From contig JAODAX010000064.1 in the NCBI GenBank assembly GCA_025463675.1, positions 1 to 50,793 on the forward strand: a DNA stretch of 50,793 nt. The letters are read 5' to 3'. Below the pieces are notes generated by a model that did no database searches, was not told the DNA's origin, and saw nothing but the letters and a program-made list of their open reading frames with translations. A program made the position numbers and the translations under genes. Shown here piece after piece: positions 1-50,793 of the stretch. This DNA comes from Naasia sp. GTDB lineage: Bacteria; Actinomycetota; Actinomycetes; Actinomycetales; Microbacteriaceae. Numbering within the stretch: the stretch's first letter is position 1; every line of letters begins with the position of its first letter.

Positions 1-66
1 CGCGCGGGCGGCAACGAGCGCCGCGTCTGCCTCGGCTCGCGCGCGGGTGGTCTCGTCGGCGTCCAT
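1..66 (-). CDS. Unidentified protein, N-terminal fragment (cut by window edge)
   Basis: An ATG on the minus strand opens a frame that runs off the left edge after 22 codons, beginning MDADETTRARAEADAALVAA. The peptide is rich in Ala, Arg and acidic residues and looks helical, but it is too short to assign to a family. It lies 19 bp beyond the amidase stop in the same direction. A TAGGCT hexamer ends 6 nt before the ATG, the arrangement seen at other probable leaderless genes here, and this supports the start. The product cannot be named from the fragment. Confidence 0.5.
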   Translation of the reverse strand, partial: MDADETTRARAEADAALVAARA

Positions 67-85
67 GCCGCGAGCCTAGGCGCGG

Positions 86-2092
86 CTACACGCCTCCGAC
101 GATGGTCAGCGCACCGGTTGCGACGCCACCCGGCGCCGTGGCAAGCGCGACGACGAGCGTGCCGTACGGGCCGCGCCACGGGCTGTGCGGGGTGGCCAGC
201 TCGGCGGCGTCCAACTCGAACTGCGCCGTGAACGCGCCGCCGTCGCGCTGCGCCTCCACCGGGTGGCCGTCGACTGCGAGGGTGAGTTGCGCGTCCGGGG
301 CCGTGTCCCCGGTGACGACGAGGAGGCGGCTGTCCGCGGCGTCGCCGGGGCGAAGCTCGGCCGAGAGCCGGAGTACGGGCGCTGTGCCGGTCGGCACCTG
401 TGCGCGCTCCGGGAAGACGTCCCCCGCGAGTTCCGGCGTCCGGCCGGGCGCCCGGCGTCGCGTCGTCGACGACTCGAACGCGTCGGCGTAGCGCAGCAGG
501 TCGTTGTCCGAGTAGGCGCGGCCGGCGAACGTGAGCCCGACGGGCATGCCCGTGTCATCCATCACGCCCATCGGCACGGTGACGGTGGGCACCCCGTAGC
601 GGCGGATCGCGGCGTTGCCGTTCGACACTCCGACGCCATTGCGCACCGCGATGTCGTTGGAGGCGATCACCCGATCCGCGTCGGCGGGCGCGACGTCGGC
701 GTTCGTCGGGAAGACGAGGGCGTCGAGGCCGCGTTTGGCCATCCAGTCCTCGAGGTCGATCCGGCGGACCTCCTCCAGCCCGGTGAGCGAGCGCTCCAGC
801 TCGGCGACATCCTCCAGCGGGAACGGTCCCCGGGCGTGCGCGACGGCGATCATCTTCTCGAGGCGGTCGGGGTCTTCGAGGCGGTCCGGGATCTCGCCGG
901 GCGCGATCGGGAACACGCGGGCCCCGTCGACATCGGCGAGGCCGGCCAGTCCGGGCTGGCCGTTGCGGGCCAGGAAGTCGTCCCATGCCCATCGGGCGAG
1001 TGCGTCGACCTCGTCGTCGAGGTAGACGGCGGGCAGGATCCCGCGGGTCACGCCGCTCGCCGCGCCGGTGCGGTCCTGCTCGTCGTTCTCCACGAGGGGG
1101 AAGTCGACCTCCACGACGGTGGCGCCGAGCGCCTCCAGGTCGCGGCGGGCCTCCTCCCACAGCTCGATCACCGAGTCGCGGGTGTCGATCGGGTCGCCGG
1201 CGTCCGGGTCGGCGTTGATGTACATCCGCGGCACGCCCAGCACCTTCCCGCGCAGGGCGCCCGCGTCCCGCAACGCCCGGTAGGAGGCTGGCAGGATCTC
1301 GCTCGCGGCAGGCAGCGCGACGTGCGGCTGCACCCGCCAGAAGTCGCCGCGGGGGTCCGGATCGTCGGCGACGATCACCTCGAGCACCTCGAGCAGATCC
1401 GCGACGCTGCGGGCGTGCGGCACGACGACGTCCATCGACGGGTAGAGCGGCCAGTTGCCGCGCATCGAGATGACTCCGCGCGAGGGGGTGTAGGCCACGA
1501 GGCCGCCATTCGAGGCGGGCGCGCGCCCGGAGGACCAGGTCTCCTCGCCGAGGCCGAACGCGGCGAAGCTCGCCGAGGTTGCGGCGCCGGAGCCGTTGGA
1601 GGAGCCGGAGACGAACGCCGCCGGCAGGAAGTCGGCGTTGTACGGGCTCTCCGCCCGGCCGTACAGCCCGCGCTGCATGCCGCCGTCCGCCATGGGCGGC
1701 ATGTTGGTGAGGCCGACGAGCACGGCTCCGGCGGCCCTCAGCCGGCCGATCGTGAACGCGTCTTCGCGAGCCACGAGGTCGGCGAATGCGGGGGAGCCGC
1801 TCGTCAGCGGCAGGCCGGCCGCGGCGTAGCTGGCCTTGGCCGTGTAGGGGATGCCGTCGAGCGGCCCCAGCACCACGCCGCGCCTCCGCCGCTCGTCCGA
1901 CGCCGCCGCGTCCGCGAATGCGGTCGGCGACAGCACGGGCACCGCGTTCAGTCGGATGCCGCGCCGGTCGTAGGTGGCGATGCGGCCGAGCGAGGCGGCC
2001 ACGAGCTCGACGCTCGTGACGGTGCCGCCCTCGAGCGCGGTGCGGAGATCGGCGACGGACGCCTCGACGACGGAGAAACCGGAACCACTCAT
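86..2092 (-). CDS. Amidase signature family hydrolase with a C-terminal extension
   Basis: This 668-residue protein belongs to the amidase signature (AS) family, which hydrolyses carboxamides with a Ser-cisSer-Lys triad. By spacing against the known family I place the triad at Lys86 (in IPYTAKASY), Ser164 (in SGSSNGSG) and Ser188 (in WSSGRAPA). The glycine-rich signature is somewhat divergent: the usual DTGGS is replaced by ETWSS. Typical AS enzymes have about 450-550 residues. The last 100 or so residues here, after the core, are predicted beta-rich and end in IVGGV, so they look like an appended domain. No signal peptide is seen. An OhrR-like regulator lies immediately upstream on the same strand, 37 bp away, so the two may be cotranscribed. 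The substrate is unknown. Confidence 0.88.
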   Translation of the reverse strand: MSGSGFSVVEASVADLRTALEGGTVTSVELVAASLGRIATYDRRGIRLNAVPVLSPTAFADAAASDERRRRGVVLGPLDGIPYTAKASYAAAGLPLTSGSPAFADLVAREDAFTIGRLRAAGAVLVGLTNMPPMADGGMQRGLYGRAESPYNADFLPAAFVSGSSNGSGAATSASFAAFGLGEETWSSGRAPASNGGLVAYTPSRGVISMRGNWPLYPSMDVVVPHARSVADLLEVLEVIVADDPDPRGDFWRVQPHVALPAASEILPASYRALRDAGALRGKVLGVPRMYINADPDAGDPIDTRDSVIELWEEARRDLEALGATVVEVDFPLVENDEQDRTGAASGVTRGILPAVYLDDEVDALARWAWDDFLARNGQPGLAGLADVDGARVFPIAPGEIPDRLEDPDRLEKMIAVAHARGPFPLEDVAELERSLTGLEEVRRIDLEDWMAKRGLDALVFPTNADVAPADADRVIASNDIAVRNGVGVSNGNAAIRRYGVPTVTVPMGVMDDTGMPVGLTFAGRAYSDNDLLRYADAFESSTTRRRAPGRTPELAGDVFPERAQVPTGTAPVLRLSAELRPGDAADSRLLVVTGDTAPDAQLTLAVDGHPVEAQRDGGAFTAQFELDAAELATPHSPWRGPYGTLVVALATAPGGVATGALTIVGGV

Positions 2093-2129
2093 GCTCCGAT
2101 CCTCGCGGATTCCGGGGGTGGGCGGCGAC

Positions 2130-2573
2130 TCAGGCGGTGCGGACGCGCCGGGTGGCCTCGAGGACCTCGGTGAGGCGGTCCCGCAGCTGCTCCAGCTGGT
2201 CGATGCTCACCCCGAGGCGCTCGACCACCGTGACTGGCACGCTCTCGGCCTCCACCCGGAGCGCCCGACCGCGCTCGGTCAGGCCGACCCGCAACTCGCG
2301 CTCGTTCGCCGGGTTCCGCACGCGCGTGACGTAGCCGACCGTCTCGAGGCGCCGCAGCAGGGGGGTGAGCGTCGCCGACTCGAGGAACAGCGTGTCGGCG
2401 AGGTCGCGGACGGTGCGCGGGCTGCGCGCCCACAGCGCCAGCATCACGAGGTACTGCGGGTGGGTGAGGCCGAGCGGCTCGAGCACCGGCCGGTACACCG
2501 AGATCACGCTGCGACTGGTGGCGGCGAGGGCGAAGCACACCTGGCGGTCCAGGGCGAGGAGGTCGGAGCTCAC
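2130..2573 (-). CDS. MarR family transcriptional regulator, OhrR-like
   Basis: A 147-residue winged-helix regulator. The N-terminus contains Cys13 in QVCFAL, where OhrR proteins carry their peroxide-sensing cysteine, followed by LTHPQYLVMLALW and the DNA-binding stretch VRDLADTLFLESATLTPLLR with the wing around TRVRNPANERE. No second redox Cys is visible, so it would be a one-Cys type. The GTG start is preferred because TAGCCT ends 6 nt upstream, suggesting a leaderless transcript. No ohr gene is adjacent in the window; the downstream gene on the same strand is the amidase. Family assignment is firm. The OhrR subtype and its regulation of the amidase are inference. Confidence 0.88.
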   Translation of the reverse strand: MSSDLLALDRQVCFALAATSRSVISVYRPVLEPLGLTHPQYLVMLALWARSPRTVRDLADTLFLESATLTPLLRRLETVGYVTRVRNPANERELRVGLTERGRALRVEAESVPVTVVERLGVSIDQLEQLRDRLTEVLEATRRVRTA

Positions 2574-2636
2574 CCGGCCAGGCTACCGAACCGTTAGCGC
2601 CCTAAGGGTGACGGGACAGGTGTCAGCCGCGTCGCC

Positions 2637-2642
2637 TAGCAT
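2637..2642 (+). promoter_or_regulatory. Probable -10 element for the small gene at 2685
   Basis: TAGCAT sits in the 111-bp divergent region between the MarR gene and the small plus-strand gene, giving a leader of roughly 35 nt before the GTG. No convincing -35 was identified. Confidence 0.35.
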
Positions 2643-2684
2643 CGGATCCGCGCGGCCGGGCGCTCTGCTGAGGGGAGGAGAATC

Positions 2685-2969
2685 GTGTCCCGGGAGGCGC
2701 AGTGGATCGGCGACGGGCCGGTCCGCATCGGCCGTGACGAGTGGGTGCTCGTCCGCGAGAACCCGCGGGTGCCGGCGGCGATCGTGCGGCTGATCGATCG
2801 CGGCGGGCCGCGTGAGCACTACCGTGTGGTGTCCTTCGACGTGGACCCGTCCCGGCGCCGGCTGCTCGGCCGCTACACGTCGCTGGAGGCGGCCGACCGC
2901 TCGGTGCGCTACCCGCCGCCCGCCGCGTACCGACGCGGCGTGTACGGCGGACCGCCCAACGGCCGCTAG
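2685..2969 (+). CDS. Small uncharacterised protein (94 aa)
   Basis: I do not recognise a family. The 94-residue product has WVLVRENPRVPAAIVRLI near the start and ends in a basic, glycine/proline-rich tail. It has no membrane segment or signal peptide, and alternating hydrophobic residues suggest a small beta-containing fold. The GTG start is supported by a strong ribosome binding site, AGGGGAGGAG, 4 nt upstream. Its stop abuts the stop of the convergent gene at 2970 with no intergenic space. It is one of five small genes in a row that look lineage-restricted. Confidence 0.65.
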   Translation: MSREAQWIGDGPVRIGRDEWVLVRENPRVPAAIVRLIDRGGPREHYRVVSFDVDPSRRRLLGRYTSLEAADRSVRYPPPAAYRRGVYGGPPNGR

Positions 2970-3332
2970 CTAGCCCGGCTCGCCGTCCGTGGACGCGAAG
3001 TCCAATTCGAAATCGAGTTCCGGGATGTCCGTCATCTCCTCCGGCCAGCTCGGCACGGAGGGGTGCATGTCCCGGGTCTTGGCCTCCAGCGCGAGGATCA
3101 TGCTCTCGTCGTAGGGCTCGTCGTCGGGGCCGATGATCGGCACCGAGTAGATCTCGCTCGCCGGCCCGATGAGCAGGTGGGCGTACGCGCTGCCGCCGCC
3201 CTCGAGCGCGATCGGCACCATGGCGACATCCGCGCGGCCCGCGATCGCGAGCGCCCGCGCATAGCGGAGCACCGCCTTGCAGGTGCGGTCGTCCACCACG
3301 ATGTGGCCGCCGGCGTAGAAGAGCCGTCTCAT
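2970..3332 (-). CDS. Small uncharacterised protein (120 aa)
   Basis: A 120-residue acidic protein of unknown function. The ATG encoding MRRLFYAGGHIVV is preferred over longer upstream starts because residues before it are basic and low in complexity. The order is a short strand, a helix (AVLRYARALAIAGRADVAMV), then AYAHLLIGPASEIYSVPI, followed by an acidic tail. The AHLLI segment and the strand-helix-strand order resemble the 77-residue protein encoded at 3826, so the two may be distant relatives. It is divergent to the DUF7882-like gene at 3497, with 164 bp between them. Expression from a shared control region is possible but not shown. Confidence 0.68.
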   Translation of the reverse strand: MRRLFYAGGHIVVDDRTCKAVLRYARALAIAGRADVAMVPIALEGGGSAYAHLLIGPASEIYSVPIIGPDDEPYDESMILALEAKTRDMHPSVPSWPEEMTDIPELDFELDFASTDGEPG

Positions 3333-3451
3333 TCGGCGAGCGTGCCACCCGGAGGCGTCGTTGCCAACCCCCTGGCGCGCCCCCATCGGCTCGCGGCGCC
3401 CCGTCCGCCAATTGGGCAAACGGAGGTCGGCTCCTGGTTTCGCTTCCCTCG

Positions 3452-3480
3452 TTGATATGACGACATGGTTGGGGGATAGT
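3452..3480 (+). promoter_or_regulatory. Promoter for the DUF7882-like gene
   Basis: TTGATA (3452-3457) and GATAGT (3475-3480) are separated by exactly 17 bp, close to the sigma-70-type consensus. The predicted start would be about 10 nt upstream of the GGAGGG ribosome binding site that precedes the ATG at 3497. This is the most consensus-like promoter in the left part of the window. Confidence 0.6.
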
Positions 3481-3496
3481 TGGCCTCACGGAGGGA

Positions 3497-3829
3497 ATGC
3501 GCGTGGGCAAGTTCACTTACGACTCGAACCTGGTCGTCGATTTCGACGACCGGGTGCTCGCGCACCTCCAACTCGTGATCGGCGCGAAGCTGCGGCGCAA
3601 CGAGTCGTTCTACTTCTCCTGGCGCGACGACGCGCAGATCGGGGACGGCCGGTCGACGGTCTGGCTGCACCCGGCCATCCCGGTGTACTTCAAGTTCCAC
3701 GGCGGCCGTTCGCCCTCCATCAACCGGACCTGGGTCGAGACGCTCATGACGCAGGCCAATTCGGCCGGCGGTCTGCGCATCACCCCGGAGCCCGAGGAGG
3801 ACAGGGCGTCGCCCGGAGAGCACGCATGA
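3497..3829 (+). CDS. DUF7882-like small protein
   Basis: The 110-residue product, starting MRVGKFTYDSNLVVDFDDR, matches my memory of a small family frequent in Microbacteriaceae (DUF7882), sometimes mislabelled as an ATP-dependent DNA ligase. Features seen are an N-terminal beta hairpin, LAHLQLVIGAKLRRNESF, then SWRD followed by the STVWLHPAIPVYFKF strand pair and NRTWVETLMTQANS. No catalytic motif is apparent. A good promoter and a GGAGGG ribosome binding site support the ATG. The stop overlaps the start of the next gene as ATGA, implying translational coupling. The molecular function is unknown. Confidence 0.75.
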   Translation: MRVGKFTYDSNLVVDFDDRVLAHLQLVIGAKLRRNESFYFSWRDDAQIGDGRSTVWLHPAIPVYFKFHGGRSPSINRTWVETLMTQANSAGGLRITPEPEEDRASPGEHA

Positions 3830-4059
3830 AGCGCGTCACCATCCGATACGGCGACCGCGACTACTCCATCGCGGATCGGTCGCTCGAAGCCGTGCAGCGC
3901 GAAATCGCCGAGGCAGTCGAATCCGGGCGGGCCGGCTGGATCGAGGTCAACTACGGAGAGGGCCGCCCGACGCCGGCCCACCTGCTGATCACCGCGGGCA
4001 CCCCGCTGATGATCCACTACGAGACGTCCGGGCACACCGGGGACGACCCGGAGCTCTGA
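3826..4059 (+). CDS. Small uncharacterised protein, coupled to the DUF7882-like gene
   Basis: A 77-residue product beginning MKRVTIRYGDRDYSI and containing PAHLLITAGTPLMIHY. The ATG overlaps the preceding stop in ATGA, so the two genes are almost certainly cotranscribed and coupled. The layout is two strands, one long helix (ADRSLEAVQREIAEAVESG) and two further strands, the same order as in the divergent 120-residue protein at 2970. The Pfam family is not known to me. Pairing with a DUF7882-like gene suggests a shared process or complex, but nothing in the sequence indicates which. Confidence 0.72.
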   Translation: MKRVTIRYGDRDYSIADRSLEAVQREIAEAVESGRAGWIEVNYGEGRPTPAHLLITAGTPLMIHYETSGHTGDDPEL

Positions 4060-4095
4060 CCGGGGCGGCGCCCACCGCCGACGGGTCGCGCGGAT

Positions 4096-4353
4096 TCAGG
4101 CGGTGAGCGCGACCTGGCGGCGACCGGCACAGGTCAGCCGCACCGCTCGGAGCGCGGCGGGCAGATGCGGGAACGCCGCCCAGCCCGCGCCGGCGCCGCG
4201 CCAGTGCACCATCACGTAGCCGTCGATCCGCTGCAGCTCCGCGACGATCCGCCGGGGATCGCCGTCCGCGAGTCGGGTGTCGAGCGCCCGCCAGCTGGAG
4301 GCCCCGGTGCGGAGCACCTCGAGAAGATCCGTGTCTGGCGGCGCGAGCGTCAT
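4096..4353 (-). CDS. Small uncharacterised protein (about 85 aa)
   Basis: An 85-residue frame beginning MTLAPPDTDLLEVLRTGASS with a Trp-rich middle (YVMVHWRGAGAGWAAF) and a basic end. No family is recognised. In-frame TTG (4365) and GTG (4359) codons lie just upstream, and a GAGGGAAG stretch sits better for the TTG, so the start is uncertain by four residues. It converges on the coupled pair at 3497-4059 with 36 bp between stops. Codon usage resembles the surrounding genes. Confidence 0.5.
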   Translation of the reverse strand: MTLAPPDTDLLEVLRTGASSWRALDTRLADGDPRRIVAELQRIDGYVMVHWRGAGAGWAAFPHLPAALRAVRLTCAGRRQVALTA

Positions 4354-4446
4354 GGGCACAGGCAATCAACCCAACTTCCCTCGGCCTAGGGGATTGACAG
4401 GGCGCCCGCCGGGGAACAGGCGTGCACGGCGCAGCATCGGCGCGGG

Positions 4447-5691
4447 TCAGTGCTCGGACGCCCGGCCGCGCCGCGCGAGCGCGACGAGTCTGCCCAGCGC
4501 GCCGACGAGCAGCACGGCAACACCGGCGACGAGGGCCGGGGCGGGAACCGTCGCGGCGAGCGCCAGGCAGCCCGCGAGCCCCACCACCGGGATCGCGCGC
4601 GGATACCGCTGGGCAGACCGCTGGCGGAGGGCGGCGAGGTTCGCGACCGCGTAGTAGAGCAGCACACCGAACGACGAGAAGCCGATCACGACCCGGAGGT
4701 CCGCAGCGAGCAGCAGGCCCGCAGCGGCGACGGCGACGGCGAGCTGCGCGGCCCAGGGCGCCGCCGTCCGCCCGGAAACCGCCGCGAGCCCGATCGGCAG
4801 CTCCCGCTCACGGGCCATTGCGAGCGCCGTGCGCCCGACGCCGGCGAGCAGGGTGAGGAGCGAGCCGAGGGACGCGACGGCGGCCGCCAGGGCGACGGCG
4901 GGCAGTGCCCACTTCGCGCCCGCCGCGCCCGCCGCGTCCGCGAGTGGAGCCGTCGACGCGGGCAGGTTGCCGCCGAGAACGCCGAGCAGCACCACCGCGA
5001 CGGCCGCGTACAGCGCGACTGCGAGGACGAACGCTGCGCCGATGGCGCGGGGGATGGTGCGGGCCGGGTCGCGCACCTCCTCGCCCAGCGTGGCGATGCG
5101 GGCGTAGCCGGCGAAGGCGAAGAAGATGAGCGCGGCCCCCTGCAGCACGCCGTACGCGTCGGACGGCGCCGGAAGCGCGAGGCGGGACACGGTGAATCCG
5201 GGCAGCGCCGCGCCGAGCGCCAGCACGATGCCGGCGACGGCGAGCGCGACGAGGACGCGTGCCGCGCGCGCCGTGCGGGTGACGCCGAACAGCGTCAGGG
5301 CCGTCAGCCCCGCCAGGGCGGCGAGCGCGACGGGGCGCTGCCAGGGGCCGGGCGCGACGTACACGGCGAAGGTGAGGGCCATCGCGGCGATGCTCGCCGT
5401 CTTGCCGACCACGAACGCCCACCCGGCGAGGAAGCCCGCCCACGGGCCGAGCTCGGCCCGCCCGTAGGCGTAGGCGCCGCCGGCGACCGGGTGCGCGGCC
5501 GCCAGCTGGGCCGTCGAGGCGGCATTGCAGAACGCGACGACGGCCGCGACGGCGAGCGCCAGCAGCAGCAGTCCGCCGGCGGCCGCGGCGGCCGGCGCGA
5601 ACACGGTGAACACCCCGGCGCCCACCATCGCGGCGAGGCCGATGGCCACCGCGTCGCCCGTGCCGAGTTCGCGTCGCAGAGCACTGGCCAC
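4447..5691 (-). CDS. APC superfamily amino acid permease
   Basis: A 414-residue integral membrane protein with about 12 hydrophobic segments. The first membrane segment contains VGAGVFTVF, the glycine-rich motif that binds the backbone of the amino acid substrate in APC transporters, followed by the conserved HPVAGGAYAYGR loop. EEVRDPARTIPRAI in the middle is another hallmark of the group. The GTG at 5691 is preferred: it has GGGAGA 8 nt upstream, whereas the ATG at 5736 would add a stretch unlike the family and run into the neighbour's promoter. It is divergent to the Ser/Thr kinase gene. The imported substrate cannot be told from sequence. Confidence 0.85.
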   Translation of the reverse strand: MASALRRELGTGDAVAIGLAAMVGAGVFTVFAPAAAAAGGLLLLALAVAAVVAFCNAASTAQLAAAHPVAGGAYAYGRAELGPWAGFLAGWAFVVGKTASIAAMALTFAVYVAPGPWQRPVALAALAGLTALTLFGVTRTARAARVLVALAVAGIVLALGAALPGFTVSRLALPAPSDAYGVLQGAALIFFAFAGYARIATLGEEVRDPARTIPRAIGAAFVLAVALYAAVAVVLLGVLGGNLPASTAPLADAAGAAGAKWALPAVALAAAVASLGSLLTLLAGVGRTALAMARERELPIGLAAVSGRTAAPWAAQLAVAVAAAGLLLAADLRVVIGFSSFGVLLYYAVANLAALRQRSAQRYPRAIPVVGLAGCLALAATVPAPALVAGVAVLLVGALGRLVALARRGRASEH

Positions 5692-5737
5692 GGCGCAAGT
5701 CTCCCAGCCCGGGACGAGGCCCGGCAGGCCGGGCATT

Positions 5738-5743
5738 TACACT
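5738..5743 (+). promoter_or_regulatory. -10 element of the kinase gene at 5766
   Basis: TACACT precedes AGAGGAGGGG, a strong ribosome binding site ahead of the GTG at 5766. The leader would be about 16 nt. The element lies in the 74-bp divergent region shared with the permease. Confidence 0.4.
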
Positions 5744-5765
5744 AGGCCAGAAGAGGAGGGGTCCT

Positions 5766-7124
5766 GTGGCGGCGACGGCGGACGGCTCGGGCTCCCTTTC
5801 CGGCCGCTACCGGCTGGGCAGGGTGATCGGGCGCGGTGGCATGGCGCTCGTCTTCGAGGCCCGTGACGAGCTGCTCGGCCGCGATGTCGCGATCAAAGTG
5901 TTCCGCGGCGCCGGCGACGGCGGCGAGGACGAGATCCGCCGTCAGCGGCTCGAGGTGAAGATGCTCGCGAGCCTCAGCCACCACAGCCTCACCACTCTCC
6001 TGGACGCCGGCGTCGACGTCGGCGAGGACGGCTCCCCGAGGATCTTCCTCGTCATGGAGCTGGTGCGCGGGCCGGACCTCAAGCAGCGGCTCGCCGAGGG
6101 CCCGCTCACCGCGGTCGAGATCGCGCAGATCGCCTACGACCTGGCCGAGGCGCTCGAGTACATGCACAGCGAAGGTGTCGTGCACCGCGACGTGAAGCCC
6201 GCGAACATCCTCCTCGTCGAGCCCGGCACCGGTCGGCGGGCGCGTGCGCGGCTCACCGACTTCGGCATCGCCGACCTGCAGGGCAGGGAGCCGAACGACA
6301 CCGAGGCGACCACCGGCACGGCGGCCTATCTGAGCCCGGAGCAGGCCCGCCGCCGCCCGGTCGACTCGGCCAGCGACGTCTACTCGCTCGGCCTGGTGAT
6401 CCTCGAGTGCTTCACCGGCAGCGTCGCGTTCCCGGGGGATGTGCTCCAGTCGGCGCTCGCCCGGCTCGGCAGCGACCCCGAGGTGCCGGCGAGCGTGCCC
6501 GAGGACTGGCGGCCGCTGCTGGCCGCCATGACCGCCCGCCGTCCGGCCGACCGGCCGACGATGTCGCAGCTGGTGCTCGCCTTCCGGCAGCTCGCCGAGA
6601 GCGGGCGGCGCCGCGAGGGGGAGCAGCCCGGCGACGAGGGGACGCTGAGCGGCGGAGCCGCGGTGGTCGGCTCATCGACGGACGTGACCTTCGGCCGGCT
6701 CACCAGCCTCGCCTCCCGGATGCTCCGCGTGCCCATCGCAATGGTCACCATGGCCGGGGTCGACCGGGTGTGGGGGATCACGCCGCCGGAGCTGCCCGAG
6801 TTCGACCCGGTGGAGCTTCTCGCCGACTCCTCGCAGGTGATCCCGGACGCATGGCTCGACCCGCGCGCCGAGCGGAATCCGCTCCTCGCCGCCGGACTCG
6901 GTCGGTTCTACGCGGGCGTGCCGCTGCTCGCGGGCGACGGGCGCAGCTGGGGCACGCTGAGCGTGCTCGACGCGGCGCCGCGCAAGCTGTCCGCCGAGGA
7001 TCTGGCCGTGCTCGAGGATCTCGCCGCGATGGCGATGAGCGAGCTGGGCGCCCGCGTGGTCGTCGCCCAGCTCACGGGCGCGGACGCGCCGACCGGCTCG
7101 CGGGTCAGTTCTCCACGGGAGTGA
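5766..7124 (+). CDS. Soluble Ser/Thr protein kinase with C-terminal GAF domain
   Basis: The 452-residue protein has a complete Hanks-type kinase domain at about 14-270: the glycine loop [12 protein letters not shown]-binding Lys44 in VAIKVF, catalytic Asp142 in [11 protein letters not shown], Asp165 of DFG and the activation segment [12 protein letters not shown]. Residues from about 300 to 445 ([20 protein letters not shown] to the helix ending MSELGA) look like a GAF sensor domain. No transmembrane segment or PASTA domain is present, so it should be cytosolic and may respond to a ligand or redox signal through the GAF part. The GTG is supported by a strong ribosome binding site. Its targets are unknown; two FHA proteins in this window are candidate phospho-readers. 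Confidence 0.92.
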
Positions 7125-7545
7125 GCACGAAGACCGGGATGATCCGGTCGGTGCGCTTCTGGTACGCGTCGTAATCGGGCCAGGTGGCGGTGGCGCGCTG
7201 CCACCACACGGCGCGCTCCTCCCCGCTGACCTCACGGGCCCGGCAGTCCTTCTTCACGGCGCCGTCCTGCAACTCGACCTGCGGGTTGGCGACCAGGTTG
7301 TGGTACCAGACCGGGTGGCTCGGGTCGCCGCCTTTCGACGCGACGACGGCGTACTCGCCGTCGTGCTCGACGCGCATCAGCGGCGTCTTGCGGAGCTTGC
7401 CGGTTCTCGCGCCCACCGTGGTGAGCAGGATGATCGGCCGTCCGCGGAGCGTGTTGGCCTCGGCGCCCTGCGACGCCTCGAACTGCTCGGCCTGCGTGCG
7501 GGCCCACTCGGACGGGCTCGGTGCGTATTCCCCAGTCAGTGGCAT
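7105..7545 (-). other. Internal start of the Ddn-type oxidoreductase within the fused frame
   Basis: The ATG at 7545 is where free-standing members of this F420H2-dependent family begin. TAGCGT ends 7 nt upstream, the same TANNNT-to-start spacing as in at least nine other genes here. I therefore infer that a separate 146-residue protein is made from its own, probably leaderless, transcript in addition to or instead of the fusion. Such enzymes reduce nitro compounds, quinones or other activated alkenes with F420H2; the substrate is unknown. Confidence 0.6.
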
Positions 7546-8355
7546 GACACCGACGCTACCCGAGCCCCCTCGTCGCACCTCCGGGCGGAGCCGCCGGCGC
7601 CACCGGTCGGGCGGGTACTCGGCCGGCCAGTGCAGGGTGATCGAGCGCATGCCCCGGCGGAATCGCCGGGCGAGGGCCGCCCTGTCGGTGAACGGCCGCG
7701 CGGAGATGCCGACCCGCAGCGAGCTGACCCAGCGGATGCGCCGCTCCGGGCCGAGGTGCACGCTCAGGTCGAGGTCGTCGTGCACCTCCGGATCGTTCCG
7801 GTGCACGTCCGCTCGGACGGCGATCCACGCCTCGCGGTGCATGCCGAAGTTCGAGCCGAAGAGGGGGGCATGGCCGAGCGCGAGACCGGTCGTGGCGGCG
7901 TACGCGCCGAGGTACAGCGAGCAGAGCAGGCGCGACAGGGGCGCCAGGCGCGTCGGCAGGTCGTAGAACTGCGCCGACCCGCTCACCGCCGCGACGGCGG
8001 GGTCGTCGAGCAGCCGGGCGAGCCGGTGCACCCAGTCGGGCGGCAGTCGGCTGTCGGCGTCGCAGCGGAGGATCAGGTCGCCGGTGGCGGCGTCGTAGCC
8101 GGCCGAGGCCGCCGCCGGGATGCCGGGGCGGAGCTCCTCGACGACGCGGGCGCCGCCCGCTGCCGCGACCGCCGCGCTGTCGTCGGTGCTGCCGTTGTCG
8201 ACGACGACGATCTCGTCCGGGAGCCGGGTCTGCCGGGCGAGATCCCGCAGGCAGCGCGCGAGGTGCGCGGCGTCGTCCTTGACGGGGATCACGACCGAGA
8301 CCGTCCGGGACTCGCGCATCGCGGCGAGGCGGGGGTGTGTCAGCGATTCGGCCAC
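7105..8355 (-). CDS. Glycosyltransferase family 2 fused in frame to a Ddn-type F420-dependent oxidoreductase
   Basis: One uninterrupted frame holds two enzymes. The first part, to about residue 270, is a GT-A glycosyltransferase: [28 protein letters not shown] as the DXD-like metal site, and a basic C-terminal [10 protein letters not shown]. The second part (7105-7545) is a complete nitroreductase-like deazaflavin oxidoreductase of 146 residues, beginning [14 protein letters not shown] and containing [16 protein letters not shown] and [15 protein letters not shown]. No stop separates them, yet each half has the normal length of an independent protein. The GTG at 8355 is preferred; GATAGG lies 9 nt upstream, and TTG 8361 and ATG 8319 are alternatives. 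The 3' end overlaps the convergent kinase gene by 20 bp. It may be a genuine fusion or a glycosyltransferase that lost its stop codon. Confidence 0.75.
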
Positions 8356-8432
8356 ACGCAAGTCCCTATCACGGCGCCGTGGCGCTACCTAACGTCGGAG
8401 GAGCCGCCCGGCCCCGACGAAATGGAGAATTC

Positions 8433-9314
8433 ATGTACTTCCACCGCCAAGAACTGCAGCACAAGTCGAAGCCCTCCAAGCCCGATGCGATCTTCGCGCG
8501 GCGGCTGCAGGAGGTCCTCGGCGGGCAGTACGGCGAGATCACGGTCGCGCTCCAGTACGGCTTCCAGGCCTGGAACTCGCACCTGCCCGGCAAGTACCGC
8601 GACCTGCTGTTCGGCATCGGCGCTGAGGAGATGGGCCACGTCGAGATGCTCGCGGTGATGATCGCCCAACTGCTCGAGAAGGCGCCGATCCCGGCCAGCG
8701 AGGATGCTGCGAAGTCCGACCCGGTGCTCGGCGCGGTGATGGGCGGGATGGACGTCCAGCACGCCATCGTCGCCGGCGCGGGGGCGCGTGCGGTCGACAG
8801 CAACGGGAACCCCTGGCAGGGCAGCTACATCACCTCGAGCGGCAACCTGCTCGCCGACTTCACCGCCAACGCGAACGCCGAGATGCAGGGCCGCGTGCAG
8901 GTCGCCCGGCTCTACCACATGACCGACGATCACGGCGTGCGCGATCTGCTGTCGTTCCTGCTCGCCCGGGACACGATGCACCAGAACCAGTGGATCCGCG
9001 CCGCGGAGGAGCTGCGCGCCGAAGGCTTCGAGGAGCTGCCCGTGCCGAGCAACTTCCCGATCTCGAAGGAGGAGCGGAGCGTGTCGTACCAGTACATCAA
9101 CTTCTCGGATGGCCAGGCCGCCAGCGAGGGCACCTGGGCGAGCGGCCCCACCCCGGACGGGCACGGCCAGTTCAGTTACGTGGCCGAGCCGCCCAAGGGC
9201 GTGCCGATGCCGCCCGCCACTCAGCCGGACGGCCGCTTCTACGGCACCACCGCGAAGTCGAACACCGCGGAGAAGATCGGTGGCGCCATCAAGGACGCGG
9301 TCGAGAAGAAGTGA
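8433..9314 (+). CDS. Manganese catalase
   Basis: A 293-residue non-haem catalase that disproportionates hydrogen peroxide at a di-manganese centre. All five expected metal ligands are visible: Glu35 (GGQYGEI), Glu66 and His69 (GAEEMGHVEM), Glu150 (NANAEMQGR) and His183 (TMHQNQW). The length is normal for the family. The ATG at 8433 is preferred over an upstream ATG at 8337 because the family starts MYFHRQELQ and GGAGA lies just before it. The last 60 residues form the usual Gly/Pro-rich tail. It is divergent to the fused gene and followed by a strong hairpin terminator. Oxidative-stress function is established for the family; its regulation here is unknown. Confidence 0.95.
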   Translation: MYFHRQELQHKSKPSKPDAIFARRLQEVLGGQYGEITVALQYGFQAWNSHLPGKYRDLLFGIGAEEMGHVEMLAVMIAQLLEKAPIPASEDAAKSDPVLGAVMGGMDVQHAIVAGAGARAVDSNGNPWQGSYITSSGNLLADFTANANAEMQGRVQVARLYHMTDDHGVRDLLSFLLARDTMHQNQWIRAAEELRAEGFEELPVPSNFPISKEERSVSYQYINFSDGQAASEGTWASGPTPDGHGQFSYVAEPPKGVPMPPATQPDGRFYGTTAKSNTAEKIGGAIKDAVEKK

Positions 9315-9363
9315 CCGCCGCCCCGGAGGCGACGCGCGCCGCAGAGGCGCGCCGGGAGGAATG

Positions 9364-9399
9364 AGGAAGGCCCCCGCCGGAATCGACGGGGGCCTTCCT
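9364..9399. terminator. Bidirectional hairpin terminator between Mn-catalase and cspA
   Basis: AGGAAGGCCCCCG (9364-9376) pairs perfectly with CGGGGGCCTTCCT (9387-9399) around a 10-nt loop. It sits between two convergent genes, and the A/T-containing outer stem gives short U-runs on both strands, so it can end both transcripts. Confidence 0.85.
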
Positions 9400-9420
9400 G
9401 GTGTCCAGGAGCGGGAATGC

Positions 9421-9627
9421 TCAGGAAGCGGGGCGGATGTTCGACGCCTGGGGGCCCTTGGCGCCCGCAACGACCTCGAACTCGACGCGCTGGTTCTCCT
9501 CGAGCGAGCGGTAGCCGCGCGAGTCGATGGCCGAGTAGTGGGCGAAGACGTCGGCGCTGCCGTCGTCCGGGGCGATGAAGCCGAAGCCCTTTTCGGCGTT
9601 GAACCACTTCACGATGCCAGTAGGCAT
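9421..9627 (-). CDS. Cold shock protein, CspA family
   Basis: A 68-residue single OB-fold nucleic acid chaperone. The RNA-binding motifs KGFGFI (RNP1) and VFAHYS (RNP2) are intact, and the N-terminus [16 protein letters not shown] is typical. A longer frame exists upstream, but the ATG at 9627 matches the family start and has AAAGAGAG just before it. The preceding 360 bp without another gene leaves room for a long 5' leader, common in cold-shock mRNAs and often regulatory. The protein binds single-stranded RNA/DNA in the cytoplasm and limits secondary structure. Confidence 0.95.
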
Positions 9628-9989
9628 GTTGTCTCTCTTTCGATTTCTGATGTCCGGCGACGCAATCACGAGGCCTCTGTCACGCTGTCGAACTCCGCGC
9701 TCTCCGGAGCCGACCGGTGAACCCGGCGGACACGAGAAATGCAAGTACACAACACAACTGCGTTCCCCAGGCTACACCTGAGGCCGCATTCTCGGGGAGA
9801 GTCGGTTTTTCCCGCCGGTCCGGGAGCCCGGGGCTGACGGCGGCCCGTCGCGCGGCAGGCCGGGCGCGAGGGCGACCGGTGGGGCGCGCGGTCCTCCAAA
9901 AGGCGCGACACGCGCGTGTCGTGTCCCCCATCCGGATTTTCGTTGGCATGCTTCCGAGCACCGGCCGCCACCCAGGGAAGGTGAAAGAC
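9628..9989. promoter_or_regulatory. Divergent intergenic region of cspA and the FHA gene
   Basis: This 362-bp region has no supported gene. On the minus strand it should hold the cspA promoter and leader; A/T-richer sequence at 9735-9760 is a candidate. On the plus strand it should hold the promoter of the FHA gene. A perfect 16-bp palindrome, CGACACGCGCGTGTCG, lies at 9906-9921, about 70 bp before the FHA start, and could be a regulator site. No riboswitch consensus was recognised. Confidence 0.4.
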
Positions 9990-10880
9990 ATGAACACGAC
10001 GACGGATTACACGATCGAGGACGATCTCGCGGCTCCCGTCGCGCACGCCCCGACTCCCGCGGTCTTCCCGCAGGTCGGAGGAGCGGCACCGAGCCGCCGG
10101 CGCCAGCGCGAGCGTCCCGCGGATGCCGAAGGGCGCATCCCCGCACTCACCGCACTCGACGAGGCGGCGGAGTACGTCCTCATCGTCCGCGGTCCGGGCG
10201 GTGTGCGCGTCTTCGCCGAAGGCGGCCTCGCCATCACCGACGCCGACGGGGACACGGTCGACGCCGCCTCCGCGCTGTCGGCGGACCTGCCCTTCACGGT
10301 CGCGGAAGGAGCGGTGGCCCCGACCCCCGCTTCCGCCCTCGACACGTCGGTGCCTGCGGTGCCGTTCGAGGACATCCTCGCCGGCGAGCCGGATGGCCTC
10401 GCAGCCCTCGGCCTCGAGCCGGGCACCGGGGCGGGCTCCGAGCCGGACTTCGGCGAGACCAGCCAGGCACTCGGCTTCGGGCGCGGCGATCTCCTCGTGG
10501 AAAGCCCGCTCGTGCCGGCGACGGTGGAGGAGGACGAGGGCTACCTTGCCGTCGCCCTGGTCCTGCCGGGCGGTCGGCACCTCACGGTGGACGGGACGGT
10601 CCTCATCGGCCGCAGCCCGTCCGAGTCCGCGCGCACCGACTCGCCGGAGCTCGTGGCGCTCGCCGCGAACCTCACCGACATCTCGCGCACGCACCTCGAG
10701 GTGACCACCGACGGCGACGCCGTCTACGTCCGCGACAACCGCTCGACGAACGGCACGGTGCTCACCCGCCGCGGTCAGACGCCGGTGCTCATCCCCTCGG
10801 ACGAGCCGATGCGCGTCTACCCGGGCGACTCGCTGAACCTGGCGGGATCGGCGACCATCGAGATCGAAGGCGTCCGCTAA
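9990..10880 (+). CDS. FHA domain protein with long N-terminal region
   Basis: A 296-residue protein with a C-terminal forkhead-associated (phosphothreonine-binding) domain at about 200-290. The conserved residues are present: IGRSPSES, SRTHLE and DNRSTNGT. The N-terminal 200 residues are Ala/Pro/acidic-rich and look partly disordered, with a Thr-rich start (MNTTTDYTIEDD) that could be a kinase target. No membrane segment is seen. The ATG at 9990 has GGGAAGGTGAAAG upstream and is preferred to the longer frame from 9717, whose extra residues are basic noise. Ser/Thr kinases at 5766 and 34168 could supply its ligands, but this is inference. Confidence 0.85.
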   Translation: MNTTTDYTIEDDLAAPVAHAPTPAVFPQVGGAAPSRRRQRERPADAEGRIPALTALDEAAEYVLIVRGPGGVRVFAEGGLAITDADGDTVDAASALSADLPFTVAEGAVAPTPASALDTSVPAVPFEDILAGEPDGLAALGLEPGTGAGSEPDFGETSQALGFGRGDLLVESPLVPATVEEDEGYLAVALVLPGGRHLTVDGTVLIGRSPSESARTDSPELVALAANLTDISRTHLEVTTDGDAVYVRDNRSTNGTVLTRRGQTPVLIPSDEPMRVYPGDSLNLAGSATIEIEGVR

Positions 10881-10896
10881 CTCGCGCTGCACCGAC

Positions 10897-10930
10897 ACCG
10901 GCCCTCACCAGAATCCTGGTGAGGGCCGGT
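10897..10930. terminator. Hairpin terminator between the FHA gene and the FKBP lipoprotein gene
   Basis: ACCGGCCCTCACCA (10897-10910) pairs perfectly with TGGTGAGGGCCGGT (10917-10930) around a 6-nt loop, followed by CTCGTTTC. It separates two convergent genes and can serve either strand. Confidence 0.85.
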
Positions 10931-10969
10931 CTCGTTTCCGGAGGCTGCGCTGATCGGGGTGCGCCGGGC

Positions 10970-11950
10970 TCAGCCGATCGCGAGGATGTCGACCACGAAG
11001 ACGAGCGTCTGGCCGGCGAGCGGCGCGGTGTTCTCCGGCGCCTGCTCCCCGTAGCCGTAGATGGGGGGCATCACCACGAGGACCTGCGATCCGACGGTCT
11101 GGCCGGCGATCGCCGCGGCGAATCCGGGCACCACCTGATCGAGCGCGAAGGTGGCAGGCTCCCCGCCCCAGCTCTCGTCGAAGACGGTGCCGTCCGACCA
11201 CTGCATGCCCCGGTAGTGCACCTGGACGGAGGAGCCGGCCGGGACCACCTCGCCGTCGCCCTTCGTGAGGGTCGCGATGTGCAGATCCTTCGGCGCTTCC
11301 GCCGCGGGCACGGCGACCGTCGGACTGCCGTCGGCCGCCGGCGCGACCGTCGGCAGCGTGCCCGGCAGCTCGTCGCCCGCCTCGTAGCGAATCGTCCGGA
11401 TCGCCGATTCGATGTCCATGACGAGGACGAGGGACGCGTCACCTGCGACCTCCAGGTCGGTGTTCCCGGCCTCACCGAATCCTTCCGACGGGGGGATGAC
11501 CGACACGACCCGCGACCCGACCGATGCGCAGCCGAGCGTCTTCGCGAACCCCGGAAGCAGCTGCGTCGTGTCGACCTGGAAGGCGGCGGTCGTCTCGCCC
11601 TCCGCATAGCCGTAGCTCTCGATGGGGGCGCCGGTGGCGCCGTTGTACACGGCGAAGGCCACCTGGGCGAGCGACCCGCGCTCGAGTTCCTCGCCCTTCC
11701 CCTCGACGACCGTCGTCCGCTCCGTCGTGGCCGCGTCGATGCCCGCCTCGAAGGCGACCTCCGGCGCGGCGGCGAGATCGTCGGACACGGTGACTGCCTT
11801 TGATGCGCTGCCCGACTCGGCGGAGCAGACATCGGCCGCCGCGTCGGCGGCCGGTGGTGTGCTGTCCGCCGGGGCGGGAGCGTCGCCCGCGCAGGCGGTC
11901 AGGGCCGCCAGCAGGGTCGCGGCGGTCAGGAGGGGCAGGGCGCGGCGCAC
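10970..11950 (-). CDS. FKBP-type peptidyl-prolyl isomerase lipoprotein, two FKBP domains
   Basis: A 326-residue exported protein. The GTG at 11950 gives a lipoprotein signal, VRRALPLLTAATLLAALTAC, with lipobox LTAC, so it should be lipid-anchored outside the membrane. GGAAGCGAG upstream supports this start. Two FKBP domains follow. The first, about 80-200, is divergent (PGFAKTLGCASVGSRVV). The second, about 220-326, is closer to canonical with VQVHYRGMQWSDGTVFDESW, VPGFAAAIAGQTVGSQVLVV and YGYGEQ. The enzyme speeds proline cis-trans isomerisation in extracytoplasmic protein folding. Domain 1 may be structural rather than catalytic. It is divergent to the flavin oxidase gene. Confidence 0.9.
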   Translation of the reverse strand: MRRALPLLTAATLLAALTACAGDAPAPADSTPPAADAAADVCSAESGSASKAVTVSDDLAAAPEVAFEAGIDAATTERTTVVEGKGEELERGSLAQVAFAVYNGATGAPIESYGYAEGETTAAFQVDTTQLLPGFAKTLGCASVGSRVVSVIPPSEGFGEAGNTDLEVAGDASLVLVMDIESAIRTIRYEAGDELPGTLPTVAPAADGSPTVAVPAAEAPKDLHIATLTKGDGEVVPAGSSVQVHYRGMQWSDGTVFDESWGGEPATFALDQVVPGFAAAIAGQTVGSQVLVVMPPIYGYGEQAPENTAPLAGQTLVFVVDILAIG

Positions 11951-12058
11951 AGCGGACTCGCTTCCGATCGGGGACAAACGCCGACCACCGTACCGCCCCG
12001 GGCGGCACGTTCCCTGCGCGCCCGCCACGGGGAGCCCGCGAAGTAGGCTGACGGCAGG

Positions 12059-13528
12059 ATGAGCATTCCGCGACGCAGCTTCCTCGCCGGTGCGGCATCG
12101 GGACTGTCGATGCTGGTGCTCGCCGCGTGCACGCCGACCCCCCGCCCGCGGCCCACCGCGAGCACGCCGCTGCCCACGCCGACGACCGGCTTCGCGGTGC
12201 CGCGGCCCGCCGGGATGCTGCGCAGCGGGTGGACGGCCGACCCGTTCGCCCGCGGCGCCTCCAGCTTCGTCGCCGTCGGCTCCGCGCCGGAGCACCGCCA
12301 GACCCTCCGCGCCGCTCTCGACGACCGCATCTTCTTCGCGGGGGAGGCCACCTCCGACGATCAGCCGGGCACCGTCGCGGGGGCCCTGGACTCGGGCAGC
12401 CGCGCCGCCACCGAGGTGGAGACCCTCACCCGAGGCAGCGAGCGCATCGCCGTGATCGGCGCGGGTGCCGCCGGAGCGGCCGCCGCCCGTCGGCTCTTCG
12501 ACGCCGGCCACGCCGTGACCGTCCTGGAGGCCCGCGACAGGGTCGGCGGACGCATCTCCACCGTGCGCGACGATGAGTGGCCCGCGCCGATCGAGCTGGG
12601 CGCCGCCTGGGTCCGCGGCGGCGACGTGGAGAGCCTGTCCGCCCGGCTGGCGCGCCTCGGCGTCGCCACCGCGGCGTCTCCGACGGAGGACGGCGTGCTG
12701 CGGGTCACCCCGGACGGCGCCCTGGTCGACGGCTCCGGCGACGCCGCGGCGGCGGTCGACGAGGCGCTCGGCTGGGCCCGCGACCGCGCGGCCGACGTGT
12801 CGATCGCGGACGCGCTCACCGGCTCCGGTGCCGGGGAGGTGTCGGACGCGGGCGCGCCGTCGCCGGCGGCCCGGCTCGCCGCCGCGCTCCGCCTGGACCT
12901 CGGGCTGCCGGTCGGCGCGCCCGCCGAGGAGGCGTCCGCCTGGTACACCGACCCGGGGCCGGCCGTGTTCGCGGGCGAGCTCGTCCTCGGCGGCTACGAC
13001 GCCGTCGTCGCTGACCTCCTCGACGGGATCGACGTCTGGCTGGGCTCACCGGTGACGGGGCTCAGCTACAACGACAGCGGCGTGAGCGTCCGACTGTCGA
13101 CCGGCGAGGCGCTGAGTGTCGACCGCGTGGTCGTGACCGTGCCGCTCGGTGTGCTGAAGGACGAGGGGCTCCAGTTCGACCCGCCGCTGCCCTTCGCGAA
13201 GCGCGGCGCCATCGCCGAGCTCGGCGTCGGCGACCTGGAGACCGTCGCCCTGCGCTTCGACGAGCCGTTCTGGGACACCGACGCGATCGCCTGGAGCATC
13301 GTCGGCGACGCCGACTTCCCCGAGTGGGTGAACCTCGAGCCGCTGACCGGCGAGCCCGTGCTGCTCGGCCTCGTCGGCGCCGCCGCCGCCCGGGACTTCG
13401 CCGACCTCGACGACGCGGGCGTGCTGGAGCGGGCGTTGACGAGCCTTGCGGCGTTCGCCTCCGGGGACCGGTCCGGTGCGGGCACTACCGCGTCCTCTGG
13501 CGCCGACGCGCCGGCCGCCGGCGGCTGA
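12059..13528 (+). CDS. Tat-exported lipoprotein flavin amine oxidase, domain order apparently permuted
   Basis: A 489-residue flavoprotein of the monoamine/polyamine oxidase group. The N-terminus MSIPRRSFLAGAASGLS carries a twin-arginine signal plus a lipobox (LAAC, Cys24). Unusually, residues 57-120 hold the segment that normally ends these enzymes (GWTADPFARGASSF, then FFAGEATSDDQPGTVAGALD). The FAD Rossmann motif [15 protein letters not shown] with LEARDRVGGR, normally at the very start, comes after it at 131-165. The protein then stops after the central substrate domain, with a low-complexity tail and no second copy of the C-terminal motif. This suggests circular permutation. TAGGCT ends 9 nt before the ATG. 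The last 44 bp overlap the convergent gene. The substrate is unknown. Confidence 0.85.
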   Translation: MSIPRRSFLAGAASGLSMLVLAACTPTPRPRPTASTPLPTPTTGFAVPRPAGMLRSGWTADPFARGASSFVAVGSAPEHRQTLRAALDDRIFFAGEATSDDQPGTVAGALDSGSRAATEVETLTRGSERIAVIGAGAAGAAAARRLFDAGHAVTVLEARDRVGGRISTVRDDEWPAPIELGAAWVRGGDVESLSARLARLGVATAASPTEDGVLRVTPDGALVDGSGDAAAAVDEALGWARDRAADVSIADALTGSGAGEVSDAGAPSPAARLAAALRLDLGLPVGAPAEEASAWYTDPGPAVFAGELVLGGYDAVVADLLDGIDVWLGSPVTGLSYNDSGVSVRLSTGEALSVDRVVVTVPLGVLKDEGLQFDPPLPFAKRGAIAELGVGDLETVALRFDEPFWDTDAIAWSIVGDADFPEWVNLEPLTGEPVLLGLVGAAAARDFADLDDAGVLERALTSLAAFASGDRSGAGTTASSGADAPAAGG

Positions 13529-14228
13529 GCAGCAGCAGCAGCAGCACGTGCAGGACCCCGGGGCCGTGGTCGAGGGCCGCGGGAGCGCGCGGCAGATCCC
13601 GCTCGGCCAGCGGCGGCGTCCGGCTCGCCGCGACCAGTCCGGCCCCGACGCCCGCGAACAGCGCGAGCGCACCGACCGAGTAGGCGAGGAAGGACCACGG
13701 GTAGCCGGCCTGAGCGGGGTCGAGGAAGAAGTACGGGTACCAGCCGACGATGCGGCCGCGGACGATCGTCGCGAGCCCCCACGCGACCGGGTAGGCCAGC
13801 ACGAGGGGGACGACCCGCCAGCGCACCGTCCGCCGCCCCGGCGTCACCAGCCAGTCGATGAGCGCGAACGTGGGCAGGAAGAAGTGCAGCACCTGGTCGG
13901 AGGGCGGCACCTCCAGCCGGTAGCCCTGGGCCGGCGCGCCGGTCGCGAGCAGCGCGAACACGATGCCGGCGACGAGCAGGTAGCAGGTGACGACCGCACG
14001 AGCCGTGGACAGCGCTGCGGTTTCGGGCCGGCCCCGTAGCAGAGCGACGCCGGAGCAGGCCCACACCACCACGGCCGCGAGGTTGCTCTGCACGGTCAGG
14101 TAGCCGAAGAAGTCGACCCAGGCGAAACTGCGGAAGCCGAACCCGTAGAGGAAGCGCGCCACGAGCGCGCCGAGCCCGATCGCGGCGAAGGCGAGGCGCG
14201 TGAAACCGATCGCGGTGCGCACCCCCAT
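13485..14228 (-). CDS. Pr6Pr-like integral membrane protein
   Basis: A 247-residue protein with about six hydrophobic segments (GFTRLAFAAIGLGALVARFL, FFGYLTVQSNLAAVVVWACS and others). The motifs FFGYLTVQSN and HFFLPTFALIDWL, with the intramembrane Asp, recall the FAR-17a/AIG1-like Pr6Pr family of actinobacterial membrane proteins, whose role is not established. The ATG at 14228 is preferred: GAGGGG lies 3 nt upstream, and the longer frame adds 114 unrelated residues. The C-terminus is basic (RRRRPARRRQRTR). Its 3' end overlaps the convergent oxidase gene by 44 bp. Confidence 0.75.
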   Translation of the reverse strand: MGVRTAIGFTRLAFAAIGLGALVARFLYGFGFRSFAWVDFFGYLTVQSNLAAVVVWACSGVALLRGRPETAALSTARAVVTCYLLVAGIVFALLATGAPAQGYRLEVPPSDQVLHFFLPTFALIDWLVTPGRRTVRWRVVPLVLAYPVAWGLATIVRGRIVGWYPYFFLDPAQAGYPWSFLAYSVGALALFAGVGAGLVAASRTPPLAERDLPRAPAALDHGPGVLHVLLLLLLSRRRPARRRQRTR

Positions 14229-14297
14229 GATCCCCTCGACGATACTGGGGGCCGCGGCTTGGCGTGTCGCCGGAGCAGCGCTTACGCTCGCATCCAC

Positions 14298-14313
14298 TCG
14301 AACAAACTTTCGA
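14298..14313. promoter_or_regulatory. SOS (LexA) box-like site
   Basis: TCGAACAAACTTTCGA differs by one base from the actinobacterial LexA operator TCGAAC-N4-GTTCGA. It lies about 10 bp after a TACGCT -10 hexamer (14283-14288), which has TTGGCG (14259-14264) 18 bp upstream, and just before the ribosome binding site of the gene at 14328. That position would block transcription. Confidence 0.6.
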
Positions 14314-14327
14314 ATGGAGGCGTGGAA

Positions 14328-14591
14328 ATGTCGCTGGCAGCGCTGTCGACGGAGGTCGTCGTGTGGTTCTCGAACGGGGTGCCGGCGCGACTGGTGCGCG
14401 ACGGCGTGCGCTACCGGGTCACCGACACGCCCACGCCACTGACCGAGGACGCCTGGTGCCCGCCGATGACCCACGCGGCGCCGCGCCTCATCGGCTGGCG
14501 CTTCCAGGGCACGGCCGCGAACGGTGCGTCGCTGATGTTTGAGATCGTCGAAGCGCAGCACACCTGGCACGTCCTCCGCACCTACGTCTGA
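14328..14591 (+). CDS. Small protein (87 aa), probably SOS-regulated
   Basis: An 87-residue protein, MSLAALSTEVVVWFSNGVPA with WCPPMTHAAPRLIGWRFQGT and a C-terminal strand WHVLRTYV. The N-terminal part (strand, GVPARLVRDGVRYRV) resembles small proteins often encoded next to Y-family polymerase or dnaE2 genes (DUF6504 type), but I cannot confirm membership. GGAGG 7 nt before the ATG supports this start over one 23 codons upstream. An SOS-like box lies 15 bp upstream. No polymerase gene is present in the window, so it would be a stand-alone damage-inducible gene. A role in DNA damage tolerance is inference. Confidence 0.68.
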   Translation: MSLAALSTEVVVWFSNGVPARLVRDGVRYRVTDTPTPLTEDAWCPPMTHAAPRLIGWRFQGTAANGASLMFEIVEAQHTWHVLRTYV

Positions 14592-14692
14592 GCCCGGTCC
14601 GCGGCGCGTGGCTCGGCGGCGGCCGCTGGCGCTCCCGGCCGCCGCCCAGGGCGGGCGGTCGCCGGAGCGTAGCCTGGGAGCGTGAGCATCCG

Positions 14693-16714
14693 ATGACCGC
14701 GCAGGACGCGCGGCCGGCCACCCCGGCGCCGGAGTCCCCGCCGTCGGCGAACCAGCAGTCGACTCGTGCCGGCGTCGCGCTGCTCGCCGCGATCCCGCTC
14801 GCGATCGTCGTGGCGCTCGCCGCGATGGCGGGCAGCGGCGCGTTCGGCGCCCACCTCGTCGACTCCGGCCCGCTCGTGACCTGGGGGCTGCCCATTGCGC
14901 GGGTCGTCGCGGACGGCGCCGCGGCGCTCACCGTCGGCGTGCTCGTGCTCGCGGTGTTCGCCCTGCCGGGCGAGGCCGGCGACCCGCGGCTGCCCGGGGT
15001 CGCCCAGCGAGCGGCCCTGCGGATCGCCGCGGTGGCGAGCGCGGTCTGGCTCGCGGCCGGCGCGGCCGTGCTCGCGCTGACCGCCGCCGCGGTGCTCGGC
15101 ACGGCGGACGGGCTGCCCGGCGTCCTCCCGGCCTTCGTTGCCCGCACCGAGCTGGGCGCAAACTCGGTCGTGTCCCTCGCCCTCGTCGCCGCCGTGCTCG
15201 CCCTCACCCTGCTCTCCCCGCGCACCGCCTGGGTCGCTGTCGCCGGCGTGCTCGCCGTCGCGGCACTCCTGCCGCTCGCCCTGAACGGCCATGCGGCCGG
15301 CGCGCTCGAGCACGGCAACGCGGTCAGCAGCCTCGCCGTGCACCTGATCGGCGTCTCCGCCTGGACGGGCGGGCTGGTGGGCCTCATCCTGCTGCGTCGC
15401 CCCCTCGGCGGCGGCCTCGCCGCGGCCGCGCGCCGCTACTCCACGCTCGCGGCGTGGGCGTTCGGCGCGGTCGCCTTCTCGGGCGTCGTCAACGCCTCGC
15501 TGCGGCTCGCGGGGCCGGAGGACCTGCTCACCGGCTACGGGCTGCTCGTGCTCGCCAAGGCGGGGCTCCTCGTCGCGCTCGGCGTCGCGGGCGCCGCGCA
15601 GCGCCGGCGGATCCTGCCGCGGTTCGAGCGCGACGGCCCGCGCGCGTTCCTCCGCCTCGCCGCCACCGAGATCGTCGTGCTCGCCGCCGCGATGGGGCTC
15701 TCGGTCGCGCTGTCCCGCTCGGCGCCGCCCATCCCCGAAGAAGCGGCGGGGGACCGGTTCGCGGCGCTCGTCGGCTACGCGGAGCCGCCACCCGTGACGC
15801 CGCTTCGGATGCTCACCGAGTGGCATGTCGACTGGGCCTTCCTCGGCCTCGCCGGCATCCTGATCGGGGCATATCTCGCCGGCGTGGTGAAGCTCCGCCG
15901 CCGCGGCGACGCGTGGCCGCTGCGGCGGACCGTGCCCTGGGTCCTCGGCTGCCTCGGCCTCGTCTACGTCACGAGCGGCGGTCCCGGCGCCTACGGGCCA
16001 ACCAGCTTCAGCACCCACATGCTCCAGCACATGGGGCTCATGATGTTCCTGCCGCCCCTGCTCGTCCTCGGCGCGCCGATCCTGCTCGCGATGCGGGCGC
16101 TGCCCGCCCGCCGGGACGGCAGCCGCGGCATCCGCGAGTGGCTGCTTGTGCTCGTGCACTCACGAGTGGCGGCGTTCTTCTCCTTCCCGGTCGTCGCCGC
16201 CGTCATCTTCGCCGGCAGCCTCGTCGCCTTCTACTACACGCCGTGGTTCGAGTTCTCGCTGCGCGAGCACACCGGGCACCTGCTGATGGTGCTGCACTTC
16301 CTCCTCGGCGGGTACCTCTTCTATTGGGTGCTGATCGGCGAGGACCCCGGCCCCAACCGTCCGGCGCCGCCCTTCCGGCTGATCGTGCTGCTCGCCACCC
16401 TCGCCTTCCACGCGTTCTTCGGTCTGGCCCTCATGTCGCAGAGCGACGTGCTCGCCATTGACTGGTGGCGCGCCCTCGGGGCGACCGACGCCGCGGCGCT
16501 GCTCGACGACCAGCGGGCCGGCGGCGGTCTCGCCTGGGGTGCGGGGGAGGTGCCCACCGTTCTCGTGGCGCTCGTCGTGGTGCGTCAGTGGATCCGCAGC
16601 GACGCCCGCCAGGCCCGCCGGTCCGACCGGGCGGCCGCTCGCGACGGCGACGCCGAGCTGACCGCATACAACGCCCGCCTGGCGGCGCTCGCGAAGCGCG
16701 ACGGACGCGGCTAA
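14693..16714 (+). CDS. CopD-CtaG fusion: copper transport / cytochrome c oxidase assembly membrane protein
   Basis: A 673-residue polytopic protein. The first half (about 20-330) resembles CopD, a copper-import membrane domain, with GHAAGALEHGNAVSSLAVHL and SAWTGGLVGLI carrying His and Trp near membrane faces. The second half (about 370-620) matches the caa3-type CtaG family: MLTEWHVDWAFLG, STHMLQHMGLMMFLPPLLVL and YYTPWFEFSLREHTGHLLM, with conserved His residues likely to handle copper for oxidase assembly. The fusion is common in actinobacteria. TAGCCT lies 18 nt before the ATG. The basic C-terminus is cytoplasmic. It is followed by a nested palindrome that may end transcription. Confidence 0.9.
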   Translation: MTAQDARPATPAPESPPSANQQSTRAGVALLAAIPLAIVVALAAMAGSGAFGAHLVDSGPLVTWGLPIARVVADGAAALTVGVLVLAVFALPGEAGDPRLPGVAQRAALRIAAVASAVWLAAGAAVLALTAAAVLGTADGLPGVLPAFVARTELGANSVVSLALVAAVLALTLLSPRTAWVAVAGVLAVAALLPLALNGHAAGALEHGNAVSSLAVHLIGVSAWTGGLVGLILLRRPLGGGLAAAARRYSTLAAWAFGAVAFSGVVNASLRLAGPEDLLTGYGLLVLAKAGLLVALGVAGAAQRRRILPRFERDGPRAFLRLAATEIVVLAAAMGLSVALSRSAPPIPEEAAGDRFAALVGYAEPPPVTPLRMLTEWHVDWAFLGLAGILIGAYLAGVVKLRRRGDAWPLRRTVPWVLGCLGLVYVTSGGPGAYGPTSFSTHMLQHMGLMMFLPPLLVLGAPILLAMRALPARRDGSRGIREWLLVLVHSRVAAFFSFPVVAAVIFAGSLVAFYYTPWFEFSLREHTGHLLMVLHFLLGGYLFYWVLIGEDPGPNRPAPPFRLIVLLATLAFHAFFGLALMSQSDVLAIDWWRALGATDAAALLDDQRAGGGLAWGAGEVPTVLVALVVVRQWIRSDARQARRSDRAAARDGDAELTAYNARLAALAKRDGRG

Positions 16715-16742
16715 CCGCACGCGCGTGCGCGCCGGCACGCGC

Positions 16743-16856
16743 CTCGGCCCCGCGTCGAGCGCGGTACGTGCACCGCTCTCCGCGGTACGAGACGCCGAGC
16801 GCGGGCGGTGCACACACCGCGCTCGGCGCCTCGCACTGCGCTCGATGCGGGCCGAG
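16743..16856. repeat. Nested inverted repeat downstream of the CopD-CtaG gene
   Basis: Outer arms CTCGGCCCCGCGTCGAGCGC (16743-16762) and 16838-16856 are complementary apart from one extra base and one mismatch. Inside, GTGCACCGC pairs with GCGGTGCAC at 16805-16813, or alternatively CGCCGAGCGCGG (16793-16804) pairs perfectly with CCGCGCTCGGCG (16817-16828). The 114-bp element can form a long branched hairpin. It may be a terminator, an attenuator or the scar of a mobile element; no transposase or terminal duplication was seen. Confidence 0.6.
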
Positions 16857-16871
16857 CCCCGCGTGACCCGC

Positions 16872-17135
16872 ATGACGATCCGCACCCGCGCCGGCATCGC
16901 GGTCACCGCGTGCGCCTGCCTGCTGCTCGACAAGGCCCAGCTCGGCCTCACCCTGTTCAGCGGCGTCGAAACCGTCGGCAAGCGGTTCGGCTCCGCGCCC
17001 GTCACCGAGGACTTCTTCGACACCTAACGCGAACGGCTCCGCGAGGCCCTCCCGCGGGAGAAGGCCGAGGCCGCGCGCAGCCGGGGCAGCCAGCTGTCCT
17101 TCCGCGACCTGGTTCGGACCGCGCAGTCCGTCTGA
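16872..17135 (+). pseudogene. Possible interrupted small ORF, 51 + 35 codons
   Basis: An ATG opens a 51-codon frame with TRAGIAVTACACLLLDKAQL and ending PVTEDFFDT, then an in-frame TAA at 17025. The same frame continues without a gap as RERLREALPREKAEAARSRG and ends in TGA at 17133. The second part looks like a natural helical continuation, so one substitution (for example TTA to TAA) may have broken an 87-residue protein. No family is recognised and no good ribosome binding site is seen. The 440-bp interval 16715-17154 otherwise holds only the nested palindrome. Confidence 0.35.
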
Positions 17136-17154
17136 CGCGTGACAGAGTGGGGGA

Positions 17155-18054
17155 GTGCCCTCCCCCTCCGATTCGCGCGCCGAGGGCGAACTGCCGCGGC
17201 GCCCGATGGGGCCGGGCGACGAGTGGGTCACCCTGCCGGACGGTCGCCGGTTCTGGGGCCGGTTCGGAGCGGCGGGACTGCTCGTGTCTTCGCCGGCCGG
17301 CATCCTCCTGCAGCACCGCGCCGGCTACAGCCACTTCGGCGGCACCTGGGGCCTGCCCGGCGGCGCCCGGCACCCGGACGAGTCGGCCGTGCAGGCCGCC
17401 GCCCGGGAGGCCGCCGAGGAGGCGGGCGTTCCGCGCGAGGTGCTGACGCTGCGCTTCACGAGCCGGCTCGAGCTCGGCGCCTGGTCCTACACGACGGTCG
17501 CCGCGACCACCGACAGTGCGTTCGCCCCCGTGATCGGCGACGCGGAGAGCACCGAGCTGCGCTGGGTCGACGCCGGCAAGGTCGGCGACCTGCCGCTGCA
17601 CCCCGGCTTCGCGGCCGCCTGGCCGACCCTACGGCCCCTCGTCGATCTGCGCCCGGTCCTCGTCGTCGACGGCGCCAACGTCGTCGGCTCCCGGCCGGAC
17701 GGCTGGTGGCGCGACCGCGCCGGTGCCGCCGACCGACTCGCGGCCCGCCTCGAGCGACTCGCCGGCGTCGGCGTGCCCGCCGCACTCCTCGGCCTGCCGG
17801 AGGAGCAGTGGTGGCCGGAGTTCCGGCTCGTCGTCGAGGGACGGGCGCGTGCCCTCAGCACTGCGCCGGACGGGGTCGCGGTGGTGCACGCTGAGCGGGA
17901 CGGCGACGCGACGATCGCCGAGCTCGCCGGCGTCCTCGGTCCCGCCGCGACGGTGGTCACCGCCGACCGCGGCCTCCGCGACCGCGTCACCGCGGTCGGC
18001 GCGCGCGTCGCGGGTCCCGGCGCGCTTCTCGAACTCCTCGACGCCGCCGACTAG
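17155..18054 (+). CDS. Nudix hydrolase fused to a NYN/PIN-like domain
   Basis: A 299-residue two-domain protein. Residues 70-92 form a perfect Nudix box (G-x5-E-x7-REAAEEAG), so the N-terminal half should hydrolyse nucleoside diphosphate-linked substrates with metal help. From about 166 a second domain starts with VLVVDGANVVGSRPDGWW and ends with VVTADRGLRDRVTAVGARV, including DGDATI in between. This spacing of aspartates is typical of NYN/PIN-like RNase folds. The fused activities suggest nucleotide or RNA quality control, but no substrate is evident. GTG at 17155 follows GGGGGA very closely; the ATG at 17206 is an alternative start. Confidence 0.85.
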   Translation: MPSPSDSRAEGELPRRPMGPGDEWVTLPDGRRFWGRFGAAGLLVSSPAGILLQHRAGYSHFGGTWGLPGGARHPDESAVQAAAREAAEEAGVPREVLTLRFTSRLELGAWSYTTVAATTDSAFAPVIGDAESTELRWVDAGKVGDLPLHPGFAAAWPTLRPLVDLRPVLVVDGANVVGSRPDGWWRDRAGAADRLAARLERLAGVGVPAALLGLPEEQWWPEFRLVVEGRARALSTAPDGVAVVHAERDGDATIAELAGVLGPAATVVTADRGLRDRVTAVGARVAGPGALLELLDAAD

Positions 18055-18110
18055 GACCAACCGAGGCACCGCGCTGCGCGGGAGAAACGACCTCGCCGCG
18101 GCCGAAGTTC

Positions 18111-18587
18111 CTACCGCGCCGAGGCGGTTTCGGCCGCGGCGATCGGCTCGCGCTCCGCGATCGACGCCTTCCAGCCGACGAGTCCCCGGACCACCTTGCT
18201 CCGGTCCTTCGAGAGGCGCTCCATGGCGTCCTCCGGCACGAAGTAGTTGAGCGCGACCCAGCCGCGCACCTTCTCGCTCCGATCGCCGGCCAGCGTGCGC
18301 AGCACGTCGCACGACGTCGTCTCGTTCCGGGCGACGCAGGCCCGGACCCCCTCATCGGGATCCGCGGCGAGCACCTCGATCAGGTCCGCCGGGGTGTTCC
18401 GGCTGCTCGCGACGCTCTCCCGGATCTTCGGGTTCGCGTGCGTGGCGAGGATGCGCAGCCGCTCGATCTTGCTCTCGGTGACCACGGGGGAGAGGTGCAG
18501 CAGCGCCGCGTCGCCGTCGGCGAGGCCGAGTAGCGGCTCCCTCATCTGGCGGCGCATGGCGAGTGTGTTGAACCGGATGCAGGACAT
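18111..18587 (-). CDS. Repeat protein, leucine-rich repeat variant/HEAT-like
   Basis: A 158-residue all-helical protein built of four or five repeats of about 24 residues of the form LA-D-x5-VR-x2-VA-x-N-x3-P (for example IRESVASSRNTPADLIEVLA and VRACVARNETTSCDVLRTLA). It resembles leucine-rich repeat variant or HEAT-like modules that make a curved binding surface. No enzymatic motif is present. The ATG at 18587 is preferred because TAGCCT ends 7 nt upstream, indicating a leaderless transcript. The binding partner is unknown. It converges on the Nudix-NYN gene. Confidence 0.8.
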   Translation of the reverse strand: MSCIRFNTLAMRRQMREPLLGLADGDAALLHLSPVVTESKIERLRILATHANPKIRESVASSRNTPADLIEVLAADPDEGVRACVARNETTSCDVLRTLAGDRSEKVRGWVALNYFVPEDAMERLSKDRSKVVRGLVGWKASIAEREPIAAAETASAR

Positions 18588-18929
18588 GGCGGACAGGCTA
18601 CGTCGCCGAGCCCTGCGGCTCCGGGGACGCCTCCGGCGATTCGCGCTGCGTGGCCCCCCCGGATCCGCCGCTCCCCGCAAGCCGGGCTGCAACCTCGGTC
18701 GCCGTCCGTGCAACCTGCGGCTCCCCGCGGTTACAGGGCGCGTGCAGGTCCGCAACGGTGCCCAGCCGGCTGCCGCCGCTCCCCACCGTCATCCCCATGA
18801 CTGCACAGAACCGAGTCCACCCCGGCCGCCGACGAGCTGCTCGCGACGGCCACCGCGCTCCGGGACGCGCTCGACGCCGGCACGGCCTGACCCCGACCGC
18901 ACCTCAGCGCGCTGGCGTAGGCTGGCCCC
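18588..18929. other. Intergenic region with no supported gene
   Basis: This 342-bp stretch contains the divergent leaderless -10 boxes of its neighbours: TAGCCT on the minus strand near 18599 and TAGGCT at 18918-18923 on the plus strand. A short frame just before 18888 encodes TPAADELLATATALRDALDA but lacks a start codon. Nothing else is recognisable. Confidence 0.5.
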
Positions 18930-19565
18930 GTGAGCGGCGCCCCGCAGAAGAGCCGGCGACTCGAGCCGCCGGTCAGCGAGCGCATCGTCACGGTGCCCAA
19001 CTTGCTGAGCGTCGCCCGGCTCGCGCTGGTCCCCGTCTTCCTCGTCCTCCTGCTGCAGGGGGAGGACATCGCCGCGCTCGTCGTCCTCATCGTCGCCACC
19101 TTCACCGACTACCTGGACGGCTGGCTCGCGCGGCGCTTCTCGCAGATCTCCCGGCTCGGCCAGCTGCTCGACCCGGCGGCCGATCGGCTGTTCATCTTCG
19201 CCACCCTCCTCGGCCTCGCCGGGCGGGAGCTCATCCCCTGGTGGCTCGTCGCGATCATCGTCGGCCGCGACGTGGTGCTCCTCGTCCTCGGCATCGTGCT
19301 CGCGAACGCCGGCTACGGGCCGCTGCCGGTGCATCACCTCGGCAAGGTCGCCACCTTCTGCCTGTTCTACGCGCTGCCGGTGCTGGTGCTGGCCCAGGCG
19401 TTTCCCGCGGTCGCGTTCGTGGCCGCGCCGGCCGGTTGGGCATTCGCCGCCTGGGGCGCGTTCCTCTACTGGTGGGCGGGCATCATCTACACCGTCGAGA
19501 CGGTGCGGGTGGTGAGGATCCCGGCGGAAGCAGACGCTCCGGCATCCGCTAGGGTTGTCCGCTAA
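18930..19565 (+). CDS. CDP-alcohol phosphatidyltransferase family protein (PgsA-like)
   Basis: A 211-residue membrane enzyme that transfers a phosphatidyl group from CDP-diacylglycerol to an alcohol. The full signature D-x2-DG-x2-AR-x8-G-x3-D-x3-D is present: Asp60, Asp63, Gly64, Ala67, Arg68, Gly77, Asp81 and Asp85. About five or six hydrophobic segments flank it. Glycerol 3-phosphate (PgsA) or phosphatidylglycerol (cardiolipin synthase) are the likely acceptors; sequence alone does not decide. The GTG start has TAGGCT 6 nt upstream. It precedes garA and ftsR as pgsA2 precedes them in M. tuberculosis, and the three are probably cotranscribed. Confidence 0.88.
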   Translation: MSGAPQKSRRLEPPVSERIVTVPNLLSVARLALVPVFLVLLLQGEDIAALVVLIVATFTDYLDGWLARRFSQISRLGQLLDPAADRLFIFATLLGLAGRELIPWWLVAIIVGRDVVLLVLGIVLANAGYGPLPVHHLGKVATFCLFYALPVLVLAQAFPAVAFVAAPAGWAFAAWGAFLYWWAGIIYTVETVRVVRIPAEADAPASARVVR

Positions 19566-19579
19566 AGGAGGTAGCCCCG

Positions 19580-20080
19580 ATGGGAGATCCCCGCGACGGA
19601 GCCGGGAACGCCGGCGATCCCCGGACGCAGCGCGTGCCGTATTCCAACCTCAACGCCGACACGACGGCGTCGTTCGGCGATGACTTCCTCGGCCAGGTGG
19701 CCGCGATGGACACCCGCACGAACACCGAGGAGCAGACCGCGGTGGGCGCTCTGCCGTCCGGTTCCGCCCTTCTCGTCGTGCGCCGTGGGCCGAACAGCGG
19801 TGCCCGCTTCCTCCTCGACTCCGATGTGACCACTGCCGGTCGCCACCCGAGCTCGGACATCTTCCTCGACGATGTCACCGTCTCCCGCCGGCACGCGCAA
19901 TTCGTGCGGCACGGCACGGTGTTCGAGGTCAAAGACCTCGGCAGCCTCAACGGCACCTACTACGACGGCGTGCGGATCGACACGGCCCTGCTGACCGACG
20001 GTGCGGAGGTCCAGATCGGGAAGTTCCGACTGACCTTCTACGCGTCCCGGCACGACCTGGCCCACGTCGGCGCGCGCTGA
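19580..20080 (+). CDS. garA: GarA/OdhI-type FHA regulator
   Basis: A 166-residue protein closely matching mycobacterial GarA and corynebacterial OdhI. The N-terminal phosphorylation motif is visible as DTTASFGDDFL (Thr28/Thr29), equivalent to ETTSVF in GarA. The FHA domain at about 55-150 has PSGSALLVVRRGPNSGARFL, AGRHPSSDIFLDDVTVSRRH, GSLNGT and EVQIGKFRL. In those relatives the unphosphorylated form inhibits 2-oxoglutarate dehydrogenase and adjusts glutamate metabolism, and phosphorylation by PknB/PknG-type kinases switches it off by self-binding. A perfect AAAGGAGG ribosome binding site precedes the ATG. Substrate control here is inferred from homology. Confidence 0.93.
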   Translation: MGDPRDGAGNAGDPRTQRVPYSNLNADTTASFGDDFLGQVAAMDTRTNTEEQTAVGALPSGSALLVVRRGPNSGARFLLDSDVTTAGRHPSSDIFLDDVTVSRRHAQFVRHGTVFEVKDLGSLNGTYYDGVRIDTALLTDGAEVQIGKFRLTFYASRHDLAHVGAR

Positions 20081-20084
20081 GGCC

Positions 20085-20792
20085 ATGTCCACCTCCCTCG
20101 CCCGCGCGCAGGGGCCGGCCGGTGGACCGGGCGCACCGCTGCTCAATATCGGCCAGGTCCTCGCCAAGCTGAAGCCCGAGTTCCCCGACCTGTCCCCGTC
20201 GAAGCTGCGCTTCCTCGAGGAGCAGCGGCTGGTGTTCCCGTCCCGCACCGACTCCGGCTACCGCAAGTTCTCGCCGCGCGACCTCGACCGGCTGCGCCTC
20301 ATCCTCACCATGCAGCGGGACCACTACCTGCCGCTCAAGGTGATCCGCTCGTACCTCGCCGAGCTCGACGCCGGTCGCAACCCCGCCTGGCCGGGCGCGA
20401 ACGCCCCCGCCACCCCGTCGATGCTCGGCGCCGAGCGCCGGTACACGCGGGAGGAGCTGCTCCGGGAGGCGAGCGCCCCGGCCGCGCTCCTCGACGACGC
20501 CGTGGCGACCTCGCTGCTGCCCGCGGGTGACGTGTTCACCGACGACGCGCTCGCGGTCCTCAAGGCGCTCGCCGAGCTGCGCCGGGTCGGCATCGAGCCG
20601 CGGCACCTGCGCGGCTTCCGAGCCGCCGCCGAGCGGGAGGCCGCGCTCCTCGAGTCCGCCGTGCTGCCGCTCCTGCGCCGGCGCGACGGCACCGGCCGGA
20701 TGCGCGGGGCGGAACTCGCCGCCGAACTCGCCGGTCAGCTCGACGTCGTCCGGGCGAGCCTGCTGCGCGCCTCCATCGACCGCCTCGGCTGA
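20085..20792 (+). CDS. ftsR: MerR family regulator FtsR
   Basis: A 235-residue MerR-type protein matching Rv1828 and corynebacterial FtsR. The winged helix is at about 20-95: LNIGQVLAKLKPEFPDLSPS, KLRFLEEQRLVFPSRTDSGY, RKFSPRDLDRLRLIL. No metal-binding cysteines are present, as expected for this subgroup. A C-terminal helical region for dimerisation and effector sensing follows after an Ala/Pro linker. In Corynebacterium FtsR activates ftsZ. The gene starts 4 bp after the garA stop, so the pair is cotranscribed. A role in controlling cell division fits with the dcw cluster elsewhere in this window. Confidence 0.88.
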   Translation: MSTSLARAQGPAGGPGAPLLNIGQVLAKLKPEFPDLSPSKLRFLEEQRLVFPSRTDSGYRKFSPRDLDRLRLILTMQRDHYLPLKVIRSYLAELDAGRNPAWPGANAPATPSMLGAERRYTREELLREASAPAALLDDAVATSLLPAGDVFTDDALAVLKALAELRRVGIEPRHLRGFRAAAEREAALLESAVLPLLRRRDGTGRMRGAELAAELAGQLDVVRASLLRASIDRLG

Positions 20793-20869
20793 CCGTCTCT
20801 CCGGCCGCCGCCCGCGCCCCCATTAGGTGGGGAGGGGCGCGACACGCCGGGATAAAAACATCGATGTAA

Positions 20870-20898
20870 TTGCCGCGGCCTCCCGCCCTCGATACCGT
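20870..20898 (+). promoter_or_regulatory. Promoter of the second MerR-type gene
   Basis: TTGCCG (20870-20875) and TACCGT (20893-20898) are spaced by 17 bp. They lie in the 141-bp gap after ftsR and would start transcription just upstream of the seven-codon leader ORF at 20914. Confidence 0.55.
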
Positions 20899-20913
20899 GG
20901 GAGAATTCCCGAG

Positions 20914-20937
20914 ATGAACGGTGGGCAAACCCAATGA
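20914..20937 (+). CDS. Seven-codon leader ORF overlapping the MerR gene
   Basis: ATG AAC GGT GGG CAA ACC CAA TGA encodes MNGGQTQ. GGGAGA lies 9 nt upstream as a possible ribosome binding site. Its stop overlaps the start of the MerR gene in ATGA, the geometry of translational coupling. It could restart ribosomes at the MerR ATG, which has no strong site of its own. The short length makes chance occurrence possible. Confidence 0.4.
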   Translation: MNGGQTQ

Positions 20938-21479
20938 GTGAACTCAGCCGTAGCGACGATCGCTACGACCTCGGGCTGCTGTTCACCGACGGCATGCCCC
21001 AACTCGCGGAGAACGAGGGCTTCCGCGGCGCAGTCGCCGCCCGCGCGGCCGGCATCAGCTACCGCCAGCTCGACTACTGGGCCCGCACCGGCCTGGTCGA
21101 GCCGACCATCCGTAGCGCGGCCGGCTCCGGCTCGCAGCGACTGTACGGCTTCCGCGACATCCTGGTCCTGAAGCTCGTCAAGCGCCTCCTCGACACCGGC
21201 ATCTCCCTCCAGCAGATCCGTACCGCCATCGATCAGCTCCGCGAGGCGGGCGTCAGCGACCTCGCCCAGACGACGCTGATGAGCGACGGCGCGTCCGTGT
21301 ACCTCTGCACCTCCAACGACGAGGTCATCGACCTCGTCAGCCGCGGCCAGGGCGTGTTCGGCATCGCGGTCGGCAAGGTCCTGCGCGAGGTCGAGTCCAC
21401 GCTCGTCGAGCTCGACACCCAGTCGCTCGATCCCCAGGACGAGCTCGCCGCACGGCGCGCCACACGCGCCGTCAGCTGA
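20934..21479 (+). CDS. MerR family regulator, Rv1830-like
   Basis: A 181-residue MerR-type regulator. The helix-turn-helix and wing are AVAARAAGISYRQLDYWART and VEPTIRSAAGSGSQRLYGFR, followed by the dimerisation helix region LKLVKRLLDTGISLQQIRTA and a C-terminal domain with SVYLCTSNDEVIDLV. It matches the M. tuberculosis gene that follows the garA-ftsR pair. In that genome a DUF151 bifunctional nuclease gene (Rv1829) lies between the two MerR genes; here only a promoter and a tiny leader fill the gap. Its ligand and targets are not known to me. Confidence 0.85.
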   Translation: MSELSRSDDRYDLGLLFTDGMPQLAENEGFRGAVAARAAGISYRQLDYWARTGLVEPTIRSAAGSGSQRLYGFRDILVLKLVKRLLDTGISLQQIRTAIDQLREAGVSDLAQTTLMSDGASVYLCTSNDEVIDLVSRGQGVFGIAVGKVLREVESTLVELDTQSLDPQDELAARRATRAVS

Positions 21480-21575
21480 CGCGAAGCCGCCTCGCGCCGG
21501 CTGTGGCGCCCGGTCGTCGACGCGCGGCCGTAACGCGACTGGTCACCCCCGGGGCTTTCCTGCGAGGCTGAGGCC

Positions 21576-22262
21576 GTGACCGATGCTCCCGCCGCCTCGC
21601 CGCTGATCGACCTGAGTCACCCGATCCGGGCGGGCCTCGTCACCTATCCGGGCCTGCCCGCCCCGACCATCACCCCGCACCTCACCCGGGAGGGGTCCCG
21701 CTCGTCCTACGCGCCCGGCACCGAGTTCGCGATCGATGCGATCACCATGGTGGGCAACACCGGCACCTACCTCGACAGCCCCTTCCACCGGTACGCCGAC
21801 GGCGACGATCTGGCCGGCCTGCCCCTCGACCGGCTGGTCGGGCTGCGCGCCGAGGTCTTCCGGCTGGTCGACCTCGGCGAGCGAGGGATCCCTGCCGAGG
21901 TCTTCGCCGATCGCGACCTCCGCGACGCCGCGGTGCTGCTGCACACCGGCTGGGACCGGCACTTCGGCCGGCCCGAGTACGGCGTCGGCGCGCCCTACCT
22001 GACGGGCGCGGGCGCCGACCACCTCGTCGCGCAGGGCGTCGCCCTCGTCGGCATCGACTCGGTCAACATCGACGACTCCTCGCCGGCCGCGAACGGGGAG
22101 CGGCCCGCGCACTCGGCGCTCCTCGCGGCGGGCATCCCCGTGGTGGAGCACCTCACGAACCTCCGCCAGGTGCCGACGAGCGGCGCCGCGTTCACGGCCG
22201 TGCCGCCCCGCATCGAAGGCTTCGGCACCTTCCCGGTGCGTGCCTTCGCCATGCTGCCGTAG
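21576..22262 (+). CDS. Cyclase family protein (kynurenine formamidase-like)
   Basis: A 228-residue metal-dependent hydrolase of the putative cyclase family (PF04199), which includes arylformamidases. It opens with LIDLSHPIRAGLVTYPG and has the region that normally reads HxGTHxDxPxH. Here it reads NTGTYLDSPFH, so two of the usual histidines are replaced by Asn and Tyr while Asp and the last His remain. VALVGIDSVNID and PVVEHLTNL are other conserved stretches. The altered motif suggests a different metal site or substrate. The GTG start has a GAGGCT hexamer 6 nt before it. It is convergent with the ParA gene. Confidence 0.85.
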   Translation: MTDAPAASPLIDLSHPIRAGLVTYPGLPAPTITPHLTREGSRSSYAPGTEFAIDAITMVGNTGTYLDSPFHRYADGDDLAGLPLDRLVGLRAEVFRLVDLGERGIPAEVFADRDLRDAAVLLHTGWDRHFGRPEYGVGAPYLTGAGADHLVAQGVALVGIDSVNIDDSSPAANGERPAHSALLAAGIPVVEHLTNLRQVPTSGAAFTAVPPRIEGFGTFPVRAFAMLP

Positions 22263-22300
22263 GCAGGGCGCCGACCCGAACGGCGGGCAGCGGCAGCGGG

Positions 22301-23128
22301 TTACTGGTGCGCCGTCTGGGTGGGCTCGAGCTCGGCGTACTCGCCGACCCGGCCGGTGCGCAGCACCCGGTCGAGGAGCTGATCGAACATCCGCGCCATC
22401 TCCTGCGCGCTCTCGCCCGGCCAGATGTGCAGCGGCTTCGCCGCCCCCTGCGCCTGCTGCAGCGACGTGCGCTCCGGCAGCTGCGGGCTGAGCACGAGCG
22501 GACCGAACATGTCGCGGAGCTCCTTGATGCGGAACTGGTGCTCGAGCGACTGCACGCGGGCGCGGTTCACGATGATGCCGAGCGGCTGCAGGCGCGGGCT
22601 GAGGCCGCGGCGGATCTCCTCGATCGCGCGCAGCGCGCGGTCGGCGGCCGCCACCGAGAACAGGCCGGGCTCGGTCACGACGGCCACCCGGTCGCTCGCC
22701 GCCCACGCGGTGCGCGTCAGGGCGTTGAGGGAAGGCGCGCAGTCGATCAGCACCAGGTCGTAGTCGTGCTCGACGCTCGCGAGCGCCTCCTCGAGCTTCC
22801 AGATGTCCCGGATGCTCGGATGCGGGCCGTCGAAATTGATCGCGGATGGGCTGCCGACCATGACGTCGATCGTGCCGGAGCGCCCGCGCGTCCAGCCGCT
22901 CGGAGCGATCGCCGCACGGACGACCTTCTCCTTGGGGGAGGCGAGCACGTCGGCCACGTTGAGGTGGCCCTGCACCTGCACGTCCATGCCGGTGGAGACG
23001 TCGGACTGCGGATCGAGATCGACGACCAGCGTGGTGAGTCCCTTGGCGAACGCCGCCGAGGCGAGGCCCAGCGTCACGGTGGTCTTGCCGACCCCGCCCT
23101 TGAGGGAGGAGACGCTCAGCACATGCAC
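22301..23128 (-). CDS. ParA family ATPase
   Basis: A 275-residue Walker-type ATPase. The deviant Walker A motif [10 protein letters not shown] starts at residue 8, and VVDLDPQSDVS and LVLIDCAPSLNALT are the A' and B motifs, as in ParA/Soj. No N-terminal helix-turn-helix is present, so it is the small ParA type. It could organise chromosome, plasmid-like or protein cargo positioning, but no parB or parS-like sequence is adjacent. The GTG start has TACCCT 7 nt upstream, suggesting a leaderless transcript divergent from pyc. The C-terminal 30 residues are acidic and unconserved. Confidence 0.88.
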   Translation of the reverse strand: MHVLSVSSLKGGVGKTTVTLGLASAAFAKGLTTLVVDLDPQSDVSTGMDVQVQGHLNVADVLASPKEKVVRAAIAPSGWTRGRSGTIDVMVGSPSAINFDGPHPSIRDIWKLEEALASVEHDYDLVLIDCAPSLNALTRTAWAASDRVAVVTEPGLFSVAAADRALRAIEEIRRGLSPRLQPLGIIVNRARVQSLEHQFRIKELRDMFGPLVLSPQLPERTSLQQAQGAAKPLHIWPGESAQEMARMFDQLLDRVLRTGRVGEYAELEPTQTAHQ

Positions 23129-23210
23129 GGGGACCAGGGTACCGCCACTAGTCTGAGACGACCCAAAACGACACCGGATCGGCGCGGGCGCCGGAGGGGG
23201 CTATTTCGGC

Positions 23211-26200
23211 ATGTTCTCGAAGATCCTGGTGGCCAACCGTGGAGAGATCGCGATCCGCGCCTTCCGAGCCGCCTACGAGCTCGGGGCCAAGACGGTCGCC
23301 GTCTTCCCCTACGAGGACCGCAACTCCCTGCACCGGTTGAAAGCCGACGAGGCGTACCTGATCGGGGAGCCCGGGCACCCGGTGCGCGCCTACCTCGACG
23401 TCGCCGAGATCATCCGCGTGGCGAAGGAATCGGGGGCTGACGCGATCTATCCCGGCTACGGCTTCCTGTCGGAGAACCCGGAGCTGGCGTCCGCAGCGCG
23501 CGACGCGGGCATCACCTTCATCGGCCCGCCGCCGGAGGTGCTCGAGATGGCCGGCAACAAGGTCGCCGCGAAGGAGCACGCGAAGGCCGCGAACGTGCCG
23601 GTCCTCGCCTCCAGCGCGCCCTCGGCCGACATCGACGAGCTCGTCGCCGCGGCCGAGGAGATCGGCTTCCCCATCTTCGCGAAGGCCGTCGCGGGCGGCG
23701 GCGGCCGTGGCATGCGCCGCGTCGACAGGCGGGAGGACCTCCGCGACGCGCTCACCGCCGCCATGCGCGAGGCGGACAGCGCGTTCGGCGACCCAACCAT
23801 GTTCCTCGAGATGGCGGTCCTCCGGCCCCGGCACATCGAGGTGCAGATCCTCGCCGACAGCACGGGCGCCGCGGGCGGCACCGTCCACCTGTTCGAGCGC
23901 GACTGCTCGGTGCAGCGCCGGCACCAGAAGGTCATCGAGATCGCGCCCGCCCCCGACCTCGACGAGAACCTCCGGCAGGCGCTGTACCGCGACGCGGTCG
24001 CCTTCGCCGATTCGATCGGCTACGTCAACGCCGGCACCGTCGAGTTCCTCGTCGACACCGCGGGGGAGCGGGCCGGCACGCACGTCTTCATCGAGATGAA
24101 CCCACGCATCCAGGTCGAGCACACGGTGACCGAGGAGGTCACCGACGTCGACCTCGTGCAGAGCCAGATGCGCATCGCGGCGGGAGAGACCCTCGAGGAG
24201 CTCGGCCTCACCCAGGACCGGCTGCGGCTGCGCGGCGCCGCCCTGCAGTGCCGGATCACCACCGAGGACCCCTCCCAAGGCTTCCGGCCGGACACCGGCA
24301 AGATCACCACCTACCGCTCGCCGGGCGGCGCCGGCATCCGGCTCGACGGCGGCACGGTCGCGCAGGGCGCGCAGATCAGCCCCCACTTCGACTCGATGCT
24401 CGCGAAGCTCACCTGCCGGGCCCGGGACTTCCCCTCCGCCGTCAGCCGTGCCAAGCGGGCACTCGCCGAGTTCCGCATCCGCGGCGTCTCCACCAACATC
24501 TCCTTCCTGCAGGCGGTGCTCGAGGATCCCGCGTTCGTCGCCGGCGACCTCAGCACCTCGTTCATCGACGAGCGGCCGGAGCTGATCGCGCCGAACCCGT
24601 CCCGGGACCGCGGCACCAAGGTCCTCACCTGGCTCGCCGACGTCACCGTCAACCAGCCGTGGGGCGCCCGGCCACCCGGCGCCACCCCGGCCGCGAAGCT
24701 GCCCGCCGTCGACCTCCAGGCCGCCGCCCCGGCCGGCTCCCGGCAGCGGCTGCAGCAGCTCGGCGCCGAAGGCTTCGCGGCCGACCTGCGGGCAGCCACC
24801 GCTCTCGCCGTCACCGACACGACCTTCCGCGACGCCCACCAGTCGCTGCTCGCCACGCGCGTGCGCACCCGCGACCTGCTCGCCGTCGCCCCGCACTACG
24901 CGCGGAGCGTGCCCGGCCTGCTGAGCGTCGAGGCGTGGGGCGGCGCCACCTACGACGTCGCCCTCCGCTTCCTCGGCGAGGACCCGTGGGAGCGGCTCGC
25001 GTCGCTGCGCGAGGCCCTGCCGAACGTCGCCATCCAGATGCTGCTGCGCGGCCGGAACACCGTCGGCTACACGCCGTACCCGACCGAGGTGACCGACGCG
25101 TTCGTCCGCGAGGCGGCCGGCACCGGCGTCGACATCTTCCGCATCTTCGACGCCCTCAACGACGTCGCCCAGATGCGCCCCGCGATCGACGCGGTGCGCG
25201 GCACCGCCGCGGTCGCCGAGGTGGCGCTCTGCTACACCGGCAACCTGCTCGACCCGGCCGAGGACCTCTACACCCTCGACTACTACCTCCGGCTCGCCGA
25301 CGAGATCGTCGCGGCCGGCGCGCACATCCTCGCCATCAAGGACATGGCGGGGCTGCTGCGCCCGTACGCCGCAGCGAAGTTGGTCCGCGCGCTCCGCGAG
25401 CGGTTCGACCTGCCCGTGCACCTGCACACCCACGACACCGCGGGCGGCCAGCTGGCCACCCTGCTCGCCGCCAGCGAGGCAGGCGTCGACGCGGTCGACG
25501 TGGCGAGCGCCGCCATGGCCGGCACCACGAGCCAGGTGTCCGCATCGGCGCTCGTCGCGGCCCTCGCCGACACCGAGCGCGACACCGGCCTCGACCTGCA
25601 GGCCGTCGCCGACTTCGAGCCGTACTGGGAGGCGGTCCGCTCGCTGTACCGGCCGTTCGAGTCCGGCCTGCCCGGCCCCACCGGCCGTGTCTACCACCAC
25701 GAGATCCCCGGCGGGCAGCTCTCGAACCTCCGGCAGCAGGCGATCGCGCTCGGCCTCGGCGACCGGTTCGAGCTGATCGAGGACCTGTACGCCGCCGCGA
25801 ACCGGATCCTCGGGCGCATCCCGAAGGTGACGCCGTCCTCCAAGGTGGTCGGCGACCTCGCCCTGCACCTCGCGGCCGTCGGCGCCGACCCGGCCGAGTT
25901 CGAGGAGAACCCCCAGAAGTTCGACATCCCCGACTCGGTGATCGGCTTCATGGCCGGCGAGCTGGGCGACCTGCCCGGCGGCTGGCCGGAGCCGTTCCGC
26001 TCCAAGGTGCTTGAGGGTCGCACGGTGGACGTGTCCGTCGCCGAGCTGGCGGCGGAGGACCGTGCGGCGCTCGACGCCGACAGCGGCACCCGCCGCGCCA
26101 CCCTCAACAGGCTGCTCTTCCCCGGGCCGACCAGTGCCTTCGAGCAGATCCGGGAGCAGTACGGCGACCTTTCCGTGCTCGACACCGCCGACTACCTGTA

Positions 26201-26621
26201 CGGTCTGCAGGCCGGCGAGGAGCACACCGTGCGCATCGCCCGCGGCGTGCAGCTCTTCGTCGGACTGGAGGCGATCGGCGACGTCGACGAGAAGGGCATG
26301 CGCGCCGTCATGACCACCCTCAACGGCCAGATGCGCCCCGTGTCGGTGCGCGACCGCAGCACCGCCGTCGACGTGAAGGCGGCGGAGAAGGCCGACCCGG
26401 CCCGGCCCGGCCACGTCGCCGCGCCGTTCTCGGGCGTCGTCACCCTCAAAGCGGCGGAGGGCGACACCGTCGCGGCAGGCCAGTCGGTGGCCACCATCGA
26501 GGCCATGAAGATGGAGGCCGCGATCACCTCGCCTCTCGACGGCACGGTTCGCCGGCTCGCCGTCGGCGGCACCCAGCAGGTCGAGGCCGGGGATCTTCTT
26601 CTCGTCGTCGAGGCGTCCTGA
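23211..26621 (+). CDS. pyc: Pyruvate carboxylase
   Basis: An 1136-residue biotin enzyme that makes oxaloacetate from pyruvate and bicarbonate, the main anaplerotic route in many actinobacteria. Domains in order are: biotin carboxylase, about 1-450 (MFSKILVANRGEIAIRAF; the ATP-grasp stretch AKAVAGGGGRGMRRV; EMNPRIQVEHTVTEEV); carboxyltransferase, about 530-810 (VTDTTFRDAHQSLLATRVRT; metal-site HLHTHDTAGGQ); an allosteric/tetramerisation region; and the biotin carrier ending with EAMKME, biotinyl Lys1100. Length and order are normal for the single-chain alpha4 type. TAGTCT (23149-23154) is a likely -10, and GGAGGGGG lies ahead of the ATG. A large antisense frame covering it is a GC-bias shadow. 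Confidence 0.97.
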   Translation: MFSKILVANRGEIAIRAFRAAYELGAKTVAVFPYEDRNSLHRLKADEAYLIGEPGHPVRAYLDVAEIIRVAKESGADAIYPGYGFLSENPELASAARDAGITFIGPPPEVLEMAGNKVAAKEHAKAANVPVLASSAPSADIDELVAAAEEIGFPIFAKAVAGGGGRGMRRVDRREDLRDALTAAMREADSAFGDPTMFLEMAVLRPRHIEVQILADSTGAAGGTVHLFERDCSVQRRHQKVIEIAPAPDLDENLRQALYRDAVAFADSIGYVNAGTVEFLVDTAGERAGTHVFIEMNPRIQVEHTVTEEVTDVDLVQSQMRIAAGETLEELGLTQDRLRLRGAALQCRITTEDPSQGFRPDTGKITTYRSPGGAGIRLDGGTVAQGAQISPHFDSMLAKLTCRARDFPSAVSRAKRALAEFRIRGVSTNISFLQAVLEDPAFVAGDLSTSFIDERPELIAPNPSRDRGTKVLTWLADVTVNQPWGARPPGATPAAKLPAVDLQAAAPAGSRQRLQQLGAEGFAADLRAATALAVTDTTFRDAHQSLLATRVRTRDLLAVAPHYARSVPGLLSVEAWGGATYDVALRFLGEDPWERLASLREALPNVAIQMLLRGRNTVGYTPYPTEVTDAFVREAAGTGVDIFRIFDALNDVAQMRPAIDAVRGTAAVAEVALCYTGNLLDPAEDLYTLDYYLRLADEIVAAGAHILAIKDMAGLLRPYAAAKLVRALRERFDLPVHLHTHDTAGGQLATLLAASEAGVDAVDVASAAMAGTTSQVSASALVAALADTERDTGLDLQAVADFEPYWEAVRSLYRPFESGLPGPTGRVYHHEIPGGQLSNLRQQAIALGLGDRFELIEDLYAAANRILGRIPKVTPSSKVVGDLALHLAAVGADPAEFEENPQKFDIPDSVIGFMAGELGDLPGGWPEPFRSKVLEGRTVDVSVAELAAEDRAALDADSGTRRATLNRLLFPGPTSAFEQIREQYGDLSVLDTADYLYGLQAGEEHTVRIARGVQLFVGLEAIGDVDEKGMRAVMTTLNGQMRPVSVRDRSTAVDVKAAEKADPARPGHVAAPFSGVVTLKAAEGDTVAAGQSVATIEAMKMEAAITSPLDGTVRRLAVGGTQQVEAGDLLLVVEAS

Positions 26622-26763
26622 CGTCAACCCCCGCATCCGCGGCGCGTCGCACCGCGTGGCAACCGGATCCGGCCGCGTCCGTCGCATAGCGTGGCGGCAG
26701 GTCGGAGTGCGCGCCAGCAGGTGGCGTGCCGGGGACCCGCAAGCAGAGGGGGACGGAGCTGTG

Positions 26764-28389
26764 GTGAGCAAGCGCAAGAAGCCCGAGTCCGTCGCCGAGG
26801 TGCCGGAGGCCGGCACCTTCGACACCGGCGAGGTCGACGTGCGCATCGACACGCTCGAGAAGACGTTCGCCGGCGACCTCGTCGCGGACCGCGCCCGCGC
26901 CCGCGCCGCGAAGGCAGAGCAGCTCGACACGATGACCGTGCACATCGACCTGCCCCCGGCACCCGTCCGCGACGTGCCCGAGGATGAGGCCGCCGTCGCG
27001 ATCGACGACGACCCGGTGATCACGCCGAGCGCCGTCCCCGGCACGCTCACCGGCGAGATCCCGCTCGGCGAGCTCGCCGCCCTCGAGCGGGCCGACTCCG
27101 CGCCGGTCACGCCGTTCGGCCCGAGCCCCGCGCCGGCTCCGAAGCCCCCGGTGCGCCCCACCGGCAGCGCCTTCGACGCCCTCCTCGGCGGCCGCACCTA
27201 CAGCTCGTACGACCTCGGCGACAGCGGCCGTTTCTCCACCGGGGAGGTTCCGCGCATTGAGGAGCCGCCGCGCCGCAGCGGCGCCGGCCGGCACGCCACC
27301 GGCGAGATGCCGCGCTACGCGACCGGTGAGTTCCCCCGTGAGGGCCTCCGGGGAACGGGCGAGATGCCCCGGGTCGAGCCCGCGACGCCTGCCGGCGGCA
27401 CGAGCGTCAGCCGGCGGGATCGGCTGAGCGGCACCCGCAGCGAGCACCCGGAGACGGCGGCCATGCTCACCGCCGACCGGCTCATCGAGGCGCACCGCAG
27501 GCGCACGCCGCCGACCGGGGGCTGGAACAAGTTTGTCTACGCGGCGACCTTCCACAAGCTGAACCTCGGCGACTCCGCCGCGGAGCGCGCCCGCAAGGAA
27601 CTCGACGCCCGCATCGTGAAGCAGTTCGAGGGCGGCACCCGGTTCGTCCCGATCCTCACCCGCAAGGGCGGGGTCGGCAAGACCACCGTCACCACGCTGC
27701 TCGGCATGGCGCTCGCGACCACGCGCGAGGACCGGATCATCGCGATCGACGCGAACCCGGACCGGGGCACCCTCTCCGAGCGGGTCACCAAGCAGACCCG
27801 CGCCACCGTCCGCGACGTCGTGCACCGCGCGGCGAGTATCAACGGGTTCACCGACTTCACCACGCTCGTCTCCCGTGACGAGACGCGGCTCGACATCCTC
27901 GCCTCCGACACCGACCCGCTGCTCAGCGAGGCGTTCGACGAGAACGACTACAACGTCGTCGCCGACCTCACCGCCCGGTTCTATTCCGTGGTCCTCACCG
28001 ACTGCGGCACCGGCATCGTGCACTCGGTGATGCGCGCGACGCTCAACCGGGCCGACTCGGTCGTCATCGTCTCCGGCGGCAGCGTCGACGAGGCGCGGCT
28101 CGCGTCCGAGACTCTCACCTGGCTCGAGGCGAACGGCTACGGCGACCTGGTCCGCAACGCGATCGTCGCCCTCAACACCGCGACCCAGGGCACCAACCTG
28201 GTGAAGCTCGACGAGATCGAGGCGCACTTCAAGTCCCGCGTCCGTGAGATCGTGCGCATCCCGTACGACCCGGTGCTCGCCGCCGGCAGCGTGGTCAGCT
28301 ACAAGGATTTGAAGCAGACCACGAAGGATGCTGCCCGCCTGCTGGCCGCGCTCGTCATGGACGGTCTGCCCGTCCGCAGAGGTGCTTGA
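26764..28389 (+). CDS. MinD/ParA-type ATPase with long N-terminal region carrying TGExPR repeats
   Basis: A 541-residue protein. The C-terminal half is a MinD/ParA-like ATPase with Walker [25 protein letters not shown] and a variant Walker B region VVLTDCGTG. The N-terminal 250 residues are acidic, Pro/Thr-rich and probably disordered, and contain TGEVPR, TGEMPR, TGEFPR and TGEMPR between 27235 and 27375. Such N-terminally extended ATPases are common in actinobacteria and are sometimes linked to secretion or cell-pole functions, but no secretion genes are visible here. TAGCGT at 26687 is a possible -10. GTG at 26761 or 26764 could be the start; GGAG and AGGGGGA precede both. Confidence 0.82.
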
Positions 28390-28397
28390 CTTCTTCG

Positions 28398-28889
28398 GTG
28401 CCTGAACGCTCCATCCGCCTCTTCGGCGACCCCGTACTGAAGACCGTCTCCACCCCCATCGACGCCGTCGACGACGGCGTCCGCGCGCTCGTCGCGGACC
28501 TCGTCGACTCGGTGCGCCTGCCCGGTCGGGCCGGCGTCGCCGCGGCCCAGATCGGCGTGAACCTGCGCGCCTTCAGCTACAACATCGACGGCGACATCGG
28601 CTACGTGCTGAACCCCGTCCTCGTCGAGCTGCGCGGCGAGCCGGAGCCCACCGACGAGGGCTGCCTCTCGGTGCCCGAGCTCTGGTACCCGGTACCGCGC
28701 GCCCCGTACGCCCGCGTGCAGGGCGTCCACCTCGACGGTGCGAGCGTCGTCGTCGAGGGGACCGGGCTGATGGCGCAGGCGCTGCAGCACGAGACCGACC
28801 ACCTCGACGGCCTCCTCTACCTCGACCGCCTCCCGAAGGACCTCCGACGCGACGCGATGCGCCGCGTCCGCGAATCCGCCTGGTTCTGA
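28398..28889 (+). CDS. def: Peptide deformylase
   Basis: A 163-residue metalloenzyme that removes the formyl group from nascent proteins. All three signature motifs are present: [15 protein letters not shown] with metal ligand Cys89, and QHETDHLDG with His131, catalytic Glu132 and His135. Length is normal. The GTG at 28398 gives the usual N-terminus ([14 protein letters not shown]). A TTG at 28386, overlapping the preceding stop as TTGA, would add four residues and is possible through translational coupling. It follows the MinD/ParA-type gene directly and is probably cotranscribed. Many actinobacteria carry more than one deformylase, so this may not be the only copy. Confidence 0.95.
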
Positions 28890-29044
28890 CCCACCGAGCT
28901 GCGATCAGTGCCGAGCGACCCAACCCTCAACAGGACCGCTTTCCCCCAACAGGCCGGACACGGCCGGCTGAGCCTGTCGACGGGCAGCGGCCGGGCGGCC
29001 CAGGCGGCACTCTTGTCGCGAGAGAGTGAGCGAAAGTGGAGGGG

Positions 29045-30871
29045 TCAGCCGACGGTCGGGGTGCTCTCCGTCAGGGTAGGGGCGCCCGCGTACATGTCCT
29101 CGATGGCCGTGGCGTAGTCGGTGAGGATCACGTTGCGCTTGATCGACAGCTTCGGCGTCAGATGCCCGCTCGCCTCCGTCCACTCGGTTGGCAGGATCGT
29201 GAACTTGCGGATCGACTCGGGGCGGGAGACCTGCGAGTTGGCGTGGTCGATGGCGCGCTGGATCTCGGCGCGCACCTCGGGGTGCTGGGCGGCCTGCTGG
29301 ACCGTCAGACCCTCGCCGTGGCCGTTGTTCTTCAGCCAGACGGGCAGCATCTCGGTATCGAGGGTGACGAGCGCGCCGATGAACGGCTTGCGGTCGCCGA
29401 CGACGACGACCTGTCCGACGATCGGGTTGGCGCGGATGGGGTCCTCGAGCACCGCCGGCGCGACGTTCTTGCCGCCCGCGGTCACGATGAGCTCCTTCTT
29501 CCGCCCGGTGATCTTCAGGTGGCCGTGCTCGTTGATCTCGCCGATGTCACCCGTGCGGAACCATTCGTCGTGGAACGCCTCGGCGGTCGCCGCCGCGTTG
29601 TTCCAGTACTCGCGGAACACGTTGACGCCCTTCACGAGGATCTCGCCGTCGGGCTCGACGCGGATGGACACCCCGGGCAGAGCGGGTCCGACGCTGCCGA
29701 CGTGGAAGTCACTCGGCCGGTTGACGGTGGCGGGCGCGGTGGTCTCGGTGAGGCCGTAGCCCTCGAGGATGGTGACGCCGAGGCTGCGGTAGAAGTGGCC
29801 GAGGCGGTGGCCGAGCGGCGCGGAGCCCGACACCGCGTACTCGACGCGGCCGCCGAGCGTGGTGCGCAGCTTGCCGTAGACCAGCCGGTCGAACAGCGCG
29901 TACTGCAGCTTCAGGCCGAGCGGCACCTTGCCGGCGTCGAGCGCCTCCGAGTGGGCGACCGCCACGTCGGCGGCGCGGCGGAAGATCTTGCCCTTGCCGC
30001 CGGCCTCGGCCTTCTGCTCCGCCGAGTTGTAGACCTTCTCGAACACGCGCGGCACCGCGAGGAGGAAGGTGGGCTGGAACGAGCCGAGCGTCGGGACCAG
30101 CTTGGTGGTGTCGGGCTGGTGGCCCACCTTCACGCCGCCGTACACGCATAGCACGGCGATGAAGCGGGCGAAGATGTGCGCCGTGGGGATGAACAGCACG
30201 GTGCTGGAGCCCGGCTTGATGACCTCGGGGATCGCGGCCTGCGTGTTGCGGCACAGCTCGACGAAGTTGCGGTGGGTGAGGACGCAACCCTTCGGTCGGC
30301 CGGTGGTTCCCGAGGTGTAGATGATCGTCGCGATGTCGTCCTCGTTCGCGAGCGAGCGGCGGCGCTCGAGCTCCTCGTCGCTCACCCCCACGCCGGACGC
30401 GGCCAGCTTGCCGAGGTCGCCGCGGTCGATCTGCCAGGAGAGCCGCACGTCCGGGAGGTCGGCGGCCACCTCGTCGAACTTCGCGAAGTGCTCGGGCGAC
30501 TCGACGATGACGGCGTGCGCGCCCGCGTCGCTGAGGTTCCAGTGCACCTGCGACGGCGAGGACGTCTCGTAGATCGGCACGAGGATCGCGCCGGCGAACC
30601 AGGCGGCGAAGTCGATGAGCGTCCACTCGTAGCGGGTCTTGGCCATCAGGCCGATCTTCTCGCCCGGCTCGATGCCCGCGGCGATGAGGCCCTTCGCCAG
30701 GGCCCGCACCTCGACGAGGTAGTCCCGGCCGCTCACGTCGACCCACGTGTCGCCCTGCTGACGGGCGAACAGCGGGGCCTCCGGGGTGAGCGCGATGCGC
30801 TCGAGGAGCAGATCCGTCGCGTTCGCGTCGGGGGTGGCGGCGACTACTGCCGGCGCGTCGGTCTGGTTCAC
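29045..30871 (-). CDS. AMP-dependent long-chain acyl-CoA ligase (FadD15-like)
   Basis: A 608-residue adenylate-forming enzyme that activates fatty acids through an acyl-AMP to the CoA ester. Motifs seen are the P-loop IIYTSGTTGRPKGCVLTHRN, YGLTETTAPATVN, WFRTGDIGEI and KITGRKKELIVTAGGKNVAP. It has no signal peptide or long membrane helix and should be cytosolic or peripheral. The GTG start follows GAAGGAG by 5 nt. In M. tuberculosis fadD15 lies in the same neighbourhood as the acyltransferase, DAHP synthase and pknL, which this order reproduces. Chain-length preference is not clear from sequence. It is divergent to the ROK kinase gene. Confidence 0.93.
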   Translation of the reverse strand: MNQTDAPAVVAATPDANATDLLLERIALTPEAPLFARQQGDTWVDVSGRDYLVEVRALAKGLIAAGIEPGEKIGLMAKTRYEWTLIDFAAWFAGAILVPIYETSSPSQVHWNLSDAGAHAVIVESPEHFAKFDEVAADLPDVRLSWQIDRGDLGKLAASGVGVSDEELERRRSLANEDDIATIIYTSGTTGRPKGCVLTHRNFVELCRNTQAAIPEVIKPGSSTVLFIPTAHIFARFIAVLCVYGGVKVGHQPDTTKLVPTLGSFQPTFLLAVPRVFEKVYNSAEQKAEAGGKGKIFRRAADVAVAHSEALDAGKVPLGLKLQYALFDRLVYGKLRTTLGGRVEYAVSGSAPLGHRLGHFYRSLGVTILEGYGLTETTAPATVNRPSDFHVGSVGPALPGVSIRVEPDGEILVKGVNVFREYWNNAAATAEAFHDEWFRTGDIGEINEHGHLKITGRKKELIVTAGGKNVAPAVLEDPIRANPIVGQVVVVGDRKPFIGALVTLDTEMLPVWLKNNGHGEGLTVQQAAQHPEVRAEIQRAIDHANSQVSRPESIRKFTILPTEWTEASGHLTPKLSIKRNVILTDYATAIEDMYAGAPTLTESTPTVG

Positions 30872-30955
30872 GGCAACTCCTTCGGTACCGGGCGGGAAAG
30901 TGCCCCGAGTCTACCGGTACGCCCCGGAATACCGCGGATCGGTAGGCTTCCGAAG

Positions 30956-31936
30956 GTGCAGGCCATCGGCATCGACATCGGCGGGACGAAGATCGCGGGC
31001 GCGCTCGTCGACGAGTTCGGGACGGTGCTCACCGAGCTCCGGACACCCACCCCGGCCGGCGACGCCAGCCTCCTCGAGGACGCCGTCGTGGAGATGGTCA
31101 CCGCCCTCGCCGACGGCGCCGACGTGGGTGCCGTGGGAGTCGCCGCTGCCGGCTTCATCGACGCCGCGCAGTCCGTCGTCTACTACGCGCCGAACATCGC
31201 CTGGCGCAACGAGCCGTTCCGCGACAAGCTCGAAGCCCGCATCGGCCTGCCGATCCTCATCGAGAACGACGCGAACGCGGCCGGCTGGGCGGAGTTCCGG
31301 TTCGGCGCCGGCCGCCTCGTCAGCGACATGGTGATGATCACCATCGGCACCGGCGTCGGGGGCGCGATCGTGCATGGCGACAGGTTGTTCCGCGGCGGCT
31401 TCGGCGCGGCCGCGGAGCTCGGCCACCTGCGCATCGTGCCGGACGGGCTGCCCTGTGGCTGCGGTGCCCGCGGCTGCATCGAGCAGTACGGCTCCGGACG
31501 TGCCCTGCTGCGCATGGCGAACGAGGTCGCGGACGGCGGCGGCATCGGCGGTCCGCTCGCGGCGGCGCGCGCCGCGAACGGCCGGCTCACCGGCCCCGAC
31601 GTCGCGGCGCTGCTCGCAACCGAGGATCCGGGCGCGATGTCCGCCCTCCGGCAGCTCGGCTCCTGGCTCGGCCAGGCGTGCGCGAGCCTCGGAGCGGTGC
31701 TCGACCCGCAGCTGTTCGTGTTCGGCGGGGGAGTGTCGGAGGCCGGCGAGGCGCTGCTCGCGCCGATCCGCGCGGCCTACCTCGAGAACCTCCCGGCGCG
31801 CGGCTACCACCCGGAGCCCGAGTTCACGGTCGCCGAGTTCGCGGGCGGTGCGGGCGTCGTCGGCGCCGCGGACCTCGCCCGCGCCTCGTTCCGTTCGCCG
31901 GGCGACCCGGAGAGCTACACCCCGGCGCCGCAGTAG
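30956..31936 (+). CDS. ROK family glucokinase
   Basis: A 326-residue sugar kinase. It has the ATP-binding start AIGIDIGGTKIAGALVDEFG, catalytic Asp105 in IENDANAAGWAE, a second phosphate loop ITIGTGVGGAIV and the zinc motif CGCGARGCIEQY (Cys167, Cys169, Cys174 with His157) that marks ROK glucokinases. It phosphorylates glucose with ATP in the cytoplasm; polyphosphate use cannot be judged from sequence. The GTG at 30956 is chosen because TAGGCT ends 7 nt upstream and the family starts at this point, although the frame is open for another 780 bp. A -10-like TAGGCT overlapping its stop could drive the next gene. Confidence 0.92.
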   Translation: MQAIGIDIGGTKIAGALVDEFGTVLTELRTPTPAGDASLLEDAVVEMVTALADGADVGAVGVAAAGFIDAAQSVVYYAPNIAWRNEPFRDKLEARIGLPILIENDANAAGWAEFRFGAGRLVSDMVMITIGTGVGGAIVHGDRLFRGGFGAAAELGHLRIVPDGLPCGCGARGCIEQYGSGRALLRMANEVADGGGIGGPLAAARAANGRLTGPDVAALLATEDPGAMSALRQLGSWLGQACASLGAVLDPQLFVFGGGVSEAGEALLAPIRAAYLENLPARGYHPEPEFTVAEFAGGAGVVGAADLARASFRSPGDPESYTPAPQ

Positions 31937-31957
31937 GCTCGTCCCCGGGAGGTCCGG

Positions 31958-32659
31958 GTGCGCGCGTTCTACTGGCTGCTGAAATACGTCGTCGTGGGTC
32001 CGTTCCTGCGCCGCGTCTACCGGCCCTGGGTGACCGGCATCGAGCACATCCCGAAGCGCGGCGCCGCGATCCTCGCGAGCAACCACCTCTCCTTCATCGA
32101 CTCGGTGCTGCTGCCGATCGAGCTCCCGCGCCGAATCTCCTTCCTCGCGAAGGCCGAGTACTTCACGGGCAAGGGCCTCAAGGGCTGGGCGGTGCGCACC
32201 TTCATGCTGGCGACGGGCCAGCTGCCGATCGACCGGTCGGGCGGCAAGGCCAGCGAGGCCGCGCTCGTCACCGGGCTGCAGGTGCTCGGCCGCGGCGAGC
32301 TGCTCGGCATCTACCCGGAGGGCACGCGCAGCCACGACGGCCGGCTGTACCGCGGCCGCACCGGCATCGCCCGCATGGTCCTCGAGGGCCAGGTCCCGGT
32401 CATCCCCGTCGCGATGATCGACACCGAGAAGGCGATGCCGATCGGCAGCCGCCTGCCCAAGGTCCGGCGGATTGGCATCGTCATCGGGGAGCCGTTAGAT
32501 TTCTCGAGGTTCGCCGGTCTCGAAGGCGACCGCTTCATCTTGCGCTCCATCACCGACGAGATCATGTACGAGCTCGCCAAGCTGAGCGGTCAGGAATACG
32601 TGGATGTCTACGCGTCTTCGGCCAAGGGGGCGGCGTCTCGTGCCGCCGCCGCACGCTGA
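31958..32659 (+). CDS. 1-acyl-sn-glycerol-3-phosphate acyltransferase family protein
   Basis: A 233-residue PlsC-type acyltransferase that makes phosphatidic acid from lysophosphatidic acid. The catalytic HX4D motif is His43-Asp48 in NHLSFIDS, and the substrate motif EGTR is at 121-124 in GIYPEGTRS. A hydrophobic N-terminus (FYWLLKYVVVGPFL) should anchor it to the inner face of the membrane. The GTG start has GGGAGG 5 nt upstream. It sits between the glucokinase and DAHP synthase genes in the same direction, as in the Rv2182c neighbourhood of mycobacteria. The exact acceptor is not certain. Confidence 0.9.
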   Translation: MRAFYWLLKYVVVGPFLRRVYRPWVTGIEHIPKRGAAILASNHLSFIDSVLLPIELPRRISFLAKAEYFTGKGLKGWAVRTFMLATGQLPIDRSGGKASEAALVTGLQVLGRGELLGIYPEGTRSHDGRLYRGRTGIARMVLEGQVPVIPVAMIDTEKAMPIGSRLPKVRRIGIVIGEPLDFSRFAGLEGDRFILRSITDEIMYELAKLSGQEYVDVYASSAKGAASRAAAAR

Positions 32660-32700
32660 CCGTCTGACCGCCCGCCCCCCGAACGAGGAATTGATCCCCT

Positions 32701-34068
32701 GTGAGTGATCCTGAGCCCATCGTCGCCGCCAGTCCCGAGATCCTCGCCGGCCTCGACCACTGGCGCACGCTCGAGATCAAGCACCAGCCGGCCTGGCCCG
32801 ACCCCACCGCGGTCGCCGAGGCCTCCGACCGGATCGGAACCTACCCGCCGCTCGTCTTCGCGGGCGAGATCGACCAGCTGCGCGACCGGCTCGCCAGCGC
32901 CGCGCGCGGCGAGGCGTTCCTGCTGCAGGGCGGCGACTGCGCCGAGACGTTCGCCGGCGCGACCGCCGACCAGATCCGCGCCCGGGTGAAGACGATCCTG
33001 CAGATGGCGGTCGTCCTCACCTACGGCGCATCCATGCCCGTCGTCAAGATGGGCCGGATGGCCGGGCAGTTCGCCAAGCCCCGCTCGAGCGACGTGGAGA
33101 CCCGCGGAGACGTGACGCTGCCCGCCTACCGCGGCGACGTCGTCAACGGATACGACTTCACCCCGGAGTCCCGCGAGCCGGACGCCGCCCGCCTGGTGCA
33201 GGGCTACCACACCGCCGCCTCGACCCTGAACCTGGTGCGCGCCTTCACGCAGGGCGGCTTCGCGAGCCTCAAGGAGGTGCACTCGTGGAACCGCGGCTTC
33301 GCCGCGAACCCCGCCAACGCCCGCTACGAGGGCCTCGCGAAGGAGATCGACCGCGCCATCCGCTTCATGGAGGCCGCGGGCGCCGACTTCGATGAGCTGA
33401 AGCGCGTCGAGTTCTACACCGGCCACGAGGGCCTGCTGATGGACTACGAGCGGCCGCTCACCCGCATCGACTCGCGCACCGGCACCCCGGTGGCCACCAG
33501 TGCCCACTTCCTTTGGATCGGCGAGCGCACGCGGGACCTCGACGGCGCGCACGTCGACTATTTCTCCCGCATCCGCAACCCCATCGGGGTGAAGCTCGGC
33601 CCGACGACGACCCCGGCGACGCTCGAGGCGCTGATCGACAAGCTGGACCCTGAGCGCGAGCCCGGCCGGCTCACCTTCATCACCCGGATGGGCGCCGGCA
33701 AGGTCCGCGACGTGCTGCCCGGCCTGCTCGAGCACGTGAAGGGCCTGGATGCGAACCCGCTCTGGGTCACCGACCCGATGCATGGCAACGGCGTCACCAC
33801 GCCGACCGGCTACAAGACGCGGCGCTTCGACGACATCGTCGACGAGGTGAAGGGCTTCTTCGAGGCGCACCGCGCGGCCGGCACCCACCCGGGCGGCATC
33901 CACGTGGAGCTGACCGGCGACGACGTCACCGAGTGCCTCGGCGGCAGTGAGCACATCGACGAGGCGACCCTTGCCACGCGCTACGAGTCGCTCTGCGACC
34001 CGCGCCTCAACCACATGCAGTCGCTGGAGCTCGCCTTCCTCGTCGCCGAGGAGCTCAGCGCCCGCTGA
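32701..34068 (+). CDS. 3-deoxy-7-phosphoheptulonate (DAHP) synthase, class II
   Basis: A 455-residue class II DAHP synthase, the first step of the shikimate pathway joining phosphoenolpyruvate and erythrose 4-phosphate. Recognised stretches are LQGGDCAETFAG with the metal-binding Cys, RMAGQFAKPRS, YRGDVVNG, FYTGHEGLLMDYE and WVTDPMHGNG. Length is normal for the plant/actinobacterial class. The GTG start follows GAGGAA. The gene corresponds to M. tuberculosis aroG (Rv2178c), and in that species chorismate mutase binding adds feedback control. A long palindrome follows its stop and should terminate transcription ahead of the convergent kinase gene. Confidence 0.96.
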   Translation: MSDPEPIVAASPEILAGLDHWRTLEIKHQPAWPDPTAVAEASDRIGTYPPLVFAGEIDQLRDRLASAARGEAFLLQGGDCAETFAGATADQIRARVKTILQMAVVLTYGASMPVVKMGRMAGQFAKPRSSDVETRGDVTLPAYRGDVVNGYDFTPESREPDAARLVQGYHTAASTLNLVRAFTQGGFASLKEVHSWNRGFAANPANARYEGLAKEIDRAIRFMEAAGADFDELKRVEFYTGHEGLLMDYERPLTRIDSRTGTPVATSAHFLWIGERTRDLDGAHVDYFSRIRNPIGVKLGPTTTPATLEALIDKLDPEREPGRLTFITRMGAGKVRDVLPGLLEHVKGLDANPLWVTDPMHGNGVTTPTGYKTRRFDDIVDEVKGFFEAHRAAGTHPGGIHVELTGDDVTECLGGSEHIDEATLATRYESLCDPRLNHMQSLELAFLVAEELSAR

Positions 34069-34091
34069 CCCGCGCTGTCGGCAGGCCTGCT

Positions 34092-34157
34092 GAATCGCAA
34101 CGTTCCCGCAGAATCGCAACCGCGCACCGTTGCGATTCTGTGGAACCGTTGCGATTC
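34092..34157. repeat. Long palindromic repeat, copy 1 (between DAHP synthase and PASTA kinase genes)
   Basis: Left arm 34092-34120 (GAATCGCAACGTTCCCGCAG and onward) and right arm 34129-34157 form a 29-bp stem with three imperfect positions around an 8-nt loop. Each arm itself contains two CGCAAC units. The same element, nearly base for base, recurs at 48960-49017. Between convergent genes it can act as a bidirectional terminator. Confidence 0.85.
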
Positions 34158-34167
34158 GGGGTTCGCG

Positions 34168-36111
34168 CTAGAACTCGACGCTGATCGTCGCGCCGCGGAG
34201 CACGAAGTCGCCGCCCTCGGGGTCGGTGGCGGTGACCTCGACGCTCGGCAGCGCGTCGGCCGCCGTGTTGTAGTCAATGGCGAAGCCCGCGTTCAGCAGC
34301 TTCGGCTTCGCGTTCGTCCAGGACAGCCCGACCACGTTCGGCACCGCGACGAGGTCCTGCCCGAGGGACAGGTGGATCGTCACCGTGTCGCCCACCCGGT
34401 ACGGCCGCGGGGCGCCCGCGTCATCGAGCACCGGGTCGAGCCGGAGGATGTTGTCCTGCGGCACCTCGCCGGAGTTGTCATACTCCGACGCACCACGCTC
34501 CACGGTGAAGCCGGCGTCGCGGAGGCGCTGCTCGGCGTCGCCGACCGGGATGTTGGACACGACCGGGACGGGGCCGGCGCTGATCAGGAGCGTGATCGGC
34601 TGGCGCTCGGGGTAGGTGGCCCCCTCGCCGAGCTGTGCTCCGTCGGCGCCCGTGGCGCGGAGGACGGTGCCCGCCGGGACGTCGGCGTTGAACTCCCGGG
34701 CGGGATCGTCGGTTCCGGTGAATCCGGCGTCGGTGATCGCGGTGCGGGCGACGTCCTCCGGCTGCCCGGCGAGGGCGGGAACCGGCAGCGGCTCGGCGCC
34801 CTTCGACACGAACAGCCTGATGGGGGTGTCGCGCACGACGGCGGCGCCCGCAGCGGGGTCGGTCGCGGACACGAGCCCGGGATCGGTCCGCCAGTCGAAG
34901 ACCTCCTCGGTGCCGCCGACGAGGAAGCCCGCCTTCTCGAGGGTCGCGGTCGCCGTCGCGACGTCCTGGCCCGCGACGGACGGGATCGGCACGCTGGCGC
35001 CGGGGCCGGCGCCGAAGTACAAGCCGGTGCCCCCGATAGCGGCGGCGAAGACGAGGAAGAGGCCGAACAGCCAGAATCCCCGACGGTGCCGCTTCTGCAC
35101 GGTGCTGGCGAGTTTGGTGGCGCTTTCGATGGCGACGGGGCCGGTGCGGCGCGACCCGCGCGGGATGACGGTGGTCTCCGCGGACTGGTGCACGGTCGTC
35201 GTGGGGGAGGGGGCGGAAGGGAGAACCATCGTGCGCTGCGTCGTCGTGGACACCCCACCGAGGCCCTCGCGGATGAGGTTCTGCGTCTCGAATAGCTGGT
35301 CGAGCATCGCCCGGGCGTCGCGGGGGCGCTGCTCCGGGTCGCGGGCGGTCGCCCAGAGGACGAGCTCGTCGAGGGCGACGGGCACCCCGGAGTTGCGGCT
35401 CGACGGGGCCGGCACCTGCTCGTTGGCATGCTGGTAGGCGATCTGCACCGGCTGATCGCCCTTGAACGGCTGATCGCCGACGAGCATCTCCCACATCATG
35501 ATGCCGATGGCGTAGATGTCGCTGCGGGTGTCGGCGATGCCGCGCGTGACGAGCTCGGGGGAGAGGTAGGCGATCGTGCCCAGCAGCGCCTGCCCGGTCG
35601 CCGTGTTCGCGGTCGCGGCGCGGGCGAGGCCGAAGTCGCCGATCTTGATCCGCCCGTCGTCGGCGAGCAACACGTTCTCGGGCTTCAGGTCGCGGTGCAC
35701 GATGCCGGCCTTGTGGGCGGCCGCGAGGCCGGCGAGCACGGCCTCCATGATGTCCATCGTCTGCTCGGGCGTGAGCTTGCCGTACTCCTTGAGCAGATCG
35801 CGCAGCGTGATGCCCTGCAGGTACTCCATGACGAGGTAGGCCATGTCGGAGTCCTGGCCCTGGTCGAAGACGTTGACCACGTTGGGGTGGGCGAGCCGGG
35901 CCGAGGAGCGCGCCTCCTGGATGAACCGGTCGCGGAAGGCGGCGTCGTCGGCGAGGTGGCCGTGCATGATCTTGATCGCGACGCGCCGCTCCAGGCGCAG
36001 GTCGGTGGCGAGGTAGACGGTCGCCATCCCGCCGCGCGCGATGCGGGCGCGGACCTGATATCTGCCGTCCAGCAGTCGGCCGACCATCGGGTCGGTCTGG
36101 CTCGCACTCAC
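34168..36111 (-). CDS. pknL: PASTA-domain transmembrane Ser/Thr kinase (PknL-like)
   Basis: A 647-residue receptor kinase. The kinase domain (about 12-275) has RIARGGMATVYLA, ATP-binding Lys47, catalytic Asp141 in HRDLKPENVLL, DFG Asp159 and the activation loop TATGQALLGTIAYLSPE. A basic juxtamembrane stretch (KRHRRGF) leads into one membrane helix, WLFGLFLVFAAAIGGTGLYF. Outside lie about four PASTA repeats that bind peptidoglycan fragments (VPIPSVAGQDVATATATLEK; VAVPNVVGLSWTNAKPKLLN). Neighbours match M. tuberculosis pknL. Start 36111 is preferred because TACACT ends 6 nt upstream. The mycobacterial protein has few or no PASTA repeats as far as I recall, so the name rests on gene order. Confidence 0.85.
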   Translation of the reverse strand: MSASQTDPMVGRLLDGRYQVRARIARGGMATVYLATDLRLERRVAIKIMHGHLADDAAFRDRFIQEARSSARLAHPNVVNVFDQGQDSDMAYLVMEYLQGITLRDLLKEYGKLTPEQTMDIMEAVLAGLAAAHKAGIVHRDLKPENVLLADDGRIKIGDFGLARAATANTATGQALLGTIAYLSPELVTRGIADTRSDIYAIGIMMWEMLVGDQPFKGDQPVQIAYQHANEQVPAPSSRNSGVPVALDELVLWATARDPEQRPRDARAMLDQLFETQNLIREGLGGVSTTTQRTMVLPSAPSPTTTVHQSAETTVIPRGSRRTGPVAIESATKLASTVQKRHRRGFWLFGLFLVFAAAIGGTGLYFGAGPGASVPIPSVAGQDVATATATLEKAGFLVGGTEEVFDWRTDPGLVSATDPAAGAAVVRDTPIRLFVSKGAEPLPVPALAGQPEDVARTAITDAGFTGTDDPAREFNADVPAGTVLRATGADGAQLGEGATYPERQPITLLISAGPVPVVSNIPVGDAEQRLRDAGFTVERGASEYDNSGEVPQDNILRLDPVLDDAGAPRPYRVGDTVTIHLSLGQDLVAVPNVVGLSWTNAKPKLLNAGFAIDYNTAADALPSVEVTATDPEGGDFVLRGATISVEF

Positions 36112-36219
36112 CCCAGAAGTGTACGAACGGGGGGTCCCGACCCGGTCCCCGCGTGCGGCGCGTCCGGGAAAAGGGGGACTCGGTGCACGAGGGCCGCCGC
36201 GGAGTGGCACGATAAGAGT

Positions 36220-36558
36220 GTGGCTGCCCCGAATGAGCATGAGTGGCTGACGATCCCGGACCTCGCGGAGCGGCTGGACCTGCCGCTCAGCAAGGTGCGC
36301 CGGCTGCTGGAGGAGCGTCAGCTCCTGGCGGTCCGGATCGACGGCGTCCTCAAGGTCCCCGCCGAGTTCCTGCGGGACGACGAGCCGATGAACGAGCTGC
36401 GTGGCACGATCATCGTCCTGGCCGATAACGGCTTCAACGACCAGGAGGCCATCGACTGGCTGCTGAGCGTCGACGAGGTGCTCGGGGCGCGACCGGTCGA
36501 TGCGCTGCGGGCCGGCCGCAAGGCCGAGGTGCGCCGCGTCGCCCAGGCGCTCGCTTGA
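36220..36558 (+). CDS. Rv2175c-type DNA-binding protein
   Basis: A 112-residue helix-turn-helix protein. The binding region is WLTIPDLAERLDLPLSKVRR and LLEERQLLAVRIDGVLKVPA, then a C-terminal helical domain with RGTIIVLADNGFNDQEAIDW. It matches Rv2175c, which in M. tuberculosis is phosphorylated by PknL, lowering its DNA binding. Here it is divergent to the PASTA kinase gene with 108 bp between, the same pairing. The GTG at 36220 is chosen by frame and family start; GATAAG lies 3 nt before it, so the transcript may have almost no leader. Its target sites are unknown. Confidence 0.85.
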   Translation: MAAPNEHEWLTIPDLAERLDLPLSKVRRLLEERQLLAVRIDGVLKVPAEFLRDDEPMNELRGTIIVLADNGFNDQEAIDWLLSVDEVLGARPVDALRAGRKAEVRRVAQALA

Positions 36559-36593
36559 TGCGCCCCGAGCGCTGACCGGGGAACACCGGGCGT

Positions 36594-37703
36594 CTAGCTG
36601 ACGCGCTCCGTCAACGGCCCGATGAGCGCCTCGAGGGCCTCCCGGGCGCGCAGGTCGAACGGCGCGCGCACTAGCGCCGCCCGCGCGGCGGCCACCTGGT
36701 CGGCGATCGTCGCCTCGACCCGGTCGACCGCACCGCTGTCCCGGATCGTGGTCTGCAGCATCCGCACCTGCTCCGCGGTGAGCTCCGGGTCGCCGAGCAG
36801 CTCGTCGAGCAGGCGCCGGGACCCGACGGGGAGCAGGGACCGGGCGTGCGCGATGAGCACGGTCCGCTTGCCCTCGACGAGGTCGTCGCCCGCGGGCTTG
36901 CCGGTCACGGCGGGATCGCCGAAGACGCCCAGCAGGTCGTCGCGGAGCTGGAACGCGATGCCGAGCGGCACCCCGAACGCGCGGAGCGCTGCGATCTGGG
37001 TCGCGTCGCCGCCGCCGAGCCCCGCGCCGATGACGAGGGGCGCCTCCACCGAGTACTTCGCCGACTTGTAGAGGATGACGCGCTCGGCGCGGGGGAGCGC
37101 CTCCGCCTCGAGGACCGTCGGCCAGGCCCGCTCCTCCACGAGATCGAGGTACTGGCCCGCCGTCACCTCGAGGCGCATCCGCTCGAACTCGGTGCGCACC
37201 GCCTCGCCGCGCTCCTCGGCGATGAGGCGGATGCCGTCGGTGAGCAGGTCATCGCTCCAGCTCTGCAACAGATCGCCGAGCAGGATGGCGGCCCCGCGAC
37301 CGAACGACGCGGGGTCGCCCGCGTAGCCCCGCTCGACGTGCAGCCGCTCGAACCGGCGGTGCGCGGACGGGAACCCGCGGCGGGTGTCCGAGCTGTCGAT
37401 GAGGTCGTCGTGCACGAGGGCGGCGGCGTGGAACACCTCGAGCGCCGCGGCGACGGTGACCACCGCGTCGACGTCGACCGGCCCGGGCAGCGCGCCGCCC
37501 GCGACGGCCTCCCTGCCCCACCAGCACAGCTGCGCGCGGACCCGCTTGCCACCTCTGAGAAGTTGCCGGGAGAACTCCGCGATCGGGGTGGCCTCTTCGG
37601 CCACGGCGGCGAGAATGGATGCACGCTCATCGACAAGTCGATCCAGGCGCGAACGCACCAGGTCGACCAGTCGAGCGCCAGGAGTACCAGTGCCCGCAGT
37701 CAC
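36594..37703 (-). CDS. Polyprenyl (geranylgeranyl-type) diphosphate synthase
   Basis: A 369-residue trans-isoprenyl diphosphate synthase that condenses isopentenyl diphosphate onto allylic primers. The first Asp-rich motif is DDLID (99-103) followed by SDTRRGFPSAHRR, with GGKRVR at 51-56. The second is FQLRDDLLGVFGD, shortened to DDxxG rather than DDxxD, as in several actinobacterial homologues. The product length cannot be set from sequence; idsA2/Rv2173 lies at this place in mycobacteria. The start at GTG 37703 is supported by TAGGCT 7 nt upstream. Products could feed carotenoids, menaquinone or polyprenyl carriers for the cell wall. Confidence 0.9.
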   Translation of the reverse strand: MTAGTGTPGARLVDLVRSRLDRLVDERASILAAVAEEATPIAEFSRQLLRGGKRVRAQLCWWGREAVAGGALPGPVDVDAVVTVAAALEVFHAAALVHDDLIDSSDTRRGFPSAHRRFERLHVERGYAGDPASFGRGAAILLGDLLQSWSDDLLTDGIRLIAEERGEAVRTEFERMRLEVTAGQYLDLVEERAWPTVLEAEALPRAERVILYKSAKYSVEAPLVIGAGLGGGDATQIAALRAFGVPLGIAFQLRDDLLGVFGDPAVTGKPAGDDLVEGKRTVLIAHARSLLPVGSRRLLDELLGDPELTAEQVRMLQTTIRDSGAVDRVEATIADQVAAARAALVRAPFDLRAREALEALIGPLTERVS

Positions 37704-37732
37704 AGCGCCTAGCCTAGCTATCCGCTGACCGT

Positions 37733-37738
37733 TATCAT
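37733..37738 (+). promoter_or_regulatory. -10 element of the DUF3040 gene
   Basis: TATCAT is the best -10 match upstream of the ATG at 37778, giving a leader of about 33 nt that ends in GAGGTGAGGAGAAGG, a strong ribosome binding site. It lies in the 74-bp region divergent from the polyprenyl synthase gene. Confidence 0.5.
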
Positions 37739-37777
37739 TTGGCTCTACCACGGGCCCGCCGAGGTGAGGAGAAGGAC

Positions 37778-38170
37778 ATGCCGCTCTCGGAGCAAGAACA
37801 GCGCCTCCTCGACGAGATGGAGCGCAGTCTCTATCAGAACGACGCCGATTTCGTCGCCTCGGTCAGCGGAGCGCGTCGCGGCCGGGTCAGTTACACCACC
37901 CTCGTCATCGGGGTGCTCATTGCAGTGCTGGGCGTCGCGATCCTCGTGACGGGCGTCGTGCTCCGCCAGCCGGTCATCGGCGTCGGCGGCTTCCTCGTCC
38001 TCTTCGCCGGCGTGCTGGTGGCCTTCGGCTCCCCGCGTCGATCCCTCCCGGCGGCGCCGCGCCCCTCGTCCGCCCGCCGCAGCGGGAGCCCGGCTCGCGC
38101 GGCCGGCGGCTCCTTCATGGACCGCATGAACGACCGCTGGGAGCGCCGCCAGGGCGGCGGCGACCGCTAG
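37778..38170 (+). CDS. DUF3040 small membrane protein
   Basis: A 130-residue protein starting MPLSEQEQRLLDEMERSLYQ, the hallmark of the actinobacterial DUF3040 family. Two hydrophobic helices (TTLVIGVLIAVLGVAILVTG and IGVGGFLVLFAGVLVAFG) are joined by a short turn, and the C-terminus is basic and disordered. It corresponds to Rv2169c in position, upstream of mraZ and rsmH. A role in envelope growth is often suggested by this location, but I know of no proven function. A 15-bp hairpin terminator follows its stop, so it is a separate transcript from the dcw genes. Confidence 0.9.
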   Translation: MPLSEQEQRLLDEMERSLYQNDADFVASVSGARRGRVSYTTLVIGVLIAVLGVAILVTGVVLRQPVIGVGGFLVLFAGVLVAFGSPRRSLPAAPRPSSARRSGSPARAAGGSFMDRMNDRWERRQGGGDR

Positions 38171-38183
38171 CCCACCCCTTTTC

Positions 38184-38218
38184 CTGACGAGAGCCGGCCG
38201 CGTGCCGGCTCTCGTCAG
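38184..38218 (+). terminator. Hairpin terminator after the DUF3040 gene
   Basis: CTGACGAGAGCCGGC (38184-38198) pairs perfectly with GCCGGCTCTCGTCAG (38204-38218) around a 5-nt loop. It isolates the DUF3040 gene from the dcw cluster. Confidence 0.88.
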
Positions 38219-38498
38219 TTAACCGGCGCCGGCGGGCCTCCACTTCGCTCCCGTGCCCCGCCGCTCGGGTCGTCGCTCGGGCTGCCGCCTCTCGACGAGC
38301 CCCTTCCGGCCGTCTTTCGCCCTGCCGGCCGCGCCGCGCGGCCGGTTTCCTCACCCGGGCCGCCACCGGCCCCTGCGCTGCGCCTCCACTCGGCTCCCTT
38401 TCCTCCGGCCGCCCGCAGTTCCGCGGATTTCCGCGGTGTCCCCGCGAAGTGGGGGTGCGCTTCGTTGCGCATCCGAGACGTTGCGGACGCTCGCGCCA
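38219..38498. other. Intergenic region before mraZ
   Basis: About 280 bp of GC-rich sequence with no supported gene. Open frames here on both strands are compositional. A near-palindrome CCGCGGATTTCCGCGG lies at 38422-38437. I looked for RNase P RNA landmarks and did not find them. The mraZ promoter and operator follow directly. Confidence 0.45.
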
Positions 38499-38531
38499 TT
38501 GTCGGGTGGGGGGCGGTGGAGTAAAGTGGAG
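38499..38531 (+). promoter_or_regulatory. mraZ promoter with three overlapping MraZ-box repeats
   Basis: TTGTCG (38499-38504) and TAAAGT (38522-38527) are spaced by 17 bp. Three direct repeats TGGGG (38507), TGGAG (38517) and TGGAG (38527) occur every 10 bp, covering the spacer and the -10. This is the arrangement of the MraZ operator described in E. coli, where MraZ binds TGGGN repeats separated by 5 nt. Binding here would block the polymerase. More TGGAG copies are at 38547 and 38561. Confidence 0.75.
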
Positions 38532-38567
38532 GAAAGTTCCACGGACTGGAGAAAAGGGGGTGGAGAT

Positions 38568-38999
38568 GTGTTCCTCGGCACCTACACGCCCAAGCTCGAC
38601 GAGAAGGGCCGCATCATCCTTCCCGCCAAGTTCTGGGACGAGCTCGCGGGCGGCGTGGTGCTGACCCGCGGCCAGGACCGCTGCGTGTACGTGTACAGCG
38701 CACGCGAGTTCGAGGAGGTGCACGAGCGCATCCGGCAGGCGCCCGTCACCAGCAAGCAGGCCCGCGACTACGTCCGCCTCCTCCTCTCCGGAGCGCACGC
38801 CGAGACGCCGGACAAGCAGCGCCGCGTCACCATCCCGCAGGGGCTGCGCGCCTACGCGGGCCTGGGCCGCGACCTGGTGGTCATCGGTGCGGGAAGTCGT
38901 GCGGAGATCTGGGACGCCGAGGCATGGAACGCCTACGTGGCCTCGAACGAGGACGACTTCGCCAACATCGCCGAGGAGGTGATCCCCGGAATCTTCTAA
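38568..38999 (+). CDS. mraZ: Transcriptional regulator MraZ
   Basis: A 143-residue DNA-binding protein with two SpoVT/AbrB-like halves: [20 protein letters not shown] with [14 protein letters not shown], then [20 protein letters not shown] with [20 protein letters not shown]. MraZ is the first gene of dcw clusters, forms ring oligomers and regulates its own operon. The GTG at 38568 gives the family start and has GGTGGAG just upstream. The three TGG-type boxes in its promoter fit autoregulation. rsmH follows after 120 bp. Confidence 0.96.
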
Positions 39000-39119
39000 G
39001 CCGCGCGAGCGGCTCAGCCCGCCGTGCGACTCCCCGCCGTCCCGCCCCCTGACACACTTCCCCGGTGCCAGGCGACGGATACGGAGGGGAATCGGACGGC
39101 GGGCCGGAACCGGCACATC

Positions 39120-40109
39120 ATGGAAGAGAACGCCATCCACGTCCCGGTGCTGCTGGAGCGCAGCATCGAGATCCTCAGTCCCTCCCTCGTCCGCGAGGGC
39201 GCCGTCGTGATCGACGGCACACTCGGCCTCGGCGGCCACGCGAGCGCTCTGCTCGCGCGCTTCCCCGGTCTGCGCCTGATCGGCATCGACCGCGATCCTG
39301 AGGCCCTCCGCCTCTCCGGCGAGCGCCTCGCGCCGTACGGCGACCGCGTCACCCTCGTGCACGCCGTCTACGACGAGATCGGCGACATCGCCGCCCAGCA
39401 CGCCGCGGACGGCGTCGACGGTATCCTCCTCGACCTCGGCGTCTCCTCGATGCAGCTCGACGTCGCCGAGCGCGGCTTCGCCTACTCCAAGGACGCGCCG
39501 CTCGACATGCGCATGGACTCCACATCGCCGCTCACCGCCGAGCGGGTGCTCGCGGAGTACCCGGAGAGCGCGCTGCGCCGCATCTTCGAGCGGTACGGCG
39601 AAGAGAAGCTCTCCGGCCGCTACGCCCGCGCCATCGTGCGCGCCCGTGAGGAGCGCCCGCTCACGCGATCCGCCGAACTCGTCGAGGTCCTGCAGGCGGC
39701 CACGCCCGCGGCGCTCTCCCGCGCCGGCCATCCGGCCAAGCGCGTGTTCCAGGCTCTCCGCATCGAGGTGAACGGGGAACTGGCTGCGCTCGAGCGGGCG
39801 ATTCCCGCCGCCCTGGACGCGCTGCGCGTCGGCGGGCGCATCGTCGTCCTGGCCTACCAGTCCCTCGAGGACCGGCTGGTGAAGCGCGAACTCGCCCGGC
39901 GCTCCGCCTCCACCGCGCCCGCCGGTCTCCCGGTCGAGCTTCCCGAGCACGCCCCCGAGTTCCGTCTCCTGGTCCGCGGCGCCGGCCGCGCCACGGAGGA
40001 GGAGATCGCCGCCAATCCACGCGCGACACCCGTACGCCTGCGCGCGGCCGAGCGGCTCCGTCCCGTCCAGCCGGACGGGCGACCCGCCACCCGACAAGGA
40101 ACCCGATGA
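39120..40109 (+). CDS. rsmH: 16S rRNA (cytosine1402-N4)-methyltransferase RsmH
   Basis: A 329-residue SAM-dependent enzyme that methylates C1402 in the ribosomal P site. It begins [15 protein letters not shown] and has the SAM loop [40 protein letters not shown] and [10 protein letters not shown], then the central helical domain ([19 protein letters not shown]) and [16 protein letters not shown]. Length is usual. The ATG at 39120 is chosen by homology; no strong ribosome binding site is seen, and the frame stays open to 39024. Its stop overlaps the ftsL-like start in ATGA, indicating coupling. Confidence 0.95.
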
Positions 40110-40696
40110 GCACCGCCCTCGCCGCCCCGCTTCGCCGCCCGCCCAGCCCGCTCCGTCCGCAGGGCCCCGCCCTGCCCTCACGCGCCCCGCACATCGAGAT
40201 CGTCCCGGTGCGCGCTCAGCGACGGGCGCGGCCCCGCGCCGTCTACGCCGGCGTCGTCGTCGGCAGCCTCGGCGCGCTCATGACCGGCCAGCTCCTGCTG
40301 TCCATTGCCGTGTCCGACGGCGCGTACACGATCGACCGCCTGCAGACCGAGCAGAAGGCTCAGGCGCGCACGGTCCAGCAGCTCACGGAGGATCTCGGCC
40401 GGCTCTCCTCGCCGCAGTTCCTCGCCCAGAACGCCGAGGCGCTCGGCATGGTGCCGAACGCGAACCCCGTCTGGCTGCGCATGTCGGACGGCGCGGTCAT
40501 CGGTGCGCCCGCCCCCGCCAGGGCGGGCACGGGCGTGCTCGCGGCCGGATCCCTCGTCGCCAACGACCTGTTGGCGGGCGTCCCGCTGGTCACCGAGCTC
40601 GGCACCCCCGCTTCTGGGGGCGACGCCGCTCCCGGGGTCGTCACCGGGCCGCAGGTAGCGTCGCAGGGCCAGCCGCCCGCGCCCACAACGCGCTAG
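40106..40696 (+). CDS. ftsL: FtsL-like septal protein
   Basis: A 196-residue bitopic protein between rsmH and ftsI, the place of ftsL. It has a basic, Pro-rich cytoplasmic region, a single membrane helix ([20 protein letters not shown], about 46-68), then an extracellular coiled coil ([20 protein letters not shown]) and a long Ala/Gly/Pro tail. FtsL forms a trimer with FtsB and FtsQ and activates FtsW-FtsI. Sequence conservation is low in this family, so the call rests on position and topology. It is longer than most FtsL proteins because of the C-terminal tail. Confidence 0.78.
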
Positions 40697-40717
40697 GCGC
40701 CAACCCAGGAGGACACC

Positions 40718-42469
40718 GTGACCCGACGCACCGCACGGCGGCGCACCGCGCTGTCCGCGCTGCTGCTGCTCGCGGTGCTGGCCGTCTTCCTCGTCCGGCT
40801 CGTCGACATCCAGGTCGTGCACGCCGACACGCTGAACGCGCAAGCCGAGGGCAAGCGCAGCGTCGAGCAGCCGATCCTCGGCGTCCGCGGAGACATCTAC
40901 GACGCGAACGGCGTGCTGCTCGCCGACAGCGTGCTCCGCTACGACGTCGTCGCCTCACCGCGCATCGCCGTGACCAGCAAGATCACGCCCGAGGCGGCCG
41001 CCGTTGCGCTCGCGCCGATTACCGGCCAGGACCCGGCGGCCATCGTCGCCGCCATCCGCGGGGCGGTCGCCGAGAATCCCGACTCCGACTTCGCCTTCCT
41101 GGTGAAGGGCGTCGACGCCGCCCAGTACCAGCAGATCCGCGACGTCGACGTGCCATGGCTGTACTACTCGGCGCGGCCATCCCGGGTGTATCCGAACGGC
41201 GCGGTCGCCGGCAACCTGGTCGGCTTCGTCGGCAGCGAGAACCAGGCGCAAGCCGGGGTCGAGTACTCCGAGGACGCCTGCCTCGCCGCCACGGACGGCA
41301 GCGAGGTGTACGAGCGGAGCGCGGACGGCGTGCGCATCCCGGGCAGCACCCTCACCACCACCCCGGCGGTGAACGGCAACGACCTGGTGCTCACCATCGA
41401 CCGCGACCTGCAGTGGTTCGTGCAGCAGACACTCGCCGCGTACGCGCAGAAGTTCGGCGCGAAGTGGGCGACCGCCGTCGTGCAGGAGGTCACGACGGGG
41501 CGCCTGCTCGCCGTCGCCGACTACCCGACCGTCGACCCCAACGACGTGAACGCTACCGCGTCCACCGACGTGTCCGCGCTCGGCTCCCGGGCCTTCACCG
41601 CGCCGTTCGAGCCCGGCAGCACGTTCAAAACCCTCACCGCGGCGTCGCTCCTCGACGCGGGCGTCGCCACTCCCGGCACCGGGGTGGTCGCCGGCTACCG
41701 GTTCACCACGCCCGCGGGCGCCGACGTCAACGACAGCCACTGGCACGCCGACCAGCGGCTCACCCTCACGGGCGTGCTCATCGAGTCGAGCAACACCGGC
41801 ATGAGCCAGCTCGGCCTGCGGCTGTCGAGCGAGCAGCGCTACGGCTACATGCGGGCGTTCGGCCTGGGCGCGGACACCGAGGTCGGCTTCGGCGGCGAGG
41901 AGTCCGGCACGCTCGGCGCCGGACCGGACTGGGACGCCCAATCCGACCTCGCCACCATGTTCGGCCAGGGTCTCACCACGACCGCCGTCCAGGTGGCGAG
42001 CATCTACCAGACCCTCGGCAATGGCGGAGTTCGGCTGCCGGTGACCCTCGTCGAGGGCTGCCGCCTGCCGGATGGCACCCTCACCGACCTGCCGCCCACG
42101 GAGGGCACCCGTGTGGTCTCGCCCGAGGCGGCGCGCGCCACCGTCGACATGCTGGAGAACGTCGCCACCAAGGGCTGGCTGGCGACGCAGATCAGCATCG
42201 ACGGGTACCGGATCGCGACGAAGACCGGCACCGCCCAGCAGCCGGACGGCCAGGGCGGCTACACCGACAGCTACCTCGTCTCGCTCGCTGGCCTCGCGCC
42301 CGCCGACGCCCCCCGGTTCGTGGTCACGGTGAGTCTCGCCGACCCGGTCAACATGAACTCGTCCGGCGCGACCGCGCCGATCTTCCACGACGTGATGGCG
42401 CACCTGCTCACCGCATACAGCGTGGTGCCGTCGGGCAGCGGCTCGCCCGAGCTCGCCACGACCTACTGA
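40718..42469 (+). CDS. ftsI: Septal peptidoglycan transpeptidase FtsI (class B PBP)
   Basis: A 583-residue class B penicillin-binding protein that crosslinks septal peptidoglycan. A short cytoplasmic start and one membrane helix (ALSALLLLAVLAVFLVRLVD) are followed by the dimerisation domain (GVRGDIYDANGVLLADSV) and the transpeptidase domain with Ser301-x-x-Lys304 (GSTFK), Ser357-Ser-Asn359 and Lys502-Thr-Gly. All catalytic motifs are intact. The GTG start has AGGAGG 6 nt upstream. It partners with FtsW encoded downstream. In most dcw clusters murE comes next; here a 196-bp gap follows. Confidence 0.96.
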   Translation: MTRRTARRRTALSALLLLAVLAVFLVRLVDIQVVHADTLNAQAEGKRSVEQPILGVRGDIYDANGVLLADSVLRYDVVASPRIAVTSKITPEAAAVALAPITGQDPAAIVAAIRGAVAENPDSDFAFLVKGVDAAQYQQIRDVDVPWLYYSARPSRVYPNGAVAGNLVGFVGSENQAQAGVEYSEDACLAATDGSEVYERSADGVRIPGSTLTTTPAVNGNDLVLTIDRDLQWFVQQTLAAYAQKFGAKWATAVVQEVTTGRLLAVADYPTVDPNDVNATASTDVSALGSRAFTAPFEPGSTFKTLTAASLLDAGVATPGTGVVAGYRFTTPAGADVNDSHWHADQRLTLTGVLIESSNTGMSQLGLRLSSEQRYGYMRAFGLGADTEVGFGGEESGTLGAGPDWDAQSDLATMFGQGLTTTAVQVASIYQTLGNGGVRLPVTLVEGCRLPDGTLTDLPPTEGTRVVSPEAARATVDMLENVATKGWLATQISIDGYRIATKTGTAQQPDGQGGYTDSYLVSLAGLAPADAPRFVVTVSLADPVNMNSSGATAPIFHDVMAHLLTAYSVVPSGSGSPELATTY

Positions 42470-42558
42470 GCGTCCGGACCGGCGCAGCGGTGCGGTTCCC
42501 GGGGGCGGTCCGGGCTGCGGGGGCGCCGTCCGCGGCCGGGGGACGCGACGGCGTCGTC

Positions 42559-42564
42559 TACGCT
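42559..42564 (+). promoter_or_regulatory. Probable -10 for an internal murF promoter
   Basis: TACGCT lies in the 196-bp gap between ftsI and murF. A start near 42571 would put the 25-codon ORF and murF on a transcript independent of ftsI. No clear -35 was found, so this is tentative. Confidence 0.35.
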
Positions 42565-42591
42565 CGATGAGGATCTGAGGGGGCTATTGGC

Positions 42592-42669
42592 GTGAGGCAC
42601 AACCGAGCGGAGCGACGCATCGTCGACCGCACCCCGGGGCTCCGGGCAGCATTCGGGGGCCGCCGATGA
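42592..42669 (+). CDS. 25-codon ORF coupled to murF
   Basis: GTG at 42592 opens a frame encoding a very basic 25-residue peptide that starts [27 protein letters not shown] lies 8 nt upstream, a good ribosome binding site. The stop TGA overlaps the murF ATG in ATGA. Its existence may serve to deliver ribosomes to murF, which lacks its own clear site. It fills the position where murE is normally found but shows no similarity to any MurE segment I know. Confidence 0.5.
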
Positions 42670-44078
42670 TCGCGCTCACGCTCGCCGAGATCGCCGCGGC
42701 GGTGGGCGGCCGCCTCGAGTCGGCCGGCACCGGCGCCGACGAGAGCGCCGTCGTCGACGGCGCGGTGGAAACCGATTCCCGCGAGATCACGCCCGGCGGC
42801 ATCTTCGTCGCCAAGCCCGGCGAGGTCACCGACGGGCACCTGTTCGCACCGCAGGCCGTGGAGCGGGGCGCCGCGCTGCTGATCGTCGAGCGACCGCTCG
42901 GCCTGCCCGTGCCCCAGATCGTCGTCGGCGACGCGGTCGCCGCGCTCGGCGCCCTCGCGACCGAGGTGGTCCGCCGGGTGCGCGCCCTCGGCCGCCTGCG
43001 CATCGTCGCCGTCACCGGCTCCAACGGCAAGACGACGACCAAGAACCTGCTGCGCGCCATCCTCGAGCGTCGGGGCAGCACCGTCGCCCCGCGCGGCTCA
43101 TACAACAACGAGGTCGGCGCGCCGCTCACCATGCTGCAGCTGACAGCCGACTCCGACTACCTGGTCGCCGAGATGGGCGCCAGCGGCATCGGCCACATCC
43201 GCCGGCTGGTCGCCATGGCACGCCCGGACGTCGGGATCGTGCTGACCGTCGGCCTCGCCCACGCCGGCGAGTTCGGCGGCATCGAGTCGACCCTCACCGC
43301 GAAGACCGAGATGGTCGCCGATCTGCTGCCCGAGGACACCGCGGTGCTCAACGCCGACGACTTCCGGGTCGCCGGGATGGCCGCGGCGACGGCTGCCCGC
43401 GTGCTGCGCTTCGGACTCGACGACGGCGACGTGCGCGCCACCGACGTCCTCGCCGCCGCCACCGGCACCCGGTTCACGCTGCACCTGCCGGACGGCTCGC
43501 ACCACGACGTGGCGTTCGCGGTGCTCGGCGAGCACCACGTGACCAACGCCCTCGCCGCCGCCGCCGCGTCCTGGGCGCTCGGCGTCCCAGCCGAGGACAT
43601 CCTCGCCGGGCTCGCCAGCGTGACCCGCGCCGAGCGCTGGCGGATGGAGGTGCTGCCGGGGCAGAACGTCACGGTCATCAACGACGCCTACAACGCGAGC
43701 CCCGATTCCATGGCGGCCGCGCTGAAGACGCTCGCGCAGATCGCGCCGGGCCGTTCCGTTGCCGTGCTCGGCGAGATGAGCGAGCTCGGCCCGTACTCAG
43801 TGGAGGAGCACGACCGTATCGGCCGGCTCGCCGTCCGGCTCAACATCGGCCAGCTCGTGGTGGTCGGAACCGGCGCCAAGGCGCTGCACATGGCCGCCGG
43901 CCTGGAGGGGTCCTGGGACGGCGAGAGCGTTTTCGTGGAGGACCTCGAGACGGCCGAGGAGGTCGTCGGGAGCCTGCTGCGGGACGGCGACACCGTGCTG
44001 GTGAAATCGTCGAACGCGGCGCGGCTCCGGTTCCTCGGCGACCGACTGGGAGAATTGGTCTCGTGCAGGCGCTTCTGA
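42666..44078 (+). CDS. murF: UDP-MurNAc-tripeptide:D-alanyl-D-alanine ligase MurF
   Basis: A 470-residue Mur ligase adding D-Ala-D-Ala to the UDP-MurNAc tripeptide in the cytoplasm. It is MurF and not Mur[22 protein letters not shown] loop [37 protein letters not shown] and [11 protein letters not shown] are MurF-specific. Domains are N-terminal UDP binding (about 1-105), central ATPase (106-325) and C-terminal (326-470). The start overlaps a 25-codon ORF and the end overlaps mraY by 16 bp. No murE is encoded in this cluster, so the tripeptide substrate must come from a gene elsewhere. Confidence 0.96.
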
Positions 44079-45163
44079 CCGCCGGGGTCGTGTCCCTCGT
44101 CTTCTCCCTCTTCCTGACCCCGCTCTTCATCCGCCTCTTCCGGCGGCTCGAGTGGGGCCAGTTCATCCGCGACGACGGTCCGGTGTCCCACCACGCCAAG
44201 CGCGGCACGCCCACCATGGGCGGGCTCATCGTCATCGCCGCGACCCTCATCGGCTACTTCGTCGGCATGCTGACGGCCGAGCAGCCGATCACCGCGTCCG
44301 CGCTGCTCGTGCTGTTCATGATGGTGGGGCTCGGCGTCGTCGGCTTCATCGACGACTTCCTGAAGACCCGCAACCAGCGCAGTCTCGGGCTCGGCGGCTG
44401 GGCGAAGATCCTCGGCCAGGTCATCGTGTCGGTCGCGTTCGCCTACCTCGCCCTGCAATTCCCGAACCGGCAGGGCGCCACGCCGGCCTCCACCGCCGTG
44501 TCGCTGTTCCGGGACACCCGGTTCGACTTCGTGCTGCTGTTCGGCGCGATCGGCGGCCTGATCGTCTACTTCATCTGGATCGCCGGCATCACCGCCGCCA
44601 CCTCGAACGGCGTCAACGTCGCCGACGGGCTCGACGGCCTCGCCACCGGCGCGTCGATCCTCTCCATCGGGTCGTACATCATCATCGGCTTCTGGCAGAA
44701 CAACCAATCGGCCTTCGGCGCCGCTGGGCTGAACCCCGCACTCGACTACAAGGCGTACTTCGTGCGGGATCCGCTCGACCTCGCCATCGTCGCGACCGCG
44801 ATCGTCGGCGCGCTGATCGGGTTCCTCTGGTGGAACACCTCCCCGGCGCAGATCTTCCTCGGCGACACCGGGTCGCTCGCCATCGGCGGCGCCCTCGCCG
44901 CGCTCGCGATCCTCAGCCACACCGAACTGCTGCTCGTGCCGATCGGCGGCCTGTTCGTCATCGTGACCGGCTCGGTGATCCTCCAGCGCGTCTACTTCAA
45001 GCTCACCGGCGGCAAACGGATCTTCCTGATGAGCCCGCTGCACCACCACTTCGAGCTGAAGGGCTGGGCCGAGGTCACCGTCGTGGTCCGGTTCTGGATC
45101 ATCGCCGGACTGCTCGCCGCGGCGGGCGTCGGGGCGTTCTACCTGGAGTGGCTCTCGCAGTGA
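44063..45163 (+). CDS. mraY: Phospho-MurNAc-pentapeptide transferase MraY
   Basis: A 366-residue membrane enzyme that makes lipid I by transferring phospho-MurNAc-pentapeptide to undecaprenyl phosphate. About ten membrane helices are visible. Conserved cytoplasmic loops include [22 protein letters not shown] with the Asp pair, [27 protein letters not shown] and [15 protein letters not shown]. The GTG start lies inside the end of murF, and the last stop overlaps the murD start in GTGA. Length is normal. Confidence 0.97.
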
Positions 45164-46668
45164 GCGCCCCGCTTCCCGAGCTGACCAGCTGGCACGCCGA
45201 CTGGCGGGGACTCCGCGCGGCCGTGCTCGGCCTCGGCGTGACCGGGTTCGCGGCCGCCGACACGCTGATCGAGCTCGGCGTCGACGTGCTCGTGCTCGCC
45301 GACCGCGCGCCCGCGGAGCGCGCACATCTGCTCGACGTGATCGGCGGCCGGCTGATCGAGGGGGCCGAGGCGCAGCTGGCGCGGGACGCGCTCGACGAGT
45401 TCACGCCCGACGTGCTGATCGTGTCACCCGGCTACCACCCCGACGATCCGCTGCTCGTGCACGCGGCGGCGCGCGGCATCCCGGTGTGGGGCGACATCGA
45501 CCTGGCCTGGCGGCTGCGTGACAAGACGGGCACGCCCGCCGAGTGGATCACCATCACGGGCACCAACGGCAAAACGACGACCGCACGGCTGACCACGGCG
45601 ATGCTGCAGGCCGACGGCCGGCGGGCGGTCGCCTGCGGCAACATCGGCATCCCGGTCCTCGACGCCATCCGCGACCCGATGGGCTACGACGTGCTCGTCG
45701 TCGAGGTCTCCAGCTACCAGCTGCACTGGATGGAGCGCGTCTCGCCGTGGGCGAGCGTCTGCCTCAACATCGCCGACGACCACCTCGACTGGCACGGCTC
45801 CCGCGCGGCGTACGCGGCCGCGAAGGGCCGCGTGTACGAGCGCACGCGGGTCGCGTGCGTCTACAACCTCGGCGACCCGGCCACCGAGCGGCTCGTCCGC
45901 GACGCCGACGTCGAGGAGGGTGCCCGCGCGATCGGCTTCGGGCTGGGCGTGCCCGGGCCGAGCGACCTCGGCATCGTCGACGGCATCCTCTGCGACCGCG
46001 CGTTCCTCGAGGACCGGCGCAGCACCGCCCTCGAGCTCACGACCGTGGCCGAGCTGCACGCGGCCGGACTGTCCGCCCCGCACATCGTCACGAACGTGCT
46101 CGCCGCGAGCGCCCTCGCCCGGTCCCTCGACGTGCCGCCTCCCGTCATCCGGGACACCCTCGCCGCGTTCCGGCTCGACCCGCACCGCATCGAGGTCGTC
46201 GCCGAGCGCGACGGGATCCGTTGGATCGATGACTCGAAGGCCACCAACCCGCACGCCGCCGACGCCTCGCTCGGCGCCTACGAGAGCGTCGTCTGGGTCG
46301 TCGGCGGGCTGCTCAAAGGGGTCGACCTGGGCGAGCTGATCGCGAAGCGCGCCGGCCGGCTGCGTGGCGTCGTCGTCCTCGGCGAGGATCGCGCGGCAGT
46401 GCTCGAGGCGTTCGCCCGACACGCGCCGGGGGTCGCCGTCGCGGAGGCGGTGCCGGGGGAGACTGGCGCTGTGATGCCCGTCGTGGCGCGCCTGGCAGCA
46501 GGCCTCGCTCGGACCGGGGACGTGGTCCTCCTCGCCCCCGCTGCGGCATCGATGGACCAGTTCAACGATTACGCCCACCGCGGCCGCGAGTTCCAAGTCG
46601 CGGTCCGAGAGCTCCTGGGAGGTGCTGCCGATGACCCGGACGCCTCCCGCCCCACCCCCGGCCCGTAG
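45160..46668 (+). CDS. murD: UDP-MurNAc-L-alanine:D-glutamate ligase MurD
   Basis: A 502-residue Mur ligase that adds D-Glu to UDP-MurNAc-L-Ala. The N-terminal Rossmann part has [20 protein letters not shown], the ATP loop is [16 protein letters not shown], and [24 protein letters not shown] and DPHRIEVV with [11 protein letters not shown] are diagnostic. It ends with the C-terminal domain ([20 protein letters not shown]) plus a short Pro-rich tail. The GTG at 45160 overlaps the mraY stop; the frame extends upstream only as a shadow. Its end overlaps ftsW by 38 bp, indicating tight coupling. Confidence 0.96.
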
Positions 46669-47887
46669 GGCGGCGCCCCGCAGCGCGCCCGCGCGGCCCG
46701 GCGGTGCCGCAGCGCCTGCATCGGGGCCGCCCGCCGACCGGCCGGGTTTCGTCGCCCGGATCAGTGTGCGTCGGCTGTTCCCCGCCGACTCCGGAGCCTT
46801 CGTGCTGCTGCTCGGCACCACCCTGTTCCTCGTGGCGTTCGGCCTCGTGATGGTGCTGTCCTCCTCGAGCGTGGAATCGGCGGCGGACGGCCAGGGCTCG
46901 TTCGCCGAGTTCCTCACCCAGGGGGGAGCGGCGATGTTCGGCCTTCCGCTCATGCTGATCGCGTCCCGCTTCCCGGTCAGCTGGTGGCGCTGGCTCGCCC
47001 TGCCCGTCCTCCTCACCGCGATCGCCCTGCAGCTGCTCGTCTTCACCGGACTCGGCTTCGAGTACGGCGGCAACCGCAACTGGCTGAACCTCGGGTTCGT
47101 GAACGTGCAGCCCTCGGAGGTGGCGAAGCTCGCCCTCGTGCTCTGGTTCGGCCGGGTCCTCGCCGACCGGCAGCACCTGCTCGATGACGGCCGGCGGCTC
47201 GCTCTGCTCGTGCTGCCGGTGTCCCTCCTCGTGATCGGGCTCGTGCTGCGCGGCGGCGACCTCGGCACCGCGCTCGTGATGATCGCCACCGTGTTCGGCG
47301 TGCTCTACTTCGCCGGCGTGCGGATGCGCTACCTCGGCGGGGCGATTGCCGTCGGCGCCGTGCTGATCCTGATCATGCTGCAAACCGGCGGCTCCCGGGT
47401 GGAGCGCATCCAGGCCTGGATCACCGGCTGCGAAGGCGACTACCTCGGCAACTGCTGGCAGGTGCAGCACGGTACGTGGGCTCTCGCCGCGGGCGGCATC
47501 TTCGGCGTCGGCCTCGGCAACTCGAAGGCCAAGTGGTCGTGGCTGCCGGAGGCGGAAGGCGACTTCATTTTCGCCGTCATCGGCGAGGAGCTCGGCCTGC
47601 TCGGCGCCGCGGTCGTGCTGCTCATGTTCGTGGTGCTCGCCGTCGCGTTCCTGCGGATCGTGCGGATCACCCCCGACCCCTTCGCCCGCACGGTCACGAG
47701 CGCCATCATGGTGTGGGTGCTCTTCCAGGCCCTCGTGAACATCGCCGTCGTGCTCCAGGTGCTGCCCGTGCTCGGTGTCCCGCTGCCGCTCATCTCATCC
47801 GGCGGCACCAGCCTGCTGGTGACCCTCGTCGGGATCGGCGTCGTGCTGTCCTTCGCCCGCGGCCGCGAACCGGAGGCGCTCCGATGA
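46631..47887 (+). CDS. ftsW: Septal peptidoglycan glycosyltransferase FtsW
   Basis: A 418-residue SEDS-family protein with about ten membrane helices that polymerises lipid II at the septum with FtsI. Diagnostic stretches are FGLVMVLSSSSVES, NRNWLNLGFVNVQPSEVAKL, GGDLGTALVMIATV, GGIFGVGLGNSKAKWSWLPE with FIFAVIGEELG, and LPLISSGGTSLL. The N-terminal 50 residues are a Pro/Ala-rich cytoplasmic tail. The ATG at 46631 is preferred over GTG 46622 because GGGAGG lies 8 nt upstream of it. It overlaps murD upstream and murG downstream (ATGA). Confidence 0.95.
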   Translation: MTRTPPAPPPARRAAPRSAPARPGGAAAPASGPPADRPGFVARISVRRLFPADSGAFVLLLGTTLFLVAFGLVMVLSSSSVESAADGQGSFAEFLTQGGAAMFGLPLMLIASRFPVSWWRWLALPVLLTAIALQLLVFTGLGFEYGGNRNWLNLGFVNVQPSEVAKLALVLWFGRVLADRQHLLDDGRRLALLVLPVSLLVIGLVLRGGDLGTALVMIATVFGVLYFAGVRMRYLGGAIAVGAVLILIMLQTGGSRVERIQAWITGCEGDYLGNCWQVQHGTWALAAGGIFGVGLGNSKAKWSWLPEAEGDFIFAVIGEELGLLGAAVVLLMFVVLAVAFLRIVRITPDPFARTVTSAIMVWVLFQALVNIAVVLQVLPVLGVPLPLISSGGTSLLVTLVGIGVVLSFARGREPEALR

Positions 47888-48951
47888 CCACCTGGCTGCT
47901 CGCCGGCGGCGGCACCGCCGGCCACGTGAACCCGCTGCTCGCCACCGCCGACGCGCTGCGTCGCCGGCGCCCGGACGACGAGGTGCTCGTCCTCGGCACC
48001 GCCGAGGGGCTCGAGGCGCGGCTCGTGCCCGAGCGCGGCTACGAGCTGCTCGTCATCCCGAGGCTTCCCTTTCCGCGCCGGCCCGATCGGGCGGCGCTCA
48101 CCTTCGCCCCTGCCTTCCGGCGCACCGTGCAGAGCATCACGGGGTTGATCGCCGAGCGCGGCGTCGACGCCGTCGCCGGGTTCGGCGGCTACGCCGCGGC
48201 GCCCGCGTACCTCGCCGCCCGCCGGGCGGTTGTCCCGCTCGCGCTGCACGAGGCGAACGCGAAGCCCGGCATGGCCAACCGCCTCGGCGCCCGGCTCACG
48301 GCCTCCGTCGGCGTCGCGTTCCCCGGCACCCCGCTGCCGCGCGCGCGCGTGGTCGGCATGCCCCTGCGCCGCGAGATCGAGACCCTTGACCGCCCGGCCG
48401 CGCGCGCCGAGGCTCTCGCGCTGCACGGCCTCGACCCCGATCGCCCGGTGCTGCTCGCCACCGGCGGGTCGCTCGGCGCACGGCGGATCAACGCCACGGT
48501 CCGCGAGGCGGCGCCGGCCATCCTCGACGCCGGCTGGAGCATCCTGCACCTCGTCGGCGGGCGGTCCGAGGTGACCGACCCCGGCCTTCCGCACTACCGG
48601 ATGCTCGACTACAGCGACCGGATGGAGCTCGCCCTCGCCGCCGCCGACTTCGCGGTGTCCCGCGCCGGCGCGGCCACCGTCAGCGAACTCGCCGCGCTCG
48701 GCATCCCCGCGGCCTACGTGCCGTACCCGGTCGGCAACGGCGAGCAGCGCTTCAACGCCCGCGGCGTCGTCGCCGCCGGCGGAGGGCTCCTCGTCGAGGA
48801 CGCCCGATTCCTTCCCGGCTACCTCACCGACACCGTGCTGCCGATCCTCCGCGACCCGGAGCGGCGTGCCGCGATGGCCGCCGCCGCGGTGTCGACCGGC
48901 TTCCGCGACGGCGCCGACCGGATGGTCGACCTCCTCCTCGCCGCCCTGTAG
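47884..48951 (+). CDS. murG: UDP-GlcNAc:lipid I N-acetylglucosaminyltransferase MurG
   Basis: A 355-residue GT-B enzyme that converts lipid I to lipid II on the inner membrane face. It has the N-terminal glycine loop [49 protein letters not shown] and, in the C-terminal UDP-GlcNAc domain, [14 protein letters not shown] and [19 protein letters not shown]. The ATG overlaps the ftsW stop. Downstream, a long palindrome repeated elsewhere in the window separates it from murC, which breaks the otherwise overlapping operon. Confidence 0.97.
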
Positions 48952-48959
48952 CCCCGTTT

Positions 48960-49017
48960 CGCAACGTTCCCGCAGAAACGCAACCGCACACCGTTGCGAT
49001 TCTGCGGGAACGTTGCG
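48960..49017. repeat. Long palindromic repeat, copy 2 (between murG and murC)
   Basis: Left arm 48960-48984 (CGCAACGTTCCCGCAGAAAC and onward) pairs with 49 bases further right at 48993-49017, a 25-bp stem with one mismatch and an 8-nt loop. The element is nearly identical to that at 34092-34157. Here it lies within a same-strand operon and probably terminates or attenuates readthrough from murG. Confidence 0.85.
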
Positions 49018-49066
49018 CAACCGCCGGGCGCGCCGCGGGCCTGCCCACCCCGTGCGGGCGACTGCG

Positions 49067-49072
49067 TACCCT
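49067..49072 (+). promoter_or_regulatory. -10 element of murC
   Basis: TACCCT ends 7 nt before the GTG start of murC, the spacing of leaderless genes in this window. The 7 nt, GGAGGGC, could also act as a ribosome binding site for readthrough transcripts. It implies murC and ftsQ have their own promoter after the palindrome. Confidence 0.5.
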
Positions 49073-49079
49073 GGAGGGC

Positions 49080-50489
49080 GTGCCTCTCCACCCCGATTTG
49101 ACGCTCGCCGTGCCCGAGACGCTGGGCGCCGTGCACTTCATCGGCATCGGCGGCTCCGGGATGAGCGGCATCGCGCACCTGTTCCTCGCCGCCGGGCACC
49201 GGGTGAGCGGCTCCGACCGCGCCGAAGGCCCCTACCTGGCCGCGCTCCGGGAGGCCGGCGCCACCGTGACGGTCGGTCACGACGCCGCCAACCTCGGCGA
49301 CGCGGACGCCGTGGTGGTCACGAGCGCGCTCTGGCCGGACAACCCCGAGTACCGGGCGGCGCTGGAGCGCGGGATCCCCGTGCTGCACCGCTCGCAGGCG
49401 CTGTCCTTCCTCACCCGCGGCTCCCGGGTGCTCGCGATCGCGGGCGCGCACGGCAAAACCACGACCGGCGGAATGGTCGTCACCGCCCTCCGCGACCTCG
49501 GCGCCGACCCGAGCTTCGTGAACGGGGGAGTGATCTCCTCGCTGGGCACGAGTTCCGCCGCCGGGCGCGACGACACCTTCGTGATCGAGGCGGACGAGTC
49601 GGACGGCTCCTTCCTCCTCTACGACACCACCGTCGCCCTCATCACGAACGTCGATGCCGACCACCTCGACCACTACGGCAGCGCGGAGGCGTTCGACGCC
49701 GCGTTCGTCGCCTTCGCGCAGGGCGCTCGCGAGTTCGTCGCACTCTCCGCCGACGACGCCGGAGCCCGCCGGATCGGTGCCCGGCTGAGCGGCGTGCGCA
49801 CTCTCACCTTCGGGGAGGACCCGGCCGCCGACGCCCGGATCAGCCACCTGGAGACGGCAGCCGACGGCGTCGCCTTCCGGATCGACTGGCAGGGCACCGG
49901 GCACACGGTGCGCCTCGCCGTGCTCGGCCGGCACAACGCCCTCAATGCGGCCGGCGCCTTCACGGTGCTCGCCGGCATGGGCTTCGACCCCGCCCGCGTC
50001 GCCGCGTCGCTCGGCGCGTTCCGCGGCACCAAGCGCCGCTTCGAGCTGAAGGGCAGCGTGCGCGGCGTCCGCGTCTACGACGACTACGCGCACCACCCGT
50101 CCGAGGTCGCGGCCGTGCTCTCCGCCGCGCGCAGCGCCGTCGGCGATGGGCGCATCATCGCGGTCCACCAGCCGCACCTGTACAGCCGCACCCAGCTGAT
50201 GGCGCCCGAATTCGCACGCGCCTACGAGTCGCTCGCCGACTACACGGTGGTCCTCGACGTCGACGGCGCCCGCGAGGACCCCGTCCCCGGGGTGACCGGT
50301 GAGCTCGTGTCCTCCCGCTTCGCCGACCAGAGCCGGGTCGCCTATCTGCCCGACTGGGCCGCGGCCGCCGCGCGCGTCGCGGAAGTCGCGCGCGAGGGCG
50401 ACATCGTGCTCACCCTCAGCTGCGGCGACGTCTACCGGATCATCCCGCAGATCCTGGAGTCGCTGAGTTCGTCCGGCCCGACCGAATGA
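49080..50489 (+). CDS. murC: UDP-MurNAc:L-alanine ligase MurC
   Basis: A 469-residue Mur ligase that adds the first amino acid, L-Ala, to UDP-MurNAc. It has [20 protein letters not shown], the ATP loop [46 protein letters not shown] and [12 protein letters not shown], all specific for MurC. No fusion to Ddl is present. The GTG start has TACCCT 7 nt before it. The end overlaps ftsQ in ATGA. Confidence 0.97.
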
Positions 50490-50793
50490 AGCGGCCCCAG
50501 GGGTTCGATCCAGGCCCATCCTCGGCGGGAGCGCCGGGGCCGACTCCTCGGATGACGCCGGACTCGGACCTGAGCGCTCCGAAGGCGCGATCCACCGCCC
50601 GTCCGATTCCCCACCCGTCGACCTCCCGCACCGCGGAATCCGACGCCCGTCGACAGCTGCGCCGGGCGAAGCGTGACCGCCGTAGATTCGAACGCGACGA
50701 GGTCCGCCGATTCACTCGTCGGAGCCGACGCCGGAAGATCGGCTGGCTAACGACCGGCGGCGCGGTCGCCGTTCTCGCCGGCCTCCTCTTGCT
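50486..50793 (+). CDS. ftsQ: FtsQ, N-terminal fragment (cut by window edge)
   Basis: The ATG overlaps the murC stop in ATGA and the frame stays open to the window end, giving 102 residues without a stop. It starts [19 protein letters not shown], continues with a highly basic cytoplasmic region ([20 protein letters not shown]) and ends in a membrane helix ([17 protein letters not shown]). Position after murC, the long basic cytoplasmic part and the single membrane helix are typical of actinobacterial FtsQ/DivIB, which links early and late divisome proteins. The POTRA and beta domains lie beyond the window. Confidence 0.88.

Follow-up and report, generated by a model that had tools for sequence, protein, structure and literature searches.

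The window, by which we mean the whole stretch of 50,793 nucleotides of Naasia sp. DNA that was analysed, contains a gene for a flavin amine oxidase whose amine-oxidase domain is present almost in full, with its two parts in reversed order (Table 1). Flavin amine oxidases, including MAO, LSD1 and the polyamine oxidases, are a much-studied superfamily. The gene lies tail-to-tail with that of a Pr6Pr-family membrane protein, and the 3' ends of the two overlap by 44 bp. Of 14 chosen loci of the family, covering 12 genera, 13 have a convergent Pr6Pr homologue next to the permuted oxidase (the exception is L210), and overlapping 3' ends recur in some of the loci L199-L212. The homologue was not found in five loci from outside the family (L214-L218), and no naming of Pr6Pr was found in the literature searched. 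On the other side, a manganese catalase gene lies less than 3 kb upstream of this putative peroxide-producing enzyme; it was matched only in the same-genus loci L199 and L212 among 19 loci compared. The FKBP-type isomerase gene upstream of the oxidase is divergent from it, and its product appears lipoprotein-like by eye.

Table 1. Features of the oxidase locus, with positions in the window
Feature	Position	Strand	Basis
Circularly permuted flavin amine oxidase, 489 aa	12059..13528	+	ORF from ATG to stop; PF01593 match
Putative twin-arginine signal with lipobox (MSIPRRSFLAGAASGLSMLVLAAC), residues 1-24	12059..12130	+	Sequence motif
Pro/Thr-rich tether from lipobox Cys to enzyme, residues 25-46	12131..12196	+	Sequence; pLDDT <50 to residue 43
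Moved segment, normally the C-terminal piece of the FAD domain (PF01593 367-442), residues 47-120	12197..12418	+	Profile; LSD2 alignment
Short linker from old C-terminal end to old N-terminal end, residues 121-127	12419..12439	+	Model; HMM gaps
FAD-binding N-terminal part and substrate domain (PF01593 2-364), residues 128-466	12440..13456	+	Profile; VIA-align to LSD2
Pr6Pr-family membrane protein, 247 aa from chosen ATG	13485..14228	-	NF038065, E=5.3e-34
Manganese catalase	8283-9311	+	PF05067, E 4.3e-97
Cold-shock-like protein	9421-9750	-	Recognised by eye
FKBP-type peptidyl-prolyl isomerase, two FKBP_C stretches	10970 to about 11950	-	Pfam
CopD domain, then CtaG cytochrome oxidase assembly domain, one ORF	14693-16714	+	Pfam

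A rotated amine-oxidase domain

The protein belongs to the Pfam family Amino_oxidase (PF01593), which it matches in two stretches with E=4.3e-59 and 201.4 bits against a gathering cut-off of 19.8; it carries the GxGxxG and GGR motifs and the characteristic C-terminal segment (W..DP, FAGE, SG). In a profile search of its own genome, the downstream stretch (12470-13456) corresponded to profile positions 2-364 (E=3.4e-43) and the upstream stretch (12191-12418) to positions 367-442 of 443 (E=6.8e-16). On this contig the profile is covered once, in rotated order, and the other PF01593 matches of the genome are located on other contigs. With no part present twice and hardly any part absent, this pattern is the signature of a circular permutation. 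Sequence alignment to LSD2 (4gu0) gave the same picture, pairing residues 128-464 with 337-692 and residues 47-120 with 700-773.

The canonical chain of MAO, PAO and LSD1 begins with the FAD-binding start and ends with the W..DP/FAGE segment, whereas here W..DPFARG, FFAGEATS and GTVAGALDSG all lie in residues 47-120 and the FAD-binding start (GAGAAG ... EARDRVGGR) appears only after them, from residue 128. A short linker connects the former ends, as expected of a natural circular permutant, and across 77 distinct permuted proteins the gap between the two HMM matches is 4-10 residues (median 6). The permuted order proposed in the first-pass annotation is thereby borne out.

Among known enzymes, the amine-oxidase domain of LSD1 and LSD2 (KDM1) is the best match by both sequence (E 7.4e-40) and fold, and consists of the same set of segments. 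The Naasia chain differs in being rotated, bacterial and equipped with a putative export signal, and there is no reason to infer a histone substrate. Maize PAO (1b37), yeast Fms1 and a bacterial monoamine oxidase (8p84) resemble it in fold (Z about 23) and match its sequence in two stretches, but they keep the canonical order, so that residues 52-124 of the query correspond to their C-terminal end (for instance, Fms1 434-507). Saposins and DNA methyltransferases, to judge from titles in the reference list of PMC2213659, are natural circular permutants with one domain rotated likewise, though in other folds. No description of a natural circular permutant of flavin amine oxidases was found among the listed matches in open-licence PMC, judged by titles and the starts of abstracts, a scope that makes this absence weak evidence.

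Distribution and origin of the rotated form

A search of close relatives had been proposed along with the permuted order, and it returned the same arrangement throughout the genus and far beyond it. A homologue at 1e-30 or better is present in all nine genomes of the genus (the Naasia genome included), eight of them over full length, and all nine homologues were classified as permuted. One of these genomes (G008) carries a second, weaker match (L012) in canonical order. In another (G001), the permuted oxidase L011 has its 5' part in a different frame, which points to a pseudogene or a sequencing error. The first-pass annotation had named relatives with a complete C-terminal copy, lost here only by a frameshift, as one of two findings that would overturn the permutation. 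Frameshifting is no explanation, since eight other genomes of the genus carry the permuted homologue, and a second copy of the moved segment occurs in none of 172 classified ORFs (89 permuted and 83 canonical rows, duplicates included, in a set without L219-L251).

Among 36 loci from named genomes, one was permuted (L013, Leifsonia sp. Leaf264), 32 were canonical and three were unclassified (L016, L033, L047). A junction query made of residues 45-188 was then run on 398 genomes of the same family (85 genera), where it found a match at 1e-8 in 261. This family is probably Microbacteriaceae, since the hit in the genome of L013, a Leifsonia, has practically the same contig position as that in the family member G217. 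By hand count, at least 133 of the 398 genomes, from 31 of the 85 genera, show a strong match that spans the join (about 1e-23 or better); part of these loci were classified individually, and the order in the rest was read from the single join-crossing match. Three of the 133 matches are shorter (G001, 42-143; G371, 29-140; G285, 3-128). Near misses were kept out of the count, namely G020 (query 5-110), G312 (3-104, with stops inside), G194 (3-97, with stops inside) and G219 (3-134, with two stops).

The wider spread was followed by profile searches and an order classifier that used one HMM for the moved segment and another for the FAD segment. The same order of segments was found in families f15 and f16 of the same taxonomic order (two genomes each), in f35, f37, f43, f48, f51 and f54 of the same class, in three families from other classes within the phylum, f72, f80 and f82 (four of 296 genomes), and in three of 200 genomes of Pseudomonadota, the phylum of a Bradyrhizobium. 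These genome counts are lower bounds, drawn from samples of genomes in which some of the first-look candidates were scored per genome. In the phyla of a cyanobacterium and of a Bacteroidota genome, a join-crossing match was found in none of 108 and 109 genomes, respectively; eight genomes in each match one or both halves only, at loci left unclassified. No permuted relative was found on viral contigs in a scan reaching close relatives only, and plasmids gave no tblastn match at 1e-20.

The canonical order is the commoner one. Across 60 genomes of the class, almost every PF01593 match listed at 1e-40 reaches the end of the profile, and those that stop at positions 364-366 among the matches listed are the Naasia gene itself and a permuted protein from G810. 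Many actinobacteria and a few proteobacteria share the rotation, which makes it a real, long-kept variant of an enzyme that is itself very common, rather than an accident of one genome. Far from being a peculiarity of the Naasia genome, the arrangement marks a widespread clade or set of clades: a well-known enzyme fold has here undergone a natural circular permutation that has persisted for long and spread widely.

Trees built on rotated cores show the permuted proteins as a few blocks interspersed with canonical proteins, and require three changes of order (77 rows, quick tree), three (57 rows, careful tree) or four (51 rows, careful tree). The rows of the 57- and 51-row trees were thinned by hand, with far canonical rows dropped beforehand. 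Not one of the 200 bootstrap trees of either careful run united all permuted rows in one clade. In AU tests, a single clade was not rejected for the 57-row set (p=0.237), was borderline when the Pseudomonadota rows L219-L221 were included (p=0.041), and was again not rejected when L219 was removed (p=0.092). L219, a permuted protein from Pseudomonadota, groups with the canonical L168 (support 97/88) and is a candidate for an independent permutation. The results fit two histories: either one ancient origin followed by transfers or reversions, or at least two independent origins at the same loop. It is also conceivable, though we think it rather improbable, that the rotation arose more than once at that loop (in the main actinobacterial lineage and in that of L219) as a repeated adaptation to surface anchoring; the N-terminal end, moved to the side of the substrate domain, would then let a Tat signal or lipid tether hold the enzyme while leaving the FAD-binding strand undisturbed.

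Export signal, conserved residues and predicted fold

The N-terminus carries a twin-arginine motif (RRSFL, residues 5-9), a hydrophobic core and a lipobox (LAAC, residues 21-24) with its cysteine, and these motifs support the earlier proposal that the protein is exported as a Tat lipoprotein. The accompanying view that a Tat signal combined with a lipobox is unusual did not hold among its relatives: the combination is the rule for permuted proteins, at 57 of 73 in a sample mostly from one family. With nine further proteins carrying an AxA site, a motif script counted 66 of these 73 distinct proteins as having a Tat-type signal with either a cleavage site or a lipobox; two had the RR motif only and five had no signal. 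For canonical proteins the corresponding count was 13 of 71 (four lipobox, nine AxA), with six RR only and 52 without a signal. One protein (L090) was scored Tat+AxA by the script and Tat+lipobox by eye; the script counts were kept. Nevertheless, Tat export and permutation cannot be called statistically linked, as the trees offer only two independent pairs on starred branches and four on all branches, and there is no significance once ancestry is accounted for.

Of the four f15 and f16 proteins, three lack a signal and one has RR only; none was seen in the f35 protein L105 or in the Pseudomonadota proteins L220 and L221, and the f16 protein L101 starts, by eye, a few residues before the W..DP strand. 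The permuted proteins L100-L103, L220 and L221, which lack a clear export signal, have in common a W-L-Q-Q motif across two phyla and are likely to form a cytosolic subfamily.

The FAD motifs are conserved. Each of the 72 permuted rows has the three glycines of GxGxxG, the arginine of GGR and the glutamate of GE, and 70 of 72 have the tryptophan of W..DP, the other two being gaps. Within the moved segment, 26 aligned rows have invariant W, R, G and E columns. The lysine of the VPLGVLK loop, a candidate for the flavin-N5 lysine, is present in the query. Its column, which is unreliable, holds K in 40 of 72 permuted rows (Q in 20, R in 6, A in 5, S in 1) and K in 10 of 71 canonical rows with 25 gaps, and hence provides no safe test.

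Structure prediction without an alignment reached a pLDDT of 36.7. With an alignment of 31 rows, comprising the query and L013 (both permuted), 23 canonical N-part and six C-part fragments, AlphaFold2 produced a model with a mean pLDDT of 80.0 and a pTM of 0.81. One canonical fragment row of this alignment (L020) begins out of register. Two other folding alignments were dropped because MAFFT had placed canonical fragments against the wrong segment, a shift that is avoided with fewer C fragments. Ten-residue mean pLDDT values are 81-96 for residues 51-130 and fall to 55-74 for residues 221-310, while the stretches of at least three residues below 50 are 1-43 and 475-489. The model suggests how the old ends may be joined, with a helix (106-123), a turn of a few residues and a strand (129-133).

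Foldseek and VIA-align retrieved LSD2, LSD1, maize PAO and bacterial MAO as relatives of the predicted fold, with a Foldseek TM by query of 0.60 for 4fwf. VIA-align superposed model residues 121-470 on LSD2 (4fwe; Z 25.9, rmsd 2.9 Å, 336 residues) and residues 128-470 on positions 5-380 of the 459-residue chain of maize polyamine oxidase (1b37; Z 23.8). Foldseek aligns in chain order. Its rows aside, those of VIA-align span model residues 121-471, so that residues 47-120 and the C-terminal parts of the targets have no partner, as would be expected if aligners keep chain order. The other refuting finding named in the first-pass annotation was a model in which residues 50-125 fail to pack into the FAD domain. 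Residues 51-130 are confidently modelled within a confident overall fold; the structural alignments lie outside the moved segment and show its place at most indirectly. Since only two of the 31 rows are permuted, the modelled contacts between the moved segment and the rest of the protein depend on AlphaFold2's prior knowledge of the fold.

A putative surface-anchored oxidase and its alternatives

Taken together, the best explanation of this gene is, with high probability, a flavin amine oxidase that is circularly permuted, functional and anchored at the cell surface. The segment order, with its conservation and distribution, is observed directly; the export signals are known from motifs, and the fold, FAD binding, catalysis, substrate and acceptor are inferred. 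The cut that opened the chain would lie in the loop leading from the final helix of the substrate domain to the W..DP strand, and a few linker residues would connect the former ends. The FAD domain would thus keep its pieces, arranged differently along the chain. The protein would fold with FAD in the cytoplasm, be exported by the Tat pathway, and be held outside the cell by a lipid anchor through the Pro/Thr-rich tether on its new N-terminal end. There it would most likely oxidise an external amine or amino compound, with reduction of the FAD, and O2 is the most likely electron acceptor.

The same rotated chain could instead work as a dehydrogenase, its reduced FAD passing electrons to a carrier in the membrane or outside the cell instead of to O2. 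NicA2- and Pnao-type amine oxidoreductases belong to the same superfamily and are likewise Tat-exported, but they are paired with cytochrome c, and the string 'permut' does not occur in the main text of the paper that describes them (PMC12224317). According to that source, a Tat-exported member may be an oxidase or a cytochrome c dehydrogenase, and the stronger predictor of a dehydrogenase is a cytochrome gene located next to it. Among tested members with a Tat signal and no such neighbour, most react readily with O2, with one exception. The CopD/CtaG gene nearby could speak for such a carrier, yet it was matched only in the same-genus loci L199 and L212 of the 19 compared, and no cytochrome c was found among six neighbouring ORFs scanned with Pfam. 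As an adjacent cytochrome is the stronger predictor and none occurs in those six ORFs, the surface-anchored oxidase is favoured, and we consider the dehydrogenase rather improbable.

Considerably less probable is a domain-swapped assembly, in which the moved segment would complete the FAD site of another subunit. Swapping could be favoured by the shortness of the linker, and the monomer model is compatible with it, but none of the results obtained speaks for it; against this assembly, the model is confident across the linker, with ten-residue means of 93-97 for residues 111-140. Least probable of these is that a partial tandem duplication left behind a truncated oxidase preceded by a non-functional piece: gene duplication has been suggested as a route to permutations (PMC2213659), but the front segment keeps its invariant columns, none of the 172 classified ORFs has a second copy of the segment, and the rotated form extends over 31 genera.

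For genome annotation this oxidase and its permuted relatives carry a warning, as linear profiles read rotated proteins as partial domains. The rotated form is also a starting point for tethered amine-oxidising biocatalysts. For the superfamily itself, its occurrence in two phyla constitutes a natural test of the chain orders that the FAD fold tolerates.
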